A stretch of 64,000 nt of DNA from NCBI GenBank assembly GCA_902794095.1, contig CADBFZ010000003.1:62001-126000 (forward strand), written 5' to 3'. The first letter of the stretch is position 1; each line of letters starts with the position of its first letter. This stretch comes from an uncultured Lachnospiraceae bacterium (GTDB lineage: Bacteria > Bacillota > Clostridia > Lachnospirales > Lachnospiraceae). Below are positions 1-64,000 of this stretch, piece by piece. The translations under genes and the position numbers were made by a program. Below the pieces are notes generated by a model. It did no database searches. It saw only the letters and a program-made list of their open reading frames with translations, and had not been told where the DNA came from.

Positions 1-1191
1 TACAAGGCAGATCCAGGTCTTACCCTTATTGAGGATTATCTCCTCCCCGGTATCTGCGTTGTAGTATCTGGTCTGTGCATATGCGGATGAGTTGTACTCG
101 AGATTCTCATCAAAGGGAAGGTCCCTTGTCCAGGTGATGGGGATGCACTTTCCGTTGGTAAAGAGTAATCCCTCTCCGACTCCGGATACGCTGAAGTTCA
201 TGTATCCCTGATCGTCAAGAGCCTCGCCGTCAACGAACTTGATAATTACATTCGTAACCGCAACCTGCTCACTGTTGTATTCGTCGATATGGGGGGCATC
301 GTTCTGATATCTGTAATAAAGTCTTTCCTCAGAATTATATTCGAAGTAAGGATTTAACTCACTGTATCCGTTGGGTGAAGACTGGTTATGGTCACCGCCG
401 GGATAGATGGTAGTTACATTACCGTAATCCCCATACTCTGCATAATGCAGATCAGTAGCAAAGTTAAGAGGGAATGTAAAATTCTTGGTGGGATATGTGG
501 TGCTGTATCCGAGTCTTGAAACTGCGGCGTTGTATCCCTCGATTGTCATAAGACCGGTATATTCAAGTGAATAACCCAGTTCCTGACGATCCTTATCTCT
601 GGAGAATGCTTCATCTGCGGTAACATTTACTCCGGATACCGAAGCACTGACATTATCTACAAGATCGCTGTTTAAAAGAGGTCCGACATAAGCTGCTGCA
701 AGTCCCCAGTTACAATAGATCGCATCATAGCTGAGTGCCTCAAGCAGGAAATAATGTCTGCTGCTTCGAATAGGCTCGATGTATTCGAGATCCCCGTAAT
801 TCTGGAAGATTCCCATAAGTCTCGTACAGCTGCATTTCTCCATGGGTGCTTCATATACGATATCCGCATATGAAATTCCGTACTGGGGAAGAGCGTTACG
901 GTTGTTGGGGATCATAACAGCCATAGGTCTTCTGTAAGCTATCTCGGTATCAATCCATTCACCGGTAAGGTAGCTCTCGATCTGGCCGTCTTTTTCATAT
1001 CTCTCACCGATAGCCATAAGTCCCGGGTCATAATTGCTCGTGGGCGAAGGGCTGGGAGTGACGGTCTCAACGGGCTCGTTAGCTGAAACGTCCGTATGAG
1101 GCTGATAATCCGAAGGGCTGCAGCCTGTAGCAAGTATTGCAACTGCCGCTGCCGCACATATACTCTTTTTCGCTATTCTCTTAAAATGCAT
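1..1191 (-). CDS. DUF3048 (YerB-like) lipoprotein, C-terminus cut by window edge
   Basis: Only the N-terminal 397 codons lie in the window; the gene continues past position 1. The start is the ATG at 1189-1191, followed by a lipoprotein signal peptide (KRIAKKSICAAAAVAILATG, then Cys), so the protein should be lipid-anchored on the outer face of the membrane. A Pro/Ser/Thr linker (TPSPSPTS) follows. The body carries the DUF3048 hallmark PMAVMIPNNRNALPQYGISY near residue 90 and IVYEAPMEKCSCTRLMGIFQ after it. The visible end reads GKTWICLV, matching the C-terminal part of this family. The family resembles B. subtilis YerB; its biochemical role is not established. tRNA-Leu lies just upstream on the same strand. 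Family assignment is confident; function is open. Confidence 0.85.
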   Translation of the reverse strand, partial: MHFKRIAKKSICAAAAVAILATGCSPSDYQPHTDVSANEPVETVTPSPSPTSNYDPGLMAIGERYEKDGQIESYLTGEWIDTEIAYRRPMAVMIPNNRNALPQYGISYADIVYEAPMEKCSCTRLMGIFQNYGDLEYIEPIRSSRHYFLLEALSYDAIYCNWGLAAAYVGPLLNSDLVDNVSASVSGVNVTADEAFSRDKDRQELGYSLEYTGLMTIEGYNAAVSRLGYSTTYPTKNFTFPLNFATDLHYAEYGDYGNVTTIYPGGDHNQSSPNGYSELNPYFEYNSEERLYYRYQNDAPHIDEYNSEQVAVTNVIIKFVDGEALDDQGYMNFSVSGVGEGLLFTNGKCIPITWTRDLPFDENLEYNSSAYAQTRYYNADTGEEIILNKGKTWICLV

Positions 1192-1232
1192 AACTTTTTA
1201 TATCAAAGATAATAAATTTTTACATGTTAAAA

Positions 1233-1316
1233 TGCGGGTAGCCGGACTCGAACCGGCACGGAGTCGCCCCCGAGGGATTTTAAGTCCCTTGCGTCTACCT
1301 ATTTCGCCATACCCGC
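1233..1316 (-). tRNA. tRNA-Leu (anticodon TAA)
   Basis: The 84-nt minus-strand sequence folds as a class II tRNA. The seven-base acceptor stem pairs GCGGGTA with TACCCGC, the discriminator is A, the anticodon loop is CTTAAAA, a long variable arm is present, and the T-arm contains GGTTCGAGTCC. CCA is not encoded, so the CCA-adding enzyme at 9874-11214 would be needed to mature it. UAA decodes leucine UUA and UUG codons. Confidence 0.96.
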
Positions 1317-1343
1317 ATGCTCAATCTGCAAGTGAGAATTATA

Positions 1344-3455
1344 TCAAACAGATTTATAAAAAGCAAGAATAGTGGCTGATTCGGGCGGCACTGTTATATC
1401 CAGTATTCCGCACTTGAGATTATACTGCTCTCCGCCCATATTATAACCGTTTTTGTCCGTGATAAAAATAGTCTTCATCACACCGGATCTGGTGGTTCCG
1501 ATCTCCCAAACGGTCAACTTCTTATGCATTTCAGTCTTATTATTATTGACGATAACCAGAATCTGTTCGTCACGGTCGAATCTTCCGTATGCGATAAAAT
1601 TATAATCGCTGTCCACCATCTTGATGGAACCGGTCTTAAAAACGGGGTGCCTGTGTCTTAATGATATCAGATCCCTGTGAAAAGAAATCATTTCCTTGTC
1701 TTCGTGTCCCCAGGGATATGTACGTCTGTTATCGGGGTCTGTAAAGCCGCATACACCGGCCTCGTCTCCGTAATAGATTGTAGGGGCTCCCATCCAGGTC
1801 ATCTGAATGACAACTGCTTCCCTAAATACCGCCTTATCGATATTTTTCTCGGCAGCTTCGTGTCCCAAAGTTCCCGTTCTTCCCACCATATGATTTGTTC
1901 TGGTCAGGAATCTGGAGTGATCGTGATTGGAAAGCTCGTTCATGGCAGACTGCATACTGGGTGTTGAGAATGTAGCGCCGTGATGGATCATTGCGCCCCA
2001 GAATCCGTCCGCATTTCCCAGAAGATCTTCCCTGAAATCATCGGAATGCTTCTCCATTCCGGTAAGGAACCAGGTTACGGGCTCCATAAATGCATCGTAG
2101 TTCATTACGGAATCCCATTCATCGCCCTGAAGCCATGCTTTCTTATCTCCGTAATGCTCTGCAAGGATAAGTGCGTTAGGATTGGCCTCTTTAACCGCTT
2201 TACGGAATCTTTTCCAGAATTTGTGATTGTAATCCTGTGAGTGTCCCAGGTCTGCGGCTACGTCCAGTCTCCAGCCGTCCGCACAGAAAGGTTCAGAAAC
2301 CCACTTTGCCGCAATCTTAAGGACGTATTCAACAAGCTCCTCAGAGCCTTCGTAATTAAGCTTGGGAAGTGTATCGTATCCCCACCATCCGTCGTATGAA
2401 CCATTGTAGGGCCATCCGTTCTCATTGTTGAATGAGAAATAATTATGGTAAGGGCTTGAGGGACTTACGTAAGCTCCCTTGTCATAGCCCTCTTCGTTTT
2501 CGTAAATTCTCTCCCTGTCCATCCACTTGTTGAAAGAACCGCAGTGGTTGAACACACCGTCTAAAATGACCTTCATGCCGCGCTTATGGGCTTCTTTTAC
2601 GACTTCGATAAAAAGCTCATCACTTGCGGTAAGATTAGCCATTCCCGCAACTCGTCTGATATATCTGGATGAAAGACGGTTTTCGGTAGCACCCGGAGGA
2701 AGCACGTCTCCGCCGTCATCCACGATCTTACCGAAATGAGGATCAATATGGTCGTAATCCTGAATATCATATTTATGATTGGAAGGTGATACAAAAAGGG
2801 GATTAAAATATATGACTTCTATACCGAGGCTCTTGAGGTAATCCATCTTATCGAGGACTCCCTGAAGATCTCCGCCATAGAAATTCCTGACATCCATCTG
2901 TGAAGGAGGAGCATACCAGTCCTCAACCTTGTGAACCGGCTGTCCTATATATAGATATTCGTTATCGAGAACGTCATTGGTCTTGTCGCCGTTACAGAAA
3001 CGATCGACATATATCTGATACATTACGGCGCCCTTACTCCAATCGGGAGTGGAGAATCCGGGGAATACCACAAAGTCGTAGTACTCATTGGGTTCCGTAA
3101 CAGCGCCTCTTGAATCAAAGAATATTTTCAAAGCACCGGAAATGATCTCGAAGTGGTAAGACAGCTTGCTGTCAGTCACTTCCATTTTGGTCTCGTAATA
3201 GTCAAAATGTCTTTCGGTCTCAGCCTTGGTCATGACCAGCCTTTTTCCGCCGCTCACGAGAAGGACAACATCCACGTTGTTCTTGCCCGTTCTGAATCTG
3301 ACAGTGATCTCTTCACCTGCTTCAGGTTCTTCGGGACTAAGATAATTAGATGTCGTATCTGAATACAGAGCCCTTACATTAAAAACGGCTCTCATTGAAA
3401 GAATATAGTCCTGATTGTTCAGAACCCTCTTCCGATGTATCAAATCTGCAGACAT
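1344..3455 (-). CDS. GH13 alpha-amylase family glycoside hydrolase (neopullulanase / cyclomaltodextrinase type)
   Basis: This 703-residue enzyme is predicted to hydrolyse alpha-1,4 (possibly alpha-1,6) links in maltodextrins. There is no signal peptide, so it should act in the cytosol on imported oligosaccharides. Residues about 20-135 form an N-terminal beta domain like the CBM34 domain of neopullulanases. The catalytic barrel opens with YQIYVDRFCNGD. The four GH13 regions are visible: DGVFNHCG (about 298-305), GWRLDVAAD with the nucleophile Asp (about 392-400), ILAEHYGD with the acid/base Glu (about 427-434) and ELSNHDHS with the third acid (about 506-513). GGAGG just upstream fixes the start at 3455. 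The gene has its own promoter and sits alone between ftsH and tRNA-Leu. Exact substrate cannot be told from sequence. Confidence 0.92.
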   Translation of the reverse strand: MSADLIHRKRVLNNQDYILSMRAVFNVRALYSDTTSNYLSPEEPEAGEEITVRFRTGKNNVDVVLLVSGGKRLVMTKAETERHFDYYETKMEVTDSKLSYHFEIISGALKIFFDSRGAVTEPNEYYDFVVFPGFSTPDWSKGAVMYQIYVDRFCNGDKTNDVLDNEYLYIGQPVHKVEDWYAPPSQMDVRNFYGGDLQGVLDKMDYLKSLGIEVIYFNPLFVSPSNHKYDIQDYDHIDPHFGKIVDDGGDVLPPGATENRLSSRYIRRVAGMANLTASDELFIEVVKEAHKRGMKVILDGVFNHCGSFNKWMDRERIYENEEGYDKGAYVSPSSPYHNYFSFNNENGWPYNGSYDGWWGYDTLPKLNYEGSEELVEYVLKIAAKWVSEPFCADGWRLDVAADLGHSQDYNHKFWKRFRKAVKEANPNALILAEHYGDKKAWLQGDEWDSVMNYDAFMEPVTWFLTGMEKHSDDFREDLLGNADGFWGAMIHHGATFSTPSMQSAMNELSNHDHSRFLTRTNHMVGRTGTLGHEAAEKNIDKAVFREAVVIQMTWMGAPTIYYGDEAGVCGFTDPDNRRTYPWGHEDKEMISFHRDLISLRHRHPVFKTGSIKMVDSDYNFIAYGRFDRDEQILVIVNNNKTEMHKKLTVWEIGTTRSGVMKTIFITDKNGYNMGGEQYNLKCGILDITVPPESATILAFYKSV

Positions 3456-3498
3456 GAAATCCTCCGATACGTCCGGTACATCAACAAAACCACAAAAT

Positions 3499-3527
3499 AT
3501 TGTAGCTCATTTCCCCAACCTATACAA
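3499..3527 (-). promoter_or_regulatory. Likely sigma-A promoter of the GH13 amylase
   Basis: On the minus strand TTGTAT (3522-3527) is separated by 17 bases from TACAAT (3499-3504), about 45 bases upstream of the amylase start and downstream of the ftsH terminator. The -10 match is good and the -35 moderate. Confidence 0.6.
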
Positions 3528-3543
3528 GTTAAACGCAAAAGAA

Positions 3544-3570
3544 AAAAGACAGCCGGGGAAGCTGTCTTTT
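3544..3570 (-). terminator. Rho-independent terminator after ftsH
   Basis: A 10-bp perfect stem (AAAAGACAGC / GCTGTCTTTT) with a 7-base loop is followed on the minus strand by a T-rich tract. It lies 150 bases past the ftsH stop and closes the HU-rqcP-divIC-tilS-hpt-ftsH operon. Confidence 0.85.
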
Positions 3571-3718
3571 CTCCAGAGAATCTATCTCTTTGGGGTATTT
3601 CCAAAACAAAATGTATTGGGGGTACATGAATATAGTAGCACCCGGTCCAATTTTGCAAAATGGCAACGATTCACAAACTTAACAGATACTTTACCCTGTT
3701 TTTGTGCAATCCTTACAA

Positions 3719-5536
3719 TTAATTGACTCCGAAAAGGGCCTCAAACTCTTCTCTGCCGATCTTCTCCTTCTCCATCAGGAGCTCTGCGCACTTATGAAGA
3801 ACTCCCTGATGCTCGAGAATGATATCCTTAGCCTTCTTGTAGCAATCATCGATAATTGCCTTAACCTCGCGGTCTATCTCGCCTGCAACCTCTTCGCTGT
3901 GGGACTTGGCATGAGCAAGATCTCTTCCGATGAATACTTCATCATCGTCGTCATCGTAGCAGACAACACCGATGTTATCGCTCATACCGAATTTGGTAAC
4001 CATGCTTCTGGCTTCCTTGGTCGCCTTCTTGATATCGGATGAAGCACCGGTAGTGATATCACCGAAAATGATCTCCTCGGCGATTCTTCCGCCCAGAGTA
4101 ACCATGATATCCTGAAGCATCTTACTCTTGGAAAGGAACATCTCATCCCTGTCGGGAAGAGGCATTGTATATCCTGCGGCACCTACGCCGGTAGGAATGA
4201 TGGAAATCGAATAAACAGGTCCCACATCGGGAAGTACATGGAACAGGATTGCGTGTCCGGTTTCGTGATAAGCCGTGATCTTCTTTTCCTTCTCGGAAAT
4301 AATACGGCTCTTCTTCTCGGTTCCCATTCCGACCTTGACAAATGCATCCTTGATCTGGGAAGCGGTGATAAAAGGACTTCCGGTTCTTGCAGCACCGATG
4401 GCAGCCTCATTCATAAGGTTCTCAAGGTCTGCTCCCGTAAATCCTGCTGTTGTACGTGCTATGTTCTCGAGATTAACATCCTCTGCAAGCTTCTTGTTCC
4501 TTGCGTGAACCTTAAGGATCTCTTCTCTGCCGGCAACATCGGGTCTCTGAACGGTTACTTTACGGTCGAATCTTCCGGGTCTTAATATTGCGGGATCAAG
4601 AATATCGACTCTGTTTGTTGCAGCCATGACGATGATTCCGGAATTTTCCTTGAATCCGTCCATCTCAACGAGGAGCTGGTTAAGGGTCTGCTCTCTCTCA
4701 TCATGTCCGCCTCCGAGACCGGTACCGCGCCTTCTTGCAACGGCATCTATCTCGTCGATAAAAATAATACAGGGCATGCGCTTCTTGGCTTCTTCAAAAA
4801 GGTCTCTTACTCTGGAAGCACCAACGCCTACGAACATCTCTACGAAATCGGAACCCGATATGGACAGGAAAGGAACTTTTGCTTCACCTGCAACAGCTTT
4901 TGCAAGAAGGGTCTTACCTGTTCCGGGTGCACCCTCGAGAAGTACTCCCTTGGGAATTCTTGCTCCGAGGCTTGAATATTTACCGGGATCTTTGAGGAAA
5001 TCAACGATCTCCGAAAGTTCTTCTTTTTCTTCTTTAAGACCTGCAACATCAGCGAAGGTGATCTTACCGTCACCGTTTATGATGTTTATACGGATCTTGC
5101 CGAAATTAAGCATTCGGCTTCCCTGGCTCTGACCCTGGGCGGATCCCAGAAGTGCCGACATTAGAAATACGATTACAAAAGCAAGAAGTATTATCGGCAG
5201 CAATATGTTGGTAATCCAGGTCGATACGGCTTTATCCTTGATAACGGGGTCCACACCAGCTGCTCTGAGCAGGTTATCCGCTTCGTTTACATCCGTGACA
5301 TATACTCTCTGAACAGCTCCGTTCTTAAGCTCAACGGCCACATATCCGCATTTTCCCGTAGTATCCGGGGTGATTTCACAACCTACGACTTTGCCCTCGA
5401 TCAGATCATTCTGAAGCTGTCCGTATGAATATGATGTTGAATTACCCTTAAGGGTCTGCAATATCCATACAAGTACCAGGATGAAAAAGATCAACCACAG
5501 GTACGATCTGAAGGGGCTTCTAGCACTCTTTTCCAA
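3719..5536 (-). CDS. ftsH: ATP-dependent zinc metalloprotease FtsH
   Basis: FtsH is the membrane-anchored AAA+ protease that extracts and degrades misfolded membrane proteins and short-lived regulators. This copy (605 aa) has a first membrane segment at about 10-27, an extracytoplasmic domain, and a second segment at about 107-130. The AAA domain has Walker A GAPGTGKT near 204 and Walker [11 protein letters not shown], with the second region of homology at [20 protein letters not shown]. The zinc site HETGH is near 424, and the third ligand region is [13 protein letters not shown] near 500. Length is near the usual 600-650, with a short acidic tail region (DDDDDE). It is the last gene of the operon, 19 bases after hpt, in the conserved tilS-hpt-ftsH order. 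Confidence 0.97.
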
Positions 5537-5555
5537 AATAATTCCTCCAAACGGA

Positions 5556-6080
5556 TCAATCGAACTTTACAACACCAATATAAGGCAGGTTTCTGTACCT
5601 CTGATCGTAATCAAGGCCGTAACCTACAACAAACTCATCGGGAATCTGGAATCCCGTATAAGCCACATCAACTTCGGTAACACGTCTCGAAGGTTTATCG
5701 AGAAGAGTACAAAGCTTGAGAGATCTGGGTCCTCTCTCGGAAAGCATCTTGAGAAGGTAGCTGAGGGTTCTTCCGCTGTCTACAATATCCTCTACTACGA
5801 TAACGTCCTTATCCTTAAGGGGCTCGTCAAGGTCCTTTACTATCTTGATAAGTCCGCTGGATTCGGTTCCGGAACCGTAGCTTGATGCACTCATGAAATC
5901 AAGGGAAGTATCAAGCTTAATGCGCTTTGCAAGCTCACACATAAAGAAAGCTCCTCCCTTAAGAACGCATACAAGGTGAACCTGCTTTCCCGCATAATCC
6001 TTGGTTATCTGATCTCCGATCTCCTGGATCCTCTTATCAACTTCTTCTTCGCTAAGCATTACTTCAACATGTTCAGCCAT
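5556..6080 (-). CDS. hpt: Hypoxanthine phosphoribosyltransferase
   Basis: This enzyme salvages hypoxanthine (and usually guanine), transferring phosphoribose from PRPP to give IMP or GMP in the cytosol. The 174-residue length fits the family. The PRPP-binding loop VVEDIVDSGRTLSYL is near residues 93-107, VCVLKGGAFFMCELAKRI supplies the pyrophosphate loop, and the C-terminal region FVVGYGLDYDQRYRNLPYI carries the purine-stacking and lid residues. It lies 4 bases after tilS and 19 bases before ftsH, an order conserved across Bacillota, so it is surely cotranscribed. Confidence 0.97.
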   Translation of the reverse strand: MAEHVEVMLSEEEVDKRIQEIGDQITKDYAGKQVHLVCVLKGGAFFMCELAKRIKLDTSLDFMSASSYGSGTESSGLIKIVKDLDEPLKDKDVIVVEDIVDSGRTLSYLLKMLSERGPRSLKLCTLLDKPSRRVTEVDVAYTGFQIPDEFVVGYGLDYDQRYRNLPYIGVVKFD

Positions 6081-6084
6081 ATTT

Positions 6085-7509
6085 TTACGCCTCCATCTTG
6101 ACTATTAATATATTATCCGTTTCATCCGTAAGCTTGGCGCTGTCACCCATCCTGTATCCGATGACCCACAGTACTTCGCTTCCGACAGCCATGACCGCTA
6201 TCTTCTCCTTATCCGGAGCAGAAAGTTTAAGATCCGTCAGATAATCGCTGACACTCTTTTTGCATGGCCTTCCTTCTTTGTCTCTGATAACAAGATAATC
6301 TCCGGATCGTCTTTTTCTGATCTCGTATACCGGAGAATCTTCTATCCTTAAATCTGATGCGATGAGGGATATTTTATCACAATCAAAATATTTAGTGTAC
6401 CTGTTAAGCGGATTTGAGGGGTCAAGCAATGCTGCTTTTTCCTCTCCCGAAAGATCTGATGCCTTAATCAGGCGGGTTTGAACCGCAGGATCATCACCTT
6501 CCACCGGCTTACCCCGTCTTAAAGTGATCCTATCATGAGAAAAATCCGCAGATATTTCATACGGAAGATCCAGATGCTTTCCCGCCCCGGCCTTTGCCAT
6601 ATCCATGACGGCCTTGGCGTGAACCTCTCCGATATCTTTTTTACCCGGAGTCATGGAAGTCAAAACCTTAAGGATCAGCATGGAAGCTATCACCTCCGGA
6701 AGCTTATTGAAAGCCTCTTTATCAATCTCGGTAAATTCTTCTCCGGATGATGACACAACATTTTTAATCTCTTCATCCACCACAGAGTCCAGATACCGGG
6801 TAATAGCCCGAAGCTTGACCGATGCGTATGCTATATGTTCCGAAGCCGCAGAGCAGATTTCCGATGCCTCGGGTAATATCTTATTTCTGATACGGTTCCT
6901 TGCATATGAAGAATCCGCATTAGTGCTGTCCGTTCTGAATTCCTGCCCTATGGATGCCAGATATTCTTCAATATCTTCCCTGGTCGTCTCCAAAAGAGGT
7001 CTTACTATACGGTCCCTGCTTCCGGAAATTCCCGAAAGTCCCCTTATCCCGCTTCCGCGGAAAAGATTAAACAGGAAGGTCTCCGCACTGTCCTCTGCGT
7101 GATGTGCAACGGCTATACGCACGCTTCCCTCGGGAAGGTTTTCTTCTTTTTCCCAGCTTACGGCCTCATTTTCAAAACTCTCATATCTGAGCTTTCTTCC
7201 GGCTTCTTCTTCGGAACAGCCGGTTTCTTTTGCGATAGCGGGAATGTCTTTTTTGATCTCTTTAAAAAGAATACCTTCTTTATCGCAAAGATTTCGGACA
7301 AATAAAGAATCTTCATCCGCCTCGGTTCCGCGGATCATATGGTTTATATGTAAAACCCTGATATATCCCTCAGGGAGCATTTTTTTCATCAAAAATAAAA
7401 GGCAGATAGAATCTGCCCCGCCGGATACCCCTATGACAAGGCGGACCGGGCCGCCTGCCATTAATTCATCCATATATTTTTTACAGACGATCTCGGCTTT
7501 GGTTTCCAC
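6085..7509 (-). CDS. tilS: tRNA(Ile)-lysidine synthase TilS
   Basis: TilS attaches lysine to C34 of the CAU-anticodon tRNA-Ile so that it reads AUA instead of AUG. The 474-residue protein has the PP-loop ATPase motif SGGADS at residues 29-34, followed by HINHMIRGTEADEDSLFV and the AHHAEDSAETFLFNLFRGSG segment typical of the family. The C-terminal part (VIRDKEGRPCKKSVSDYLTD) matches the TilS substrate-binding domain. Translation starts at a GTG (7507-7509) that shares one base with the TAG stop of the upstream divIC gene. GAGGA lies a few bases upstream, so the two are translationally coupled. The gene is essential in most bacteria. Confidence 0.96.
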   Translation of the reverse strand: METKAEIVCKKYMDELMAGGPVRLVIGVSGGADSICLLFLMKKMLPEGYIRVLHINHMIRGTEADEDSLFVRNLCDKEGILFKEIKKDIPAIAKETGCSEEEAGRKLRYESFENEAVSWEKEENLPEGSVRIAVAHHAEDSAETFLFNLFRGSGIRGLSGISGSRDRIVRPLLETTREDIEEYLASIGQEFRTDSTNADSSYARNRIRNKILPEASEICSAASEHIAYASVKLRAITRYLDSVVDEEIKNVVSSSGEEFTEIDKEAFNKLPEVIASMLILKVLTSMTPGKKDIGEVHAKAVMDMAKAGAGKHLDLPYEISADFSHDRITLRRGKPVEGDDPAVQTRLIKASDLSGEEKAALLDPSNPLNRYTKYFDCDKISLIASDLRIEDSPVYEIRKRRSGDYLVIRDKEGRPCKKSVSDYLTDLKLSAPDKEKIAVMAVGSEVLWVIGYRMGDSAKLTDETDNILIVKMEA

Positions 7510-7853
7510 TAGTTATCCTCAAGTCGGAAAATGATCTCACCTTCGTTAACAAGTCCGAGCTTCTCGTGAGCCTGCTCTTCGGCATACGCCTTTGTCTGAA
7601 CGTACTTTTCTAGTTCGTTCAGCTCTTCTGCCCTGTCGAGCTCTGCCGCAATCTGTTCATCAAGAGCCTGATCCTGTTCCTCATATACACTGAGTCTGGA
7701 TTTAACATCCTTGATCTGGATCATGACCACTACCGTGATCATCAGAATAATGATTGCTGCGGTAACATATCCGTAAGCACCGGATCTTCTGCGGCGCTTT
7801 TCCATTGCGGTCTGTTTTCTTTTTCTGGATTTGTTTAAGGCTGTTGCCATCAT
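7509..7853 (-). CDS. divIC: DivIC/FtsB-like septum formation initiator
   Basis: This is a small bitopic cell-division protein (114 aa). It has a basic cytoplasmic N-terminus (ALNKSRKRKQTAMEKRRRRSG), one membrane segment at about 28-47 and an extracytoplasmic coiled coil at about 48-88 (KDVKSRLSVYEEQDQALDEQIAAELDRAEELNELE). The short tail LGLVNEGEIIF matches the C-terminal motif of DivIC/FtsB. In B. subtilis DivIC works with FtsL and DivIB in the divisome. The start overlaps the rqcP stop (ATGATG), and the stop overlaps the tilS start. The position between rqcP and tilS is that of divIC, which supports this name over FtsL. Confidence 0.88.
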   Translation of the reverse strand: MMATALNKSRKRKQTAMEKRRRRSGAYGYVTAAIIILMITVVVMIQIKDVKSRLSVYEEQDQALDEQIAAELDRAEELNELEKYVQTKAYAEEQAHEKLGLVNEGEIIFRLEDN

Positions 7854-8089
7854 AATTCCTCATACATCGCGTCGGCTTCTTCTTTCTTAACCGTTTCGCG
7901 TACATCTGTAACCTTTACCTTGAGTTCACGGTTTCCGAAGGAAACACATATAACATCTCCGACCTTTACATCGGTTGATGCCTTGGCAGGTCTGTCATTT
8001 ATCGTAACTCTTCCAGCATCGCAGGCGGAATTGGCTACGGTTCTTCTCTTGATCAGCCTGGATACTTTCAGATACTTATCGAGTCTCAT
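7850..8089 (-). CDS. rqcP: S4-domain ribosome quality control protein RqcP (YabO-like)
   Basis: The 79-residue protein is essentially one S4 RNA-binding domain, MRLDKYLKVSRLIKRRTVAN to VTINDRPAKASTDVKVGDVI. RqcP in B. subtilis stabilises tRNA on obstructed 50S subunits while RqcH adds alanine tails. I place the start at 8089, because AGAGG sits five bases upstream and the family begins MRLDKYLK. An in-frame upstream start would read through the HU terminator. It overlaps divIC by 4 bases. In spore formers yabP and yabQ usually stand between this gene and divIC; here they are missing. Confidence 0.9.
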   Translation of the reverse strand: MRLDKYLKVSRLIKRRTVANSACDAGRVTINDRPAKASTDVKVGDVICVSFGNRELKVKVTDVRETVKKEEADAMYEEL

Positions 8090-8111
8090 ACCATACCTCT
8101 GATACAAAAGT

Positions 8112-8139
8112 GCACCCGCCTGACAAGTCAAACGGGTGC
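8112..8139 (-). terminator. Hairpin between HU and rqcP
   Basis: A 7-bp stem GCACCCG / CGGGTGC with a 14-base loop, followed on the minus strand by ACTTTTG. It lies between the HU stop and the rqcP start. The T-tract is short, so it probably terminates only partly and lets some transcripts continue into rqcP-ftsH while HU mRNA is made in excess. Confidence 0.7.
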
Positions 8140-8160
8140 GCTGTTATACACATAGAACAA

Positions 8161-8433
8161 TTAGTTAAGAGCGTCCTTAAGAGCCTTGCCAGCCTTGAAC
8201 TTAGGAGCCTTTGAAGCCTTGATCTTCATAGCCTTACCGGTCTGAGGATTTCTTCCTTCTCTGGCTGCTCTCTTAACAACCTCGAAAGTTCCGAATCCAA
8301 CAAGCTGAACCTTGTCGCCTTTCTTGAGAGCCTTGGTAACTACGTCAGTGAATGCCTTAACAGCCTTCTCAGCGTCCTTCTTGGTAAGATCAGCGGAATC
8401 TGCAACAGCTGCAACAAACTCGGTCTTGTTCAT
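8161..8433 (-). CDS. hup: DNA-binding protein HU
   Basis: This is a histone-like nucleoid protein (90 aa) that bends DNA non-specifically as a dimer. The sequence runs MNKTEFVAAVADSADLTKKDAEKAVKAFTD, then VQLVGFGTFEVVKRAAREGRNPQTG, with the Pro-tipped arm motif RNPQTG that intercalates into the minor groove. It ends in FKAGKALKDALN. A strong AGGAGG-type site precedes the ATG, codons are strongly biased, and a near-consensus promoter lies upstream; together these suggest high expression. It is first in the rqcP-divIC-tilS-hpt-ftsH operon. Confidence 0.98.
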   Translation of the reverse strand: MNKTEFVAAVADSADLTKKDAEKAVKAFTDVVTKALKKGDKVQLVGFGTFEVVKRAAREGRNPQTGKAMKIKASKAPKFKAGKALKDALN

Positions 8434-8494
8434 GATGTAACTCCTCCTGTATTTGTAATTGTTTGCACGATTTAAACGGGAAATCGCTAAATTT

Positions 8495-8525
8495 ATTATA
8501 TAAACATAAAACCCCTGTTTGTCAA
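8495..8525 (-). promoter_or_regulatory. Sigma-A promoter of HU operon
   Basis: A perfect -35 TTGACA lies at 8520-8525 on the minus strand. TATATA lies 17 bases downstream and overlaps TATAAT at 8495-8500 (19-base spacing). It is about 60-90 bases ahead of the HU start. Confidence 0.8.
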
Positions 8526-8540
8526 GAAAAACCGTGCTTT

Positions 8541-9884
8541 CTAGGGGGTTGTGGCCTCCAGATCCGTGAATGAAAACGACATATCCGAGGCGCCCTCATC
8601 GACGGTGATCGTATAACTCTTGGTGTTATATCCGGTCATACTCAGCGTAACCACATGGGAACCCGTTGTCTTCGGGAAATAACAGGGAACTACGCCCACG
8701 TAATTGCCGTCAACATAGCATTCCGCCCCTGTGGGAGCATTGATGTACACTCTGTTGTTTGCCGTAGTCGTGGTCTGAACCGTTGAGGTACCGTTGCCGC
8801 TAACATCGGATGATGATCCGTTTCCGCTGACGTCCTCGGTTTCTTTTTCCATGGTGATACTGATTCCGGCACTCTCTTCACCCACGCTTAAGTATCTCGT
8901 AAGAGTCTGATATCCGTCGCATGTGCACATCAGCTGGTGAAGTCCGTAAGTCAGTGAAACCGCTGACGAAGTATCTACCTTTTCGCCGTCTATATAAAGC
9001 GTTGCATCTGCAGGTGTAATGGAAAAGAGAACGAGTCCCTCCTTGGGCGTTTCGGGAACAACATCCGAAAGATCCAGGATCGTTTCGAGTCCTCTTTTGA
9101 TCGTAACGCTTCTGTCCACACTCATTCCGCTTCCGGATACTACGATATTGTAGGTTCCTTCGGGAACGGTAAGGAGCATGTCTTCGGTGATCTTCTGAAT
9201 GTTCTTGGTTCCTATCTCTATCCAGCCGCCTACAAAATACTCATGGCCGGAAAGTCTCAGATATCCGTGTCCTTTTTCAACGCTTACGCTGTAAACGGTT
9301 GTGTCGATTCCTCTGAAAGTAAGGACATCCGCGCTGTTTATCTCTCTGTAATCAAGCTCTTCCTTGCCGGAGTAGCAAAACAGATCGTCCGAAAGCTTGT
9401 AAATATCATTTCCGAGAGTAACTTCGTTTTTTATTCCGTTAAAAACATACTGGTCGGTAGATTGCTTAACCCATGCAGCGGATGATAATGCCGCCATGGT
9501 CAGGTGTCTCTTCTCTTTGACGAAACGAAGGTCCACGATATCTCCCACGGTCAACTGAGACAGGGAGATGAGCTGACCGTATCTGTCATAAAAGCCCGTG
9601 GTTCCGTCGTATCCGAGGGTATATCTCTTTCCCAATTCGTTATTAAGAAACGTCAGCGTTGCACCTTCGGTGTCCTTGGCTACCAAAACCGCGGTATCCG
9701 TAGAATCGTAATCATAGGTCCCGTACATGACAAATCCGGTATCGGAAGTAGTAACGGAAGGCTGCGCAGGATTTCCCGAAGAGGGCTGATTTCCGCAGCC
9801 GCCCAAACAGGTAAGTGCCATTACAAACGCAGATAGCACGGCAACTTTGACCTTTATTTTATTGAGAAATGAATTAAATTTCAT
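8541..9884 (-). CDS. PEGA-domain surface lipoprotein
   Basis: This 447-residue protein has a lipoprotein signal peptide ending LGGC near residue 30, so it should be anchored outside the membrane. The first half (FVMYGTYDYDSTDTAVLVAKDTEGATLTFLN...) is beta-rich with no clear family. The C-terminal half holds two PEGA repeats: SITPADATLYIDGEKV (about 294-340) and INAPTGAECYVDGNYVGVVP (about 380-425), each with the following GxHxV and GY pattern. A Ser/Gly/Thr-rich linker (about 350-375) separates them. A related carbohydrate-type beta repeat may precede (TVPEGTYNIVVSGSGM). PEGA domains are thought to bind cell-surface material; the role here is unknown. Its start overlaps the end of cca by 11 bases, so the two are coupled. 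Confidence 0.85.
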   Translation of the reverse strand: MKFNSFLNKIKVKVAVLSAFVMALTCLGGCGNQPSSGNPAQPSVTTSDTGFVMYGTYDYDSTDTAVLVAKDTEGATLTFLNNELGKRYTLGYDGTTGFYDRYGQLISLSQLTVGDIVDLRFVKEKRHLTMAALSSAAWVKQSTDQYVFNGIKNEVTLGNDIYKLSDDLFCYSGKEELDYREINSADVLTFRGIDTTVYSVSVEKGHGYLRLSGHEYFVGGWIEIGTKNIQKITEDMLLTVPEGTYNIVVSGSGMSVDRSVTIKRGLETILDLSDVVPETPKEGLVLFSITPADATLYIDGEKVDTSSAVSLTYGLHQLMCTCDGYQTLTRYLSVGEESAGISITMEKETEDVSGNGSSSDVSGNGTSTVQTTTTANNRVYINAPTGAECYVDGNYVGVVPCYFPKTTGSHVVTLSMTGYNTKSYTITVDEGASDMSFSFTDLEATTP

Positions 9885-11214
9885 CTTTCATGGTGCCTGC
9901 GATTTTAAGCAGGGCTTCTTTATCATTCATGGAGGGATCGTCGATAACCACATCAAGCAGTGCGCTGAGGATCTTACCAAGTCCGGGACCGGGATTTATG
10001 CCCATTCCCATAAGATCTTTTCCGTTAACCGCAAGGTTTTTAAGATTGCAGCACTGGTTTTCTCTAACGATTATCTCATATTCTGCCGAATATTGTGCCA
10101 GCATATCCAGCTTTTCTTCTCTCTTAAAATTGCTCTGCGCCAAAATGTCCGCTCTCTCAACTTCAAGAAGCAGGGCAAAATCCTCTTCCATTAGTCGTAC
10201 GCCCTTTCTGACAACTCTGGGGCTGCAGGGTATTCCTTTTCCGAGATCGTGATACCTGATAAGCCTGCATACACGTCTTATGGTGTCATTATCCAGCTTC
10301 CATCTTCTGAGAATCTCTTCTGCCATCTCGGCGCCTAAGGTTGCATGTCCGTGGAAATGCGTTACCCCGGCTTCGTCTATGGTAAGAGTCTCCGGCTTGG
10401 CTATATCGTGAAGTAGCATGGTAAGACGGATGATCCGATCATTTCTTGATATTTTCACAGATTCAACGATATGGTCCCCTACGCTGTACATATGATGGGG
10501 ATGGTTTTGCTCCGTCTCCATGGCCTTATCAAATTCCGGGAAAAATACTGCGGTCAGGCCGGTTTCATAAGCTGTCTTTATCATCTCGGGATGGTCCGAG
10601 GTAAGGAGCTTGATAAGCTCCGTTGTGATTCTTTCTGCAGATACCACAGAGAGCGTCGATGCTCTTTTTTTGATGGAATCATACACATCGGAATCGAGTT
10701 TATAGCCCAGTTTTGCGGCAAATCTGACGGCTCTGAGCATTCTGAGTGCATCTTCCGAAAATCTCTCTTCGGCATTTCCGACGCATCTGATGATACCGTC
10801 CTTAAGGTCCTGCATTCCTCCGAAGAGATCGATCAGCCCCGCCCTGTCGTTATAGGCCATTGCGTTGATCGTAAAATCCCTTCTTTTCAGGTCTTCTTCA
10901 AGGCTGGGAACAAAGGTCACTTTATCGGGATGCCTTCCGTCGCTGTAAGCTCCGTCCGTACGATAAGTAGTAACTTCGTATCCGGTGTTTCCCTTCATTA
11001 CGGTAATTGTTCCGTGCTGAAGACCCGTATCCACCGTTCTTCGAAACAATGCTTTGACTTCAAGAGGAAGCGCATTGGTGGTGATATCCCAATCGTCCGG
11101 TTCCTTACCGAGTATGCTGTCTCTTACACAGCCGCCCACTACATAGGCATCAAAACCTGCATCAAACAGCGTATCCAATATATAATTTACTTCTTTTGGA
11201 ATAGTTATGTTCAT
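9874..11214 (-). CDS. cca: CCA-adding tRNA nucleotidyltransferase
   Basis: The enzyme builds or repairs the 3'-CCA end of tRNAs without a template; both tRNA genes in this window lack encoded CCA. The 446-residue protein starts with the class II nucleotidyltransferase signature YVVGGCVRDSILG and the catalytic DDWDITTNA (about 25-48), then DFTINAMAYN and the RRD-like RRDFTINA. An HD domain (LLHDIAKP near 263 and RYHDLG) lies in the C-terminal half, as in the bacterial CCA/poly(A) polymerase subgroup with a phosphohydrolase domain. The ATG has no visible Shine-Dalgarno and lies only 10 bases behind the terminator of the upstream gene (see findings). Confidence 0.95.
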   Translation of the reverse strand: MNITIPKEVNYILDTLFDAGFDAYVVGGCVRDSILGKEPDDWDITTNALPLEVKALFRRTVDTGLQHGTITVMKGNTGYEVTTYRTDGAYSDGRHPDKVTFVPSLEEDLKRRDFTINAMAYNDRAGLIDLFGGMQDLKDGIIRCVGNAEERFSEDALRMLRAVRFAAKLGYKLDSDVYDSIKKRASTLSVVSAERITTELIKLLTSDHPEMIKTAYETGLTAVFFPEFDKAMETEQNHPHHMYSVGDHIVESVKISRNDRIIRLTMLLHDIAKPETLTIDEAGVTHFHGHATLGAEMAEEILRRWKLDNDTIRRVCRLIRYHDLGKGIPCSPRVVRKGVRLMEEDFALLLEVERADILAQSNFKREEKLDMLAQYSAEYEIIVRENQCCNLKNLAVNGKDLMGMGINPGPGLGKILSALLDVVIDDPSMNDKEALLKIAGTMKDEI

Positions 11215-11225
11215 TTAATAAAAAA

Positions 11226-11265
11226 GCGGCCGTAAGAAGAGTCCCTATCTCTGTCTTCCGGCCGC
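11226..11265 (-). terminator. Terminator after the SurA/PrsA-like gene
   Basis: GCGGCCG (11226-11232) pairs with CGGCCGC (11259-11265), and the inner bases extend the stem. The minus strand continues with six T residues. It separates the SurA/PrsA-like gene from cca. Confidence 0.85.
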
Positions 11266-11284
11266 AAAAAGGTCTGTTATCGGA

Positions 11285-12835
11285 TTAATTTTCACCCGAT
11301 TCTGTGTTGTAAAGTTCCTGCATCTGCTGAAGGAGCTCAGCTGCTGCTTCTGCAGAAAGGTAATCAAGATTTCCTTTAGGATCGTTTACAACAAGAGTCT
11401 CGGTGATACCTGCCAGATAATTGTCCATTTCCTCCGACATCAAGATATTCTTAATAGTATAATACCACGAAGGCTTTCCTTCGCCCACATAATAAGCTAC
11501 ATATGTGATGGAAGAAGCGGTGTCGAAATAGGAAGTGACGTCTCCGGCTTTACGGGTATCGTCATTAGCCCAGGTGCTGAGGTCTCCGGGAAGAGCGCTT
11601 CCGGTAATTCCCTCGTAAAGGCCGCCCTCTACATTCTGATCAACGGCATATTTATCATAAAGAGAGATAAATGCTGTTTCATTATTTCCGTTCTGAGCAT
11701 ACTCGGAAAGGATCTGTGCTCCGTTATCCTCATTGGTAGAAATAATTCTAAGTGAAAGAGTGGGCTCCTGATCCTGATATCTTGCTACGAATCCGACTAC
11801 ATAATAGCTGTTGGTTGCTTCGGCCTCAACTACGGTGGTGTCGCCTTCTACTCTGGAAGGATCAAGGATCCAGTTACGTATCTGATAGTTTACAACGGAA
11901 GCTTTCTCAGCCTCGTGAAGCTCGCCGTCTTCCATAATAGTGGGCTCTGCCTCATCTGCAAGTTCCTTTGCTGCAGCCATGGCAGCTTCCTTCTCGGCAT
12001 CGGAAGGAGTATAAGATCCGTCCTCTGCTACCGCTGCGCCCTCGTCAGCAAGCTCGGTGGGCTCGGTGGGAAGCTCAGCGTCGATTCTTACCATCTTGTA
12101 ATCGAATACATCGTAATCATCTGCATCTTCGGTATAACGAGCATTGATCTGATCATCGGTAGGCTCAAATCCGTTCTGCTTGTAGTCACTGTACTCTGTA
12201 ACAAGAAGAGTTTCTCTGACAAGTTTCTCGATCCTCTTCTCGGTAGCAAATTCTCCGAGAGACTGCTGATAGTATGCTTTAAGGCTCATATCAGCTTCCT
12301 TAGCGGCATCTCTCATGGTCTGAGCATATTCCTCATACTGCTCGGTTACATCTGCGGTATAACCTTCCTTTGCAATCTCGGCACCGAGAGCGATGGTCTG
12401 CTTGATGCGGTTTACGGCTTCCTTCTGGAAATACTGTCTGAAGGTAAGGGTCTCATCATACATCTGGTTCTCAATATCGGAAACATCCATTCCGTATGAT
12501 GAAAGCAGATAGCTGTAGTTATTAACGTAAGCGTTCTTAACCATGTTGTAGTTGTAATCAAACTCAACACGGCTTACTGCTCTGTCACCGATGGTGCAGA
12601 CAGTCTCGGTCATTCTCATATACTTTCTGATAGGGAATGAAGCGATGAATGCGATGATCGCAATAAGGATTACGATTCCTGCGCATTTCCAGATAGTCTG
12701 CTCGCGCTTCTCGCGTCTTTTAGCCTCCTTACGCTTTTCCATCTTAATATCATAGTGCGTCTTGACAGCCTTTTCGGTTTTTTCCGTATTTTCGGTGTTC
12801 TCCGTCTTAACGGCACTTTCGGTTTTCTCGGACAT
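11285..12835 (-). CDS. Membrane-anchored SurA/PrsA-like foldase (SurA N-domain)
   Basis: This 516-residue protein has a Thr/Glu/Lys-rich cytoplasmic head with TENTENTEKTEK repeats (about 10-22), a highly basic stretch (KMEKRKEAKRREKREQ) and one membrane segment at about 48-66. The large extracytoplasmic part opens with VCTIGDRAVSRVEFDYNYN, the usual start of SurA/PrsA-type chaperone domains. Helical Glu/Ala-rich segments follow, along with a possible degenerate parvulin-like region (about 300-470). I see no convincing parvulin active-site signature, so isomerase activity is doubtful. A role in folding of exported proteins is inferred from the family. AAGGAG precedes the ATG. It follows the second ATP-grasp gene by 52 bases and ends at a strong terminator. 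Confidence 0.75.
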   Translation of the reverse strand: MSEKTESAVKTENTENTEKTEKAVKTHYDIKMEKRKEAKRREKREQTIWKCAGIVILIAIIAFIASFPIRKYMRMTETVCTIGDRAVSRVEFDYNYNMVKNAYVNNYSYLLSSYGMDVSDIENQMYDETLTFRQYFQKEAVNRIKQTIALGAEIAKEGYTADVTEQYEEYAQTMRDAAKEADMSLKAYYQQSLGEFATEKRIEKLVRETLLVTEYSDYKQNGFEPTDDQINARYTEDADDYDVFDYKMVRIDAELPTEPTELADEGAAVAEDGSYTPSDAEKEAAMAAAKELADEAEPTIMEDGELHEAEKASVVNYQIRNWILDPSRVEGDTTVVEAEATNSYYVVGFVARYQDQEPTLSLRIISTNEDNGAQILSEYAQNGNNETAFISLYDKYAVDQNVEGGLYEGITGSALPGDLSTWANDDTRKAGDVTSYFDTASSITYVAYYVGEGKPSWYYTIKNILMSEEMDNYLAGITETLVVNDPKGNLDYLSAEAAAELLQQMQELYNTESGEN

Positions 12836-12887
12836 AAGAATCTCCTTTCATACCGGGCGTTAGACTCCCTTCGCCCCGCGCATTGCA

Positions 12888-13718
12888 TTATTCTATCCCA
12901 TTTTGAAGCTTTTGGGAAGATTTTTCACAAATATGACTTATATACATCTCGGCTACATCAAGGTCTGTAAGGTTGTAGAGCATCCTTGCCCCGGCCGCAT
13001 CCTCGACCTCATTTACGATCCATTTTCCGTGATCTTTAATGAAATCCACCCCGATGTAATCGGACAGGAGGTAATCGGACAGCTTAAGTGCCATATTTAC
13101 CGCCTCTTCGGGGGGATCGACAAGCACCGCTTCACCTCCCAGGCTGAAATTACTCCTAAAATCCGTCTTGGAAGTTCGAAGAACCGATGCCAGCACCCTG
13201 CCACCCATAATATACAGGCGCATATCCTGACCGGGGGTATCACACATTTTCTGTATGATCCATTCGGAAGGATTAAGTCCTCTTATGATCTCGCGGACAT
13301 CTTCGTACTTTCTTGCCTTAAATACCCTGTTTCCGCCGTGGCCCCTTCTGTGCTTAACGATGTAAGGCGCCGCAAAAGGAATCTCATCTTCGGGTGTATC
13401 CCCGGGTACCGTCTCCATTACCGGCATTTCCAGTTCCCGGAAAAGAGAATACTCTTCAAACTTGTCGTTTCCTATACGAACGGTTTCCGAATTGTTAAAG
13501 CTCTTGATTCCCTGACCTTCAAAATATCTCGAAACTTCTTCGTCCCTGGATCTGTTTATCGCAAAAACCGCGTCCGTTTCATCAAATGCCTGCATCGGCG
13601 TTATAAGATCGAGACAAATCCCTCTCTCTGCAGCCTTCTGAGTCAGGCTGTCTATGAACCATCTGTTTTTTTCTATATCCGCTTCAAAATAAACCAGAAG
13701 CGCTCTATTTTCTTTCAT
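12888..13718 (-). CDS. RimK-like ATP-grasp ligase, second of a tandem pair
   Basis: This 276-residue protein has the three-lobed ATP-grasp layout. There is an N-terminal preATP-grasp lobe (LLVYFEADIEKNRWFIDSL), the ATP-lid segment PYIVKHRRGHGGNRVF (about 112-128) and a C-terminal metal site. In the metal site the usual E-x-N is replaced by VNEVEDAAGARMLYN. Family members join carboxylates to amines through an acyl phosphate; the substrate here is unknown. Its start overlaps the upstream paralogue by 14 bases, so the two are almost certainly translated together and may work as a pair. Its metal site differs clearly from that of the partner. Confidence 0.8.
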   Translation of the reverse strand: MKENRALLVYFEADIEKNRWFIDSLTQKAAERGICLDLITPMQAFDETDAVFAINRSRDEEVSRYFEGQGIKSFNNSETVRIGNDKFEEYSLFRELEMPVMETVPGDTPEDEIPFAAPYIVKHRRGHGGNRVFKARKYEDVREIIRGLNPSEWIIQKMCDTPGQDMRLYIMGGRVLASVLRTSKTDFRSNFSLGGEAVLVDPPEEAVNMALKLSDYLLSDYIGVDFIKDHGKWIVNEVEDAAGARMLYNLTDLDVAEMYISHICEKSSQKLQNGIE

Positions 13719-14580
13719 CCATGTACTCTTTTATATAACTTATTATGTGCTCGGCCATGTTTATGCCTGTGCACTGGAGCGTTGTTTTAAAGTGGGGATT
13801 GGAGTTGACCTCACAAATGATGGGGCCTTCTTTTCCGAACAGGACATCCACACCCGCAAAATCAAGACCCAGGGCGCGGCATGCGGCGATTGCCATCTCC
13901 TCCTGCTCCTTGGTTGCGGTAAAGCTCTTCATGCTGCCGCCGTTTGTGATATTGGAGCGAAAATCATTGTCATTATATCTGTACATCGAAGCAACCACTT
14001 TGTCTCCGACTACATTGATCCTCACATCCCTGCCCGCAGATTCCTCGATATACTCCTGCATTATAAAAGGATGTTCCTTAAAAGAAGCAATAAGAACTTC
14101 CGCTTCATACGAGTTCTTAACCAGATGAACCTGCTGACCGAAAGATCCCCTGTTTTCCTTAATTATCATGGGATATCCCAGTTCTTCCTCCGCCTTCCTT
14201 AGAAAAGAAAGCTCCGTGCATCCGAATGTGGGATATGCCTTGGGGGATAAAAATGTCTTCGGGGTTCTGATTCCTCCGGCCACAAGAGCTATGGCGGTCT
14301 GACCTTTATCGTCGCAGGCTTCGATGCTCTGTGCCGAATTAAAAAGCCTCAGCCCCATCTTCTCAAGGCGGGAAGCCAGGAGAATGTCCTTATCCCAGAA
14401 GATTCCGAAATCGGGAAGTTCAAAGTCATCAAAACCGCTCTGCACGCTGCAGAATATGTCCGATGAAGTCTTAAGATCAAGCTCCACGCCGACCTTTTTA
14501 CCCGCTTCGAGAAGCAGATTATAGATCTCGCTGAACTTATCCCATTTAACAAAAGAATTTACTATTAACCAGCCTTTCAA
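13705..14580 (-). CDS. RimK-like ATP-grasp ligase, first of a tandem pair
   Basis: The 291-residue protein is a RimK-family ATP-grasp enzyme. It has an N-terminal lobe (GWLIVNSFVKWDKFSEIYNLLLEAG) and ATP-binding lysine strands around GYPMIIKENRGSFGQQVHLV (about 135-155). The sequence FIMQEYIEESAGRDVRINVVGDKVVASMYR is typical RimK, and the intact Mg site is ICEVNSNPHF near residue 260. Translation appears to start at TTG (14578-14580), with AAGGA about nine bases upstream. No ATG fits without losing the conserved first strand. A small HTH gene precedes it and a second ATP-grasp gene overlaps its end. RimK itself adds glutamates to ribosomal protein S6, but nothing here fixes the substrate. Confidence 0.85.
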   Translation of the reverse strand: MKGWLIVNSFVKWDKFSEIYNLLLEAGKKVGVELDLKTSSDIFCSVQSGFDDFELPDFGIFWDKDILLASRLEKMGLRLFNSAQSIEACDDKGQTAIALVAGGIRTPKTFLSPKAYPTFGCTELSFLRKAEEELGYPMIIKENRGSFGQQVHLVKNSYEAEVLIASFKEHPFIMQEYIEESAGRDVRINVVGDKVVASMYRYNDNDFRSNITNGGSMKSFTATKEQEEMAIAACRALGLDFAGVDVLFGKEGPIICEVNSNPHFKTTLQCTGINMAEHIISYIKEYMDERK

Positions 14581-14639
14581 TGCCCTATCCTTCCCGGCGG
14601 ATTTATCTGCCGCACGAACAGCATTTTATCATATTCGCA

Positions 14640-14846
14640 TCAGCGAATGATATCATCCACCGTGAAAATCTCTTCAATAGGAACATCGAAGACCTTGGCA
14701 ACCTTCCAAGCCAGTACCAGACTGGGATTGTAGCGTCCGTTCTCGAGATTTCCTATGGTTTCGCGACGTACTCCGACCTTAAAAGCAAGCTCTTCCTGGT
14801 TGATTCCGAGCTTTGCACGGTACTCTTTGATCCTGTTTTTGATCAT
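14640..14846 (-). CDS. Small XRE-family transcriptional regulator
   Basis: The 68-residue protein is one helix-turn-helix domain: MIKNRIKEYRAKLGINQEELAFKVGVRRETIGNLENGRYNPSLVLAWKVAKVFDVPIEEIF. This is the compact type related to phage Cro/repressors and often autoregulatory. AAGGAG lies six bases before the ATG at 14846 and decides the start against longer in-frame options. It sits directly upstream of two ATP-grasp genes (60-base gap) and behind a promoter with a perfect inverted repeat, so it probably controls itself and that operon. Confidence 0.9.
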   Translation of the reverse strand: MIKNRIKEYRAKLGINQEELAFKVGVRRETIGNLENGRYNPSLVLAWKVAKVFDVPIEEIFTVDDIIR

Positions 14847-14932
14847 CCGGGCTCCTTTCATATCCAAAAGAGGTAAATAGATAACATTTTGTGATATATT
14901 TGGTGCATTTTGTTGTTGCTGGCACTCATAAT

Positions 14933-14943
14933 GTTGTAACAAC
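14933..14943. promoter_or_regulatory. Candidate operator of the XRE regulator
   Basis: GTTGTAACAAC is a perfect 11-base inverted repeat just downstream of the likely promoter and about 90 bases before the XRE start. Its partial relative TTGTTATAA lies at about 14953-14961. The placement would let a bound repressor block transcription. Confidence 0.45.
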
Positions 14944-14959
14944 TACTCTAATTGTTATA

Positions 14960-14987
14960 AATATACCTCTTTTTAGAAATTTGTCAA
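14960..14987 (-). promoter_or_regulatory. Promoter of the XRE/ATP-grasp operon
   Basis: On the minus strand TTGACA (14982-14987), a 16-base spacer and TATATT (14960-14965) match sigma-A signals well, about 115 bases upstream of the XRE start. Confidence 0.7.
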
Positions 14988-15031
14988 CATCATCCGGAGG
15001 ATCCTTATCTCAATTCATCCCTCCGGAGAAT

Positions 15032-15072
15032 AAAAAACGGCCTTCGGACCGTATTGTCCGAGGGTCGTTTTT
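15032..15072 (-). terminator. Terminator after leuA-araC fusion
   Basis: A long stem of about 17 bp with a few G-U pairs (AAAAACGACCCTCGGAC on the minus strand) and a 6-base loop is followed by a run of T. It lies 20 bases past the stop of the leuA fusion gene. Confidence 0.85.
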
Positions 15073-15091
15073 GGGGCTCAAAGCCGCATGA

Positions 15092-17095
15092 TTACTGCTT
15101 TCTGTACTGGATAGGGGTTACTCCGTAGGTCTTCTTGAACATTCTGTTAAAATGCTCGACATTTTCGTATCCGACCTCGAGTGCAATGTTTTCGATGGAC
15201 TTTGCGGTGTCCTTAAGAAGGGTCTTAGCCCTCTTTAATCTCTCGATACGGACGACATCCTGGAAGGTTTCCCCGGTTTTATCCTTAATATATTTGGAAA
15301 GATAAGGTCTGGAGAGGTGGAACTCCTCAGCCATGGAATCAAGGGACACATCCAGGTAATTTCTCTGGATATAGGTAAGTACCTCAACAAGTCTCTCTTC
15401 ACGGGCTCTGTTGATGTGCTGGTCTGCAGCAACTTTATTGACGCAGCTTACAAGAGCCGCATTGGATGCCTTGATAATATCCTCATCCACGCCCACGCCC
15501 CAATAGGTCTTACCTTCAGAAACAACGCTTACATAGGAAGCTGCCTTTGAGGAACTGGTCTTGGAGATCGCATGCTCTTCGTAACCGGTGAGTTCATAGT
15601 CGACTCCCAGATAAAGCTTGATGGCATTACTTACGGAGTCGAGTCTTCCGTTACCTACGGTTACGACATTCTGCTCTCCGCTCTTATCCTTGAAGCTGAC
15701 GGAGCTTTCTATTCCGCCGTTTCCGAGCTGCTTATAATGGATCTCGGTTGCATCAAAAACGGGTCTTGAGGTGATATAAACGTCCTCAAATACCGAGAAC
15801 ATCTCATCAGGCTTAAGCTCCTTGTGCTTTCTGTCGGAAATGCCCTTCATGAGATATCCGACCTCTTCCTTCATAGCTGTGGGAAGGCTGAAGCCGAACT
15901 GCTGCTTAAGAACAAATGCTACGCCGCCCTTTCCGGAAGTGGAATTGATACGGATAACATCGGATTCGTACTCTCTTCCGATATCCGAGGGATCGATGGG
16001 AATATAGGGAATGTCCCATCTTGCTCCGGTCTTACCCTCTGCGCGGTAGTTCATACCCTTGCTGATTGCATCCTGATGGGATCCGGAGAATGCTGTAAAT
16101 ACGAGATCTCCGCCATAAGGGGTTCTCTCGTGAACCTTCATATTGGTGAATCTTTCATATGCTTCGCGGATCTGCATGATATTGGAGAAATCAAGTCCGC
16201 TGTCCACACCGTGAGTAACCATGTTCATGGCTACGGTAACAAGGTCGACATTACCGGTTCTTTCTCCGTTTCCGAAAAGAGTACCCTCAACACGGTCAGC
16301 TCCAGCCAATACGCCGAGCTCAGCATCCGCTACGCCGGTTCCTCTGTCGTTATGAGGGTGAACGGATAAAACAACGCCCTCACGATACTTCATATTATCG
16401 GACATATACTCGATCTGATCGGCGAAAACATGGGGCATTGCGACCTGAACGGTTGAAGGAAGGTTGATGATAGCCTTCTTCTCGGGAGTGGGCTTCCAAA
16501 CGTCGAGAACCGCATTACATACTTCAAGTGCAAATTCGGGCTCGGTCTGAGAAAAGCTCTCGGGGCTGTACTCGAACATGAAGTTTCCGTCAGTCTCATC
16601 GGCAAGCTCCTTTAAAAGCTTTGCACCGTCGACTGCGATCTTTAAGATCTCGGGCTTTTCCTTCTTGAAAACCTGCTCTCTCTGCTCAACGGAAGTAGAA
16701 TTATAAAGATGAACGATTGCCTTGGGGCATCCCTTAACCGCATCAAAAGTCTTGCGGATAATGTGCTCTCTTGCCTGAGTAAGAACCTGAATGGTTACAT
16801 CATCGGGGATCATATTCTTATCGATAAGGGCTCTGATGAACTCAAACTCGGTATCGGAAGAGGCGGGGAAGCCGACCTCGATCTCTTTAAATCCCACATC
16901 AACAAGGAGCTTGAAAAACTCCAGTTTGGTCTCAAGGCTCATGGGATCGATAAGAGCCTGATTGCCGTCACGAAGGTCAACGCTGCACCAGATGGGAGGT
17001 GTTGTTATTCTGTCCTTTTTTACCCAATTGTGATTAAGTACAGGAGGCATATAATATGTGGGCCTGTATTTCTCACTGACATTGATCTTACTCAT
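15092..17095 (-). CDS. leuA: 2-isopropylmalate synthase with C-terminal AraC-type DNA-binding domain
   Basis: The N-terminal part condenses acetyl-CoA with 2-oxoisovalerate, the first step of leucine synthesis. It has the metal-binding DLRDGNQAL (about 40-48), the HPHND motif and GNGERTGNVDL of the HMG-CoA lyase-like barrel. The LeuA regulatory domain that normally binds leucine follows (about 420-550, including VTVGNGRLDSVSNAI). The yeast-type LeuA should end near 555. Here about 100 residues continue as a complete AraC/XylS HTH module. It contains LDSMAEEFHLSRPYLSKYIKDKTGETFQDVVRIERLKRAKTLL, IENIALEVGYENVEHFNRMFKKTYGVTPIQYRKQ, with both helix-turn-helix units and the final signature. The frame is continuous and there is no start or stop at the junction. 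AAGGAG precedes the ATG. A regulatory role for the extra domain is inferred. Confidence 0.95.
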   Translation of the reverse strand: MSKINVSEKYRPTYYMPPVLNHNWVKKDRITTPPIWCSVDLRDGNQALIDPMSLETKLEFFKLLVDVGFKEIEVGFPASSDTEFEFIRALIDKNMIPDDVTIQVLTQAREHIIRKTFDAVKGCPKAIVHLYNSTSVEQREQVFKKEKPEILKIAVDGAKLLKELADETDGNFMFEYSPESFSQTEPEFALEVCNAVLDVWKPTPEKKAIINLPSTVQVAMPHVFADQIEYMSDNMKYREGVVLSVHPHNDRGTGVADAELGVLAGADRVEGTLFGNGERTGNVDLVTVAMNMVTHGVDSGLDFSNIMQIREAYERFTNMKVHERTPYGGDLVFTAFSGSHQDAISKGMNYRAEGKTGARWDIPYIPIDPSDIGREYESDVIRINSTSGKGGVAFVLKQQFGFSLPTAMKEEVGYLMKGISDRKHKELKPDEMFSVFEDVYITSRPVFDATEIHYKQLGNGGIESSVSFKDKSGEQNVVTVGNGRLDSVSNAIKLYLGVDYELTGYEEHAISKTSSSKAASYVSVVSEGKTYWGVGVDEDIIKASNAALVSCVNKVAADQHINRAREERLVEVLTYIQRNYLDVSLDSMAEEFHLSRPYLSKYIKDKTGETFQDVVRIERLKRAKTLLKDTAKSIENIALEVGYENVEHFNRMFKKTYGVTPIQYRKQ

Positions 17096-17108
17096 ATATT
17101 CTCCTTCT

Positions 17109-17130
17109 GCAGATATAATTAATTATCTGC
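17109..17130. promoter_or_regulatory. Inverted repeat next to the leuA ribosome binding site
   Basis: GCAGATA (17109-17115) and TATCTGC (17124-17130) form a perfect inverted repeat around an 8-base AT centre, directly upstream of the AAGGAG of leuA. It could be a protein operator or an RNA hairpin that affects translation. Confidence 0.5.
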
Positions 17131-17258
17131 CCTGAACAATTATGAAATTAAGATACTACTCTGTATTCATAAAATCAAGAGGTATTTTAACATAAAAATA
17201 TGACTGATTGTAATGTTAAAACAAGAAAAACCGCGTAATTACGCTATTTTCTCAAAAT

Positions 17259-17296
17259 AATAAGCCGGTTTCTCCGCGTAGAAAAGCCGACTTATT
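17259..17296 (-). terminator. Terminator after the small Smr gene
   Basis: AATAAGCCGGTTT pairs with AAAGCCGACTTATT (with G-U pairs) around a 10-base loop; T-rich sequence follows on the minus strand. It lies 25 bases after the Smr stop and upstream of the leuA promoter. Confidence 0.75.
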
Positions 17297-17320
17297 TTAA
17301 TCTATCTTATTGATTTATCC

Positions 17321-17569
17321 TTAAAAAAGCTCTTTCAAAACAAGAACTGTAATACCTTGATTATCCCCCGGCATGATGCGTTTTACTTTCTTATCATACT
17401 TGAAGCTGTCATATATCATATCCCGAAGGTTTGTGCCTCTGTTAAACCCATGAATAAGACGTATCTGATACGTTCCTGTGCCGGCCGAGGCGAGTACTTT
17501 TTCTATTTTTTTCTCTGCTTCATCGCACCTCATACCATGCAGGTCGACGGTGATAAACGGTTCGTCCAT
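17321..17569 (-). CDS. Stand-alone Smr-domain protein
   Basis: This 82-residue protein is a single Smr (small MutS-related) domain. It has the first motif VDLHGMRCDEAEKKIEKVL and the second motif LIHGFNRGTNLRDMIYDSF, with the later strand IMPGDNQGITVLVLKE. Smr domains bind or cut nucleic acid; several act on mRNA in stalled-ribosome rescue. GGAGG five bases upstream of the ATG at 17569 decides the start. It is monocistronic, divergent from the DUF4867 gene. A second Smr domain in this window is at the end of MutS2. Confidence 0.88.
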   Translation of the reverse strand: MDEPFITVDLHGMRCDEAEKKIEKVLASAGTGTYQIRLIHGFNRGTNLRDMIYDSFKYDKKVKRIMPGDNQGITVLVLKELF

Positions 17570-17713
17570 AGGCCCTCCTTTTTTTCTATTATAACAAAAA
17601 CTGCCCATGTTTTTAGCAAGAAAACGGTATCATGAATATTTTAAATGATGTATTATATGAAAAGACACTGATCTTAAGTGTAGGGGTATTTTATTTATAT
17701 AGGAGGTTTCACT

Positions 17714-18349
17714 ATGCAGTTAATCTCAGTTCACAGCAAAGAATTCGAAAAGTACGGAAAGGTTTTAACCGGATATGATGTATCTGCATTGCTTGATGCA
17801 ATGAATAAGATAGATCTTCCCGCAGAGGGAGTAGCTTACGAGCCCGGAATCGACAGCCTCGAAGCTTGCACCGATCTTTACAAGGATTTCACAGACCGCG
17901 CTTACGGCGGAATGCCTATTCAGATAGGTATGTGCTGGGGAAGAAACACCAAGCTCAACTGCCTTGAGTATCACAGAGGAAGCGAGCTCAACATCGGAAC
18001 CACTTCTTTCGTTCTTCTCCTTGCTAAGGCAGAGGATATCCACGACGGAAAGCTTGATACCAAGGATGTTGTAGCATTCAAGGCTGAAGCAGGCGATGTT
18101 GTTCTCGTATACGAAGACAGCCTTCACTATGCTCCCTGCCAGTGCGACGGAAACGACGGATTCCGCGTAACCGTAGTTCTTCCCAAGGGAACCAACACCG
18201 ACAAGCCCGCTCTTAAGGAAGGAAATGACGAGGATAAGCTCCTTTGGGCTCGCAACAAGTGGCTCATCGCTCATCCCGAGAGCAGCGAGGCATCTAACGG
18301 TGCTTACGTAGGACTTACCGGCAAGAACATCGACATTGCTGTTGATTAA
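17714..18349 (+). CDS. DUF4867 family protein (cupin-like)
   Basis: This 211-residue soluble protein resembles the DUF4867 family: MQLISVHSKEFEKYGKVLTGYDVSALL, then GMCWGRNTKLNCLEYHRGSELNIGTTSFVLLLAKAEDI and AEAGDVVLVYEDSLHYAPCQ. The spaced His/Glu residues (LEYHRGSE, LHYAPCQ) and the short beta strands look like a cupin-type metal site, but the reaction is not known. AGGAGG stands eight bases before the ATG. Codons are strongly biased to C-ending forms (AAC, ATC, CTC, TTC), as in HU and phosphoketolase, suggesting high expression. It is the only plus-strand gene left of oriC and stands alone, with its own terminator. Confidence 0.8.
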   Translation: MQLISVHSKEFEKYGKVLTGYDVSALLDAMNKIDLPAEGVAYEPGIDSLEACTDLYKDFTDRAYGGMPIQIGMCWGRNTKLNCLEYHRGSELNIGTTSFVLLLAKAEDIHDGKLDTKDVVAFKAEAGDVVLVYEDSLHYAPCQCDGNDGFRVTVVLPKGTNTDKPALKEGNDEDKLLWARNKWLIAHPESSEASNGAYVGLTGKNIDIAVD

Positions 18350-18364
18350 TTTAAATGCATTATT

Positions 18365-18398
18365 AAAGGAGCAGATCATATCGGTCTGCTCCTTTTTT
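18365..18398 (+). terminator. Terminator after DUF4867 gene
   Basis: AAAGGAGCAGATC pairs with GGTCTGCTCCTTT around a 5-base loop and is followed by six T on the plus strand. It lies in the gap between convergent genes. Confidence 0.88.
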
Positions 18399-18414
18399 GT
18401 TTGAGTCTATTTAA

Positions 18415-19197
18415 TTACTCTGTTACTTCTGCGGTTTCTTTTTCTGCTTCGGAAGGAGCTGCTGTTTCTTCAGCCTGCGCTACGCTTTCCTCAGCAGGAG
18501 CTGCCTGAGCTTCTTCCCCTTCTCCGCCTACGATCTTACCGCTGTCGAGGAGAATGGTTCTGGTTCCGTACCCCGCGCACTTCTCGGAATGGGTTACCTG
18601 AAGAATGGTAAGACCCTTTTCTTTGTTAAGTCTTGCAAAGAGCTCCATGATCTCTGCGGTCGATTTGGAATCGAGGTTACCGGTGGGCTCGTCTGCAAGA
18701 ATGATCGAAGGGTTTCCGAGGATTGCTCTTGCGATTGCAACTCTCTGCTGCTGTCCGCCGGAAAGAGTTGCGGGCATTGCCTTTCTTTTCTCTTTAAGGC
18801 CGGTAATCTCAAGGATCTCATCAAGCTCTTTCTTAAGCTCGCTCTTTTTCTTGCCGTTTACGGTCATGGGAAGAAGGATGTTATCCTCCACATTTAAGTT
18901 CATGACCAGATTATAGAACTGGAATACGAATCCGATATTTGCAAGTCTGAGTTTGGAAAGTTTGCTGTCTTTGATCGCTCCGATATCTTCTCCGCAAAGC
19001 GTAATCTTGCCTTCGAACTCTCTGTCGAGTCCGCCGATCAGATAAAGGAGGGTTGATTTTCCGGATCCGGAAGCACCCATGAGTGATACAAACTCACCCT
19101 CGTTAACACATAAACTGCAATTATCAAGAACCTTATTGAGATTACTTCCTTTTCCGAAAGTCTTGCTTACACCTGCTACATCTATAATTTTTTTCAT
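18415..19197 (-). CDS. ABC transporter ATP-binding protein (MacB/LolD type)
   Basis: This 260-residue ATPase drives the FtsX-type permease encoded just upstream. It has Walker A GASGSGKST (about 39-47), the Q-loop in FVFQFYNLVMNLNVEDN, signature LSGGQQQRVAIARAI, Walker B IILADEPTGNLD and the switch His in LQVTHSEKC. The NLD after Walker B is characteristic of the MacB/LolD/FtsE class. An unusual Ala/Glu-rich tail of about 36 residues (GEGEEAQAAPAEESVAQAEE...) follows the ATPase fold. It is the last gene of a four-gene operon, 34 bases after the permease. Substrate unknown. Confidence 0.93.
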   Translation of the reverse strand: MKKIIDVAGVSKTFGKGSNLNKVLDNCSLCVNEGEFVSLMGASGSGKSTLLYLIGGLDREFEGKITLCGEDIGAIKDSKLSKLRLANIGFVFQFYNLVMNLNVEDNILLPMTVNGKKKSELKKELDEILEITGLKEKRKAMPATLSGGQQQRVAIARAILGNPSIILADEPTGNLDSKSTAEIMELFARLNKEKGLTILQVTHSEKCAGYGTRTILLDSGKIVGGEGEEAQAAPAEESVAQAEETAAPSEAEKETAEVTE

Positions 19198-19231
19198 TGC
19201 TTATCTCCTGATTATCAATATGCACTGTTAA

Positions 19232-21697
19232 TTATTCGTATTTGAGCTGTTCCGAAAGTTTCATCTTTCTCAGATTCTTGATCGGGAACAATACCGTCAG
19301 CGTAAATATTACGATCATTGCGATATAAACCATAAACACCGCAAAAGGATTCATATCAAAATACAACATTACGGATTCCGAATTTTCAACAGCTCCTTTG
19401 ATCACAAGTGTAAGGATCAATCCCACAAGTGTTCCTGATGTGACGGATGTAATTGAGGTAATAAGCATTTCCCTGAGGAGCACTCCGGAAAGCGTACGCT
19501 TGCTCATTGAAGTCGAGACCATTACAGCACATTCTTTCTTTCTGCCTTCAAATCCGATGAGCTGGTTTGTGATCATTCCGATACAAGTCATTCCCATCGC
19601 TACTGCTATTACGATAAAAAGAACTCTCTCCGAAGATGCGTTGTCTTTCTCATGTTCTTCGATCATCTCTTCCTTGGTCTGAACCTTGGAAACATAACCT
19701 ACCCCATATTTGTCGATTATGTCTCTTACTCCTTCAGGATCATCACTTTGAATCAGTATATATCCCGGAGTGTCATGATAAATGCTCTTGTACTCCGATT
19801 CAGAAATAACGAAATTATTTTTGAGTGATTCATAATCATCCATTTTGAAGAACGAAACAACTTCGTATTCTTTTTCAATAGGGAAAACACCCGAAGAATT
19901 GAATGTAAGCTTGATCGTATCTCCGATGGAAACGCCGTTACGTCTTGCCCATACTTTCTCTACGCATATGGTTCCGTCTTCAAGGGATTCGGGAACTCCT
20001 TCGAGCGCGTGATAGAATTTGAATCCTCCATCCGGAAGACCGGTGATAAGACAGGTTTTCTCGATCTCTTCTTCTCCGACAAGTACATAATCCAGGGAGT
20101 AATATACGTACTCAAGATCATTTACTCCATCAATGTACTGAACAAACGAAAGCTGTTTTTGATTACCGGAACAGGTTACGATCGTATCACAATCATATAC
20201 ACCTGCATTGAACAGTCCCGACATAGCCATGGCGATCACATATATAAGTATGCACATCGCTGCGGATGTCGCACAGAGCACGCCGCTTCCGACAGTACTT
20301 TTTCTCGACATTGCTTCACCGGCTGCAAGATACATTTTGCCGTTTTCTCTCTTTTCAGAAATACGTACCAAACAACCGGTAACGACTTTGAGTATCCTGG
20401 GGAAAAGAAGTGCCAGAGCGATTACCGCAGTGATGAGGCACAGTCCCGCACCGAAAAGTGTTTTTCCGAAAACAAGTGAAAGGATGGCAATTACGAGCAT
20501 TACTATTCCCGTAACGGTTCCACTCTTGCTGAATTTATATTCCGTGTCTCTGTTATCGAAAATAATATCTCTGATCGAAGTATTAAGTGCTTTTAAAACT
20601 GCCTTAAGAGGAATCAGACATTCAATAAGTATTGCGGATATTATTACGGTAAGGACAAGCGCGATCGAAACTTCGGGAATATCAAAATGTACCTCAAGAC
20701 CCGCTGACGATATATCAAACAGAGATTCCATCATGGGACCTCTGAGTGAAAGATAAAGCCAGACGCCGGGAATACTGCCCAAAAGAGCATACATAACATT
20801 CTCGAGTAAAAGGACAAATGCTGTCTGTGATGAGCTCAGACCGAGGCTTCGAAGTGTTCCTATAAAGGACATTCTCTCACCGACGATTCTTTCACAGATT
20901 GAGAATGTTATGAACACTACAAGAAGGAAAGTTATCGCAAACAGGATGAACAAAAGTCCGTAGAGCTCGTTCATCATATCTTCCATTTCTTCGGTCAGAG
21001 CATAAGTCTGAACGTTTTCAGCCTGGAATTCATCTTTAAGGATTTGTTCTGCTTCCGAAATCTTACTGTTATCGATAACATCGATCATCATTGTTCCGGA
21101 AACAGGCTTTCCGCAGGTAAGGATATCCGCTGTTTCGTCATTAACTACACCGTTATAATCCTGGAACAAAAGATTCTTAAGATCTGCCGTGACAATATCT
21201 TTTACCTTAAGTTCATGAACTTCTCCGGCAAGATCATGAATCTGAGCCATATCACCGACACTGTAACCGCATGCATCTGCTACCTTATCGGTTATGATGA
21301 TCTCTCCGGTCTGAAGATCGGTTTCTTCAAGATAGCCCATTGCAATTGCAGTCTCGGGGTCAATGCCGTAGATGTACATGGACTCCATCTTTACGAATGC
21401 GTACTCGCCGTCAATATCAGTATAGATTGAATCCGTAACGCCTCTGAGTCTGAAGGCATTATATTCGGGCAGACCTTCGGGGAGTTTGGAAACGTCACAC
21501 ACTCTCATGTTTACACCAAGATCGGCTTCGCCGGACATGGTACTGAGAAGATCGTTTATCAGATTCTTTTCTGTTTTGGCAAGATCAAAACAGAACATTG
21601 CGGAAAGCGCACAGAAAAAAATCGAAAAGATTACAAGGAGCGATCTTAAGGGCTTTCCGAATATATTTTTAAATACTGTTTTTAAAATTATTCTCAT
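19232..21697 (-). CDS. FtsX/MacB-like ABC transporter permease
   Basis: The 821-residue membrane protein has the duplicated FtsX layout. An N-terminal membrane helix (about 15-35) is followed by a large extracytoplasmic MacB_PCD-like domain (about 40-245) and three helices at about 250-375. A second cluster of helices lies at about 395-500, then a second extracytoplasmic domain, with three final helices from about 690 to 810. Such proteins move lipids, lipoproteins or peptides, or transmit mechanical signals across the membrane instead of transporting. It lies 15 bases after an M13-type lipoprotein peptidase and 34 before its ATPase, so peptide-linked work is plausible but unproven. Confidence 0.9.
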   Translation of the reverse strand: MRIILKTVFKNIFGKPLRSLLVIFSIFFCALSAMFCFDLAKTEKNLINDLLSTMSGEADLGVNMRVCDVSKLPEGLPEYNAFRLRGVTDSIYTDIDGEYAFVKMESMYIYGIDPETAIAMGYLEETDLQTGEIIITDKVADACGYSVGDMAQIHDLAGEVHELKVKDIVTADLKNLLFQDYNGVVNDETADILTCGKPVSGTMMIDVIDNSKISEAEQILKDEFQAENVQTYALTEEMEDMMNELYGLLFILFAITFLLVVFITFSICERIVGERMSFIGTLRSLGLSSSQTAFVLLLENVMYALLGSIPGVWLYLSLRGPMMESLFDISSAGLEVHFDIPEVSIALVLTVIISAILIECLIPLKAVLKALNTSIRDIIFDNRDTEYKFSKSGTVTGIVMLVIAILSLVFGKTLFGAGLCLITAVIALALLFPRILKVVTGCLVRISEKRENGKMYLAAGEAMSRKSTVGSGVLCATSAAMCILIYVIAMAMSGLFNAGVYDCDTIVTCSGNQKQLSFVQYIDGVNDLEYVYYSLDYVLVGEEEIEKTCLITGLPDGGFKFYHALEGVPESLEDGTICVEKVWARRNGVSIGDTIKLTFNSSGVFPIEKEYEVVSFFKMDDYESLKNNFVISESEYKSIYHDTPGYILIQSDDPEGVRDIIDKYGVGYVSKVQTKEEMIEEHEKDNASSERVLFIVIAVAMGMTCIGMITNQLIGFEGRKKECAVMVSTSMSKRTLSGVLLREMLITSITSVTSGTLVGLILTLVIKGAVENSESVMLYFDMNPFAVFMVYIAMIVIFTLTVLFPIKNLRKMKLSEQLKYE

Positions 21698-21712
21698 TCC
21701 TTCACTCCTCCC

Positions 21713-23707
21713 TTAATGCCATCTCGAGATCCTGTCTTCGGGAGCAATATACATACCGTCTCCCTCGGAAACACCATATGTCTCATAGAAACAGTCGAGA
21801 GTTGAAAGAATCGCATTAACCCTTATAAGAGCAGGGCTGTGTGCATCCATGTCTATCTGATCCAAAAGAGCTGAGTCAACGGTTTTTTCCGCCCAGATCC
21901 TTGCATAATTCTCAAAGAGAAGTTTTCTCTCTTCATCATTATGTGTAAGAGAAGAGATACATTCCATCGCACCGAGGTCTGCATAATTTTCTCCGAGCGT
22001 CTGCTTTCCGTCTACATGATAAACACCGAATATGGTGAAATTATCTTCGAAATACCTGATCGCATCTTCGTTTCTTGCAACCAGTTTGTCATAATCTTCA
22101 GCAGCGATCCATGAAGGGTCATACTTTCCGTTTTCATCAAAAAGAATACAGTTACTGTCAAATGCATGTCCCATCTCATGAGCAACTACCATTCCCAGTC
22201 CGCCGAGATTTGTATAGTAATCTGCATCCATATCAAAGAAAGGAGTATTCATTATCGATACTGTAATATTGATATTATTGTATGCGGGATTATAGCAGGC
22301 ATTTAAGATCTGCATCTGCATCATTACGGATTCTCTGTCGAAGTCCTCATCGAGATCCCCGAAACTTTCCTTGATACCCTGTCTTGTATAATTGAGATAA
22401 AATTCAAAATAGTCTTTACCGGTTATATTTTTATATACGGAATTGTCATGCCTTACTACATCCGCACCGGTAACATATACGATATTGTCAAGCTTTTCCA
22501 GAAGTCCTTCTCTGGTCTGTTCGCTGAGCCAGTCTGCGTCACTGATAAGCTGTCTGTATCCTTCCCTTATGTCATCGCACAGTGCGATAAGAGCATCATC
22601 CATCTCCTCGGTATAATACTTCTCTACATAAATGGGATCCGTCTCCGCCATAAAAACGTCGTAAATCTCATTGATTACTCGGTCTTCCTCGGATGAATAA
22701 TCGATAGATGCATATTTTTCCAGAGCATCATATCCGTAGACGACAAAGTTTCTGTATCTTTTTATCAGCTTTGACATTTCCCACGCTTTAAGGGCAACGA
22801 GTCTTTCTTCATTAAGCATCTCACCCAGAGTTGCAAGCTGATCCGGATCATATATTCCAAACTGCTGCAGATGTGAATCGCTTATTCCGATCTTGGACAG
22901 ATAACTTTTGATATCCACACCGGGAAGCAGTTCCTCGATCTGATCTGCTGAGTATACTTGAAAATAAGTAAAATTCATCGGATCGTTTATGATATCCATG
23001 TTGGTCTTATTGAAAAGATCCATTGCGATATATCCGAACTGCGTTCCCGCTTCATCGGAATAATCAATATCATGACCCATTGCCTGCATGCTCGCACTGC
23101 CGTAGGTTTTTAATGAATTCAAACTGCGGTATGAATCTTCAAGATCCGTAAAGTTTACATCCATTATTCCGCTGTACTGGTTAAATACCAGAATCCTCTC
23201 ACCGGATGCAAGATAGTTTGAGTCCACACTTACGTTGAAGATATTTCCTACTCCGTAATCTCTCTGAAGCTTTGCATCTACATCGAGAAAATCTTCAATG
23301 GTTTCAACCGAATCAATCTCATGCAAAAGTGCATCAAGTTCTGCTGGAACGGGGCTGTTTTCAAAATCATATGCAACGTATTTATCATATGCGGTTTTGA
23401 TGATATCTTCTTCAGAGCCTGCTTCATATCCGCTTCCGGCCGCAACTTCCCTGATAATATCCTTGACCTGGTTTTCCGTAATCTCAGGATCAAATCCGCC
23501 GCCTGCAGACATTGCTCCATATTTGAACTCTGCCTCAGCTAAAGCTTCCTCATTAATAAAACGATAGAAATCATCCTGTGCCCTGGCAGGAGGAAGCTCT
23601 GTCACTTCACTTTCCTGCTCTTCGGGAACTTCCATGGTGATCCCGCATCCGCTCAGCATGGTGACTGCCATGCTGATGCAAAGCATTATCCCGATCTTTT
23701 TTCTCAT
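21713..23707 (-). CDS. M13 (neprilysin-like) metallopeptidase lipoprotein
   Basis: This is a 664-residue zinc endopeptidase of the PepO/neprilysin family, which cleaves short peptides. A lipoprotein signal (ML CISMAVTMLSGC) anchors it outside the membrane. The zinc site VVAHEMGHAFDSN is near 510-515, the third ligand Glu is in GENYADLGAME near 572, and the end has the family pattern HSPALIRVNAILSTLDCFYETYGV...GDGMYIAPEDR with a terminal Trp. The usual substrate-backbone motif NAYY/F is replaced by VSIMNTPFFD. The start overlaps the upstream membrane-protein gene by 4 bases (ATGA) with AGGAGG in front. It is cotranscribed with an FtsX-type ABC transporter. Confidence 0.92.
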   Translation of the reverse strand: MRKKIGIMLCISMAVTMLSGCGITMEVPEEQESEVTELPPARAQDDFYRFINEEALAEAEFKYGAMSAGGGFDPEITENQVKDIIREVAAGSGYEAGSEEDIIKTAYDKYVAYDFENSPVPAELDALLHEIDSVETIEDFLDVDAKLQRDYGVGNIFNVSVDSNYLASGERILVFNQYSGIMDVNFTDLEDSYRSLNSLKTYGSASMQAMGHDIDYSDEAGTQFGYIAMDLFNKTNMDIINDPMNFTYFQVYSADQIEELLPGVDIKSYLSKIGISDSHLQQFGIYDPDQLATLGEMLNEERLVALKAWEMSKLIKRYRNFVVYGYDALEKYASIDYSSEEDRVINEIYDVFMAETDPIYVEKYYTEEMDDALIALCDDIREGYRQLISDADWLSEQTREGLLEKLDNIVYVTGADVVRHDNSVYKNITGKDYFEFYLNYTRQGIKESFGDLDEDFDRESVMMQMQILNACYNPAYNNINITVSIMNTPFFDMDADYYTNLGGLGMVVAHEMGHAFDSNCILFDENGKYDPSWIAAEDYDKLVARNEDAIRYFEDNFTIFGVYHVDGKQTLGENYADLGAMECISSLTHNDEERKLLFENYARIWAEKTVDSALLDQIDMDAHSPALIRVNAILSTLDCFYETYGVSEGDGMYIAPEDRISRWH

Positions 23708-24207
23708 AATCCTCCTCCCGGCCTTACATTTTCCGATACTTCTTCATCAGATTTTTTTCCGATTATTCCGAATCTTGCGATAGCTACTACAACCAGCACT
23801 CCGGCTACCGTTGTAAACGGCGCGGTGACTAAGGTTACAGCTGTATTCATGCTTGAATATGCAGCCAGATATTCGGCACCCTTTTGGGCAATCATAACAT
23901 TCTCGACTAATCCCCAGTATAAATTCACCATGCCGGGAATACAGTATGCAACCAGCATGATAATTCCTATCACGCGGTTAGATTTTCCGTTTGAGGTTTG
24001 CATAATAGCCAGAAATGCAATGTACAGAACCAGAACCACCACGCTTTTTAGGATTGATGGAGGGAAAATATTACCCTCATATTGCGCCGTCGTAAATAGC
24101 GGCAGGATAGCCTGAGTGTTCAATGCGCATAGAACACTTAGCAATATAGAGATTCCATATACCACTATCCCGGCAATCATGGGTATTCTCACTTTATTGT
24201 CTAACAT
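23704..24207 (-). CDS. Hypothetical four-helix membrane protein
   Basis: I do not recognise this 167-residue protein. It has about four hydrophobic segments (about 9-32, 50-68, 79-100 and 123-148), a short charged tail (KKSDEEVSENVRPGGGL) and no signal peptide or motif. It opens an operon in which the M13 peptidase, an FtsX permease and an ABC ATPase follow with 4-base overlap or short gaps. It may be a partner of that system. An AGGAGG site precedes the ATG. Confidence 0.75.
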   Translation of the reverse strand: MLDNKVRIPMIAGIVVYGISILLSVLCALNTQAILPLFTTAQYEGNIFPPSILKSVVVLVLYIAFLAIMQTSNGKSNRVIGIIMLVAYCIPGMVNLYWGLVENVMIAQKGAEYLAAYSSMNTAVTLVTAPFTTVAGVLVVVAIARFGIIGKKSDEEVSENVRPGGGL

Positions 24208-24352
24208 TTTATTCCTCCTTGTGAATGTGTCGTTATAATCGATAGTTTCCGATAAAACACACAGTTTTTATAATACTATGCTGGCTAATTTGAACACAAC
24301 ATATTTAATGATAAATTAATAGTTTCCAAAACAAACATTAAAGTATAAGCTC

Positions 24353-24383
24353 AAAAAAGGGCTGATACCGATGCTCAGCCCTT
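24353..24383 (-). terminator. Terminator after the membrane-tethered HTH gene
   Basis: AAGGGCTGA pairs with TCAGCCCTT around a 9-base loop; six T follow on the minus strand. It sits 15 bases past the stop at 24398. Confidence 0.88.
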
Positions 24384-24397
24384 CCCATAATTCATTA

Positions 24398-25552
24398 TCA
24401 AAAACTCGGGATTCCCAATTCTTCCCTGCGTCTCAATGCATAAGGATTATTGGTACTTACATCCAGTCCTTCGAGAATATGCTCTTCGGGAAGATAATCT
24501 CCGGGATCAAGATCCATGAAGTAATTGCAGAACCAGATTCCGACATATGTGATCTCTGTATTGTCAGCGGGTGCTCCCTCGGGAATCATGGCATATACAA
24601 ATCCGTAGTATTCATCCGCATCCATCGCAATGATGTCATACCCTTCAGGTTCACCGGTTACATTGTAGTAATCCAGGTATTCTTCTTCCACTCCTATCAA
24701 TTCAAGTCTTGCGATCTCTGCGGCATAATCATCAGGTGTATAATCCACTACAAGATCCGTGACAAACTGAGGGTCCCAGGGATTATAGTAAACAACCATG
24801 AAGTCCTCAGGATCCATGTCCGGTGTAATGGTCTCCGGATAGATCCTGAACATCTCCTCATCCAGTTGATGATATATCTGGTAATCACCATCACTTTCAA
24901 TAGGTGTATTGAAATAGTTATCGTAATTTTCGATATCGGTATGAACCTCAATCTTCTCAACCCAAACTGAAAATATCAATAGGCCCACGGCCAGACAAAT
25001 GAGGAAGAACCTGATCAGTGCATATCCGAGAAGCAAACATACCACAATTATTACCGTAGTAAAGAAACCTTTTTTATTCCTTGCTACTTTTTGGAGAACT
25101 CCCGTGACGTAGAGCGTGATCACTCCCATTACTATGAGTCCGATTATGGACGCAACAATTGTTGCTACAGAAGCCGCATTTAATTCGAAGTTTACGGATT
25201 GTATTGCTATGGATGCTGCCAGTACCACAACTCCGACTATCGACACTATCTGTATAAATGTTAAAAGCTTACTTTTTTCCTTGCCGGCATAAGCCGCCAT
25301 ATGTTCGGCGACTTCCCTTACTTCATTATTCATCATCTCGCTTTTCCTTTCTCCGTCTATGATTTCCCTTACATCAACATCGTAAAAGTCCGCTATCTCG
25401 ACAAGCAGAGAAATATCCGGAAGATTGCTTCCGGTTTCCCATCTGGATACAGATCTGGAACTAACATTAAAAACCTGAGCCAGCTGTTCCTGGGTCATCT
25501 GCTTTTCGTTACGAAGCATTTTTAAAAATTGTCCTGTTTTTTTCTGATCCAA
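24398..25552 (-). CDS. Membrane-tethered XRE-type HTH protein
   Basis: This 384-residue protein has an N-terminal XRE helix-turn-helix (about 5-60: MLRNEKQMTQEQLAQVFNVSSRSVSRWETGSNLPDISLL). A short linker follows, then three or four membrane helices (about 98-118, 127-150 and a long 160-200 stretch). The acidic C-terminal domain of about 180 residues (YDNYFNTPIESDGDYQIYHQLDEEM...) has no family I recognise. A one-component receptor that reads a membrane or outside signal and acts directly on DNA is the likely design. The start is the TTG at 25550-25552: AAAGGAGGT lies six bases before it, and the GTG farther upstream is itself part of that site. It lies immediately upstream, on the same strand, of the M13/ABC operon, with a terminator between. 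Confidence 0.82.
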   Translation of the reverse strand: MDQKKTGQFLKMLRNEKQMTQEQLAQVFNVSSRSVSRWETGSNLPDISLLVEIADFYDVDVREIIDGERKSEMMNNEVREVAEHMAAYAGKEKSKLLTFIQIVSIVGVVVLAASIAIQSVNFELNAASVATIVASIIGLIVMGVITLYVTGVLQKVARNKKGFFTTVIIVVCLLLGYALIRFFLICLAVGLLIFSVWVEKIEVHTDIENYDNYFNTPIESDGDYQIYHQLDEEMFRIYPETITPDMDPEDFMVVYYNPWDPQFVTDLVVDYTPDDYAAEIARLELIGVEEEYLDYYNVTGEPEGYDIIAMDADEYYGFVYAMIPEGAPADNTEITYVGIWFCNYFMDLDPGDYLPEEHILEGLDVSTNNPYALRRREELGIPSF

Positions 25553-25707
25553 CTTGTGACCTCCTTTCACGATTTATTTTGGGAAATCTGTCCGGAAAAA
25601 ACCACGACACAAAGCGAGAAGTGCCGATTTTTACAGGCAGACAAGGTATGTCCTGTGGAAAAATCCTTAAAAACTATACCATATAGAGCCGTTTTCTACA
25701 AAAAAAC

Positions 25708-25729
25708 CCGGTTGGCTTATGCCAACCGG
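25708..25729 (-). terminator. Terminator after phosphoketolase
   Basis: A perfect 9-bp stem CCGGTTGGC / GCCAACCGG with a 4-base loop is followed by seven T on the minus strand. Confidence 0.92.
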
Positions 25730-25776
25730 ATTTATTAAAGGAGTTTATGAACATTGAAAACTGTTTTATCTGAAAA

Positions 25777-28167
25777 TTAGTGCTCCCACTTCCATCCGGC
25801 TACTTCAGGAAGATCTTCGCCGTACTGGTGGATGTACTGGGTGTGCTCAACAAGCTTGTCGCTCATCTTCTGGTAGAGGTAAGCACCTCTGTTTCCGAGC
25901 TGAGGAAGATTCTTAAGTGCAAGCTGTACAAGGTGGAAACGATCCACATGGTTCTGAACACGTACATCGAAAGGAGTGGTGATGGTGCCTTCTTCTTTGT
26001 ATCCGCGTACATGCATGAGACGGTTGTTGTGACGTCTGTAGGTAAGCTCATGTACAAGGGATGCATATCCATGGAAAGCAAATACAACGGGCTTGTCCTG
26101 GGTGAAGAGCATATCGTACTCGGCATCCTGAAGTCCGTGAGGATGCTCGTTAGCAGGCTGGAGCTTGAAGAGGTCAACTACGTTGATGAAACGGATCTTG
26201 ATCTCGGGAATCTCGCTCTTGAGAATTGAAACTGCTGCAAGAGCCTCAAGAGTAGGAGTCTCACCTGCACATGCAAATACGATATCGGGTTCCTGTCCCT
26301 GATCGTTGGAAGCCCACTCCCAAATTCCGATACCCTGAGTGCAGTGCTTAACTGCTTCGGGCATGGAGAGCCACTGAGGTCTGGGATGCTTAGATGCAAC
26401 GATTACGTTTACATAGTTACGTGAACGGATGCAGTGATCGAAGCATGAAAGCAGGCAGTTAGCATCGGGGGGAAGATAGAGTCTTACGACGTCTGCCTTC
26501 TTATTAGCGATGTGATCCATGAATCCGGGATCCTGGTGAGTGAATCCGTTGTGGTCCTGCTGCCATACGGTTGAAGCCATGATAAGGTTGAGGGAAGCGA
26601 TCTCTTCTCTCCAAGGAAGCTGGTTGCTAACCTTGAGCCACTTAGCATGCTGTGCAGCCATTGAGTCGATGATACGTGCGAATGCTTCGTAAGTTGCGAA
26701 GAATCCGTGACGTCCGGTGAGGAGATATCCCTCGAGCCAGCCCTCGCACATGTGCTCGGAAAGCATGGAGTCCATAACTCTTCCGTCTGCTGCAAGGTGA
26801 TCGTCATCATCATAACGCTCTGCGTTCCAATCACGGTTCTCTGCCTCAAATACGGCATTGAGTCTGTTGGAATTGGTCTCATCGGGTCCGAAAATTCTGA
26901 AGTTCTTAGCTTCTTTGTTAAGCTTGAAGATATCTCTTACGAACTTTCCGAGCTCGATCATATCCTGACCGTCGCGCTCGCCGTGTCCCTGAGTATCAAA
27001 TGCATAATCCCTGAAATCGGGAAGTCTGAGGTCTCTGAGAAGAAGTCCGCCGTTTCCGTGAGGGTTAGCGCCGATTCTGGCATTTCCTACGGGAGCAAGA
27101 GATCTGATATCCTCGAATGCTCTTCCGTTCTCGTCGAAGAGCTCTTCAGGCTTGTATGAACGGAGCCAATCCTCAAGGATCTTAAGATGCTCTTCAGGCT
27201 TCTCCATGGAGATGGGTACCTGGTGAGCAAGGAAGTTTCCTTCGATTCTCTTGCCGTCTACTACCTTGGGACCGGTCCATCCCTTGGGAGTGCGAAGTAC
27301 GATCATGGGCCAAACGGGACGAGTGGTGTCGCCGGTGGTACGAGCATGCTCCTGAATAGCCTTGATCTTCTCGATAACAGTATCAAGAGTCTCAGCCATG
27401 AGCTTGTGCATGGTCATAGGATCGTCGCCTTCTACAAAGTAAGGCTCCCATCCGTTGCCGTGGAAGAAATCAACGATTTCCTGGTGGCTCATTCTTGCGA
27501 ATACGGTGGGGTTAGCAATCTTGTATCCGTTGAGGTGCATAATAGGAAGAACTGCACCGTCGGTTACGGGGTTAAGGAATTTATTAGACTGCCATGAAGT
27601 AGCGAGAGGTCCGGTCTCAGCCTCACCGTCTCCTACAGTTACTGCAGCGATAAGATCGGGATTGTCGAAAACTGCACCGAATGCGTGAGCGATTCCGTAT
27701 CCGAGCTCACCACCCTCGTTAATAGAACCGGGAGTTTCGGGTGCGCAGTGTGAAGGCATTCCTCCGGGGAATGAGAACTGCTTGAACAGTTTCTGCATAC
27801 CGGATTCATCCTCTGAAATATTGGGATAAACCTCGGAATAAGTTCCGTCGAGGTAGTCATTTGCGATATAGAAGTTTCCGCCGTGTCCGGGACCTGAGAG
27901 AAGAATAAGGTCGAGATCATATCTCCTGATGGCACGGTTTAAGTGTACGAAGACAAAGTTCTGTCCGGGTACGGTTCCCCAGTGTCCTACGATCTTCTTC
28001 TTAACCTGATCGATAGTGAGGGGCTTTCTGAGAAGAGGATTCTCAAGCAGGTAAAGCTGTCCTGCTGCAAGATAGTTGGCTGCACGGAACCATCTGTCCA
28101 TACGGCCGAGAAGCTCATCGGTAATCGGTCCCTTTTCGGGGATCATCACATCTGAATTTGCGTTCAT
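25777..28167 (-). CDS. xfp: Phosphoketolase (xylulose-5-P / fructose-6-P)
   Basis: This thiamine diphosphate enzyme splits xylulose 5-phosphate (and often fructose 6-phosphate) with phosphate to give acetyl phosphate plus a triose or tetrose phosphate, in the cytosol. The 796-residue length is typical. Visible features are the N-terminal [26 protein letters not shown], the TPP site [17 protein letters not shown] (near 178-190), [36 protein letters not shown] in the central domain and [15 protein letters not shown] near the end. Codon use is strongly biased and AAAGGAG precedes the ATG, pointing to high expression. Transcribed alone. A TATAAT-like -10 lies about 50 bases upstream on the minus strand. 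No acetate kinase gene lies nearby. Confidence 0.97.
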
Positions 28168-28377
28168 GGAAATACTCCTTTCTTAATGTTCGTCCTGAAT
28201 GTCCATACGAATCTGCCATTATAATACTTTATAAATATTCATTTGTATCTCAGCCTATTGGTATTTTTTGAGCAATTTTTGCTAAATTTCGTACTTTATT
28301 TTTATTAGCATTTACCTAATTTGAAAAATAATAACCAAAATCAAAGCCCCTATTTAGTGTTTTATTAGATAAAAATA

Positions 28378-28402
28378 GCGACACTTTTCAGAAAAGTGTC
28401 GC
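28378..28402 (-). terminator. Terminator after sigma/ABC-2 operon
   Basis: A perfect 11-bp stem GCGACACTTTT / AAAAGTGTCGC with a 3-base loop and a T-rich tail on the minus strand, 38 bases past the permease stop. Confidence 0.88.
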
Positions 28403-28439
28403 CAATTTACTTAAAAATACACAACAGCAACTTAAATAC

Positions 28440-29588
28440 TTAATTACTTTTTATTTCATATTTCCTATATAGGAAATATCCTCCGAATATCATAAAAATT
28501 GACAATGCAATATACGCGACCGGAGCTACTTTATAGGAATTGAAAAAATGTCCCGCGAATTTAAACAATCTGAATTCATATACAAATCTGGGTGTGATCT
28601 GAATGGCAGGGAATAATGAGATCCACTTGGAGAGAGTTTTCATTTTCATCGGGATATTTGTTCCCAGGGCAAAGATCACAAAATAACCTCCGAGCAAAAC
28701 CCCCATCGATGCAAGAGAATTTCTGAGTACCTCGGATACAAACATGGCAATTGCCGAGATAAATACGGATCCGCATACCGTAAGTATGATCAAGACTACG
28801 ATTGCCTGTCCGCATGTCATATTCAGCTGTGTAAACGGATATTCGATCTGAACCGGAATATCAAGACCCGTAAATCCGTAGGCTACGCCTACATATGTTA
28901 TAAATCCTCCGAGAAATACCGCTACGGAAAATAGGCAAAAGCTCATCCCTGCAAGGATCTTCGCAAAATAGAGCTCTTTTTCTCCGTTAATACTTGAGCG
29001 GATCATGGGATCGGTTTTCCTCTGACTTTCAACAGAAAACACCGAAGCAAGCCCGAGCCCTACCACAAAGAGCATCATGAGCATTGTATTGCAGATCCCG
29101 TTTTCAAGTCCGAAAGCTACGTACAGATCATGCCATACGAAGGGTTTATCGACTTCCTCTTCACGGGCTTTCCAGTAATCGATCTCTTCCTGAGTCAGAT
29201 ATGACTCCGTATACGCTTCATCTATGGTCTCAAGTCTTTTCTCATAGATCAAATCTTCCGTAATATCTTCAAGAACCGCATGATATCCGACAATATCTTT
29301 GATCCATTCTTCCATCGAATCATAGGCGATGTCTTTTTCATCAGTGACAACACCGTACTCATCCGTTACCGCACTCCACTCGGAAAGCAGCTTATCATCA
29401 ACCGGGCGATAGTTTATGGTCTGATACTCGGCAAGAGTTTCAAGATCAATATTTCCTCTTACTTCGAATTCTCCCTGTATAAAAGAAAACACAAAGAAGA
29501 TCAAAAACGTTACTATGGTGACCTTATTTCTGAGAATCTTTAAAAGTTCATATTTATACAATGTGCCGAAGCACGAATTTTTCTTCAT
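28440..29588 (-). CDS. ABC-2 type transporter permease
   Basis: The 382-residue protein has one membrane helix near 23-40, a soluble domain of about 110 residues (about 42-155), and a cluster of five helices from about 165 to 375, ending KYEIKSN. This is the layout of ABC-2 permeases of the ABC-2 family (compare NatB/YhfE). It is the last of four genes: sigma factor, membrane protein, ATPase, permease, 12 bases after the ATPase. Substrate not deducible; drug or antimicrobial peptide efflux, or envelope-stress response, are options. Confidence 0.85.
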   Translation of the reverse strand: MKKNSCFGTLYKYELLKILRNKVTIVTFLIFFVFSFIQGEFEVRGNIDLETLAEYQTINYRPVDDKLLSEWSAVTDEYGVVTDEKDIAYDSMEEWIKDIVGYHAVLEDITEDLIYEKRLETIDEAYTESYLTQEEIDYWKAREEEVDKPFVWHDLYVAFGLENGICNTMLMMLFVVGLGLASVFSVESQRKTDPMIRSSINGEKELYFAKILAGMSFCLFSVAVFLGGFITYVGVAYGFTGLDIPVQIEYPFTQLNMTCGQAIVVLIILTVCGSVFISAIAMFVSEVLRNSLASMGVLLGGYFVIFALGTNIPMKMKTLSKWISLFPAIQITPRFVYEFRLFKFAGHFFNSYKVAPVAYIALSIFMIFGGYFLYRKYEIKSN

Positions 29589-29600
29589 TTACAGACTCCT

Positions 29601-30290
29601 TTATTCATACTGCTTAAGATAGAATTCCTCCAGACTTCCGTCGGATTCTTTCCATACACCCTGCCAGCAGATCTGACCGTCCTTCATCATGATCAGTCTG
29701 TCCGCCACATGCTCTATATCGGAAACGATATGTGTTGAAAGTAAAACAACGGATTCTTTGCCGAGTTCACCAATAAGATCCCTGAACCTGACTCTTTCTT
29801 TGGGATCGAGTCCTGCTGTGGGCTCATCTAAGATAAGCACTTCGGGTCTGTTGATGATTGCCTGTGCAATTCCTACTCTCTGCTTCATTCCGCCCGAATA
29901 CTTTCTGATCTTCTTATCTGCGGCTTCTTCAAGTCCGACTATCTCAAGAAGTTCCGCACATCTGGCCTTTGCGGATTTCTTATCCAGTCCTTTAAGCGCG
30001 CAGAAATACATCAGAAATTCCCTTCCGGTAAATTCGGGATAATATCCGAAATCCTGAGGCAGATATCCGAGTACATTTCTGTAATCCTCACTTTTAACGG
30101 ACATATCATCGTAAGAAATCTCTCCGCTTGTGGGAGTGAGAAGTCCGCTGAGCATACGCATAAGTGTTGTTTTGCCCGCACCGTTTGCTCCGAGAAGTCC
30201 GGTCACGCCCTTCTCCAGACTCAAACTTATTCTGTCCACCGCTATCTTGTTATCATATTGCTTGGTAAGTCTGTCAGCTTTTAATTCCAT
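29601..30290 (-). CDS. ABC transporter ATP-binding protein (ABC-2 type)
   Basis: This 229-residue ATPase has Walker A GANGAGKTT (about 35-43), a Q-loop in LGYLPQDFGYYPEFT, signature YSGGMKQRVGIAQAI, Walker B VLILDEPTAGLDP and switch LLSTHIVSD. It belongs to the CcmA/NatA-like class paired with ABC-2 permeases. The start overlaps the end of the upstream membrane-protein gene by 10 bases, and the permease follows 12 bases on. Confidence 0.93.
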   Translation of the reverse strand: MELKADRLTKQYDNKIAVDRISLSLEKGVTGLLGANGAGKTTLMRMLSGLLTPTSGEISYDDMSVKSEDYRNVLGYLPQDFGYYPEFTGREFLMYFCALKGLDKKSAKARCAELLEIVGLEEAADKKIRKYSGGMKQRVGIAQAIINRPEVLILDEPTAGLDPKERVRFRDLIGELGKESVVLLSTHIVSDIEHVADRLIMMKDGQICWQGVWKESDGSLEEFYLKQYE

Positions 30291-30997
30291 ACCAAAGTCT
30301 CCGTCTCAATTGTTTTTCTTACTTCAAATACATTTAGTGCAAAAAGAAGGGCTGCCACAAAGATCAAATATCTCATATCCAAACTTTGGAAAAATCCGTT
30401 ACTGTACAAAGTCGTATGTATCCATGTTACGCAAACCGCAACCGCTACAAACGAATACCTGTTGTTTCTTCCGAACTCGCTTCTCTCAACGATCAGACTG
30501 ATGATCGAAGTTATAAACCAAGGGATCAGAAGCATCGATCCCGATACCGCGATTCCATATGGATTGTTTATTCCGATCAGGGCCGAGATTACTGCAGTCA
30601 GCATGAGCTGAAATGCGGATATCAGGGTCATCCTTGCAAAGAAAACTCCTTTTGCGGAAAACTTCGTAACCGCCTCAAGTTCGGATACGCCATAGTACTC
30701 GGATCTGAACACTTCCAGTATCGACAGTCCCGCCATAAAAGGCATAAGTCCCGCAATTACAAAGAGCTTATCTTCACTTTCCACATAAGGGAAAAAGAAA
30801 GTAGCCGCGATCAGAAGGGATATGATCCAGATCCTTTTACGGATATATCCTGCCTGCATCATTACCAGTTTGATATGTCCGGTTTTTTCACTCCCGGTTT
30901 CTTTTTTGTACCTTCTGATAAATGCGTCTTTGGATGCATGATCGGGAGATTCGGTATTTTTTTGTAACAGTTGTTTTAACTCTCTGTCCTTCATCAT
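30281..30997 (-). CDS. Membrane protein of sigma/ABC-2 operon
   Basis: I do not recognise this 238-residue protein as a named family. The first 40-50 residues are cytoplasmic and charged (MKDRELKQLLQKNTESPDHASKDAFIRRYKKETG), then about six membrane helices follow. The placement one base or so after the sigma factor stop and before the ABC ATPase suggests either a second permease subunit or the anti-sigma factor of the operon. The N-terminal region is the part that could grip a sigma factor. No zinc-binding anti-sigma motif (HxxxCxxC) is visible. Confidence 0.72.
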   Translation of the reverse strand: MMKDRELKQLLQKNTESPDHASKDAFIRRYKKETGSEKTGHIKLVMMQAGYIRKRIWIISLLIAATFFFPYVESEDKLFVIAGLMPFMAGLSILEVFRSEYYGVSELEAVTKFSAKGVFFARMTLISAFQLMLTAVISALIGINNPYGIAVSGSMLLIPWFITSIISLIVERSEFGRNNRYSFVAVAVCVTWIHTTLYSNGFFQSLDMRYLIFVAALLFALNVFEVRKTIETETLVWN

Positions 30998-30999
30998 AC

Positions 31000-31437
31000 T
31001 TACTCCTCCAGATACTTAACCAGTTCCGACTTGGCGTTGTTTAACCTTCTGTAAAGTGCAAACCTTGAAAGTCCCATGATCTTACATATCTCGGAAAGGG
31101 GCTCATCGTTTACAAAACGGAGGATCATTAATTCCCTGTCCTCTTCGCTTAATTTTCCGAGAGCCTTTGCAACAGCTTCCCTGTCCACAACGCTCTGCTC
31201 AAAGCCTCCGTCAGCAGGTTCAACCGTTTCTTCTTCAAGGCTTACGGTTTTCACTTTTCTGTATTCGTCGATACACAGATTTCGAGCTATGGTATAGAGA
31301 TAATGTTCGGGTCCGGTGCAGGTGCTTTTTAAATACTTAAGGAAGGTTTCCTGGGTCAGATCTTCTGCCAGAGTTTTGTTTCCGACTTTGTAATAGCAAT
31401 ACCGGTATATTTTGTCGTAATACTCTTCGATTTCCAT
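31000..31437 (-). CDS. ECF-type sigma-70 family RNA polymerase sigma factor
   Basis: This 145-residue protein is a minimal two-domain sigma factor. Region 2 covers about 5-60 (YYDKIYRYCYYKVGNKTLAEDLTQETFLKYL...YLYTIARNLCIDEYRK), followed by a short acidic linker. Region 4 covers about 90-140 (LGKLSEEDRELMILRFVNDEPLSEICKIMGLSRFALYRRLNNAKSELVKYL). It is at the short end of the ECF range. A good AGGGAGG-type site precedes the ATG. It heads the operon with a membrane protein and an ABC-2 transporter, so it probably activates its own operon in response to an envelope signal. I find no clear self-promoter by eye. Confidence 0.9.
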   Translation of the reverse strand: MEIEEYYDKIYRYCYYKVGNKTLAEDLTQETFLKYLKSTCTGPEHYLYTIARNLCIDEYRKVKTVSLEEETVEPADGGFEQSVVDREAVAKALGKLSEEDRELMILRFVNDEPLSEICKIMGLSRFALYRRLNNAKSELVKYLEE

Positions 31438-31515
31438 GGAAATTTCTCCTGCACCTCCCTTCTGTATTGATAGACGTACGAGAATATATAAATGTGCGCA
31501 AAATTTTATAAAAAA

Positions 31516-31540
31516 AAGAAGTCCGCAAAACAGACTTCTT
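31516..31540 (-). terminator. Terminator after tRNA-Arg
   Basis: AAGAAGTC pairs with GACTTCTT around a 9-base loop, with eight or so T following on the minus strand. It lies 4 bases past the tRNA 3' end and appears to close the whole parA-to-tRNA transcript. Confidence 0.88.
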
Positions 31541-31543
31541 TCA

Positions 31544-31617
31544 CGTTCCCGGGCGGATTCGAACCGCCGGCCTTTCGCTTAGGAGGCGAACGCTCTATCC
31601 TGCTGAGCTACGGAAAC
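31544..31617 (-). tRNA. tRNA-Arg (anticodon CCT)
   Basis: The 74-nt cloverleaf has acceptor GTTTCCG pairing with CGGGAAC (one G-U), D-arm GCTCAGCAGGATAGAGC, anticodon loop with CCT, and T-arm GGTTCGAATCC. CCA is not encoded. It decodes AGG. Its 5' end is 2 bases after the stop of the DUF3881-type gene, so it may be processed out of an mRNA. Confidence 0.95.
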
Positions 31618-31618
31618 A

Positions 31619-32521
31619 TTATTCTATGGGAACGTCGGGTTCTTCGGGATAATTGATGCTTCCCTGAAGCCAGACGATACCTTTAAATCTTCTGCCCGGA
31701 ACTGGCTCGCCGAGCAAATCCATTATATTGATGGCCACATCAAATGTCAAATCGTTAACAAGGAGCGTAAGGATATAAACCTCCTCTTTAGAGATGTTGT
31801 TTAATATCCTGCGAACCTTAACGATCTCACCTAAAATGTTGTACTGATCGCACTCGACACCGTAAGGCATGATGCTGGTATAAACGATGCTGTAGATGTC
31901 TTCGTGTCCGACTCTTCTGGATACTTCACTGTAAAGATCCATATCCTGCATGGTCAGCTCTTCGATTGCTTCTTCGTTACCTGTTCTTGCGTTCTTCAGA
32001 AGTCTGTATCTTTCAACCTTCTGAAGTTTTGTTTTAACTTCGTCCTCTTCGGATTCTTTTCCCGCAGGGAGAAGGATCGTGCCCTTGATCGAAAGTCCGG
32101 CAAGAGTCAGGGTGGTTCCCTTTATTGGAAGACGACCCGAAACCTGAGCGCTGATATAAGGGATCTTATTCTGGATGAAAAAAATAAGGGACATGCCGAG
32201 TCTTACATCATCGCAGATTCCGGCATAGGAATCTCTCGCCGCGTGTCTTTCGACGGAAACGTCTTCGGTCGAAGTGATTCCGGTTCCTTTAAGATAAGGA
32301 AAATAATAATCGGTATGGAAGAGATCGTCCTCGCTGAAGGTTCCGGCAGCGGTTATTCCGATGCCTTCGCCCACATCCCTTGAAAACTCCGCGAGCATAA
32401 CGTCATCAGGGGACATGGTGTAGCCCCTTGAGTCATTTTTTTTGACGCTCTGGAGCACCAGGTCCTTGATGTCTTCTCTTTTTATTTTACTAAAGCCTAT
32501 GGCTCTCAGAAATTTATGCAT
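31619..32521 (-). CDS. Conserved clostridial protein, probably DUF3881
   Basis: The 300-residue soluble protein begins MHKFLRAIGFSKIKREDIKDLV, as I recall for the DUF3881 family of Lachnospiraceae; the Pfam name should be checked. It contains LGMSLIFFIQNKIPYI, LSIKGTILLPAGKESEEDE and IYSIVYTSIMPYGVECDQYNILGEI, no signal peptide, no membrane helix and no catalytic motif I can identify. It follows serS by 12 bases and precedes tRNA-Arg by 2. Co-occurrence with serS and tRNA hints at a link to translation but is not evidence of function. Confidence 0.75.
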   Translation of the reverse strand: MHKFLRAIGFSKIKREDIKDLVLQSVKKNDSRGYTMSPDDVMLAEFSRDVGEGIGITAAGTFSEDDLFHTDYYFPYLKGTGITSTEDVSVERHAARDSYAGICDDVRLGMSLIFFIQNKIPYISAQVSGRLPIKGTTLTLAGLSIKGTILLPAGKESEEDEVKTKLQKVERYRLLKNARTGNEEAIEELTMQDMDLYSEVSRRVGHEDIYSIVYTSIMPYGVECDQYNILGEIVKVRRILNNISKEEVYILTLLVNDLTFDVAINIMDLLGEPVPGRRFKGIVWLQGSINYPEEPDVPIE

Positions 32522-32533
32522 TTATTCTTTGGA

Positions 32534-33862
32534 TCAAGCCTTGGGCTCGATCTTGGTCTTTCCGCCCATGTAAGGCTGAAGAGCCTTGGGAATATTGATG
32601 CTTCCGTCCTCGTTAACATTATTCTCGAGGAAAGCGATAAGTCCTCTGGGAGTAGCAAGTACGGTATTGTTAAGTGTATGAACAAGATAAGTTCCGTTTT
32701 CGCCCTTGGTTCTGATGCCGAGTCTTCTGGCCTGAGCATCTCCGAGGGTAGAGCAGGAACCGACCTCAAAATACTTCTGCTGTCTGGGGCTCCATGCTTC
32801 AACATCGCAGGACTTAACCTTAAGATCTGCAAGGTCTCCGCTGCAGCACTCGAGTGTTCTTACGGGGATATCGAGACTTCTGAAGAATTCAACGGTGTAC
32901 TGCCACATCTTGTTGTACCAGTCCATTGATTCTTCGGGCTTGCAGAGAACTACCATCTCCTGCTTCTCGAACTGATGAACTCTGTAAACACCTCTCTCCT
33001 CGATTCCGTGAGATCCGACTTCTTTTCTGAAGCAGGGTGAATATGAGGTGAGGCACTGAGGGAGTTTGTTCTCATCAATGAGCTGTCCCTGGAATCTTCC
33101 GATCATGGAGTGCTCACTGGTTCCAATAAGATAGAGGTCTTCACCCTCGATCTTATACATCATAGCTTCCATTTCCTTGAAGCTCATAACGCCGGTAACA
33201 ACATTACTTCTGATCATGAAAGGAGGGATACAATAAGTGAATCCCTTATCGATCATGAAATCTCTCGCATAGCTGAGCATTGCGGAGTGAAGCCTTGCAG
33301 CGTCACCGATGAGATAGTAGAATCCGTTTCCGCTGGTACGTCCGGCAGCATCTTTATCAAGTCCTCCTATTCTTTCAAGAATGTCTGCATGATAGGGAAC
33401 TTCAAAAGAAGGAACTACGGGGTCTCCGAATTTCTCGTTTTCTACATTTTCGCTGTCATCCTTACCGATAGGAACGGACTCATCGATGATATTGGGGATG
33501 ACCATCATGATCTTGGTGATCTTCTCACCAAGATCTTCTTCCATCTTCTCGAGCTCTTCAAGTCTCTTGGCACCTGCTTCAACTTCTGCCTTCTTGGCAT
33601 CAACTTCTGCCTTGAGTTTTTCAGCCTCTGCAGTATCTCCGGTGCTCTCAGCTTTCTTCATTCTGCCCATAAGACCGCCGATCTCCTTGGAGACTGCGTT
33701 TCTCTTACTTCTTAAACTGTCACCTTCCTGTTTTGCCTTACGGACCCGGTCGTCAAGTTCCGATACTTCATCAACAAGTGAAAGCTTCTCATCCTGGAAT
33801 TTCTTTTTGATGTTTTCTTTTACAAGATCAGGATTATCTCTTATGAGCTTAATGTCTATCAT
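32534..33862 (-). CDS. serS: Seryl-tRNA synthetase
   Basis: This class II synthetase charges tRNA-Ser (and tRNA-Sec) with serine. The 442-residue length is slightly over the usual 425. The N-terminal coiled-coil arm (about 27-105, LSLVDEVSELDDRVRKAKQEGDSLRSKRNAVSKEIG...) contacts the long variable arm of tRNA. Motif 2 is SPCFRKEVGSHGIEERGVYRVHQFEKQEMV and motif 3 is NNTVLATPRGLIAFLENNVNEDGSINIPKAL, with a TSEHSMIG variant of the serine-binding TSE loop. It lies downstream of the DUF4446 gene in the parA-parB operon. Confidence 0.97.
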   Translation of the reverse strand: MIDIKLIRDNPDLVKENIKKKFQDEKLSLVDEVSELDDRVRKAKQEGDSLRSKRNAVSKEIGGLMGRMKKAESTGDTAEAEKLKAEVDAKKAEVEAGAKRLEELEKMEEDLGEKITKIMMVIPNIIDESVPIGKDDSENVENEKFGDPVVPSFEVPYHADILERIGGLDKDAAGRTSGNGFYYLIGDAARLHSAMLSYARDFMIDKGFTYCIPPFMIRSNVVTGVMSFKEMEAMMYKIEGEDLYLIGTSEHSMIGRFQGQLIDENKLPQCLTSYSPCFRKEVGSHGIEERGVYRVHQFEKQEMVVLCKPEESMDWYNKMWQYTVEFFRSLDIPVRTLECCSGDLADLKVKSCDVEAWSPRQQKYFEVGSCSTLGDAQARRLGIRTKGENGTYLVHTLNNTVLATPRGLIAFLENNVNEDGSINIPKALQPYMGGKTKIEPKA

Positions 33863-33886
33863 TTTATTTTCCTCGCTTAAAGCTTT

Positions 33887-34405
33887 TTATTTTTTTAATG
33901 CTTTGTTCAGTGCTTCGATCTCTTCTGTTCCGAGTTCATGTTCGCACTTTCCTTTTTCTATGACTCTGGTATATACATATCCGCCTTCGGTGGAATATAC
34001 ATTATTGATAAGAACTCCGTTGTCTTCCTCATCGAGGATTACCACTACGGCACTCATCTCACCGCCGAGTTCTTCATAAGCATCGTATCTTACGATACCC
34101 ATTTTCTGATATACACCTTTGAGTCTTCCGAAGATCTTTCTGATGTCGTCGGAATTTCTGGATGAATCTTTGAGGAGCTTTTTGTTATCCTCGATTATCT
34201 GATCGAGTTCCTCTTCAAGACTCTTTCCGTCTTCACCGGATGTAAGAGCATCAATTCTCTCGGAAAGGATTGATATCTGTTTTTTATTTTTGCCATTCAT
34301 TGCGATAAGAATAATTATTGCAAGAAAGCATACACAAAGAACGATAACCCATATTCCGGGATCAAGACTTCCAAGACCGAGCGTACTTAATATACTGCTT
34401 TGCAA
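33887..34405 (-). CDS. DUF4446 family membrane-anchored protein
   Basis: The 172-residue protein has one N-terminal membrane helix (about 17-36) and a cytoplasmic coiled-coil stretch (about 40-80, KKQISILSERIDALTSGEDGKSLEEELDQIIEDN). A compact domain follows with GIVRYDAYEELGGEMSAVVVILDEEDNGVLINNVYSTEGGYVYTRVIEKG, which matches DUF4446. Members commonly sit next to parB in Clostridia, as here (28-base gap), but the function is not established. A link to chromosome segregation or the membrane is suggested only by this neighbourhood. Confidence 0.88.
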   Translation of the reverse strand: MQSSILSTLGLGSLDPGIWVIVLCVCFLAIIILIAMNGKNKKQISILSERIDALTSGEDGKSLEEELDQIIEDNKKLLKDSSRNSDDIRKIFGRLKGVYQKMGIVRYDAYEELGGEMSAVVVILDEEDNGVLINNVYSTEGGYVYTRVIEKGKCEHELGTEEIEALNKALKK

Positions 34406-34433
34406 TGCGGCACCTCCAAATGTGACACTAATG

Positions 34434-35330
34434 TCAGCTTCTTAATTTTGCAGCTATACGATCAAGATCTTCATTATTATAGAATTCGATCGTTACGGTG
34501 CCTGCTCCGTTTCCTTTGCCAGAGATTGAAACCTTGGTTCCGACTGCCATCTTCAGATTCTCCTCCATGTCGTGATAGAAAACCTTAAGTGCTTCATCGG
34601 TAACAGGTCTGGGCTTAACGGGTTTCTTCAATGAGTTGACAAGCTTCTCAACATCACGGACATTGAGTCTCTCATCAATAATTCTCTGAGCAACTTCTTC
34701 CTGCTTCTCGGTATCTTCGATTGCAAGAAGTGCTCTTCCGTGTCCGGCTGAGATCAGATCTTCGATGAGCATTTCCTGAACCTTGTCTGAAAGTTTGAGA
34801 AGTCTGATGGAGTTGGTAATGGCAGATCTGCTCTTTGACAGTGTTTCGGCTATTTCATCCTGAGTAAGATCGTACTCATCGACAAGTCTCTTGAATCCCT
34901 GTGCTTCTTCAATGGGATTGAGATCTTTTCTCTGCATATTCTCGATAAGGGATATTTCGAGGATCTCTTTCTCACTGTAATTTCCTATAATAACAGGAAC
35001 TTCTTTTAATCCGGCAAGCTTGGATGCTCTCCATCTTCTCTCACCGGCGATTATCTCATAATGATCTCCCCTGTCCTGAACAAGAATGGGGCTGATAAGT
35101 CCGTGGATCTTAATTGAATCAGCCAGCTCCTGAAGAGCATCCTCATCGAATTTTCTTCTGGGCTGTTTTCTGTTGGGTTCAACCTTATTGATGCTCACCA
35201 TGGTACGGGAATCATCACTTTCGGTTTTTGATTTTTCCCTTGCGGCCTTGGTATTTTCTTCAGCCGTATCATTTTTCACCACATTGGGTATCAGTGCATC
35301 AAGTCCCTTGCCAAGTCCCTTCTTTGCCAT
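34434..35330 (-). CDS. parB: ParB/Spo0J chromosome partitioning protein
   Basis: ParB is the CTP-dependent DNA clamp that loads at parS and spreads to organise the origin region. The 298-residue protein begins [16 protein letters not shown] and has the ParB N-domain with [35 protein letters not shown]-like sequence. It also has the CTP/arginine-patch motif [12 protein letters not shown] and the HTH region [24 protein letters not shown], with a C-terminal dimer domain. GGAGGG five bases upstream fixes the ATG at 35330; an in-frame TTG farther upstream lies inside that site. Two perfect parS sites are about 1.3 kb upstream of the gene. Confidence 0.97.
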   Translation of the reverse strand: [298 protein letters not shown]

Positions 35331-35371
35331 TTTTCCCTCCAAAAAACAAATAATTATAACACTTGATATCT

Positions 35372-36142
35372 TTACTCGCCTGCGAGCATTGAATCGACTT
35401 CTTTAGCGAGGTTCATATAAGCAACTGCCCCGCTGCATTTAGGATCATATACGGTAATGGGCTGCTCGAATGAAGGAGCTTCCGATAACCTTATATTTCT
35501 GGGAATCTTTGCTTCGAATGTATGATACTTAACGGTATTTCTAACGCTGTCTACAACATCGTTGGAAAGAACGGTTCTTCCGTCATACATTGTGAAGAGG
35601 ATTCCGGTAAGATCAAGTGTGGGATTCATTCTGCTTCTGACCAGGTTGATGGTTTCGATAACCTGACCGAGACCTTCAAGTGCAAGGTACTCACACTGAA
35701 CCGGAACGATTACTCCGGTTGCTGCTGCCATGGAGTTTACGGTAGTAAGACTTATGGCAGGAGGACAATCTATGAAAATATAATCGTATTCGTCTTTTAC
35801 AAAATCAAGTTCTCTTCTGAGGATGAGATTAGCCTTATCCTTACCGGCCATCTCGATCTCAACTGCGCCAAGATTTACATTGGCAGGAACTATCGATACG
35901 TTTTTAGCAACGTCTTTAATGATTGCTTCGGACAGAGTGCACTCCTCCAGCATTACTTCATAGATGGTATTTTCTACTTCGTTCTTATTAACTCCGAAGC
36001 TGCTGGATGAATTTCCCTGAGGGTCCATGTCTATAACAAGGACTTTTTTACCGAGCTCACCGAGTGATGCTGAGAGATTTACTGTGGTGCAGGTCTTTCC
36101 GACACCACCTTTTTGGTTGGCAATTGCTAAAATTCTATTCAT
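35372..36142 (-). CDS. parA: ParA/Soj chromosome partitioning ATPase
   Basis: This 256-residue Walker-type ATPase (deviant Walker A KGGVGKTCTT near 11-20) moves or regulates ParB-parS complexes; in B. subtilis Soj also controls DnaA. Also visible are VLVIDMDPQGNSSSSFG, YIFIDCPPAISLTTVNSMAA and the end VTVYDPKCSGAVAYMNLAKEV. It lies 41 bases before parB, in the standard soj-spo0J order. A degenerate parS lies about 50 bases upstream of the start, which could tie its expression to ParB. Confidence 0.97.
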   Translation of the reverse strand: MNRILAIANQKGGVGKTCTTVNLSASLGELGKKVLVIDMDPQGNSSSSFGVNKNEVENTIYEVMLEECTLSEAIIKDVAKNVSIVPANVNLGAVEIEMAGKDKANLILRRELDFVKDEYDYIFIDCPPAISLTTVNSMAAATGVIVPVQCEYLALEGLGQVIETINLVRSRMNPTLDLTGILFTMYDGRTVLSNDVVDSVRNTVKYHTFEAKIPRNIRLSEAPSFEQPITVYDPKCSGAVAYMNLAKEVDSMLAGE

Positions 36143-36189
36143 ATTTACCCCTTTTTTATAATGCGGACAGTGGTTATTATATCACGAAT

Positions 36190-36205
36190 TGTTCCACGTG
36201 AAAAA
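36190..36205. promoter_or_regulatory. Degenerate parS-like site
   Basis: TGTTCCACGTGAAAAA differs from the parS consensus TGTTTCACGTGAAACA at two positions. It is in the parA upstream region. Confidence 0.5.
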
Positions 36206-36284
36206 TTATTCGTAGTTTTTTAACATACTATTTCTTCAATAAAAGGATATCGGCTTATTATATATTTTCAGGAATGGCTGCTTA

Positions 36285-36557
36285 TTAAAATATCAGTCCC
36301 AGAATCATAAGAATGATAAAGAATATTAACCAGGAAAATCCTAAAATAAATATTGGTTTAGTTGATGACATAACCAAATCTATCCAGGGATTCTCCTTAA
36401 TCCTATTTATTATGTCCCCTTTTTCTTCCGGAGTCCTGTTTTGACGCTTTTTCTTTGCAGGCCGTTCAATATTTTCATTGTAACCAAACCATGTACCACA
36501 ATAGGGACAGGCTGATGAATTATTTTTTATTCTCTTCCCGCAACAGGAACATTTCAT
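36285..36557 (-). CDS. Small zinc-ribbon membrane protein
   Basis: This 90-residue protein starts with a double CxxC zinc ribbon (MKCSCCGKRIKNNSSACPYCGTWFG). A basic linker (PAKKKRQNRTPEEKG) follows, and one C-terminal hydrophobic segment of about 23 residues (KPIFILGFSWLIFFIILMILGLIF). It is probably tail-anchored with the ribbon in the cytoplasm. It lies between the two perfect parS sites and parA, on the same strand. Function unknown; AT-rich codon use resembles the neighbouring rsmG and mnmG region. Confidence 0.8.
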   Translation of the reverse strand: MKCSCCGKRIKNNSSACPYCGTWFGYNENIERPAKKKRQNRTPEEKGDIINRIKENPWIDLVMSSTKPIFILGFSWLIFFIILMILGLIF

Positions 36558-36629
36558 TATTTAATATCTCAATATATTGTGGTAATAAAAAATGGTATTG
36601 TGAAACCTTTTTAAGAAACCACTACTAAT

Positions 36630-36645
36630 TGTTTCACGTGAAACA
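36630..36645. promoter_or_regulatory. parS site 1
   Basis: A perfect match to the 16-bp palindrome TGTTTCACGTGAAACA bound by ParB. Confidence 0.95.
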
Positions 36646-36667
36646 TAAAAACCCAAAATATAGAAAA

Positions 36668-36683
36668 TGTTTCACGTGAAACA
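36668..36683. promoter_or_regulatory. parS site 2
   Basis: A second perfect TGTTTCACGTGAAACA, whose centre is 38 bases from that of site 1, which puts the two on nearly opposite helical faces (about 3.6 turns). Confidence 0.95.
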
Positions 36684-36752
36684 TAAGAATCTAGTATATG
36701 GGTAAAATGATTCTATCCTAAAAACAATATATAGTGCTGATATATATATCTA

Positions 36753-37469
36753 TCACAAAGGTTTCTTGGAAGGAGTTCCGGGTTTTCTCGGATATGTATT
36801 TGGACAGGAAGAATCTTTAGATATAATGATCAAGTCTCTTACCATATCACTATCAGGTAATGTAAATGTATCTTCTTTAACAAGAGAAGATTTCAAAACT
36901 GTTAAAGCATGAGCAGCAGATTCAAGTTCAATATTTCCCTTATCGGATTTATAAGCAATAAATCTACCACCATTTTTTACGAAGGGTAAACAGAATTCAC
37001 AAAGAACAGGTAGGTTTGCCACTGCACGGGAAACACATAGATCATACTGTTCTCTCATGGACGAAATATGTCCTGCCTCTTCGGCACGACCATGATATGT
37101 TGATATATCAGAAAGACCCAGTGTAGAGATAACCTCATCCAAGAATGTAAGTCTCTTCTGAAGAGAGTCGAACAAGGTAATCTTCAGCTCCGGAAAAATA
37201 ATCTTTAGAACCATTCCGGGGAAGCCTGCTCCTGTACCAACATCAATAAGAGATTTTTTTCCTGACATATCTATATCTCTTATGATTGTAACCGAATCAA
37301 TATAATGCTTGATAAGTACATCATCGAATTCGGTGATAGCAGTAAGATTAAGAGACTTATTGGTCTCTATCATCATCTCATAATATGTATCAAGCTGCTT
37401 TATCTGATCATCGGATACAGTAACTCCATACTGAGATAAATATGAAATTAATTTAGAATAATCATGCAT
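36753..37469 (-). CDS. rsmG: 16S rRNA (guanine-527-N7)-methyltransferase RsmG
   Basis: RsmG methylates N7 of G527 of 16S rRNA with SAM; loss gives low-level streptomycin resistance in other bacteria. The protein (about 238 aa) has LIKHYIDSVTIIRDI, the SAM-binding SLIDVGTGAGFPGMVLKIIFP (near 70-90), and DLCVSRAVANLPVLCEFCLPFVKNGGRFIAYKS. The start is either the ATG at 37469 or an in-frame GTG 15 bases upstream; neither has a clear Shine-Dalgarno. It follows mnmG with a short gap, in the common mnmE-mnmG-rsmG order beside parA-parB. Confidence 0.95.
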   Translation of the reverse strand: MHDYSKLISYLSQYGVTVSDDQIKQLDTYYEMMIETNKSLNLTAITEFDDVLIKHYIDSVTIIRDIDMSGKKSLIDVGTGAGFPGMVLKIIFPELKITLFDSLQKRLTFLDEVISTLGLSDISTYHGRAEEAGHISSMREQYDLCVSRAVANLPVLCEFCLPFVKNGGRFIAYKSDKGNIELESAAHALTVLKSSLVKEDTFTLPDSDMVRDLIIISKDSSCPNTYPRKPGTPSKKPL

Positions 37470-37491
37470 AGAATTATGACACACGTGTCAT

Positions 37492-39432
37492 TTAATTATT
37501 GATAAGATTTTTTCTGTTAAGCTTCTCAAGGTAAACTAAAAGTACTGAAATATCAGCAGGAGAAACACCTGATATTCTGGATGCCTGTCCCACCGAAACA
37601 GGTCTGAATTCTTTGAGATGCTGACGAGCCTCCAAACGAAGTGAAGGTACATCATCATAATCAATATCTTCAGGAATCATTTTTACTTCAAGTCTTTCCT
37701 GTTCCCTAACCTGTTTTTCCTGACGCTTTATATAACCTTCATATCTGATCTCTATCTGAACCTGCTCGATTACATCCGAAGGAAGTTCAGGTCTTTCCGG
37801 ATCCAAAGGTTTTAACAACTCATAATTAAGTTCGGGTCTGCACAAAAGTGATGCAAGTGATGTTGCTGTAGAAAGTGGTGATGAACCGAGGGATTCAAGA
37901 TAAGAACATACATCCTTACCTGCACCGAGCATGATTTCTTTAAGTCTTTCAATCTCGGTATTGATCATCTCCTGTTTCTTCAGAACACCTGAATAAACTT
38001 CATCAGAAACAAGACCTACTTTATGTCCATACTTTCTGAGTCTGAGATCAGCATTGTCCTGTCTTAAGAGCAATCTGTACTCAGCTCTTGAAGTCATCAT
38101 TCTGTAAGGCTCACGATTATCTTTGGTAACAAGATCGTCGATAAGAACTCCGATGTAAGATTCACTTCTCTTAAGAACAAGGAATTCTTTTCCGAGGATT
38201 TCCATTGCAGCATTTACACCTGCAACAAAACCCTGAACAGCAGCTTCTTCATAACCGCTGCTTCCGTTAAACTGACCTCCGGCAAAAAGTCCTTTGATCA
38301 TTTTAAATTCCAGATGAGGATATAAGTCCTTTGCATTGATGCAATCATATTCGATAGCATAAGCATTTCTGACTATCTTACAATTCTCAAGACCGGGAAC
38401 GGTTCTGTACATTGCAAGCTGTACATCTTCGGGAAGTGAAGAACTCATTCCGTCGACATACATCTCATCCGTATATAAACCTTCAGGCTCTATGAAAACC
38501 TGATGTGATTCTTTCTCTGCAAATTTTACAACCTTGTCTTCAATAGAAGGACAATATCTGGGACCGGTACCTTCAATGATTCCGGCATAGATCGGAGACC
38601 TGTCAAGATTGGCTCTGATAATATCATGTGTTTTCTGATTAGTATGTGTGAGCCAGCATGACACCTGTTCTTTTTGGATGGAATCCGGATCAGTTGAAAA
38701 AGAAAACGGAACTATCCTCTCGTCACCCTTCTGCTCTTCCATCTTGGAAAAATCAATTGTTTTTCCATCCATTCTGGCAGGGGTTCCTGTTTTAAATCTT
38801 CGTAAATTAATTCCTGCTGCTCTGAGTGAATCAGAAAGATGAGTTGCTGCCTGTAAACCGTTAGGTCCGGTATAAACAATTGACTCACCTGTAAGACATC
38901 TGGAATTTAAATATACTCCGGTACATAAAACAACAGCTTTGGCGTGATATACTGCGCCGGTCTGTGTCTTAACTCCGGTTACTCTTTTCTCAAAAGTTCC
39001 TTCTTTTGACTCCGAAGGAATCTCCTCCCATAAAAGCTCGCAGACTTCTGCCTGCTTGATGGTAAGGTGTTCCTGGGATTCAAGAACTTTTCTCATCTCT
39101 ACGGAATAATCTTTTTTATCCGCCTGAGCTCTGAGTGAATGAACCGCAGGACCCTTGGATGTATTAAGCATCTTGCTCTGGATAAAAGTCTTATCGATAT
39201 TTTTACCCATCTCTCCGCCGAGTGCGTCGAGTTCTCTTACAAGATGTCCTTTGGATGATCCTCCGATATTGGGATTACAAGGCATAAGAGCAATGCTGTC
39301 CACACTTACGGTGAAGACAACAGTCTCAAGACCGAGTCTGCTGCAGGCAAGTGCGGCTTCACATCCCGCATGACCTGCGCCTACTACGGCAACATCCATC
39401 TCAAATTCTACTCCGGTACATTTCAGATCCAT
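37492..39432 (-). CDS. mnmG: tRNA uridine-5-carboxymethylaminomethyl modification protein MnmG (GidA)
   Basis: This FAD enzyme works with MnmE to build cmnm5U at the wobble position of several tRNAs. The 646-residue protein opens with the dinucleotide motif [16 protein letters not shown] and has [25 protein letters not shown]. It also has [55 protein letters not shown] and [19 protein letters not shown], all hallmarks. I set the start at the ATG at 39430-39432, one base after the mnmE stop (TAAAATG), which gives a usual N-terminus. Longer in-frame starts would overlap mnmE. Translational coupling to mnmE is likely. Confidence 0.96.
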
Positions 39433-39433
39433 T

Positions 39434-40873
39434 TTATTTGCCCATACAGAATTTGGAGAAGATCTCATTGGCAAGATCATCACCGATCTCTTCTCCGATT
39501 ATAAGTCCGAGAGATCTGTATGCGTCATACAGATCAACAGTATAAATATCAGTCTCCATGCCGGATGAAATACACTCAAGTACATTACCCAGTGAAACAT
39601 CCGCCTGCATTAAAAGCTCTTTGTGTCTGAGTCCTGTTATAACTACTTCGGATGATGTAGATATTTCTCCGGACATAAAAAGTTTTTTAACGCATCTCTT
39701 AAGATCTTCAAGTCCCTGTCCGCCTGATGCAGACATTACGATACAAGGATATCTGTCAAAAAATTCTTCTTCGGAAAGATTCTGAAGAGAAGCATCAGCA
39801 GAATATCTGAAATGCTCATAAATATCCTTAGGTTTTATCTTAAGAATCTTATCTGCTTTGTTTAGAATGATAATACATTTTCCGGTATATACGGATGAAA
39901 AGATTTCCATGTCATCCGTGGTCAAAAGCTCTGAAGCATCTATCATAAACAAAACAAGATCTGCTCCCGATGCGGCATCCATGGCCTTTTTGGTTCCGAT
40001 ACTTTCAATCGGATCATCGGTCTTTCTGATTCCTGCTGTATCCGTAAGCTTAAGTAAGATCTCATCAAGTCTTACATACTCTTCTATGGTATCTCTGGTT
40101 GTTCCCGGAATATCCGAAACAATGGCTCTGTCCTGACCTGTGAGCAAATTAAGAAGCGAAGATTTTCCTGAATTGGGACAACCTGCGATACAGGTATTGA
40201 TTCCCTCTCTTACAAATCTTCCCGAATCATAAGAATTAATAAGCTTCTTTATTTCTCCGGATACTTCATGAACCACTTCTTCAATATGTTCATCATATCC
40301 TGTCAGATCATAATGCTCGGGATCGTCTATTGCAGATTCGATATATGCTGTCTCATACAAAAGCTTTGCCCTGAGATCTTTGATGACTCCCGATACTCTT
40401 CCGGACATCTGATCTCTGGATGCTCTGAGAGCCGCTTCAGATCTGGATGAAATTACATCCATTACAGCTTCGGCTTGAGCAAGATCCATTTTTCCGTTTA
40501 AAAAAGCTCTTCTTGTAAACTCTCCGGGCATTGCATGAACAGCACCGTTTTTAACTACAAGATCGAGAACTTTTTTAAGCAGAAAAACACCGCCGTGACA
40601 CTGAATCTCTACAATATCTTCACCTGTATATGAATGAGGAGCCTTATAAAGTAAAGCTATACATTCATCAATTGTTTCTTCTCCATCCTTAACATACAAA
40701 TGTCTGAAAGAAGAAGCCTGCATGGAATCAATCACCTTTTCTCCTTTTGCATCAAAAAGAATATTTGTGCAAACAGAAACAGCATCAGGTCCGCTGACTC
40801 TGATGATACCGATTCCCGATTCCGACAAAGCGGTGGAAATAGCTGCAATTGTAGATGAAGTAACTTCCGACAT
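39434..40873 (-). CDS. mnmE: tRNA modification GTPase MnmE (TrmE)
   Basis: MnmE is the GTPase partner of MnmG. The 479-residue protein has an N-terminal folate-binding domain ([26 protein letters not shown]) and a helical domain. The inserted G domain has G1 [14 protein letters not shown] (about 227-240), G2 around GTTRDT, G3 DTAGIR and G4 NKAD, and the C-terminal FCMGK carries the catalytic Cys. It ends one base before mnmG. Confidence 0.97.
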
Positions 40874-40880
40874 ATTTTAT

Positions 40881-40911
40881 AAAAAGGGCCAAGGCAGATG
40901 CCATGGCCCTG
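40881..40911 (-). terminator. Terminator between jag and mnmE
   Basis: AGGGCCA and TGGCCCT arms, with an inner GGCA/TGCC pairing, form a hairpin followed on the minus strand by five T. It lies 20 bases past the jag stop and directly before the mnmE start. Confidence 0.82.
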
Positions 40912-40930
40912 TAGGGTTAAATCTTACAGA

Positions 40931-41728
40931 TCAATATCTTCTGCCTCTGCGTCCGTTATAACGACCGCGATCTCCGGTAGGCTTTACGCCTTCTTTGAGA
41001 GCAACAACGATGTGTCTGTTTGAACCTTCTCCCTCACTGTAGGTATATACATAATCATTATCCTGAAGTGCGGAATGAATTATTCTTCTCTCATAAGGAT
41101 TCATTGACTCAAGCTCATAAGGACGGCCTGTTCTCTTAACCTTGGAAGAAACATTCTTTGCAAGATTCTCAAGAGTTGCTCTTCTTCTCTCTCTGTAATC
41201 CTCGGTATCAACCTTTACTCTGATGTACTGCTCGCTGTCCTTGTTAACAACAAGACTTACAAGATACTGAAGTGAATCAAGGGTTGCTCCTCTTTTTCCG
41301 ATAAGGATTCCCATATCACTTCCGAGAAGTTCGATATCAAGTGCATTCTCTGAAAGTTCAAATGAAGTCTTAATCTGAGCTTCAAGCTCCATAGCCTTGA
41401 AAACATCCTCAAGGAACTTAACTGCTACCCCTTCATACTTTGCAGGATCTGAAACGGGAACGATCTTTTCTGATTCGTTCTTTTTTGCAGGAGCTTCATC
41501 AGCCTTAACTTCAGATTTGGTCTCTTCTGCCTTAACTTCCTCAGCAGGTACTTCGTCGGATTTGATACGAGCTTTGATTACTGCGTTTTTGGAACCGAGT
41601 CCGAGAAATCCTGAAGAACCTTCGGAAACAACTACATAATCAAGTCTGTCACTGGTAACACCAAGATCCTGGCAAGCATCAGTGATCAGATCGTTAACAG
41701 ACTTACCTGTGTATTCTTTGTAATCCAT
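40931..41728 (-). CDS. jag: Jag / KhpB-type RNA-binding protein (Jag_N-KH-R3H)
   Basis: The 265-residue protein has an N-terminal Jag_N domain (YKEYTGKSVNDLITDACQDLGVTSDRLDYVVVSEGSSGFLGLGSKNAVIKA). A Lys/Glu/Ala-rich linker follows (about 58-95, EEVKAEETKSEVKADEAPAKKNESEK). Then come a KH domain with GILIGKRGATLDSLQYLVS and an R3H domain (YRERRRATLENLAKN...PMNPYERRIIHSALQ). In B. subtilis and pneumococcus (KhpB/EloR) it helps control cell elongation by RNA binding. It follows yidC by 12 bases, the usual order. Confidence 0.95.
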   Translation of the reverse strand: MDYKEYTGKSVNDLITDACQDLGVTSDRLDYVVVSEGSSGFLGLGSKNAVIKARIKSDEVPAEEVKAEETKSEVKADEAPAKKNESEKIVPVSDPAKYEGVAVKFLEDVFKAMELEAQIKTSFELSENALDIELLGSDMGILIGKRGATLDSLQYLVSLVVNKDSEQYIRVKVDTEDYRERRRATLENLAKNVSSKVKRTGRPYELESMNPYERRIIHSALQDNDYVYTYSEGEGSNRHIVVALKEGVKPTGDRGRYNGRRGRRY

Positions 41729-41740
41729 CTATATGTGACC

Positions 41741-43072
41741 TCACTTACTGTTTCTCTTATTGAATTCGCTTACCATGTTTGCCTTGGCAGCCATTGAACC
41801 GGGTGCATACTCGGCAGGTTTTGTTACATCCTCTTCCTTTACATCGGATGAGTCTGTCTTATTAACATAGGAAGCTTTGGTCTGAATGCTACGGGTATTC
41901 ATAGCCGCATAAGCCTGCATTCTTTCCTGATTAGCCTGAATCTGCTCAAGCTTCTTCTTGCTCTTCTCAGCATTCTTCTCAATAAGTTCGTTGATATCGA
42001 TCTTATCGATGCGCTTGTTCATGATGATTTGAAGAACAATACGTACTACTGCGTTAGCTATCCAGTAGATACCCATACCTGCGGGGAATGTAAAAGTAAA
42101 CCATACAGACATAAGAGGCATCATGACATTCATGGTCTTCATGGACTGAGCCATTGAATCGGCCTGTGAATTATCACCGGTAGCCTGAGGCTGGTTGGGA
42201 GCAAGTTTGATGGAAAGCCACTGTGTAAATCCTGATAAAAGAGGAATCAGAACTGCCATAATTACAAGCAGATAAGCATGACTTGCAAATCCCTCCTTGA
42301 TGATATTCATAGGAGTATTTACAATGTTGAGTCCGAGGAAATTGTTGTAAGTATCAAGCAATCCCTTGGTTACGATTTTACCGGATGCATCCACTGTAGA
42401 AAGGATCTGCTGTCCGTTAAAGGAAGCATCGGCAAGACCGTAATGCTCACTGATCTTGACCATATCGGAAGTGGATACTCTGTTAAGAACATCGATTATT
42501 CCGTTGGTAAGATTTCCTTCTTTTGCAAGATTCTTGGAATACATCTGAATAGCGGACTTTACACTGTTAAGTGCATCGGGATTCTCTGTAATATAAGAAC
42601 CTCCGTCAACATCTACTATCTTGGTTGCAAGAACTCTGAATGTATCACCGATCTTGGTTACATAAGCGGGAATCTGATAGATAACTCTGTACAGAGCAAT
42701 TAGAATAGGGAACTGGATGAGCAAAGTAACACAGCTTCCTGCCTGGGAAACACCGTACTTTGCATATACAGCCTGAGTCTCAGCCTGCATCTTCATCATT
42801 GAATCCTGGTCTTTTTTGCCATCATACTTCTTCTGAATGGCCTTGATCTCAGGATTGATCTTAAGTGAAAGCTTGGAGAACTTCTGCTGCTTATAAGTAA
42901 GAGGAATCATACATACATTTACGAAAATGGTAAAAAGTATGATTGCTATACCTATATTAGGGATTCCTATCTTATCCAGAACAAAGAATAATCCCTCCAT
43001 GATCTTACCAAGTATCCAAACGATATACTTGAAGATAGGAACGGAATTAGGTGTTAATAAAGTAAAATACAT
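41741..43072 (-). CDS. yidC: Membrane protein insertase YidC/Oxa1
   Basis: This 443-residue insertase helps membrane proteins fold into the bilayer, alone or with SecYEG. The first helix is near 8-30, and the second, with the long cytoplasmic hairpin, is near 38-105 (IPLTYKQQKFSKLSLKINPEIKAIQKKY). After an extracytoplasmic loop the conserved helices LVIMAVLIPLLSGFTQWLSIKLAP and MMPLMSVWFTFTFPAGMGIYWIANAVVRIVLQIIMNKR follow. The cytosolic tail has a charged coiled-coil (EKNAEKSKKKLEQIQANQERMQ). There is no lipobox, so it is a SpoIIIJ-type without lipid anchor. It starts at the base where yidD ends. Confidence 0.95.
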   Translation of the reverse strand: MYFTLLTPNSVPIFKYIVWILGKIMEGLFFVLDKIGIPNIGIAIILFTIFVNVCMIPLTYKQQKFSKLSLKINPEIKAIQKKYDGKKDQDSMMKMQAETQAVYAKYGVSQAGSCVTLLIQFPILIALYRVIYQIPAYVTKIGDTFRVLATKIVDVDGGSYITENPDALNSVKSAIQMYSKNLAKEGNLTNGIIDVLNRVSTSDMVKISEHYGLADASFNGQQILSTVDASGKIVTKGLLDTYNNFLGLNIVNTPMNIIKEGFASHAYLLVIMAVLIPLLSGFTQWLSIKLAPNQPQATGDNSQADSMAQSMKTMNVMMPLMSVWFTFTFPAGMGIYWIANAVVRIVLQIIMNKRIDKIDINELIEKNAEKSKKKLEQIQANQERMQAYAAMNTRSIQTKASYVNKTDSSDVKEEDVTKPAEYAPGSMAAKANMVSEFNKRNSK

Positions 43073-43311
43073 TAAAGTCTCCCTGAATATTTCTTCCTCA
43101 TTTTAGGGACCGGATCATATCCTCCGTGTGAAAAAGGATTACATCTTAAAATTCTCCATAAAGCAAGCAAAGAACCTACAAATGCCCCATGAACTTCGAT
43201 TGCTTCCTTACCGTAAACGGAACAGGTAGGATAATAGGGACATCTGTATCTCTTAAGAGGAGAGAAATATTTTTGATAAATTGAAATCAACCAAATGAGA
43301 AATCTCTTCAT
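43072..43311 (-). CDS. yidD: Membrane protein insertion efficiency factor YidD
   Basis: The 79-residue protein MKRFLIWLISIYQKYFSPLKRYRCPYYPTCSVYGKEAIEVHGAFVGSLLALWRILRCNPFSHGGYDPVP is a clear YidD: amphipathic N-terminal helix and three conserved cysteines in RCPYYPTCS and RC. It supports YidC-dependent insertion. The start at 43311 fits family length; longer in-frame starts overlap rnpA. Its stop overlaps the yidC start by one base. Confidence 0.93.
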   Translation of the reverse strand: MKRFLIWLISIYQKYFSPLKRYRCPYYPTCSVYGKEAIEVHGAFVGSLLALWRILRCNPFSHGGYDPVPKMRKKYSGRL

Positions 43312-43324
43312 AATATATATATGA

Positions 43325-43663
43325 TCAATTACCTGTTTCTGACAGGATGTGATGGGAAGCTGCAAGACCCATCAGAGATTTCACGGTCTCTTCATACGAC
43401 ATTGATGCAGCATTCTTTTTTGCGACAAAAACTATGTCCAAACCACTATTGAACATATTCTCGGAATTACGAAAAGCTTCCTTAACTAAACGCTTAACGC
43501 GATGTCTTACGACACTGTTTCCGACTTTTTTACTGATACTTACGCCTACTCGGTTATAAGTTTCACCGTTTTTTCTGACATACATGATCAAAAATTTGTC
43601 TGCGAAGGAGTTGTGTGTACGGTAAACTTCCGAAAACTGCGCGTTCTTTCTTAATCTTTCCAT
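43325..43663 (-). CDS. rnpA: Ribonuclease P protein component
   Basis: This is the basic protein subunit of RNase P, which matures tRNA 5' ends. About 112 residues from MERLRKNAQFSEVYRTHNSFADKFLIMYV, with the family signature RVGVSISKKVGNSVVRHRVKRLVKEAFR (RNR-like motif). I prefer the ATG at 43663, as the family starts MKxxxRLRKNxxF; an in-frame ATG seven codons upstream is the alternative. Sits between rpmH and yidD. Confidence 0.95.
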   Translation of the reverse strand: MERLRKNAQFSEVYRTHNSFADKFLIMYVRKNGETYNRVGVSISKKVGNSVVRHRVKRLVKEAFRNSENMFNSGLDIVFVAKKNAASMSYEETVKSLMGLAASHHILSETGN

Positions 43664-43682
43664 TTTAAATATGCGGAAAAAC

Positions 43683-43707
43683 AAAGGTCACATCAAATGT
43701 GACCTTT
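43683..43707 (-). terminator. Hairpin between rpmH and rnpA
   Basis: A perfect 10-bp stem AAAGGTCACA / TGTGACCTTT with a 5-base loop, followed on the minus strand by TGTTTTT. It probably trims transcription so that rpmH is made in excess of rnpA. Confidence 0.8.
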
Positions 43708-43711
43708 ACTT

Positions 43712-43846
43712 TTAAGCCGATAATTTCTTTCTGCCCTTTGCTCTTCTGCTCTGAAGAACCTTACGTCCACCGGCTGAAGACATTCTTGCTCTGAAACCGT
43801 GAACCTTGGCATGAGACTTTTTCTTAGGCTGAAATGTCATCTTCAT
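43712..43846 (-). CDS. rpmH: Ribosomal protein L34
   Basis: The 44-residue protein reads [20 protein letters not shown] then [24 protein letters not shown], a full match to bacterial L34. An AGGAGG-type site precedes the ATG at 43846. A near-consensus promoter lies about 100 bases upstream in the oriC region. Confidence 0.97.
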
Positions 43847-43948
43847 AAGGAAACACCTCCTTTTAATCAATCTCTTCGCTATGTGCTGATCTTATTATCA
43901 GCACCGGGATCTCACTACCTGAGATCAGTCAGAAACGACACAAAACAG

Positions 43949-43977
43949 ATTTTAATTAATATAGGAAGTAGTGTCAA
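43949..43977 (-). promoter_or_regulatory. rpmH: Sigma-A promoter of rpmH
   Basis: TTGACA (43972-43977), a 17-base spacer and TAAAAT (43949-43954) on the minus strand. Confidence 0.8.
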
Positions 43978-44360
43978 GCAAAAATAGCGGTTTTTATTTA
44001 ATTTTAGGGAAAAATCAGGATTTTGAACTTTTGAAAAAATGTTGAAAAATTTTCTTTTCCACCGAGTTATCCACTTTAAATATCAGCTATAATCTTATCC
44101 CCATTTAGTGTACAAGATGTGGATATTTGCTCCAAATTATAAACTTTTTTATGTCAAACAGTGGAAAAACCCAGTAAATATCAGTATTTCTCGATTTTAT
44201 AATTTAGATACATGTTTTCCACATAATTTACATTCATTTCTCCGAAAAAACCGGTTTTGGGGTTTTCAGTACTTAATCCACAATTGTGGAAAACCCGCAA
44301 ACGCACAAAAGGGAATAACCCGATTTGAATTAAAAATCTATCCATTATAAAATGGTACGG
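43978..44360. other. oriC: Chromosomal replication origin region (oriC)
   Basis: This AT-rich gap lies between rpmH and dnaA, where strand bias of genes switches. It holds a cluster of DnaA-box-like nonamers. These are TTTTCCACC (44055-44063), TTATCCACT (44067-44075), TTATCCCCA (44095-44103), the minus-strand boxes in TGTGGATAT (44118-44126) and AGTGGAAAA (44160-44168), TTTTCCACA (44215-44223), TAATCCACA (44274-44282) and the inverted TGTGGAAAA (44285-44293). The last two form the perfect palindrome TCCACAATTGTGGA at 44277-44290. No box is an exact TTATCCACA here. AT runs at 44020-44055 and 44130-44210 could be the unwinding region. The remainder of the gap (43847-43977) holds the rpmH promoter and leader. 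Confidence 0.88.
44325..44353 (+). promoter_or_regulatory. dnaA: Likely dnaA promoter
   Basis: TTGAAT (44325-44330), 17 bases, TAAAAT (44348-44353). It lies beside the palindromic DnaA boxes, which suits DnaA autorepression. Confidence 0.6.
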
Positions 44361-44421
44361 CAGCCTAAAAAATAGGCATTTTATGCTGCATAAACTATCA
44401 GGAGAAATACTTAAATTACCT

Positions 44422-45780
44422 ATGAACGCAGAGAAGTTTACTAACGAAGAGTACTGGGAAGAGATCAAGAGAAAGATCCAAAGAGAAGCTGCCGTATCTG
44501 ATATTACATACCATCTCTGGTTTGAAAATCTGGAATTCTGTGAAGTATCCGGAAATACCGTATATATCAGGTCCGAAAAAGAAGACGAAAGAGCTCTGGG
44601 TTACTTAAATAATAAGTTCAAGCTCTATTTTGAGACAGTTATCGGAGAAGAGCTGGGACAGATCATATCAGTCAAGTTCATTCTTAATAATTCAAATGCC
44701 GTTATTGAGCCTGAAGAAACCAAGGTTGATAACGATACTCTCAATCCTGATTATACCTTTGAATCATTTGTCGTAGGAAATAACAACAAAATGGCTCACC
44801 AGGTATCTGTTGCGGTTGCCGAAGATCCCGGTAAAACCTGGAATCCTCTTTATATTTACGGAGGTCCCGGACTCGGTAAAACCCATCTTATGCAATCAAT
44901 AGGTCATTTTATATTAAAGAAGGATCCCTCCAAAAAAGTAATATACGTTACCAGTGAACAGTTCACAAATGACGTTATTGAATCTCTTAGAAGCGGTAAC
45001 AGTGCCGATTCTATGAGTAAACTTCGTGATAAATACCGTACAGTAGACGTTCTTATGATAGACGATATTCAGTTTATTATAGGAAAAGAAGCTACTCAGG
45101 AAGAGTTTTTCCACACATTTAATACCCTTCATGATGCCGGAAAACAGATAATTCTTTCTTCAGATAAGAATTTTAAGGAATTTAAGTCACTTGATGACAG
45201 ATATATATCCAGATTCGCATGGGGGATGACCGTAGATATAACCCCTCCGGACTATGAAACAAGGTCTGCAATCCTTAAAAATGACGCAGAAAAGTACAAT
45301 ATTAAGATAAGCGAAGAAATAATCGATTATATTGCTTCCAATATTAAGTCAAATATAAGAGAACTTGAGGGAGCTCTTAATAAGATTATAGCTTTCTCAA
45401 AACTTAACAATAATATGGAACCTGACATGGATTTTGCCAAAGAAGCCCTTAAAGACTTCATTTATCCCTCAGAATCCAACATGATCACCTTTGACCGTAT
45501 AGTAGATGTGGTTTGTCAGGAATGTAATGCCAGCAAGGACGCTATCATGTCCAATAAGAGAAATGCCGATATTGTCTATCCCAGACATATAATCATGTAT
45601 CTGGCCTACGATATGCTCGGAATCACTTATCAACAGATAGCACATAATCTTCACAGAAGCGATCATACTACAGTAATAAGCGGATGTAAGAAGATTGAAG
45701 CCGATATTAATTCCAATAAAAGTGGAAAAAATACCCGGGAGAAAGTGGATAGAATAAAAAAGATACTTTCAGGGTCATAA
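44422..45780 (+). CDS. dnaA: Chromosomal replication initiator DnaA
   Basis: DnaA binds the boxes at oriC and melts the origin. From MNAEKFTNEEYWEEIKRKIQ the protein has about 452 residues. Domain I covers about 1-90, and the AAA+ domain has Walker A GGPGLGKTHLMQSIG and Walker B VLMIDDIQFI. Domain IV has the DnaA signature RSDHTTVISGCKKIEADI. The start is not settled: GGAGA lies 16 bases upstream of the ATG at 44422, which is long, and another in-frame ATG at 44383 would add 13 residues (MLHKLSGEILKLP) but lacks a Shine-Dalgarno. I prefer 44422 from the usual DnaA N-terminus. Confidence 0.95.
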   Translation: MNAEKFTNEEYWEEIKRKIQREAAVSDITYHLWFENLEFCEVSGNTVYIRSEKEDERALGYLNNKFKLYFETVIGEELGQIISVKFILNNSNAVIEPEETKVDNDTLNPDYTFESFVVGNNNKMAHQVSVAVAEDPGKTWNPLYIYGGPGLGKTHLMQSIGHFILKKDPSKKVIYVTSEQFTNDVIESLRSGNSADSMSKLRDKYRTVDVLMIDDIQFIIGKEATQEEFFHTFNTLHDAGKQIILSSDKNFKEFKSLDDRYISRFAWGMTVDITPPDYETRSAILKNDAEKYNIKISEEIIDYIASNIKSNIRELEGALNKIIAFSKLNNNMEPDMDFAKEALKDFIYPSESNMITFDRIVDVVCQECNASKDAIMSNKRNADIVYPRHIIMYLAYDMLGITYQQIAHNLHRSDHTTVISGCKKIEADINSNKSGKNTREKVDRIKKILSGS

Positions 45781-45900
45781 ATCGATGATTTACATAATTT
45801 TTCAAATGTGAATCAAGGTTTGTAACTTATTTAATAACCGGTACTATTTCACATACTTATTCATTCCATTTTAGCCTTGAAAATAGTATAATAAATAAGG

Positions 45901-45909
45901 TTATGCACA
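45901..45909 (+). promoter_or_regulatory. DnaA box in the dnaA-dnaN gap
   Basis: TTATGCACA matches the TTATNCACA consensus exactly. It is in the 220-base gap between dnaA and dnaN, next to a TATAAT-like sequence (45887-45892) and in front of dnaN, so DnaA could affect dnaN expression. The rest of the gap is AT-rich with no other clear element. Confidence 0.65.
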
Positions 45910-46000
45910 TAGTTCACAGCCCCTATTACTTATTATACTTTTAATCATTTATATATAACATAAAAAAGGCGCACTCAATCACCAAAAGGAGTTTTTCACA

Positions 46001-47125
46001 ATGAAGATATCCTCTTCCAAATCATCATTAGTAGCAGGTATCCAGACAGTTCTCAGAGCTCTTCCTGCTAAAAGCACAATGTCTATTATGGAGTGTATTC
46101 TTTTCAACACTACAGGAGGAAAGATAACTCTTACTGTTAATAATCTTGATCTTGGAATTGAAACCGTCATTGACGGAAATATAGAAGAAGCAGGTGTTGT
46201 TGCTCTTGATGCAAAGCATATCTTCGAGATAATCAGAAAAATGCCGGATTCAGCATCCGATATTGAGATCATTACAGATTCCAATTATCAGACTGTTGTT
46301 AAATGTGAGCAGGTTGTACACAACATGCCCGGCAGAAGTGATGATGAATTCACATATCTTCCCGATCTTGATAAGAATGACAATATCGTAATGAGCCAGC
46401 TTTCTCTCAGAGAGCTTATCAGAAAGACCATCTTCTCAATCGCTGAGATAAGTGAGGATACTCCCGGTCAGCAGACTATGAGGGGAGAACTCATGGAGAT
46501 TAAAGACAACAAAGTAAGAATGTGCAGCCTTGACGGTCATCGTATCTCAATGTGCACAATGGATCTCAGAGAAAATTATTCGGACAAGAAAGTTATTATC
46601 CCCGGAAAGAGTTTAAAAGAACTTTCCAGGATTATTAACGGCGGGGCTGAAGATGATGTCGAAATTATCTTTAATCCTAATCATATAAGCTTTGAATTCG
46701 GATCAACAAAAGTTGTTTCCAGAATCATCGAAGGAAATTTCTTTGATGTTAACAAGATGCTTGTAGGAGACTATGAGACTAAAGTTAAGATCAACAAGAA
46801 GAGACTTATAGAATGTCTCGACAGATCAACAATCTATGTAAAAGAAGGCGATAAGAAACCCATCGTTCTTGATATCAAAGACGACAGCATTTCAATCAAA
46901 ATCAATTCCGCAACCGGTAACATGAATGAAAATGTTCCCGCATCAAAGTCCGGAAAAGATATGGTTATAGGTTTCAATCCAAGATTCGTTATAGATGCAC
47001 TCAATGTTATCGACGATGAAGAGATAGAGCTTGATTTTGTTAATTCAAAAGCTCCCTGCTTTATCAAGAAAGATGACATGTCCTATGTATACGTAGTGCT
47101 TCCCGTAACAATAAGTGCGGTATAA
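46001..47125 (+). CDS. dnaN: DNA polymerase III beta sliding clamp
   Basis: The beta clamp is the ring that holds the replicative polymerase on DNA. The 374-residue protein has three clamp repeats: MKISSSKSSLVAGIQTVLRALPAKSTMSIMECILF opens the first, MRGELMEIKDNKVRMCSLDGHRISM belongs to the second, and the end KAPCFIKKDDMSYVYVVLPVTI carries the typical DxxY...MPV-like tail of the third (here VLPVTI). AAAGGAG precedes the ATG. It heads the dnaN-yaaA-recF-gyrB-gyrA run. Confidence 0.97.
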   Translation: MKISSSKSSLVAGIQTVLRALPAKSTMSIMECILFNTTGGKITLTVNNLDLGIETVIDGNIEEAGVVALDAKHIFEIIRKMPDSASDIEIITDSNYQTVVKCEQVVHNMPGRSDDEFTYLPDLDKNDNIVMSQLSLRELIRKTIFSIAEISEDTPGQQTMRGELMEIKDNKVRMCSLDGHRISMCTMDLRENYSDKKVIIPGKSLKELSRIINGGAEDDVEIIFNPNHISFEFGSTKVVSRIIEGNFFDVNKMLVGDYETKVKINKKRLIECLDRSTIYVKEGDKKPIVLDIKDDSISIKINSATGNMNENVPASKSGKDMVIGFNPRFVIDALNVIDDEEIELDFVNSKAPCFIKKDDMSYVYVVLPVTISAV

Positions 47126-47127
47126 AA

Positions 47128-47346
47128 ATGAGAGAATTTTATCTTAAAGATGATTTTATAAAACTCGGTCAGCTCCTTAAAGCAGCAGGATTATGTGCTT
47201 CCGGAGTTGATGCTAAATATGACATCCAAAACGGTGAAGTTAAGTTAAACGGAAACGTTGAAATTCAGCGTGGTAAGAAAATAGTAGCCGGTGATGTTAT
47301 CGAGTATAAGGGTAACAGTCTGGTCGTAAAGAAAAAGGAAAACTGA
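47128..47346 (+). CDS. yaaA: S4-domain protein YaaA (RlbA-like)
   Basis: This 72-residue S4-like RNA-binding protein runs FYLKDDFIKLGQLLKAAGLCASGVDAKYDIQNGEVKLNGNVEIQRGKKIVAGDVIEY. It always sits between dnaN and recF in Bacillota and is linked to ribosome assembly in B. subtilis. The start is 2 bases after the dnaN stop with no own ribosome site, so translation is coupled. Confidence 0.93.
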   Translation: MREFYLKDDFIKLGQLLKAAGLCASGVDAKYDIQNGEVKLNGNVEIQRGKKIVAGDVIEYKGNSLVVKKKEN

Positions 47347-47347
47347 T

Positions 47348-50619
<3,272 letters not shown>

Positions 50620-50653
50620 TAACTGATAAATACCTTCGTTCAAAAGAGGAATT

Positions 50654-53239
50654 ATGGAAGATACTATTTTTGACAAAATACAGGAAGTAGATCTCAAAGA
50701 AAAAATGGAGACCTTCTACATCGATTATGCAATGAGCGTAATCGCGGCAAGAGCTCTTCCCGATGTAAGGGACGGACTCAAGCCTGTTCAGAGAAGAGTT
50801 CTCTATTCCATGGTAGAACTCAATAACGGACCTGATAAGCCACACAGAAAGAGTGCGCGTATCGTCGGCGATACGATGGGTAAATACCATCCTCACGGTG
50901 ACAGCTCCATTTACGGATCACTCGTATTTATGGCTCAGCCCTGGTCCATGAGATATCCTCTTGTAGACGGTCACGGAAACTTCGGTTCCATGGATGGCGA
51001 CGGCGCTGCGGCAATGAGATATACCGAGGCAAGACTTTCCAAGATCAGTATGGAGCTTCTTGCGGATATCAACAAAAATACCGTAGACTTTATTCCCAAC
51101 TTTGACGGAACGGAATCAGAGCCCGTTGTTCTTCCCAGCCGTTATCCCAATCTCCTTGTAAACGGAGCTACCGGAATTGCGGTAGGTATGGCTACCAACA
51201 TTCCTCCTCACAACTTAAGAGAAGCGGTTAACGGTGTCATCAAGATCATTGACGATCGCATCGAAGGAAAAGAAACCACTATCGAGGACGTGATGGAGAT
51301 AATCCAGGGTCCCGATTTTCCTACCGGCGGACTTATCCTCGGACATCGCGGCGTTGAAGAAGCATACAGAACAGGCCGCGGCAAGATAAGAGTAAGAGCG
51401 GTAACCGAGATTGAGCAGCTTCCCAACGGAAAGAGCCAGATCATTGTTACCGAGCTTCCTTACATGGTCAACAAGGCTAACCTTCAGATCAAAATTGCCG
51501 AACTTGTTAAGCTCAAGAAGATCGACGGAATCACTGATATCAGAGATGAAAGTAACAGAGAAGGTGTCAGAGTCGTAATTGAGCTTCGCAAAGATGCAAA
51601 CGCAAACGTTATCTTAAATCAGCTTTATAAGCATACGCAGCTTCAGGATACTTTCGGTGTTATCATGCTTGCGCTTGTTAATAATGAGCCCAAGGTATTA
51701 ACACTCCTCGAAGTACTTCAGCAGTATCTGAAGCATCAGGAAGATGTTGTAACCAGACGTACCAAATTCGATCTCGGCAAAGCAGAAGAAAGAGATCATA
51801 TTTTACAGGGACTCCTCAAAGCTCTTGATTTCATCGATGAAGTCATCAGTATCATCAGAGGATCCGCAACTCCCGCCGAGGCAAAAGAAAAACTCATTGC
51901 AAGATTCGGACTCGATGACGTACAGGCTCAGGCTATCGTAGACATGAGACTGAGAGCTCTTACCGGACTCGAAAGAGACAGACTTCTTGCAGAGCACAAC
52001 GATCTTCTTGCTAAGATCGAAGAACTCAGAGCAATACTTGCAGATGAGAAACTTCTCCTTGGTGTGATCAAAAAAGAAATCTCCGAAACCGCAGATAAAT
52101 ACGGTGACGAGAGACATACACATTTCAGCAATGATGTATTCGATATTCCCGATGAGGACATGATCCCTCATGAGAACACTGTCATTGCAATGACCAGACT
52201 CGGATATATCAAGAGAATGAGCGTTGATAATTTCAAGGCTCAGAACAGAGGTGGTAAGGGAATCAAGGGTATGGCCACCATTGAGGATGACTACGTTGAA
52301 GATCTCCTCATGACCACAACCCACCATTCACTGAACTTCTTCACCACTGCCGGAAGAGTCTACAGAATGAAGGCTTACGATATCCCCGAGTGCTCACGTA
52401 CTTCAAGAGGTGTTGCAATCGTAAATCTCCTTCAGCTTGAACCCGGTGAAAAAGTAAGTGCGATCATTCCCATCTGGGGATTTGAAGAAGGCAAGAACCT
52501 CTTCATTGCAACCAAGAACGGAACCGTCAAGAAGATGAAGATGGACGAGCTCATGAATGTCAGAAAGAGCGGACTCAGAGCTATCACTCTTGTAGACGGT
52601 AACGAACTCATCGATGTTAAAATCACGGATGCTGATTCCGAAATCCTTCTTGCTACCAAGCAGGGTATGTGCATCAGATTCAGAGAAGAAGAAGTACGTA
52701 CCACCGGAAGAGGAAGTATCGGTGTTATCGGTATGAATCTTGCAGGCGGCGATGAAGTAGTTGCAATGCAGCTTGCATCACAGGGTAAATACATGACCTT
52801 CATTTCCGAAAAGGGAATGGGTAAGCGTACCGACATAGATGAATTCAACGGTCAGCACAGAGCAGGTAAGGGTGTTAAGTGTTACAAGATCACCGACAAG
52901 ACCGGTGACCTGCTTGCTGCAAAAGCCGTAAACGGTGATGAGGAACTTATCATGATCACCGACGGCGGACAGATGATCAGAATACGTATAGATGATATAA
53001 GCATTCTTTCCAGGATCACTTCCGGAGTTAAACTCATGAATCTTTCCGGCGGTGAGAAGATAGCCAACGTTGCAAAGGTTCGCGACAGACTTTCCAACGG
53101 TGAAAAAGAATTCGCTTCACTTGAAGAAGGTGAAGAGGCTATGGATAAAGAAAGCGAGAATATGGCCGGTTCCTTTGAAGAGGATGATGACGAAGAAATA
53201 ATCATTCCCGTTCAGGACGACAGTGAAGAGGACGGTTGA
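50654..53239 (+). CDS. gyrA: DNA gyrase subunit A
   Basis: GyrA is the DNA-cleaving subunit. The 861-residue protein has [23 protein letters not shown], the quinolone-region helix [17 protein letters not shown] (about 79-95), the catalytic Tyr in [13 protein letters not shown] near 122, and a C-terminal beta-pinwheel. The pinwheel includes the GyrA box [11 protein letters not shown] and repeats such as GLRAITL and GKGVKCYK. The tail is acidic ([28 protein letters not shown]). Residues 84 Ser and 88 Gly are at the resistance-linked positions (see findings). It begins 34 bases after gyrB. Confidence 0.97.
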
Positions 53240-53245
53240 TAAAAA

Positions 53246-54439
53246 ATGGATTACTCAATATTAAGAGATCTTGCTATTATTATCGTATTTGCCAAGGTTT
53301 TCGGACTTCTTGCCAGAAGAGTGAAGGCACCGCAGGTAGTAGGAGAGATCATTGCAGGTCTTTTGATCGGTCCCAGTGTTCTTCACTTTGTAGATCAAAG
53401 TGATTTTATAACTCAGATGGCTGAGATCGGTGTAATACTGCTGATGTTCTCGGCCGGACTTGAGACAAACCTCAAAGATCTGCTTAAGACAGGATTCAAA
53501 GCATTTCTTATTGCGGTTGCAGGAGTAACGGTACCCCTTATAGGCGGAACAATCCTCTATATGTGCTTCTACGGTTTTTCCGAAGTAGGATCACCTGAGT
53601 TTTATACCGCAGTATTTGTAGGAGTAATCCTTACCGCAACCAGCGTAAGTATAACCGTCTCAACACTTCGTGAGATGGGCAAGCTTAAAGGTGAGATCGG
53701 TCAGACGATCATGAGTGCTGCGATCATCGATGATGTTATCGGTATCATAGTTCTCACATTCGTAATCGGATTTAAGAATCCCGATTCCAATCCCGGTAAA
53801 GTAATCCTTAACACCGCACTGTTTTTCATAGCAGCTCTCGGTGTGGGCTGGGTCATCTACAAGATATTTAAACTTGCTGATATGAGATATCCTCATACCA
53901 GAAGAATTCCCATCATGGGACTTGCACTTTGCTTCTGCATGGCATATGTTGCTGAAACATATTTCGGAATTGCAGATATCACAGGTGCATATGTTGCGGG
54001 CGTAGTTCTTTGTTCCATCAAAGATTCAAGCTACATCGCAGAGAAGATGGATACAAATTCTTACATGCTCTTCGGTCCCGTGTTCTTCGCATCCATCGGA
54101 CTTAAGACAAACCTCACCGCAATTGACGGAAGCCTTATTCTCTTCTGTGTATGCTTCGTCATCGTTGGTCTTGTTTGTAAGATAATCGGATGCGGACTTA
54201 TGGGAAGACTTTGCAGGTTCTCCTGGCACGATTCACTTAAGATCGGTGTCGGAATGATGACAAGAGGTGAAGTTGCGCTGATCGTATCGCAGAAAGGTCT
54301 CAGCGTAGGAATGATCGGTTCAGAATATTTTACCGCGGTAATCTTACTTATAGTCGTATCCAGTATTTCAACACCCATCATACTTAAAGCATTATATGCA
54401 GCGGATGAGAAACATCCGAGACAGGTACATGCGAAATAA
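53246..54439 (+). CDS. CPA2-family cation:proton antiporter
   Basis: The 397-residue protein has about 12 membrane helices and no signal peptide. The Kef/Nap-type pattern is seen in APQVVGEIIAGLLIGPSVLHF, EIGVILLMFSAGLETNLKDLL, the ASxS-like VILTATSVSITVSTLREMGKL, the paired acid residues in AAIIDDVIGIIVL, and GPVFFASIGLKTNLT. It should exchange Na+ or K+ for protons. It lacks the RCK/TrkA-N domain of Kef channels. It follows gyrA by 6 bases and overlaps the next gene by a few bases, so it probably rides on gyrase transcription. Confidence 0.9.
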   Translation: MDYSILRDLAIIIVFAKVFGLLARRVKAPQVVGEIIAGLLIGPSVLHFVDQSDFITQMAEIGVILLMFSAGLETNLKDLLKTGFKAFLIAVAGVTVPLIGGTILYMCFYGFSEVGSPEFYTAVFVGVILTATSVSITVSTLREMGKLKGEIGQTIMSAAIIDDVIGIIVLTFVIGFKNPDSNPGKVILNTALFFIAALGVGWVIYKIFKLADMRYPHTRRIPIMGLALCFCMAYVAETYFGIADITGAYVAGVVLCSIKDSSYIAEKMDTNSYMLFGPVFFASIGLKTNLTAIDGSLILFCVCFVIVGLVCKIIGCGLMGRLCRFSWHDSLKIGVGMMTRGEVALIVSQKGLSVGMIGSEYFTAVILLIVVSSISTPIILKALYAADEKHPRQVHAK

Positions 54440-55223
54440 AAAAGTAACACAAAAAGAAACAGTAAACGCTCCCACTTCCGTAACCAAGGAAATGCGGGAG
54501 CGTTTTCATAATGCTCTTTTAAGTGTAACTTCCGATAGGGACAGACCTACGATAGGAACTCTTTCTGAGAAAACAATACATGCCGTAATCAAAAATTATA
54601 TCGAGCCCGATGAAGATAAACAGGAGATTCCCATTGGAACTCATGTAGCGGATGTCTTTACCGGAGATCATATCTATGAGATACAAACCGGAAATCTGAA
54701 AAGACTTTGTGAGAAGTTATCCGACTTTCTTCCTATGTATAAAGTAACCGTTGTTCATCCCATCATCCGTAAGAGAAAGATATTCTGGATAGATCCGGAT
54801 ACAGGGGAGATGAGTAATCCCAGGCGTACGTCTCCAAAGGTCGGAAGCGTTGAATCCGCTATAAGGGAAGTATACGGAATCAGAGAATACATTAACAATC
54901 CGAATTTAAGTGTACGATTTGTTGTAATAGATGCCGATGAATTCAGAATAAAAGATGGATACGGTAAGGATAATAAAAAACACGGAACATGGCTTGATAA
55001 AGTGCCGACGGATATAATTGATGATATTACATTTGAATGTCCCGAAGATTATCTTCAGCTTCTTCCTTCGGAAATACCCGAAGAGTTTACGGTTAACGAT
55101 GCAGCAAACTTCGGAATGAAAAGAGATGAAGCAAGTCTTATCATTGCATTTTTGTGTAAGGTAAATGTAATCGAGAAAATAGGAAACAGAGGAAGATCTT
55201 ATCTGTATAGAATGAGGTATTAA
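54429..55223 (+). CDS. Uncharacterised protein: PD-(D/E)XK-like core plus winged helix
   Basis: I do not recognise a named family for this 264-residue protein. Residues about 40-110 read LSEKTIHAVIKNYIEPDEDKQEIPIGTHVADVFTGDHIYEIQTGNLKRLCEKLSDFLPMYKVTVVHPI. The spaced Asp (VAD), Glu-x-Gln (EIQ) and an upstream His resemble a nuclease-like core with Gln in place of the usual Lys. The C-terminal FTVNDAANFGMKRDEASLIIAFLCKVNVIEKIGNRGRSYLYR looks like a winged helix. The sequence WIDPDTGEMSNPRRTSPK suggests a basic loop. It overlaps the antiporter stop; starts at 54396 or 54405 are alternatives to 54429. A terminator of the convergent gene follows. Nuclease activity is an inference only. Confidence 0.75.
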   Translation: MRNKKVTQKETVNAPTSVTKEMRERFHNALLSVTSDRDRPTIGTLSEKTIHAVIKNYIEPDEDKQEIPIGTHVADVFTGDHIYEIQTGNLKRLCEKLSDFLPMYKVTVVHPIIRKRKIFWIDPDTGEMSNPRRTSPKVGSVESAIREVYGIREYINNPNLSVRFVVIDADEFRIKDGYGKDNKKHGTWLDKVPTDIIDDITFECPEDYLQLLPSEIPEEFTVNDAANFGMKRDEASLIIAFLCKVNVIEKIGNRGRSYLYRMRY

Positions 55224-55227
55224 AAAA

Positions 55228-55254
55228 GTGACAAGGGGTTCGACCCCTTGTCAC
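55228..55254 (-). terminator. Terminator after the histidine kinase
   Basis: A perfect 12-bp stem GTGACAAGGGGT / ACCCCTTGTCAC with a 3-base loop, followed by six T on the minus strand. It lies between convergent genes and starts one base after the kinase stop; on the plus strand the T-tract is poor. Confidence 0.92.
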
Positions 55255-55255
55255 A

Positions 55256-56674
55256 TTATATTTCATCAGGATCCGAAGGTTGAAGTGAGAAGATGAATTC
55301 ACTTCCTTCTCCGGGAGTGGAGACAACATTGATGTTTTCTCCGTGCGCCGTAAGAATCTCTTTAACGATTGAAAGACCCAGTCCGGTTCCTTTCTTATCC
55401 TTACCTCTTGAAGAATCCGATTTATAGAAACGGTTGAATATCATTGAGATATCTTCGGGAGGAATTCCTATACCGGTATCTTTAACCGAGACGTAGATCT
55501 TATTTTTCTTCTCAGCGGTTTCAATCTTAATGATTGAATCGTGATGTGAGAATTTAACTGCGTTATCAGTGAGGTTATAAACTATCTGTTCTATTCTGCC
55601 CTTGTCTGCGTGAACAAATAATTCATCACCCATAAGAACAAGTTCTATCGCAATAGATTTTTTCCTGCAGGTTCCTTCGAAAGTTTCGGCAACTTTTCTG
55701 ACGGTATCATTGATATCGAAATCTGTGATATCAAGATGCATTCCTTTGGTATTAAGATTGTTAAGAGCAAGAAGACCGTTCGTAAGTTTGGTAAGTCGTT
55801 CCGTTTCATTAAGAACTATTCCGAGATATTTTTCGTGCATCTCGGGAGGAATGGTTCCATCGAGCATCGCTTCGAGATAACCTTTGATAGAAGTAAGAGG
55901 AGAACGGAAGTCGTGAGATACGTTTGCGATGAACTTCTTCTGATCGTCTTCGGAGTCGGCAATCTTACCCGACATGTAATTTAGTGCAGCGGCAAGATAT
56001 CCCATCTCATCCCTTGTATCGACATTAACTTCATAATGGTAATTGCCGTCTGCAAAACTCTCCGCACCTTTTGTGATCTTACGAAGTGGTATATAAACCA
56101 GAGTCGTAAAGAAAATCAAAATGATAAGCGAGAGCAGGAACATTATGAATAATGTGATGTAAGAAATGTTGAGAAGAGAGTTTATCTCGGATTCGATATC
56201 AGCCATTGAGACATGGATCGTAACATATCCTTTGGTTCTGTATTTGGTGATGATGGGACATATTACAGAGAGAACTTCCTCATCGAATGAACCGAAGAAA
56301 TTACCGATCAGATAATAAGTGCTTCCGCCGGATGATGGATCGAATTCCGGTAACTGCTGAGTGGTTTCGGGATCCGTGCTTGCTGTATCGAGAATGATGA
56401 TTCCATCCGGAGAAATAATTCGAATATCCGCATCCATGTAAACACTGAGGGAATCAAGCTGCAGCGTTACGGTTTCCAGAGATGTTCTGGATGAATACAG
56501 CCCTTTCGCATATGTATCTGCGATCAGCGATGCTTCGGAATACAGATTCTGAGCTTTCTGACCTATCAGATATTCTCTGGTGATACGAGGCACAAAAAGA
56601 GTAACGGTCAGAAAAGAAAACAGACCGAATATAACATATCCGATAATGAATTTCAGATAAAGGGTGTGTCTCAT
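55256..56674 (-). CDS. Sensor histidine kinase (HAMP-HisKA-HATPase)
   Basis: This 472-residue membrane kinase has a first helix at about 7-27 and an extracytoplasmic sensor at about 30-168. A second helix lies at about 170-192, followed by HAMP at about 193-245. The phospho-acceptor His is in ANVSHDFRSPLTSIKGYLEAM near 253. The ATP domain has NLTDNAVKFS, DTGIGIP and GTGLGLSIVKEIL. The layout fits PhoR/ResE/WalK-like kinases but no PAS domain is seen. The ATG overlaps the last codon of the response regulator gene by 4 bases, so the two are coupled partners. Confidence 0.94.
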   Translation of the reverse strand: MRHTLYLKFIIGYVIFGLFSFLTVTLFVPRITREYLIGQKAQNLYSEASLIADTYAKGLYSSRTSLETVTLQLDSLSVYMDADIRIISPDGIIILDTASTDPETTQQLPEFDPSSGGSTYYLIGNFFGSFDEEVLSVICPIITKYRTKGYVTIHVSMADIESEINSLLNISYITLFIMFLLSLIILIFFTTLVYIPLRKITKGAESFADGNYHYEVNVDTRDEMGYLAAALNYMSGKIADSEDDQKKFIANVSHDFRSPLTSIKGYLEAMLDGTIPPEMHEKYLGIVLNETERLTKLTNGLLALNNLNTKGMHLDITDFDINDTVRKVAETFEGTCRKKSIAIELVLMGDELFVHADKGRIEQIVYNLTDNAVKFSHHDSIIKIETAEKKNKIYVSVKDTGIGIPPEDISMIFNRFYKSDSSRGKDKKGTGLGLSIVKEILTAHGENINVVSTPGEGSEFIFSLQPSDPDEI

Positions 56675-57378
56675 ACGGTTTCGAACTTATATCCTTTTCC
56701 CCATATGGTGGAAATGCGCCATGAATCGCCTTCGCCTATCTTCTCACGTATTCTTTTGATATGGACATCAACGGTTCTGGTATCGCCGCTGTATTCGTAA
56801 CCCCAGATGCGGTCGAGAAGCTGCTCTCTGGTAAATACACGATTGGGTGAAGAAGCAAGGAAGTATAAAAGTTCAAGCTCCTTGGGAGGCATATCGATGG
56901 TGTTTCCCTTGTAGGTAACGGAATAGTTCGTAAGGTTAATGAGAAGATCGGGATATGCGACTGCATCGATATCCGAATCGAGAGTTTCTTTAACCTCGGA
57001 AGTCTTGGATACGGATCTTCTGAGAACCGCTTTTACCCTGGCAACCATTTCCTTGGAATCAAAAGGTTTTTCGATATAATCATCAGCACCGAGCTGAAGA
57101 CCGAGGACTTTATCAAAGGTCTCTCCCTTTGCTGAGAGCATAATGATAGGAAGTTCCGAAGTGGTGCGAACACGTCTGCATACTTCGTAACCGTCGATTC
57201 CGGGAAGCATTATATCAAGAAGCATAAGGTCCGGTCTGAATTCGGGTATTTTTTCGAGAGCCGATTCTCCGTCATTTACAATAAGAGTGTCATAGCATTC
57301 CTTAACGAGATAAAGAGAAATCAGTTCGGCAATGTTATTGTCATCATCGACAATCAGAATCTTCTGTTTATCTGCCAT
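56671..57378 (-). CDS. OmpR-family response regulator
   Basis: The 235-residue regulator has a receiver with acidic pair VDDDNN and phospho-acceptor Asp in LMLLDIMLPG near 54, Thr/Ser in MLSAKGE and Lys in YIEKPF. The C-terminal winged helix has PPKELELLYFLASSPNRVFTREQLLDRIWGYEYSGDTRTVDVHIKRIREKIG, the classic OmpR/PhoB DNA-binding form. It is 14 bases after mutS2 on the same strand, so the two-component genes may be transcribed in part from the mutS2 promoter. Confidence 0.95.
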   Translation of the reverse strand: MADKQKILIVDDDNNIAELISLYLVKECYDTLIVNDGESALEKIPEFRPDLMLLDIMLPGIDGYEVCRRVRTTSELPIIMLSAKGETFDKVLGLQLGADDYIEKPFDSKEMVARVKAVLRRSVSKTSEVKETLDSDIDAVAYPDLLINLTNYSVTYKGNTIDMPPKELELLYFLASSPNRVFTREQLLDRIWGYEYSGDTRTVDVHIKRIREKIGEGDSWRISTIWGKGYKFETV

Positions 57379-57392
57379 AGTTATTATTCCCC

Positions 57393-59864
57393 CTATTTAA
57401 ATTTTACGATCGTGACTCCGGCGTCACCCTCACCGTATTCGCCGAGTCTGAATTCCTGAATATTTTTTTGTTTTCTCAGATATGCATGGACCGCGTTTCT
57501 GAGAGCTCCCGTACCTTTACCGTGAACGATACGAACGGGAGACATATGTGCTACATAAGCATCATCGAGATATTTGGATACAGCCGAAACAGCCTCATCC
57601 GTGGTCATGCCCAGGAGATTGATTTCTGCAGAGATGCTAAGGGATTTCTCCATCTTAAGCGCACCGGAGTATGTTCCGGAGGTTCCGGGCTTTTCTTCCG
57701 GAACGGCATTGTAATCAATCTTTAAATCGCGGACATTTACAAACATTCTCATGGAGCCGCACATAACAAAGAGATCACCCTTTGAGTCGGGCTCTGTCTG
57801 AACGACACCCTTCATGCCAAGTGAATTGACAATGACATGGGTATCCTTGGTCAGTTTGGAAGGATCCGTAACCGAAGCCTTCTTGGCGGAAGACTTCTTG
57901 GGAGCTACATCCTTTTCACTGAGTTCGTTGATCTTTTCTCTGAGAGCGGTTCTTTCTTTTTCAAGATCTGCCATGCCGGAAGTGATTCCTGCTTTCTGCA
58001 TGTCACGGATGGTCTTATCCGCAATCTCTTTGGCTTCTTCCAGAATCTTGATGGCTTCATCATTGGCACGTCTCATGATGCCTGCTTTTTGCTCATCGAT
58101 CTTGACGTTTTTATTGTGAAGCTGATCCTGAAGAGTTCTGATCTTGGCTTTATATTCAGCAATCTCTTTGCGGTCGTTTTCGGATTCGATACGTGCCTGC
58201 TGGAGATTTTGAATTACATCTTCGAAGCTTTCCGCATCTGCGTCAATGTGCTTCTTGGCTTCATTAATAATATCTTCCGGAAGCCCGAGCTTGGATGAAA
58301 TCGCAAACGCATTACTCTTACCGGGAACACCGATAAGGAGTCTGTATGTGGGACTTAAAGTCTCCACATTGAATTCACAGCATCCGTTCTCGACACCTTC
58401 TGTTTTAAGAGCGAAGATCTTGATCTCGGTATAGTGAGTTGTTGCGATGGTCCTGATACCGAGACCATGCATATGCTCAAGGATGGAAACAGCAAGAGCA
58501 GCACCTTCGGAGGGATCGGTTCCGGCACCCAGCTCATCGAAGAGGCAAAGGGAATGTCTGTCTGCCTTCTTTAATATATCGACGATATTTACCATGTGGG
58601 ATGAGAAAGTTGAAAGCGACTGCTCAATACTCTGCTCGTCTCCGATGTCGGCAAATATATCGTTAAATACACAAAGCTCAGAATGGGATGCGGCGGGTAC
58701 GTGGAGTCCCGACTGTCCCATAAGGCATAAGAGTCCCACGGTCTTGATGGAAACGGTCTTACCGCCGGTATTAGGTCCTGTAATAACAAGCAGGTCAAAA
58801 TCCCTTCCCAGGGAAATGTCTATGGGAACGACTTTCTTCTTATCTATAAGGGGGTGTCTTGCTTTCTTAAGGACAAGATAGTGCTTTCTGTTATATGCGG
58901 GTCTGGTTGCATCCATATTAAGAGCCAGCCTGCCCCTTGCAAAGATTACATCAAGGGTGGTCTGGGTCTTCTGGTTCAGCGAAATCTCTTCGGTATGAAG
59001 TCCGCACTTTGCACTAAGGTCTGCAAGGATCTTTTCGATCTCTTTTTCCTCTTCGCGCATTAAGGTCTTGATCTCATTATTGAGATTAACGACGGATGCG
59101 GGCTCTATAAAGTAGGTTGATCCTGTTGAGGACTGGTCGTGGATCATTCCGGGAACCTGTGATTTGTATTCGGATTTGACCGGAACACAATATCTGCCGT
59201 CCCTCATGGTTATAACGGCTTCCTGGAGATAGGTTCTCATGGAGCCGTTTATCATATTCGTAAGTGAAGAATGGATCTTATCGCCTGTAACGAGGATCTG
59301 TCTGCGGATCTTCTTAAGCTCGGGCGATGCGTCGTCGGCTATCTCTTCTTCAGAAATAATGCACTTTCTAATCTCTCCCGAAACAAGGGGAAGGGGTGAA
59401 AGGGATGCAAACAGGTCCGAAAGGGAGTCGGTAAAATCCGAATCGTCCTCTCTTACTGCCTTAGCGCCTTCTTCCTGATCCACCGAGTGCTTGGTTCCGG
59501 TATTGAGTGCAGAAAGAGCGGAGGCTATTCCACCTCCGGATTCCTCACCGTATTTGACGAGCCTTGCCGCATTTTCCAGCTGAGCGGCTATCTGTAACAG
59601 CTCAGATGCCGAAAGGGACGCACCTGATTCCAGGGATTTGACTATATATCTTAAGTCTGCATTGCCTCCGAAGCTTGTTCTGCCGCTTTTAATGAGTCTG
59701 GAAAGGGCATCTGCGGTCTGGGTCTGCCATTCGTCGATCTGTTTAAGGTCACATACGGGAGTTAAGGCCTTTATTTGTTCTTTTCCGGGAGCCGAATCGG
59801 CTTCTTCCGATAAAAGAGAAAGTATTTTGTCGTATTCTAATGTCTTTAAAACTCTGCTGTTCAT
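57393..59864 (-). CDS. mutS2: MutS2 ATPase with Smr domain (ribosome rescue)
   Basis: MutS2 (RqcU) in B. subtilis splits collided ribosomes; it also has been linked to suppression of recombination. The 823-residue protein starts MNSRVLKTLEYDKILSLLSEEADSAPG, has a core domain, then the ATPase with Walker A GPNTGGKTVSIKTVG, Walker B SLCLFDELGAGTDPSEG and a long coiled coil (about 520-620). A KOW-like region follows (THVIVNSLGMKGVVQTEPDSKGDLFVMCGSMRMFVNVRDL), and the C-terminal Smr domain has INLLGMTTDEAV and IVHGKGTGALRNAVHAYL. The Smr first motif has INLLG, not LDLHG (see findings). The ATG has no Shine-Dalgarno, and a -10 box lies just upstream. Confidence 0.96.
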   Translation of the reverse strand: MNSRVLKTLEYDKILSLLSEEADSAPGKEQIKALTPVCDLKQIDEWQTQTADALSRLIKSGRTSFGGNADLRYIVKSLESGASLSASELLQIAAQLENAARLVKYGEESGGGIASALSALNTGTKHSVDQEEGAKAVREDDSDFTDSLSDLFASLSPLPLVSGEIRKCIISEEEIADDASPELKKIRRQILVTGDKIHSSLTNMINGSMRTYLQEAVITMRDGRYCVPVKSEYKSQVPGMIHDQSSTGSTYFIEPASVVNLNNEIKTLMREEEKEIEKILADLSAKCGLHTEEISLNQKTQTTLDVIFARGRLALNMDATRPAYNRKHYLVLKKARHPLIDKKKVVPIDISLGRDFDLLVITGPNTGGKTVSIKTVGLLCLMGQSGLHVPAASHSELCVFNDIFADIGDEQSIEQSLSTFSSHMVNIVDILKKADRHSLCLFDELGAGTDPSEGAALAVSILEHMHGLGIRTIATTHYTEIKIFALKTEGVENGCCEFNVETLSPTYRLLIGVPGKSNAFAISSKLGLPEDIINEAKKHIDADAESFEDVIQNLQQARIESENDRKEIAEYKAKIRTLQDQLHNKNVKIDEQKAGIMRRANDEAIKILEEAKEIADKTIRDMQKAGITSGMADLEKERTALREKINELSEKDVAPKKSSAKKASVTDPSKLTKDTHVIVNSLGMKGVVQTEPDSKGDLFVMCGSMRMFVNVRDLKIDYNAVPEEKPGTSGTYSGALKMEKSLSISAEINLLGMTTDEAVSAVSKYLDDAYVAHMSPVRIVHGKGTGALRNAVHAYLRKQKNIQEFRLGEYGEGDAGVTIVKFK

Positions 59865-59873
59865 GATATGTTA

Positions 59874-59929
59874 AGTATATCACAGGAAATGCCTTATTTC
59901 TTTACTTTTTTGGAGCGTAAAGATATACT
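59874..59929. promoter_or_regulatory. Divergent promoters for mutS2 and the HtrA-like gene
   Basis: On the minus strand TGATATACT (extended -10, TATACT at 59874-59879) ends 9 bases before the mutS2 ATG. On the plus strand TTTACT, a 17-base spacer and TATACT (59924-59929) end 9 bases before the other ATG at 59939. Predicted start sites fall within a few bases of the ATG in both directions, and no Shine-Dalgarno is present in front of either. Confidence 0.6.
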
Positions 59930-59938
59930 GAAATAACC

Positions 59939-61336
59939 ATGGAAGAAGTAAAAAACGCGGAAAAATCGAATAAGCCGAAGGCGGAAAAACCGGGTGCTTT
60001 TCAGCAGAGCATTATTTCCGAACAGATCAAAAGACGGCCCATCAACAAATACCGTCTTCTTAGGAAATCGCTTATAACGGCACTTCTTGCCATTTTATTC
60101 GGTGTTATTGCTTCAATAACCATCTGGCTCCTGGAACCTGTATTAAGCAGATGGGTTTCCAAGCCCGGTGAAACCCAGACCAGGGACGAAGTTCACTTCA
60201 TAGATACCGGGGATGAGGTCACTCCCCAGGAAGTATTATCCGACTATATGGACCAGGAAGCCTTCTTGGGCACCGATCCCGTCGACGATGCTTCCCTTGC
60301 CGAGATTCCTCTTACCGATGAGCAGATCCAGGCACTCTTTTCCAGAATGATCCTGGACCAGAGAGACTACAGGCTTCTGTATCAGTCCATGGCTCTTTAT
60401 GCGATGGAAATGAGCAAGTCCGTTGTCACCATCACAGCCATCACAGCCGATACGGACTGGAGCGGAATGATGGTACAGCAGAGTAATCAGGCATCAGGTC
60501 TTATAGTTGCATCCGGTACTCTCGATATTTACATTATCGCTGATTTTACTCCTCTCGAAGGAGCGGATTCTTTTAAGATAAGATTCAGTAATAACTATAC
60601 GACGGAAGGCACGCTCAGAGCGGTTGATGCAGCTACCGGTCTTGCCATGTTCTCCGTTAAGATATCCCACTTAAGTGCGGACCTTGCGGCAGATCCACAT
60701 GTTGCAAGCCTCGGAAGTACATTTGCAACCATCGGAACTCCTGTTGTTGCTCTCGGAAGTCCCATGGGAAGCGCAGGATCCATCGGATACGGAATGATCA
60801 GCGCATCCAGGAGTACCGTAGAATATGCGGATACTGCAGATACCATGCTTCAGACAGATATCTACGGAGCACAGAATGCCGGCGGTTTTCTTTTTAACTT
60901 TACAGGTCAGGTTATCGGTGTCATCGCACCCGACCAGGATAAGAGTGATGTGGACGGGCTGATATGGGCATACGGAATCAGCGAGCTCAAGAGCCGAATT
61001 GCTTCTATGGCTAACGGCGAGCCTACCATTTACCTTGGTATTATCGGAACCTACGTTACAAGCGATGCCAATTCCGAACTCGGTGTTCCCTTCGGAGCTT
61101 ACGTACTCAGAACCGACATGGATTCACCTGCGATGCTTGCGGGTATCAGAACCGGCGATGTAATTGTAAGACTCGGCGATACACAGATCACCAATTATTC
61201 GGACTATATAACTGCGCTTCAAACATACGATGTGGGCGATAAAATCACTGCGGTGGTAATGAGAAAATCGCAGCAGGAATACGTAGAACTGGAATACATT
61301 ATGACTGCCCGTTCTTCAGGCATCATATACGAATAA
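59939..61336 (+). CDS. HtrA-like pseudoprotease: catalytic triad lost, PDZ domain kept
   Basis: This 465-residue protein has the HtrA/DegP plan. The cytoplasmic head (about 1-40) is charged, one membrane helix lies at about 45-70, then a Glu/Asp-rich stretch. A chymotrypsin-like domain covers about 150-355 and a PDZ domain about 360-455 (YLGIIGTYVTSDANSELGVPFGAYVLR, MDSPAMLAGIRTGDVIVRLGDTQITNYSDY). All three catalytic residues look replaced. The usual TNxHV is YIIADFTPL (about 200), the Asp of DPxTDLA is Gly in DAATGLAMF (about 233), and the GNSGG serine loop is AQNAGG (about 314). The fold seems intact (SLGSTFATIGTPVVALGSPMGSAGS). It may be a folding or regulatory protein and not a protease. 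Confidence 0.85.
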   Translation: MEEVKNAEKSNKPKAEKPGAFQQSIISEQIKRRPINKYRLLRKSLITALLAILFGVIASITIWLLEPVLSRWVSKPGETQTRDEVHFIDTGDEVTPQEVLSDYMDQEAFLGTDPVDDASLAEIPLTDEQIQALFSRMILDQRDYRLLYQSMALYAMEMSKSVVTITAITADTDWSGMMVQQSNQASGLIVASGTLDIYIIADFTPLEGADSFKIRFSNNYTTEGTLRAVDAATGLAMFSVKISHLSADLAADPHVASLGSTFATIGTPVVALGSPMGSAGSIGYGMISASRSTVEYADTADTMLQTDIYGAQNAGGFLFNFTGQVIGVIAPDQDKSDVDGLIWAYGISELKSRIASMANGEPTIYLGIIGTYVTSDANSELGVPFGAYVLRTDMDSPAMLAGIRTGDVIVRLGDTQITNYSDYITALQTYDVGDKITAVVMRKSQQEYVELEYIMTARSSGIIYE

Positions 61337-61359
61337 GTTTTTGTTTTGAAAGGAATAAA

Positions 61360-62316
61360 ATGAAACATATCTCTGATTTTTCCGAAGGCGATCATATAAG
61401 AGAGATTTTTCTCTGCAAGGGTATCTCTCATGCTGTTACCAAAAACGGTAAAGAGTATCTCAATGTACAGCTGATGGACAAAACCGGATCCGTTGACGGC
61501 AAGATCTGGGATCCCGGCGATCCCGGAATCGATGACTTCGATAAGCACGATTATGTTGAAGTAAACGCGGACGTTAATGTATGGAATAACGCAAAGCAGC
61601 TTAATATCAAAAGAATACGAGTAGCATCCGAGGGTGAATACGACCCCTCAGAGTATCTTCCCGTCAGCAGCCGAAATAATGACGAGATGTACAAAGAGCT
61701 TATGTCCGTAATAGACAGCATTCAGGATAAGCATTACAACGCTCTTCTTAAGAAGTTCTTTGTTGAGGATAAGGAACTGGTCAAGAAATTCAGAACCTGC
61801 TCTGCAGCAAAGACCGTTCATCACGGATTTGTGGGCGGACTTATGCAGCATACTTTGGGAGTCGCTTCAGTATGTGATTTCCTCAGCAAGTCCTATCCCG
61901 TTCTTAACAGAGACCTGCTTGTAACAGCAGCTCTTTGCCATGACATTGCCAAGACCAAGGAGCTTACTCCTTTCCCTGAAAACGATTACTCCGATGAAGG
62001 TCAGTTACTCGGACATATCGTTATGGGTTCCGAAATGGTCGGCGCTGCCGCAAAAGAAATCGAGGGATTTCCCAATATAAAACTTACTCAGCTTCAGCAT
62101 TGCATATTGGCTCATCACGGAAAGTATGAATTCGGATCGCCCAAGCTTCCCGAGCTCGTAGAAGCAATGGCTCTTAATCTTGCCGATGAGTGTGATTCTA
62201 AGATCGAGATCTACACAGAACTGTTTGAAGCAAATGCAGAGAAAAAAGGACAGTGGCTCGGACCCAGAAAATTCTTGAATGACTCTAACGTAAGATCAAC
62301 GATCACAACGGAATAA
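61360..62316 (+). CDS. yhaM: YhaM-type 3'-5' exoribonuclease (OB fold + HD domain)
   Basis: The 318-residue protein joins an OB-fold nucleic-acid binding part (about 5-100, FSEGDHIREIFLCKGISHAVTKNGKEYLNVQLMDKTGSVDGKIWD) to an HD metal-dependent domain. The HD domain has HHGFVGGLMQHTLGVASV, LCHDIAKTKEL and AHHGKYEFGSP. This is the arrangement of B. subtilis YhaM and Staphylococcus Cbf1, which degrade RNA or single-stranded DNA from the 3' end. AAAGGA precedes the ATG. It lies 23 bases after the HtrA-like gene. Confidence 0.92.
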   Translation: MKHISDFSEGDHIREIFLCKGISHAVTKNGKEYLNVQLMDKTGSVDGKIWDPGDPGIDDFDKHDYVEVNADVNVWNNAKQLNIKRIRVASEGEYDPSEYLPVSSRNNDEMYKELMSVIDSIQDKHYNALLKKFFVEDKELVKKFRTCSAAKTVHHGFVGGLMQHTLGVASVCDFLSKSYPVLNRDLLVTAALCHDIAKTKELTPFPENDYSDEGQLLGHIVMGSEMVGAAAKEIEGFPNIKLTQLQHCILAHHGKYEFGSPKLPELVEAMALNLADECDSKIEIYTELFEANAEKKGQWLGPRKFLNDSNVRSTITTE

Positions 62317-62321
62317 GAATA

Positions 62322-63719
62322 ATGAAAGAAAACTCTTTTAAGAAAAATGATGAAATCATTCTGACCATTGATGATATCTCGGATGACGGATCCGGGATCG
62401 GACGGAGTGACGGATTCATTTTTTTTGTTAAAAACACATTACCCGGAGACCGCATCAAAGCTAAGGTGATGAAGGTCACAAAAAGCTACGGCTTTGCAAG
62501 GTGCATGGAGATTATCGAATCTTCAAACGGCAGATGCAAGGCTCGTTGCAGCGTCTTTGAAAAATGCGGCGGATGCTCTTTGCAGAATTACAAATACGAA
62601 GAGCAGCTTAAGTATAAATATAATAAAGTAAAAAATGATCTTATAAGGATAGGCTCCCTGACTGAAGAGGAAGTGAATGAAAAGCTTCTTCCCATTGTCG
62701 GAATGGATGATCCATACAGATATCGAAACAAAGCTCAGTATCCGGTTCGCATGGGTAAGGACGGAAAACCGCATGCGGGATTTTTTGCAGGACATACTCA
62801 TTCCGTAATTGAAACAGATGACTGCCTTATTGAGCCCGAGGTCAATTCAGGGCTTCTTGATGCGGTTCTTAACTGGATGAATAAAAATCATGTTAAGGCA
62901 TACGATGAAGAATCCGGAAAAGGATTAGTCAGACATGTACTTATAAGACACGGCTTCACATCGAAGGAGTGCCAGGTAAATCTTGTCATCAACGGAAGTA
63001 AGATTCCTGATGAGGCGGGACTTATCAAGTTACTTACAGATGTAATGCCGACAGACCTTAAATCCGTAACCGTATGTCCCAATACCAGAAGGGATAATGT
63101 TATCCTCGGCGATTCGTACAGAACAATTTACGGTGAAGGATATATAACCGACACACTTGTCGGAATTACATTTAAGATATCCCCGCTTTCTTTCTATCAG
63201 GTAAATCCCGTTCAGACAGAAAAGCTATATGGTCTTGCAAGGGACTATGCATGTCTTTCCGGGGAAGAGGAAGTGCTCGATCTTTATTGCGGTATCGGAA
63301 CGATCTCACTTATGCTTTCCAAAAAAGCAGGACATGTAACCGGAGTTGAGATCGTAGACAGAGCAATCAAGGATGCTAAGGAAAACGCAAAGATTAATGC
63401 AATAGGAAATGCGGAGTTTATTACAGGTGCTGCGGAGGATGTAATCCAGACAATGCTTCCCGGTGAAGGTAACAGAAAAGCTCCCGATGTTGTCGTCGTC
63501 GATCCTCCCAGAAAAGGATGTGCAAGAAGTTGTATTGATGCAATCCTGACGCTTGCACCTAAGAGAGTAGTTTATGTAAGCTGCGATCCCGCGACTCTTT
63601 CAAGAGACATCAAGATCTTCCGCGAAGGCGGATATGAACTTGTAAAGGCAACTCCTGTTGATATGTTCCCGCACTCAAGCCATGTTGAGACGGTTGTATT
63701 GCTGTCACAAGATGAATAA
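62322..63719 (+). CDS. rlmD: 23S rRNA (uracil-C5)-methyltransferase, RlmD/RumA family
   Basis: The 465-residue protein starts with a TRAM domain (about 5-60, KKNDEIILTIDDISDDGSGIGRSDGFIFFVKNTLPGDRIKAKVMKV). Then four cysteines that should bind an iron-sulfur cluster follow (CKARCSVFEKCGGC). The SAM domain has LDLYCGIGTISLMLS, and the catalytic Cys is in VVYVSCDPATLSRD near 420. It methylates a uracil in 23S rRNA; whether the target is U1939 or U747 (RlmC) is not clear from sequence, so the symbol is tentative. It follows the YhaM gene by 5 bases. Confidence 0.9.
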   Translation: MKENSFKKNDEIILTIDDISDDGSGIGRSDGFIFFVKNTLPGDRIKAKVMKVTKSYGFARCMEIIESSNGRCKARCSVFEKCGGCSLQNYKYEEQLKYKYNKVKNDLIRIGSLTEEEVNEKLLPIVGMDDPYRYRNKAQYPVRMGKDGKPHAGFFAGHTHSVIETDDCLIEPEVNSGLLDAVLNWMNKNHVKAYDEESGKGLVRHVLIRHGFTSKECQVNLVINGSKIPDEAGLIKLLTDVMPTDLKSVTVCPNTRRDNVILGDSYRTIYGEGYITDTLVGITFKISPLSFYQVNPVQTEKLYGLARDYACLSGEEEVLDLYCGIGTISLMLSKKAGHVTGVEIVDRAIKDAKENAKINAIGNAEFITGAAEDVIQTMLPGEGNRKAPDVVVVDPPRKGCARSCIDAILTLAPKRVVYVSCDPATLSRDIKIFREGGYELVKATPVDMFPHSSHVETVVLLSQDE

Positions 63720-64000
63720 GCCGTCTAAAAATGTGGTTCTTTTCATAATTATAGCGTTCCTTCTCCCGCTGATGATTGTTGCAACACAGAGCAGGGATTT
63801 AAATAATGCCATTGGTTTTGTCTTATACGGTATTCAAGCAGCTGCTCCTTCTATCGCAGCGATTGTTGTTTTTGCGGTAAACAAGGAATTGAGAGTATCT
63901 TTTTCTCGATTATTCCACAAAGATTATTTGACGAGAGCAATCTTTTTACCGGCGGTAATCGTTTGTGTTGTTATGATTGCAGCAAAACTGCTTTCATCCT
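63712..64000 (+). CDS. Membrane protein, probably CPBP-type, cut by window edge
   Basis: Only the first 96 codons are in the window. The start ATG overlaps the last 8 bases of rlmD. The sequence has three hydrophobic helices: VVLFIIIAFLLPLMIVATQS, AIGFVLYGIQAAAPSIAAIVVF and IFLPAVIVCVVMIAAKLL. The layout resembles the N-terminal part of CPBP-family membrane proteins, but their catalytic motif would be downstream, so the family is only a guess. Confidence 0.65.
   Translation, partial: MNKPSKNVVLFIIIAFLLPLMIVATQSRDLNNAIGFVLYGIQAAAPSIAAIVVFAVNKELRVSFSRLFHKDYLTRAIFLPAVIVCVVMIAAKLLSS

Follow-up and report, generated by a model that had tools for sequence, protein, structure and literature searches.

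The window, by which is meant the whole 64,000-nucleotide stretch of Lachnospiraceae DNA analysed here, carries a single uninterrupted open reading frame (ORF) of 667 codons in which a complete 2-isopropylmalate synthase (LeuA) is joined at its C-terminal end to an AraC-type DNA-binding domain, likewise complete. The first-pass annotation had read the locus in this way, as a full LeuA and an AraC domain in one frame, and the ORF, Pfam and NCBIfam matches confirmed it. Coordinates are given in Table 1. Pfam divided the LeuA part into HMGL-like (residues 35–311), IPMS_D2 (330–397) and LeuA_dimer (426–555) domains, NCBIfam placed it in the PRK03739 class (NF002991, 787.7 bits against a cut-off of 455, residues 8–554), and the Mycobacterium tuberculosis LeuA structure 1sr9, which belongs to the same enzyme class but has no DNA-binding tail, aligned with residues 9–523 at 523 bits. 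Residues R42, D43, E179, H246, H248, H340 and Y376, which correspond to the catalytic set of M. tuberculosis LeuA, were invariant in 23 aligned sequences. The allosteric LeuA_dimer domain is present and conserved in the fusion; leucine binding is known for LeuA. In the tail, HTH_18 matched residues 588–667 at 84.4 bits over the whole of its profile (positions 1–80 of 80), representing a complete two-helix-turn-helix (HTH) domain, HTH_AraC matched residues 628–666, and AraC-type chains from the PDB aligned with the fusion over about residues 567–667. No further LeuA-like gene turned up in the window's genome (80% complete).

Table 1. Positions in the window of the fused gene, its domains and the predicted regulatory features around it.
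Feature	Position	Strand	Basis
leuA-araC fusion gene, 667 aa	15092..17095	(-)	Single ORF; Pfam and NCBIfam matches
LeuA part, residues 1-555 (catalytic barrel, IPMS_D2, LeuA_dimer)	15430..17095	(-)	Pfam; homology to 1sr9
LeuA_dimer, residues 426-555, allosteric domain, proposed leucine sensor	15430..15819	(-)	Pfam, 80.2 bits
AraC-type DNA-binding domain, about residues 567-667	15092..15394	(-)	HTH_18, HTH_AraC, PDB alignment, AlphaFold2
Terminator-like hairpin 3' of the fusion gene	15037..15052	(-)	Consensus scan, 6 pairs then TTTTTATT
Probable promoter TTGATT-17-TATCTT, -35 overlapping the end of O1	17150..17178	(-)	Read from sequence
O1, predicted operator nearest the promoter; its second half, TGTTAAAATACCTCTTG, is intact and its first is degraded	17173..17217	(-)	Second-best matrix match of the window, 6.9 bits
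O2, further predicted operator; lies 110 bp upstream of O1 and overlaps the Smr-domain gene at its end	17283..17327	(-)	Best matrix match, 18.1 bits

The scanned neighbours of leuA-araC in the window are not leucine genes: upstream lies an Smr-domain gene, from which a gene for a DUF4867 protein (17714–18349, +) diverges, and downstream lie a Cro/C1-type HTH gene and, beyond it, two adjacent genes for RimK-like ATP-grasp proteins (12888–14580, -). Genes of the ilvB, ilvN, ilvC, leuC and leuD kinds are grouped on a different contig of the same genome. A gene for an M13-family peptidase sits there between ilvC and leuC (L220, 7710–9662, -), and another M13 gene is found in the window at 21713–23707.

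Distribution and conservation of the fusion

The fusion is not peculiar to one genome. A match to it was found in 30/31 genomes of the genus and the full fusion, in one frame, in 27/31; among the others, one retained the tail and had lost the gene start at a contig edge (G007), one had a frame broken near the tail (G024), in one the match ended after residue 370 (G028), and one gave no match (G013). In a sample of 397 Lachnospiraceae genomes, at least 89 showed, among the matches listed, a match running continuously through the tail, a lower bound because matches under about 774 bits were left out. Named relatives with the fusion include Lachnospiraceae bacterium P6A3, AC2028, Dorea sp. 5-2, Faecalicatena contorta and Sporofaciens musculi. 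The class sample yielded the fusion in at least 13/391 genomes, three of them outside the family (G636, G500 (f14) and G638 (f73)), and the phylum sample in at least 4/398, one of them outside the class (G1076); these surveys took matches beyond E = 1e-215 and 1e-225, respectively, and would have missed any weaker fusions. Repeated sequences among the fusion ORFs were removed before counting, and G420, where the match seemed to enter the tail, proved on checking to be tail-less. The artefact considered in the first-pass annotation, a tail confined to one genome through a frameshift or an assembly join, is ruled out by these continuous fusions in genus and family, and the LeuA-AraC architecture sought elsewhere turns out to be widespread in Lachnospiraceae, with rare members outside the family.

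In a tree of the LeuA core, calculated with the tail left out and near-copies removed (202 reduced to 148 rows), one side comprised 113 rows, of which 98 were fused (out of 99 in all), 13 tail-less and 2 split, and the other comprised 34 tail-less rows and one fused row (L128). The shortest account of the tail label on this tree took 11 changes, compared with a mean of 42 in shuffles. For a quick tree whose root was not inferred and many of whose forks are weakly supported, the simplest reading would be one old gain of the tail and several losses. At L301 (on the same contig as L085), L309 and L050 leuA is followed by an AraC tail that is out of frame with it, the shift at L309 coming after a run of A and that at L301 having an overlapping stop and possible start; these could be split genes, slippage or sequencing error, and all three loci retain the predicted operator described below.

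Degenerate HTH residues had also been feared. Instead, the domain is complete, its recognition helices are nearly invariant and it is under purifying selection. Helix positions S595, P597, Y598, S600, K601, N645, E647, H648, F649 and R651 were 93–100% conserved among 149 fusions, near-copies included. P597 and K601 differ from the 20 other AraC domains compared; the second helix of the fusions is shared with these domains, partly because 13 of the 20 had been fetched by it. Ka/Ks in the tail was 0.035–0.22 in 6/8 close pairs (two could not be computed, and Ks was near saturation in several), and the purifying selection is usually weaker than in the enzyme, the tail evolving faster. An AlphaFold2 model from 23 sequences had a mean pLDDT of 75.9, with 81–90 from residue 571 on and values under 50 in parts of the enzyme (323–351, 354–390 and others). 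In this model a single helix, residues 540–578, runs from the allosteric into the DNA-binding domain, with a dip in pLDDT to 57 at 561–570.

A predicted operator and its link with the tail

Upstream regions of fused leuA genes share a motif. It was present in 44/47 non-redundant fusions of the training set (81 upstream regions before removal of near-copies), the misses being L024, L035 and L064, in the last of which the 700-bp limit truncated the site. The motif consensus, approximately aTTAAAAtanATCAAnaAAanGATTAAAtnnATCAC, consists of two direct repeats at a 22-bp period; an inverted repeat fitted less well. Applied to held-out fusions, the matrix reached at least 10 bits in 56/59 and at least 20 bits in 51/59, whereas among tail-less leuA genes of the same family it did so in 2/37 and 0/37 (Fisher 3e-20 and 4e-19, respectively, p values that ignore relatedness). 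Seven of the 59 held-out fusions shared at least 15 14-mers with a training upstream region, by hand count, and without them 49/52 still reached 10 bits. The four fusions from outside the family (G636, G500, G638 and G1076) had the site at 36.7–42.5 bits. Three loci with the tail in another frame or cut by a contig end (L301, L302 and L309) were excluded from the tail-less group; the predicted operator was kept where the tail was frame-shifted (L301, 43.1 bits; L309, 29.3 bits) and scored 47.7 bits at L302, where the contig end cuts the tail.

The operator is present or absent together with the AraC tail, nearly always. Over 147 tree rows (split or cut tails scored as tail present, one short-upstream row dropped), 92 had tail and operator, 8 tail only, 1 operator only and 46 neither. 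Even within the fused side of the tree, 12/13 tail-less rows scored under 15 bits and 11/13 under 0; the exceptions, L306 (17.0 bits) and L331 (13.7 bits), fall in one tail-less group on that side, and their sites may be remnants. Across 5 independent pairs joined by supported branches, a number with which p below 0.05 is unreachable, tail and operator changed together in a mean of 4.9 and oppositely never on average. Fusions lacking a site were L024 and L035 (window's genus), L268, L289 and L292. Among the 59 held-out fusions, L292 and L294 had tails that had diverged furthest (43% and 47% identical to that of the window); L292 had no site (best 3.3 bits) and a T-box core word, and L294 a weak site (11.7 bits).

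The position of the motif relative to the promoter was rigid. An extended -10 (TGnTAnnnT) lay exactly 15 nt after the motif window in 43/51 held-out fusions with a strong operator, and the hexamer 17 nt before the extended -10 matched TTGACA at 4/6 positions or more in 17/50 and at 3 or fewer in 33/50, such that the predicted downstream half-site abuts or overlaps a mostly poor -35. The downstream half-site of AraC at araBAD is similarly placed next to the -35, and this geometry, a half-site at a poor -35 and at a fixed distance from an extended -10, suggests AraC-like activation. A second, weaker site (at least 8 bits) was found in 36/90 non-redundant fusions, compared with 0.022 matches per sequence in Markov controls and 2 matches in 47 tail-less upstream regions. 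Its commonest offset was +73 to +75 bp (18/37 matches), about seven DNA turns, close to where transcription would be expected to begin.

In the window itself, the two best matrix matches in all 64 kb, O2 and O1, both precede leuA-araC. O1 occupies the position of the strong operators in near relatives and is degraded by comparison (6.9 bits, against 34.1 in L054, 40.2 in L040 and 16.7 in L038); here the case for the window's own copy is weakest. Counterparts of O2 lie at 110–111 bp in L038, L039, L054, L040, L048 and L047. The probable promoter was not among the matches of a consensus promoter scan of the window. A candidate leucine attenuator at 17223–17296 (-), matching Rfam Leu_leader at 29 bits against a threshold of 50 (E 0.0034), was treated as chance; the sub-threshold match covers a terminator-like hairpin between O1 and O2.

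T-box leaders, further targets and related repeats

Tail-less leuA genes are mostly preceded by a T-box leader, which was present in 21/25 scanned loci (by Rfam, 17/20 and a further 4/5: L304, L305, L306 and L331, with L300 lacking it). Rfam found a T-box in 0/20 fusions with a gene-proximal operator, none in L240 and none in the window's upstream region. All 12 of the 12 held-out fusions with the operator more than 330 bp upstream had a T-box, the operator lying ahead of it. Over the tree rows, a T-box word used as a proxy occurred in 17/100 with the tail and 37/47 without.

Twenty leuC/ilvC regions from 14 genomes contained no match of at least 15 bits to the operator matrix; six of them had matches of at least 6 bits (highest 12.8). 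In 1.24 Mb of fetched loci, mostly those around leuA, 67 matches of at least 15 bits were listed: placed by hand, all but four were upstream of leuA or the same site on the other strand, the four being at L078 (position 4167) and at the AraC loci L109, L110 and L116. When 26 genomes (16 fused, 10 others) were searched with a pattern allowing up to 3 mismatches, the totals were often above, and not far from, those of a reversed-pattern control. In the five fused genomes for which matches were listed (G001, G002, G261, G170 and G374) the best of them was at leuA, with further 2-mismatch matches in G170 and G374. An extra 22.7-bit site was seen in G002 (L171) between peptidase-like and oxidoreductase-like frames, named by eye. 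With matrix scans covering the fetched loci and the leuC/ilvC regions, these data are evidence for one main predicted target, the fusion's own gene.

A related repeat was found after other AraC genes. Thirteen non-LeuA loci (L104–L116) were fetched by the word EHFNRMFK of the second recognition helix; that helix is alike in them because they were chosen by it, and the DNA site was not so chosen. The leuA matrix gave a site of at least 7 bits within 500 bp after the AraC stop in 9/13 loci, compared at the same threshold with 1.2% of 2134 random windows (mostly coding DNA) and 2.5% of 2600 same-window shuffles. Eight loci (L104, L105, L107, L109, L110, L112, L115 and L116) had a common form, comprising a block like ATCAAGAAAAnTGA, a 22-bp period, and a first box of TGTGAAAAA or similar instead of TTAAAA; the site in L114 differs. 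The first box differs from that of the leuA operator, as the first recognition helix does from that of the tail. Since L104–L116 are related to one another, these are not eight independent cases. The conserved 22-bp direct repeat, TGTGAAAAATAATCAAGAAAACTGATAATATGAAAT and variants, lies 64–436 bp after the AraC stop and before the next gene, which encodes a solute-binding protein in L104, L110 and L116 (three scanned), and it is likely the operator of a transporter operon. The regulators of the two loci scanned for it, L110 and L112, are HAMP-AraC proteins. Like LeuA-AraC, these regulators have this second recognition helix, on which they were selected, and a 22-bp repeat of related sequence; they differ in carrying a membrane-type sensor in place of an enzyme, and in their first helix and first box.

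Models of regulation and their meaning

The proposal of the first-pass annotation that the enzyme is its own regulator gains support from the conserved operator at the leuA promoter, which tracks the tail, and from the lack of a site of at least 15 bits in the 20 leuC/ilvC regions. We consider it highly probable that LeuA-AraC is a bifunctional, self-regulating biosynthetic enzyme acting at a predicted operator of its own leuA promoter; judged from sequence, the fusion very probably controls its own production. We infer DNA binding by the fusion, leucine as its effector, and activation over repression. In the proposed mechanism, the LeuA part would make 2-isopropylmalate and the C-terminal AraC domain would bind the direct-repeat operator at the leuA promoter. 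LeuA dimerizes through its allosteric domains, so that a dimer would hold two DNA-binding domains together for half-sites 22 bp apart. At low leucine, the leucine-free form would activate transcription through RNA polymerase in the manner of AraC; leucine on LeuA_dimer would at once inhibit catalysis and release or re-seat the DNA-binding domains, and the leucine-bound form would lose activation or shift to a repressing arrangement. A second operator, 73–75 bp downstream in some lineages and, in the genus of the window, 110 bp upstream, would probably serve repression or looping. The fuller account is put forward tentatively, as having something near an even chance: that one leucine-binding event stops both catalysis and the enzyme's own promoter, that paired operators are phased as in AraC, and that the loop has displaced the T-box in many Lachnospiraceae and has on several occasions been lost and exchanged for it again.

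Activation by the leucine-free form would be the best fit to the geometry, from which the sign is read, and repression is the main rival. The fusion might bind the operator and, like PutA, mainly repress its own gene, with RNA polymerase blocked at the -35 or the second operator and a signal relieving or strengthening the block. O1 overlaps the -35 region, 18/37 secondary matches fall at +73 to +75 bp, close to the presumed start of transcription, and leucine-promoted repression would be the simplest feedback, which together make this a possibility to be taken seriously, if not one we would expect to hold. Against it, a match to TTGACA at 4/6 positions or more is seen in only 17/50, yet the spacing of operator and extended -10 hardly varies, which would be expected if an activator stood in for the -35, and 54/90 fusions have no second site at 8 bits. 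The signal is a separate matter. Leucine as the effector would follow from established LeuA biochemistry and is indicated here by the presence of LeuA_dimer, but LeuA has several ligand sites, and a substrate or product of the enzyme (2-oxoisovalerate, acetyl-CoA or 2-isopropylmalate) might instead act via the active site; yeast Leu3, a regulator of leucine genes, senses 2-isopropylmalate. This we regard as unlikely, given that it is LeuA_dimer that adjoins the tail and that the modelled helix 540–578 spans both, albeit with its dip to 57 at 561–570.

Nine other places in the window's genome match the tail in AraC-like frames, and one could suppose that the operator belongs to a separate AraC-family regulator, the tail doing something else. 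However, operator and tail come and go together, the loci with a frame-shifted tail (L301 and L309) keep the site, and the related site after AraC genes goes with the tail's second recognition helix, making a separate regulator very improbable. Nor is the tail readily dismissed as a neutral leftover of gene fusion with no DNA-binding role: several lineages have apparently lost it and kept LeuA, and it evolves faster than the enzyme, but with purifying selection, near-invariant recognition helices and linkage to the operator set against these points such a reading is barely credible.

PutA, a proline dehydrogenase, resembles LeuA-AraC in being a metabolic enzyme with an added DNA-binding domain. 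It is a catabolic enzyme and a repressor whose DNA-binding domain is a ribbon-helix-helix, whereas LeuA-AraC is a biosynthetic, feedback-inhibited enzyme with an AraC domain. BirA and NadR have other enzyme folds and other DNA-binding domains, with no AraC domain. Escherichia coli AraC acts at araBAD as a dimer on direct-repeat half-sites about two turns apart, with an extra distant operator, and senses through a sugar-binding cupin; its half-site spacing is 21 bp, compared with 22 bp at fused leuA. Trigger enzymes are established, PutA, BirA and NadR being described as such in passages of PMC8249747 and PMC6978683. In a passage of the former, binding by E. coli PutA is confined to its own gene and the divergently oriented putP, and passages of both describe BirA and NadR as enzymes that also control genes of their own pathway, as proposed for LeuA-AraC. 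Searches of open-licence PMC papers, read at the level of titles and abstract openings, gave no description of a LeuA-AraC fusion, nor of an AraC domain attached to any other feedback-inhibited enzyme of amino-acid biosynthesis. Enzyme-regulators are thus already known, and what appears to be new is the LeuA-AraC fusion with its predicted operator.

Where the fusion is present, control of leuA would seem to have passed from RNA (the T-box) to protein, a natural experiment in regulatory replacement. If the proposed self-regulation by LeuA-AraC is true, the enzyme's allosteric sensor would also sense for its gene, and the coupling of enzyme-level and gene-level feedback would be open to study in one protein with a defined operator, in a fusion found commonly among Lachnospiraceae, one of the major families of gut and rumen.
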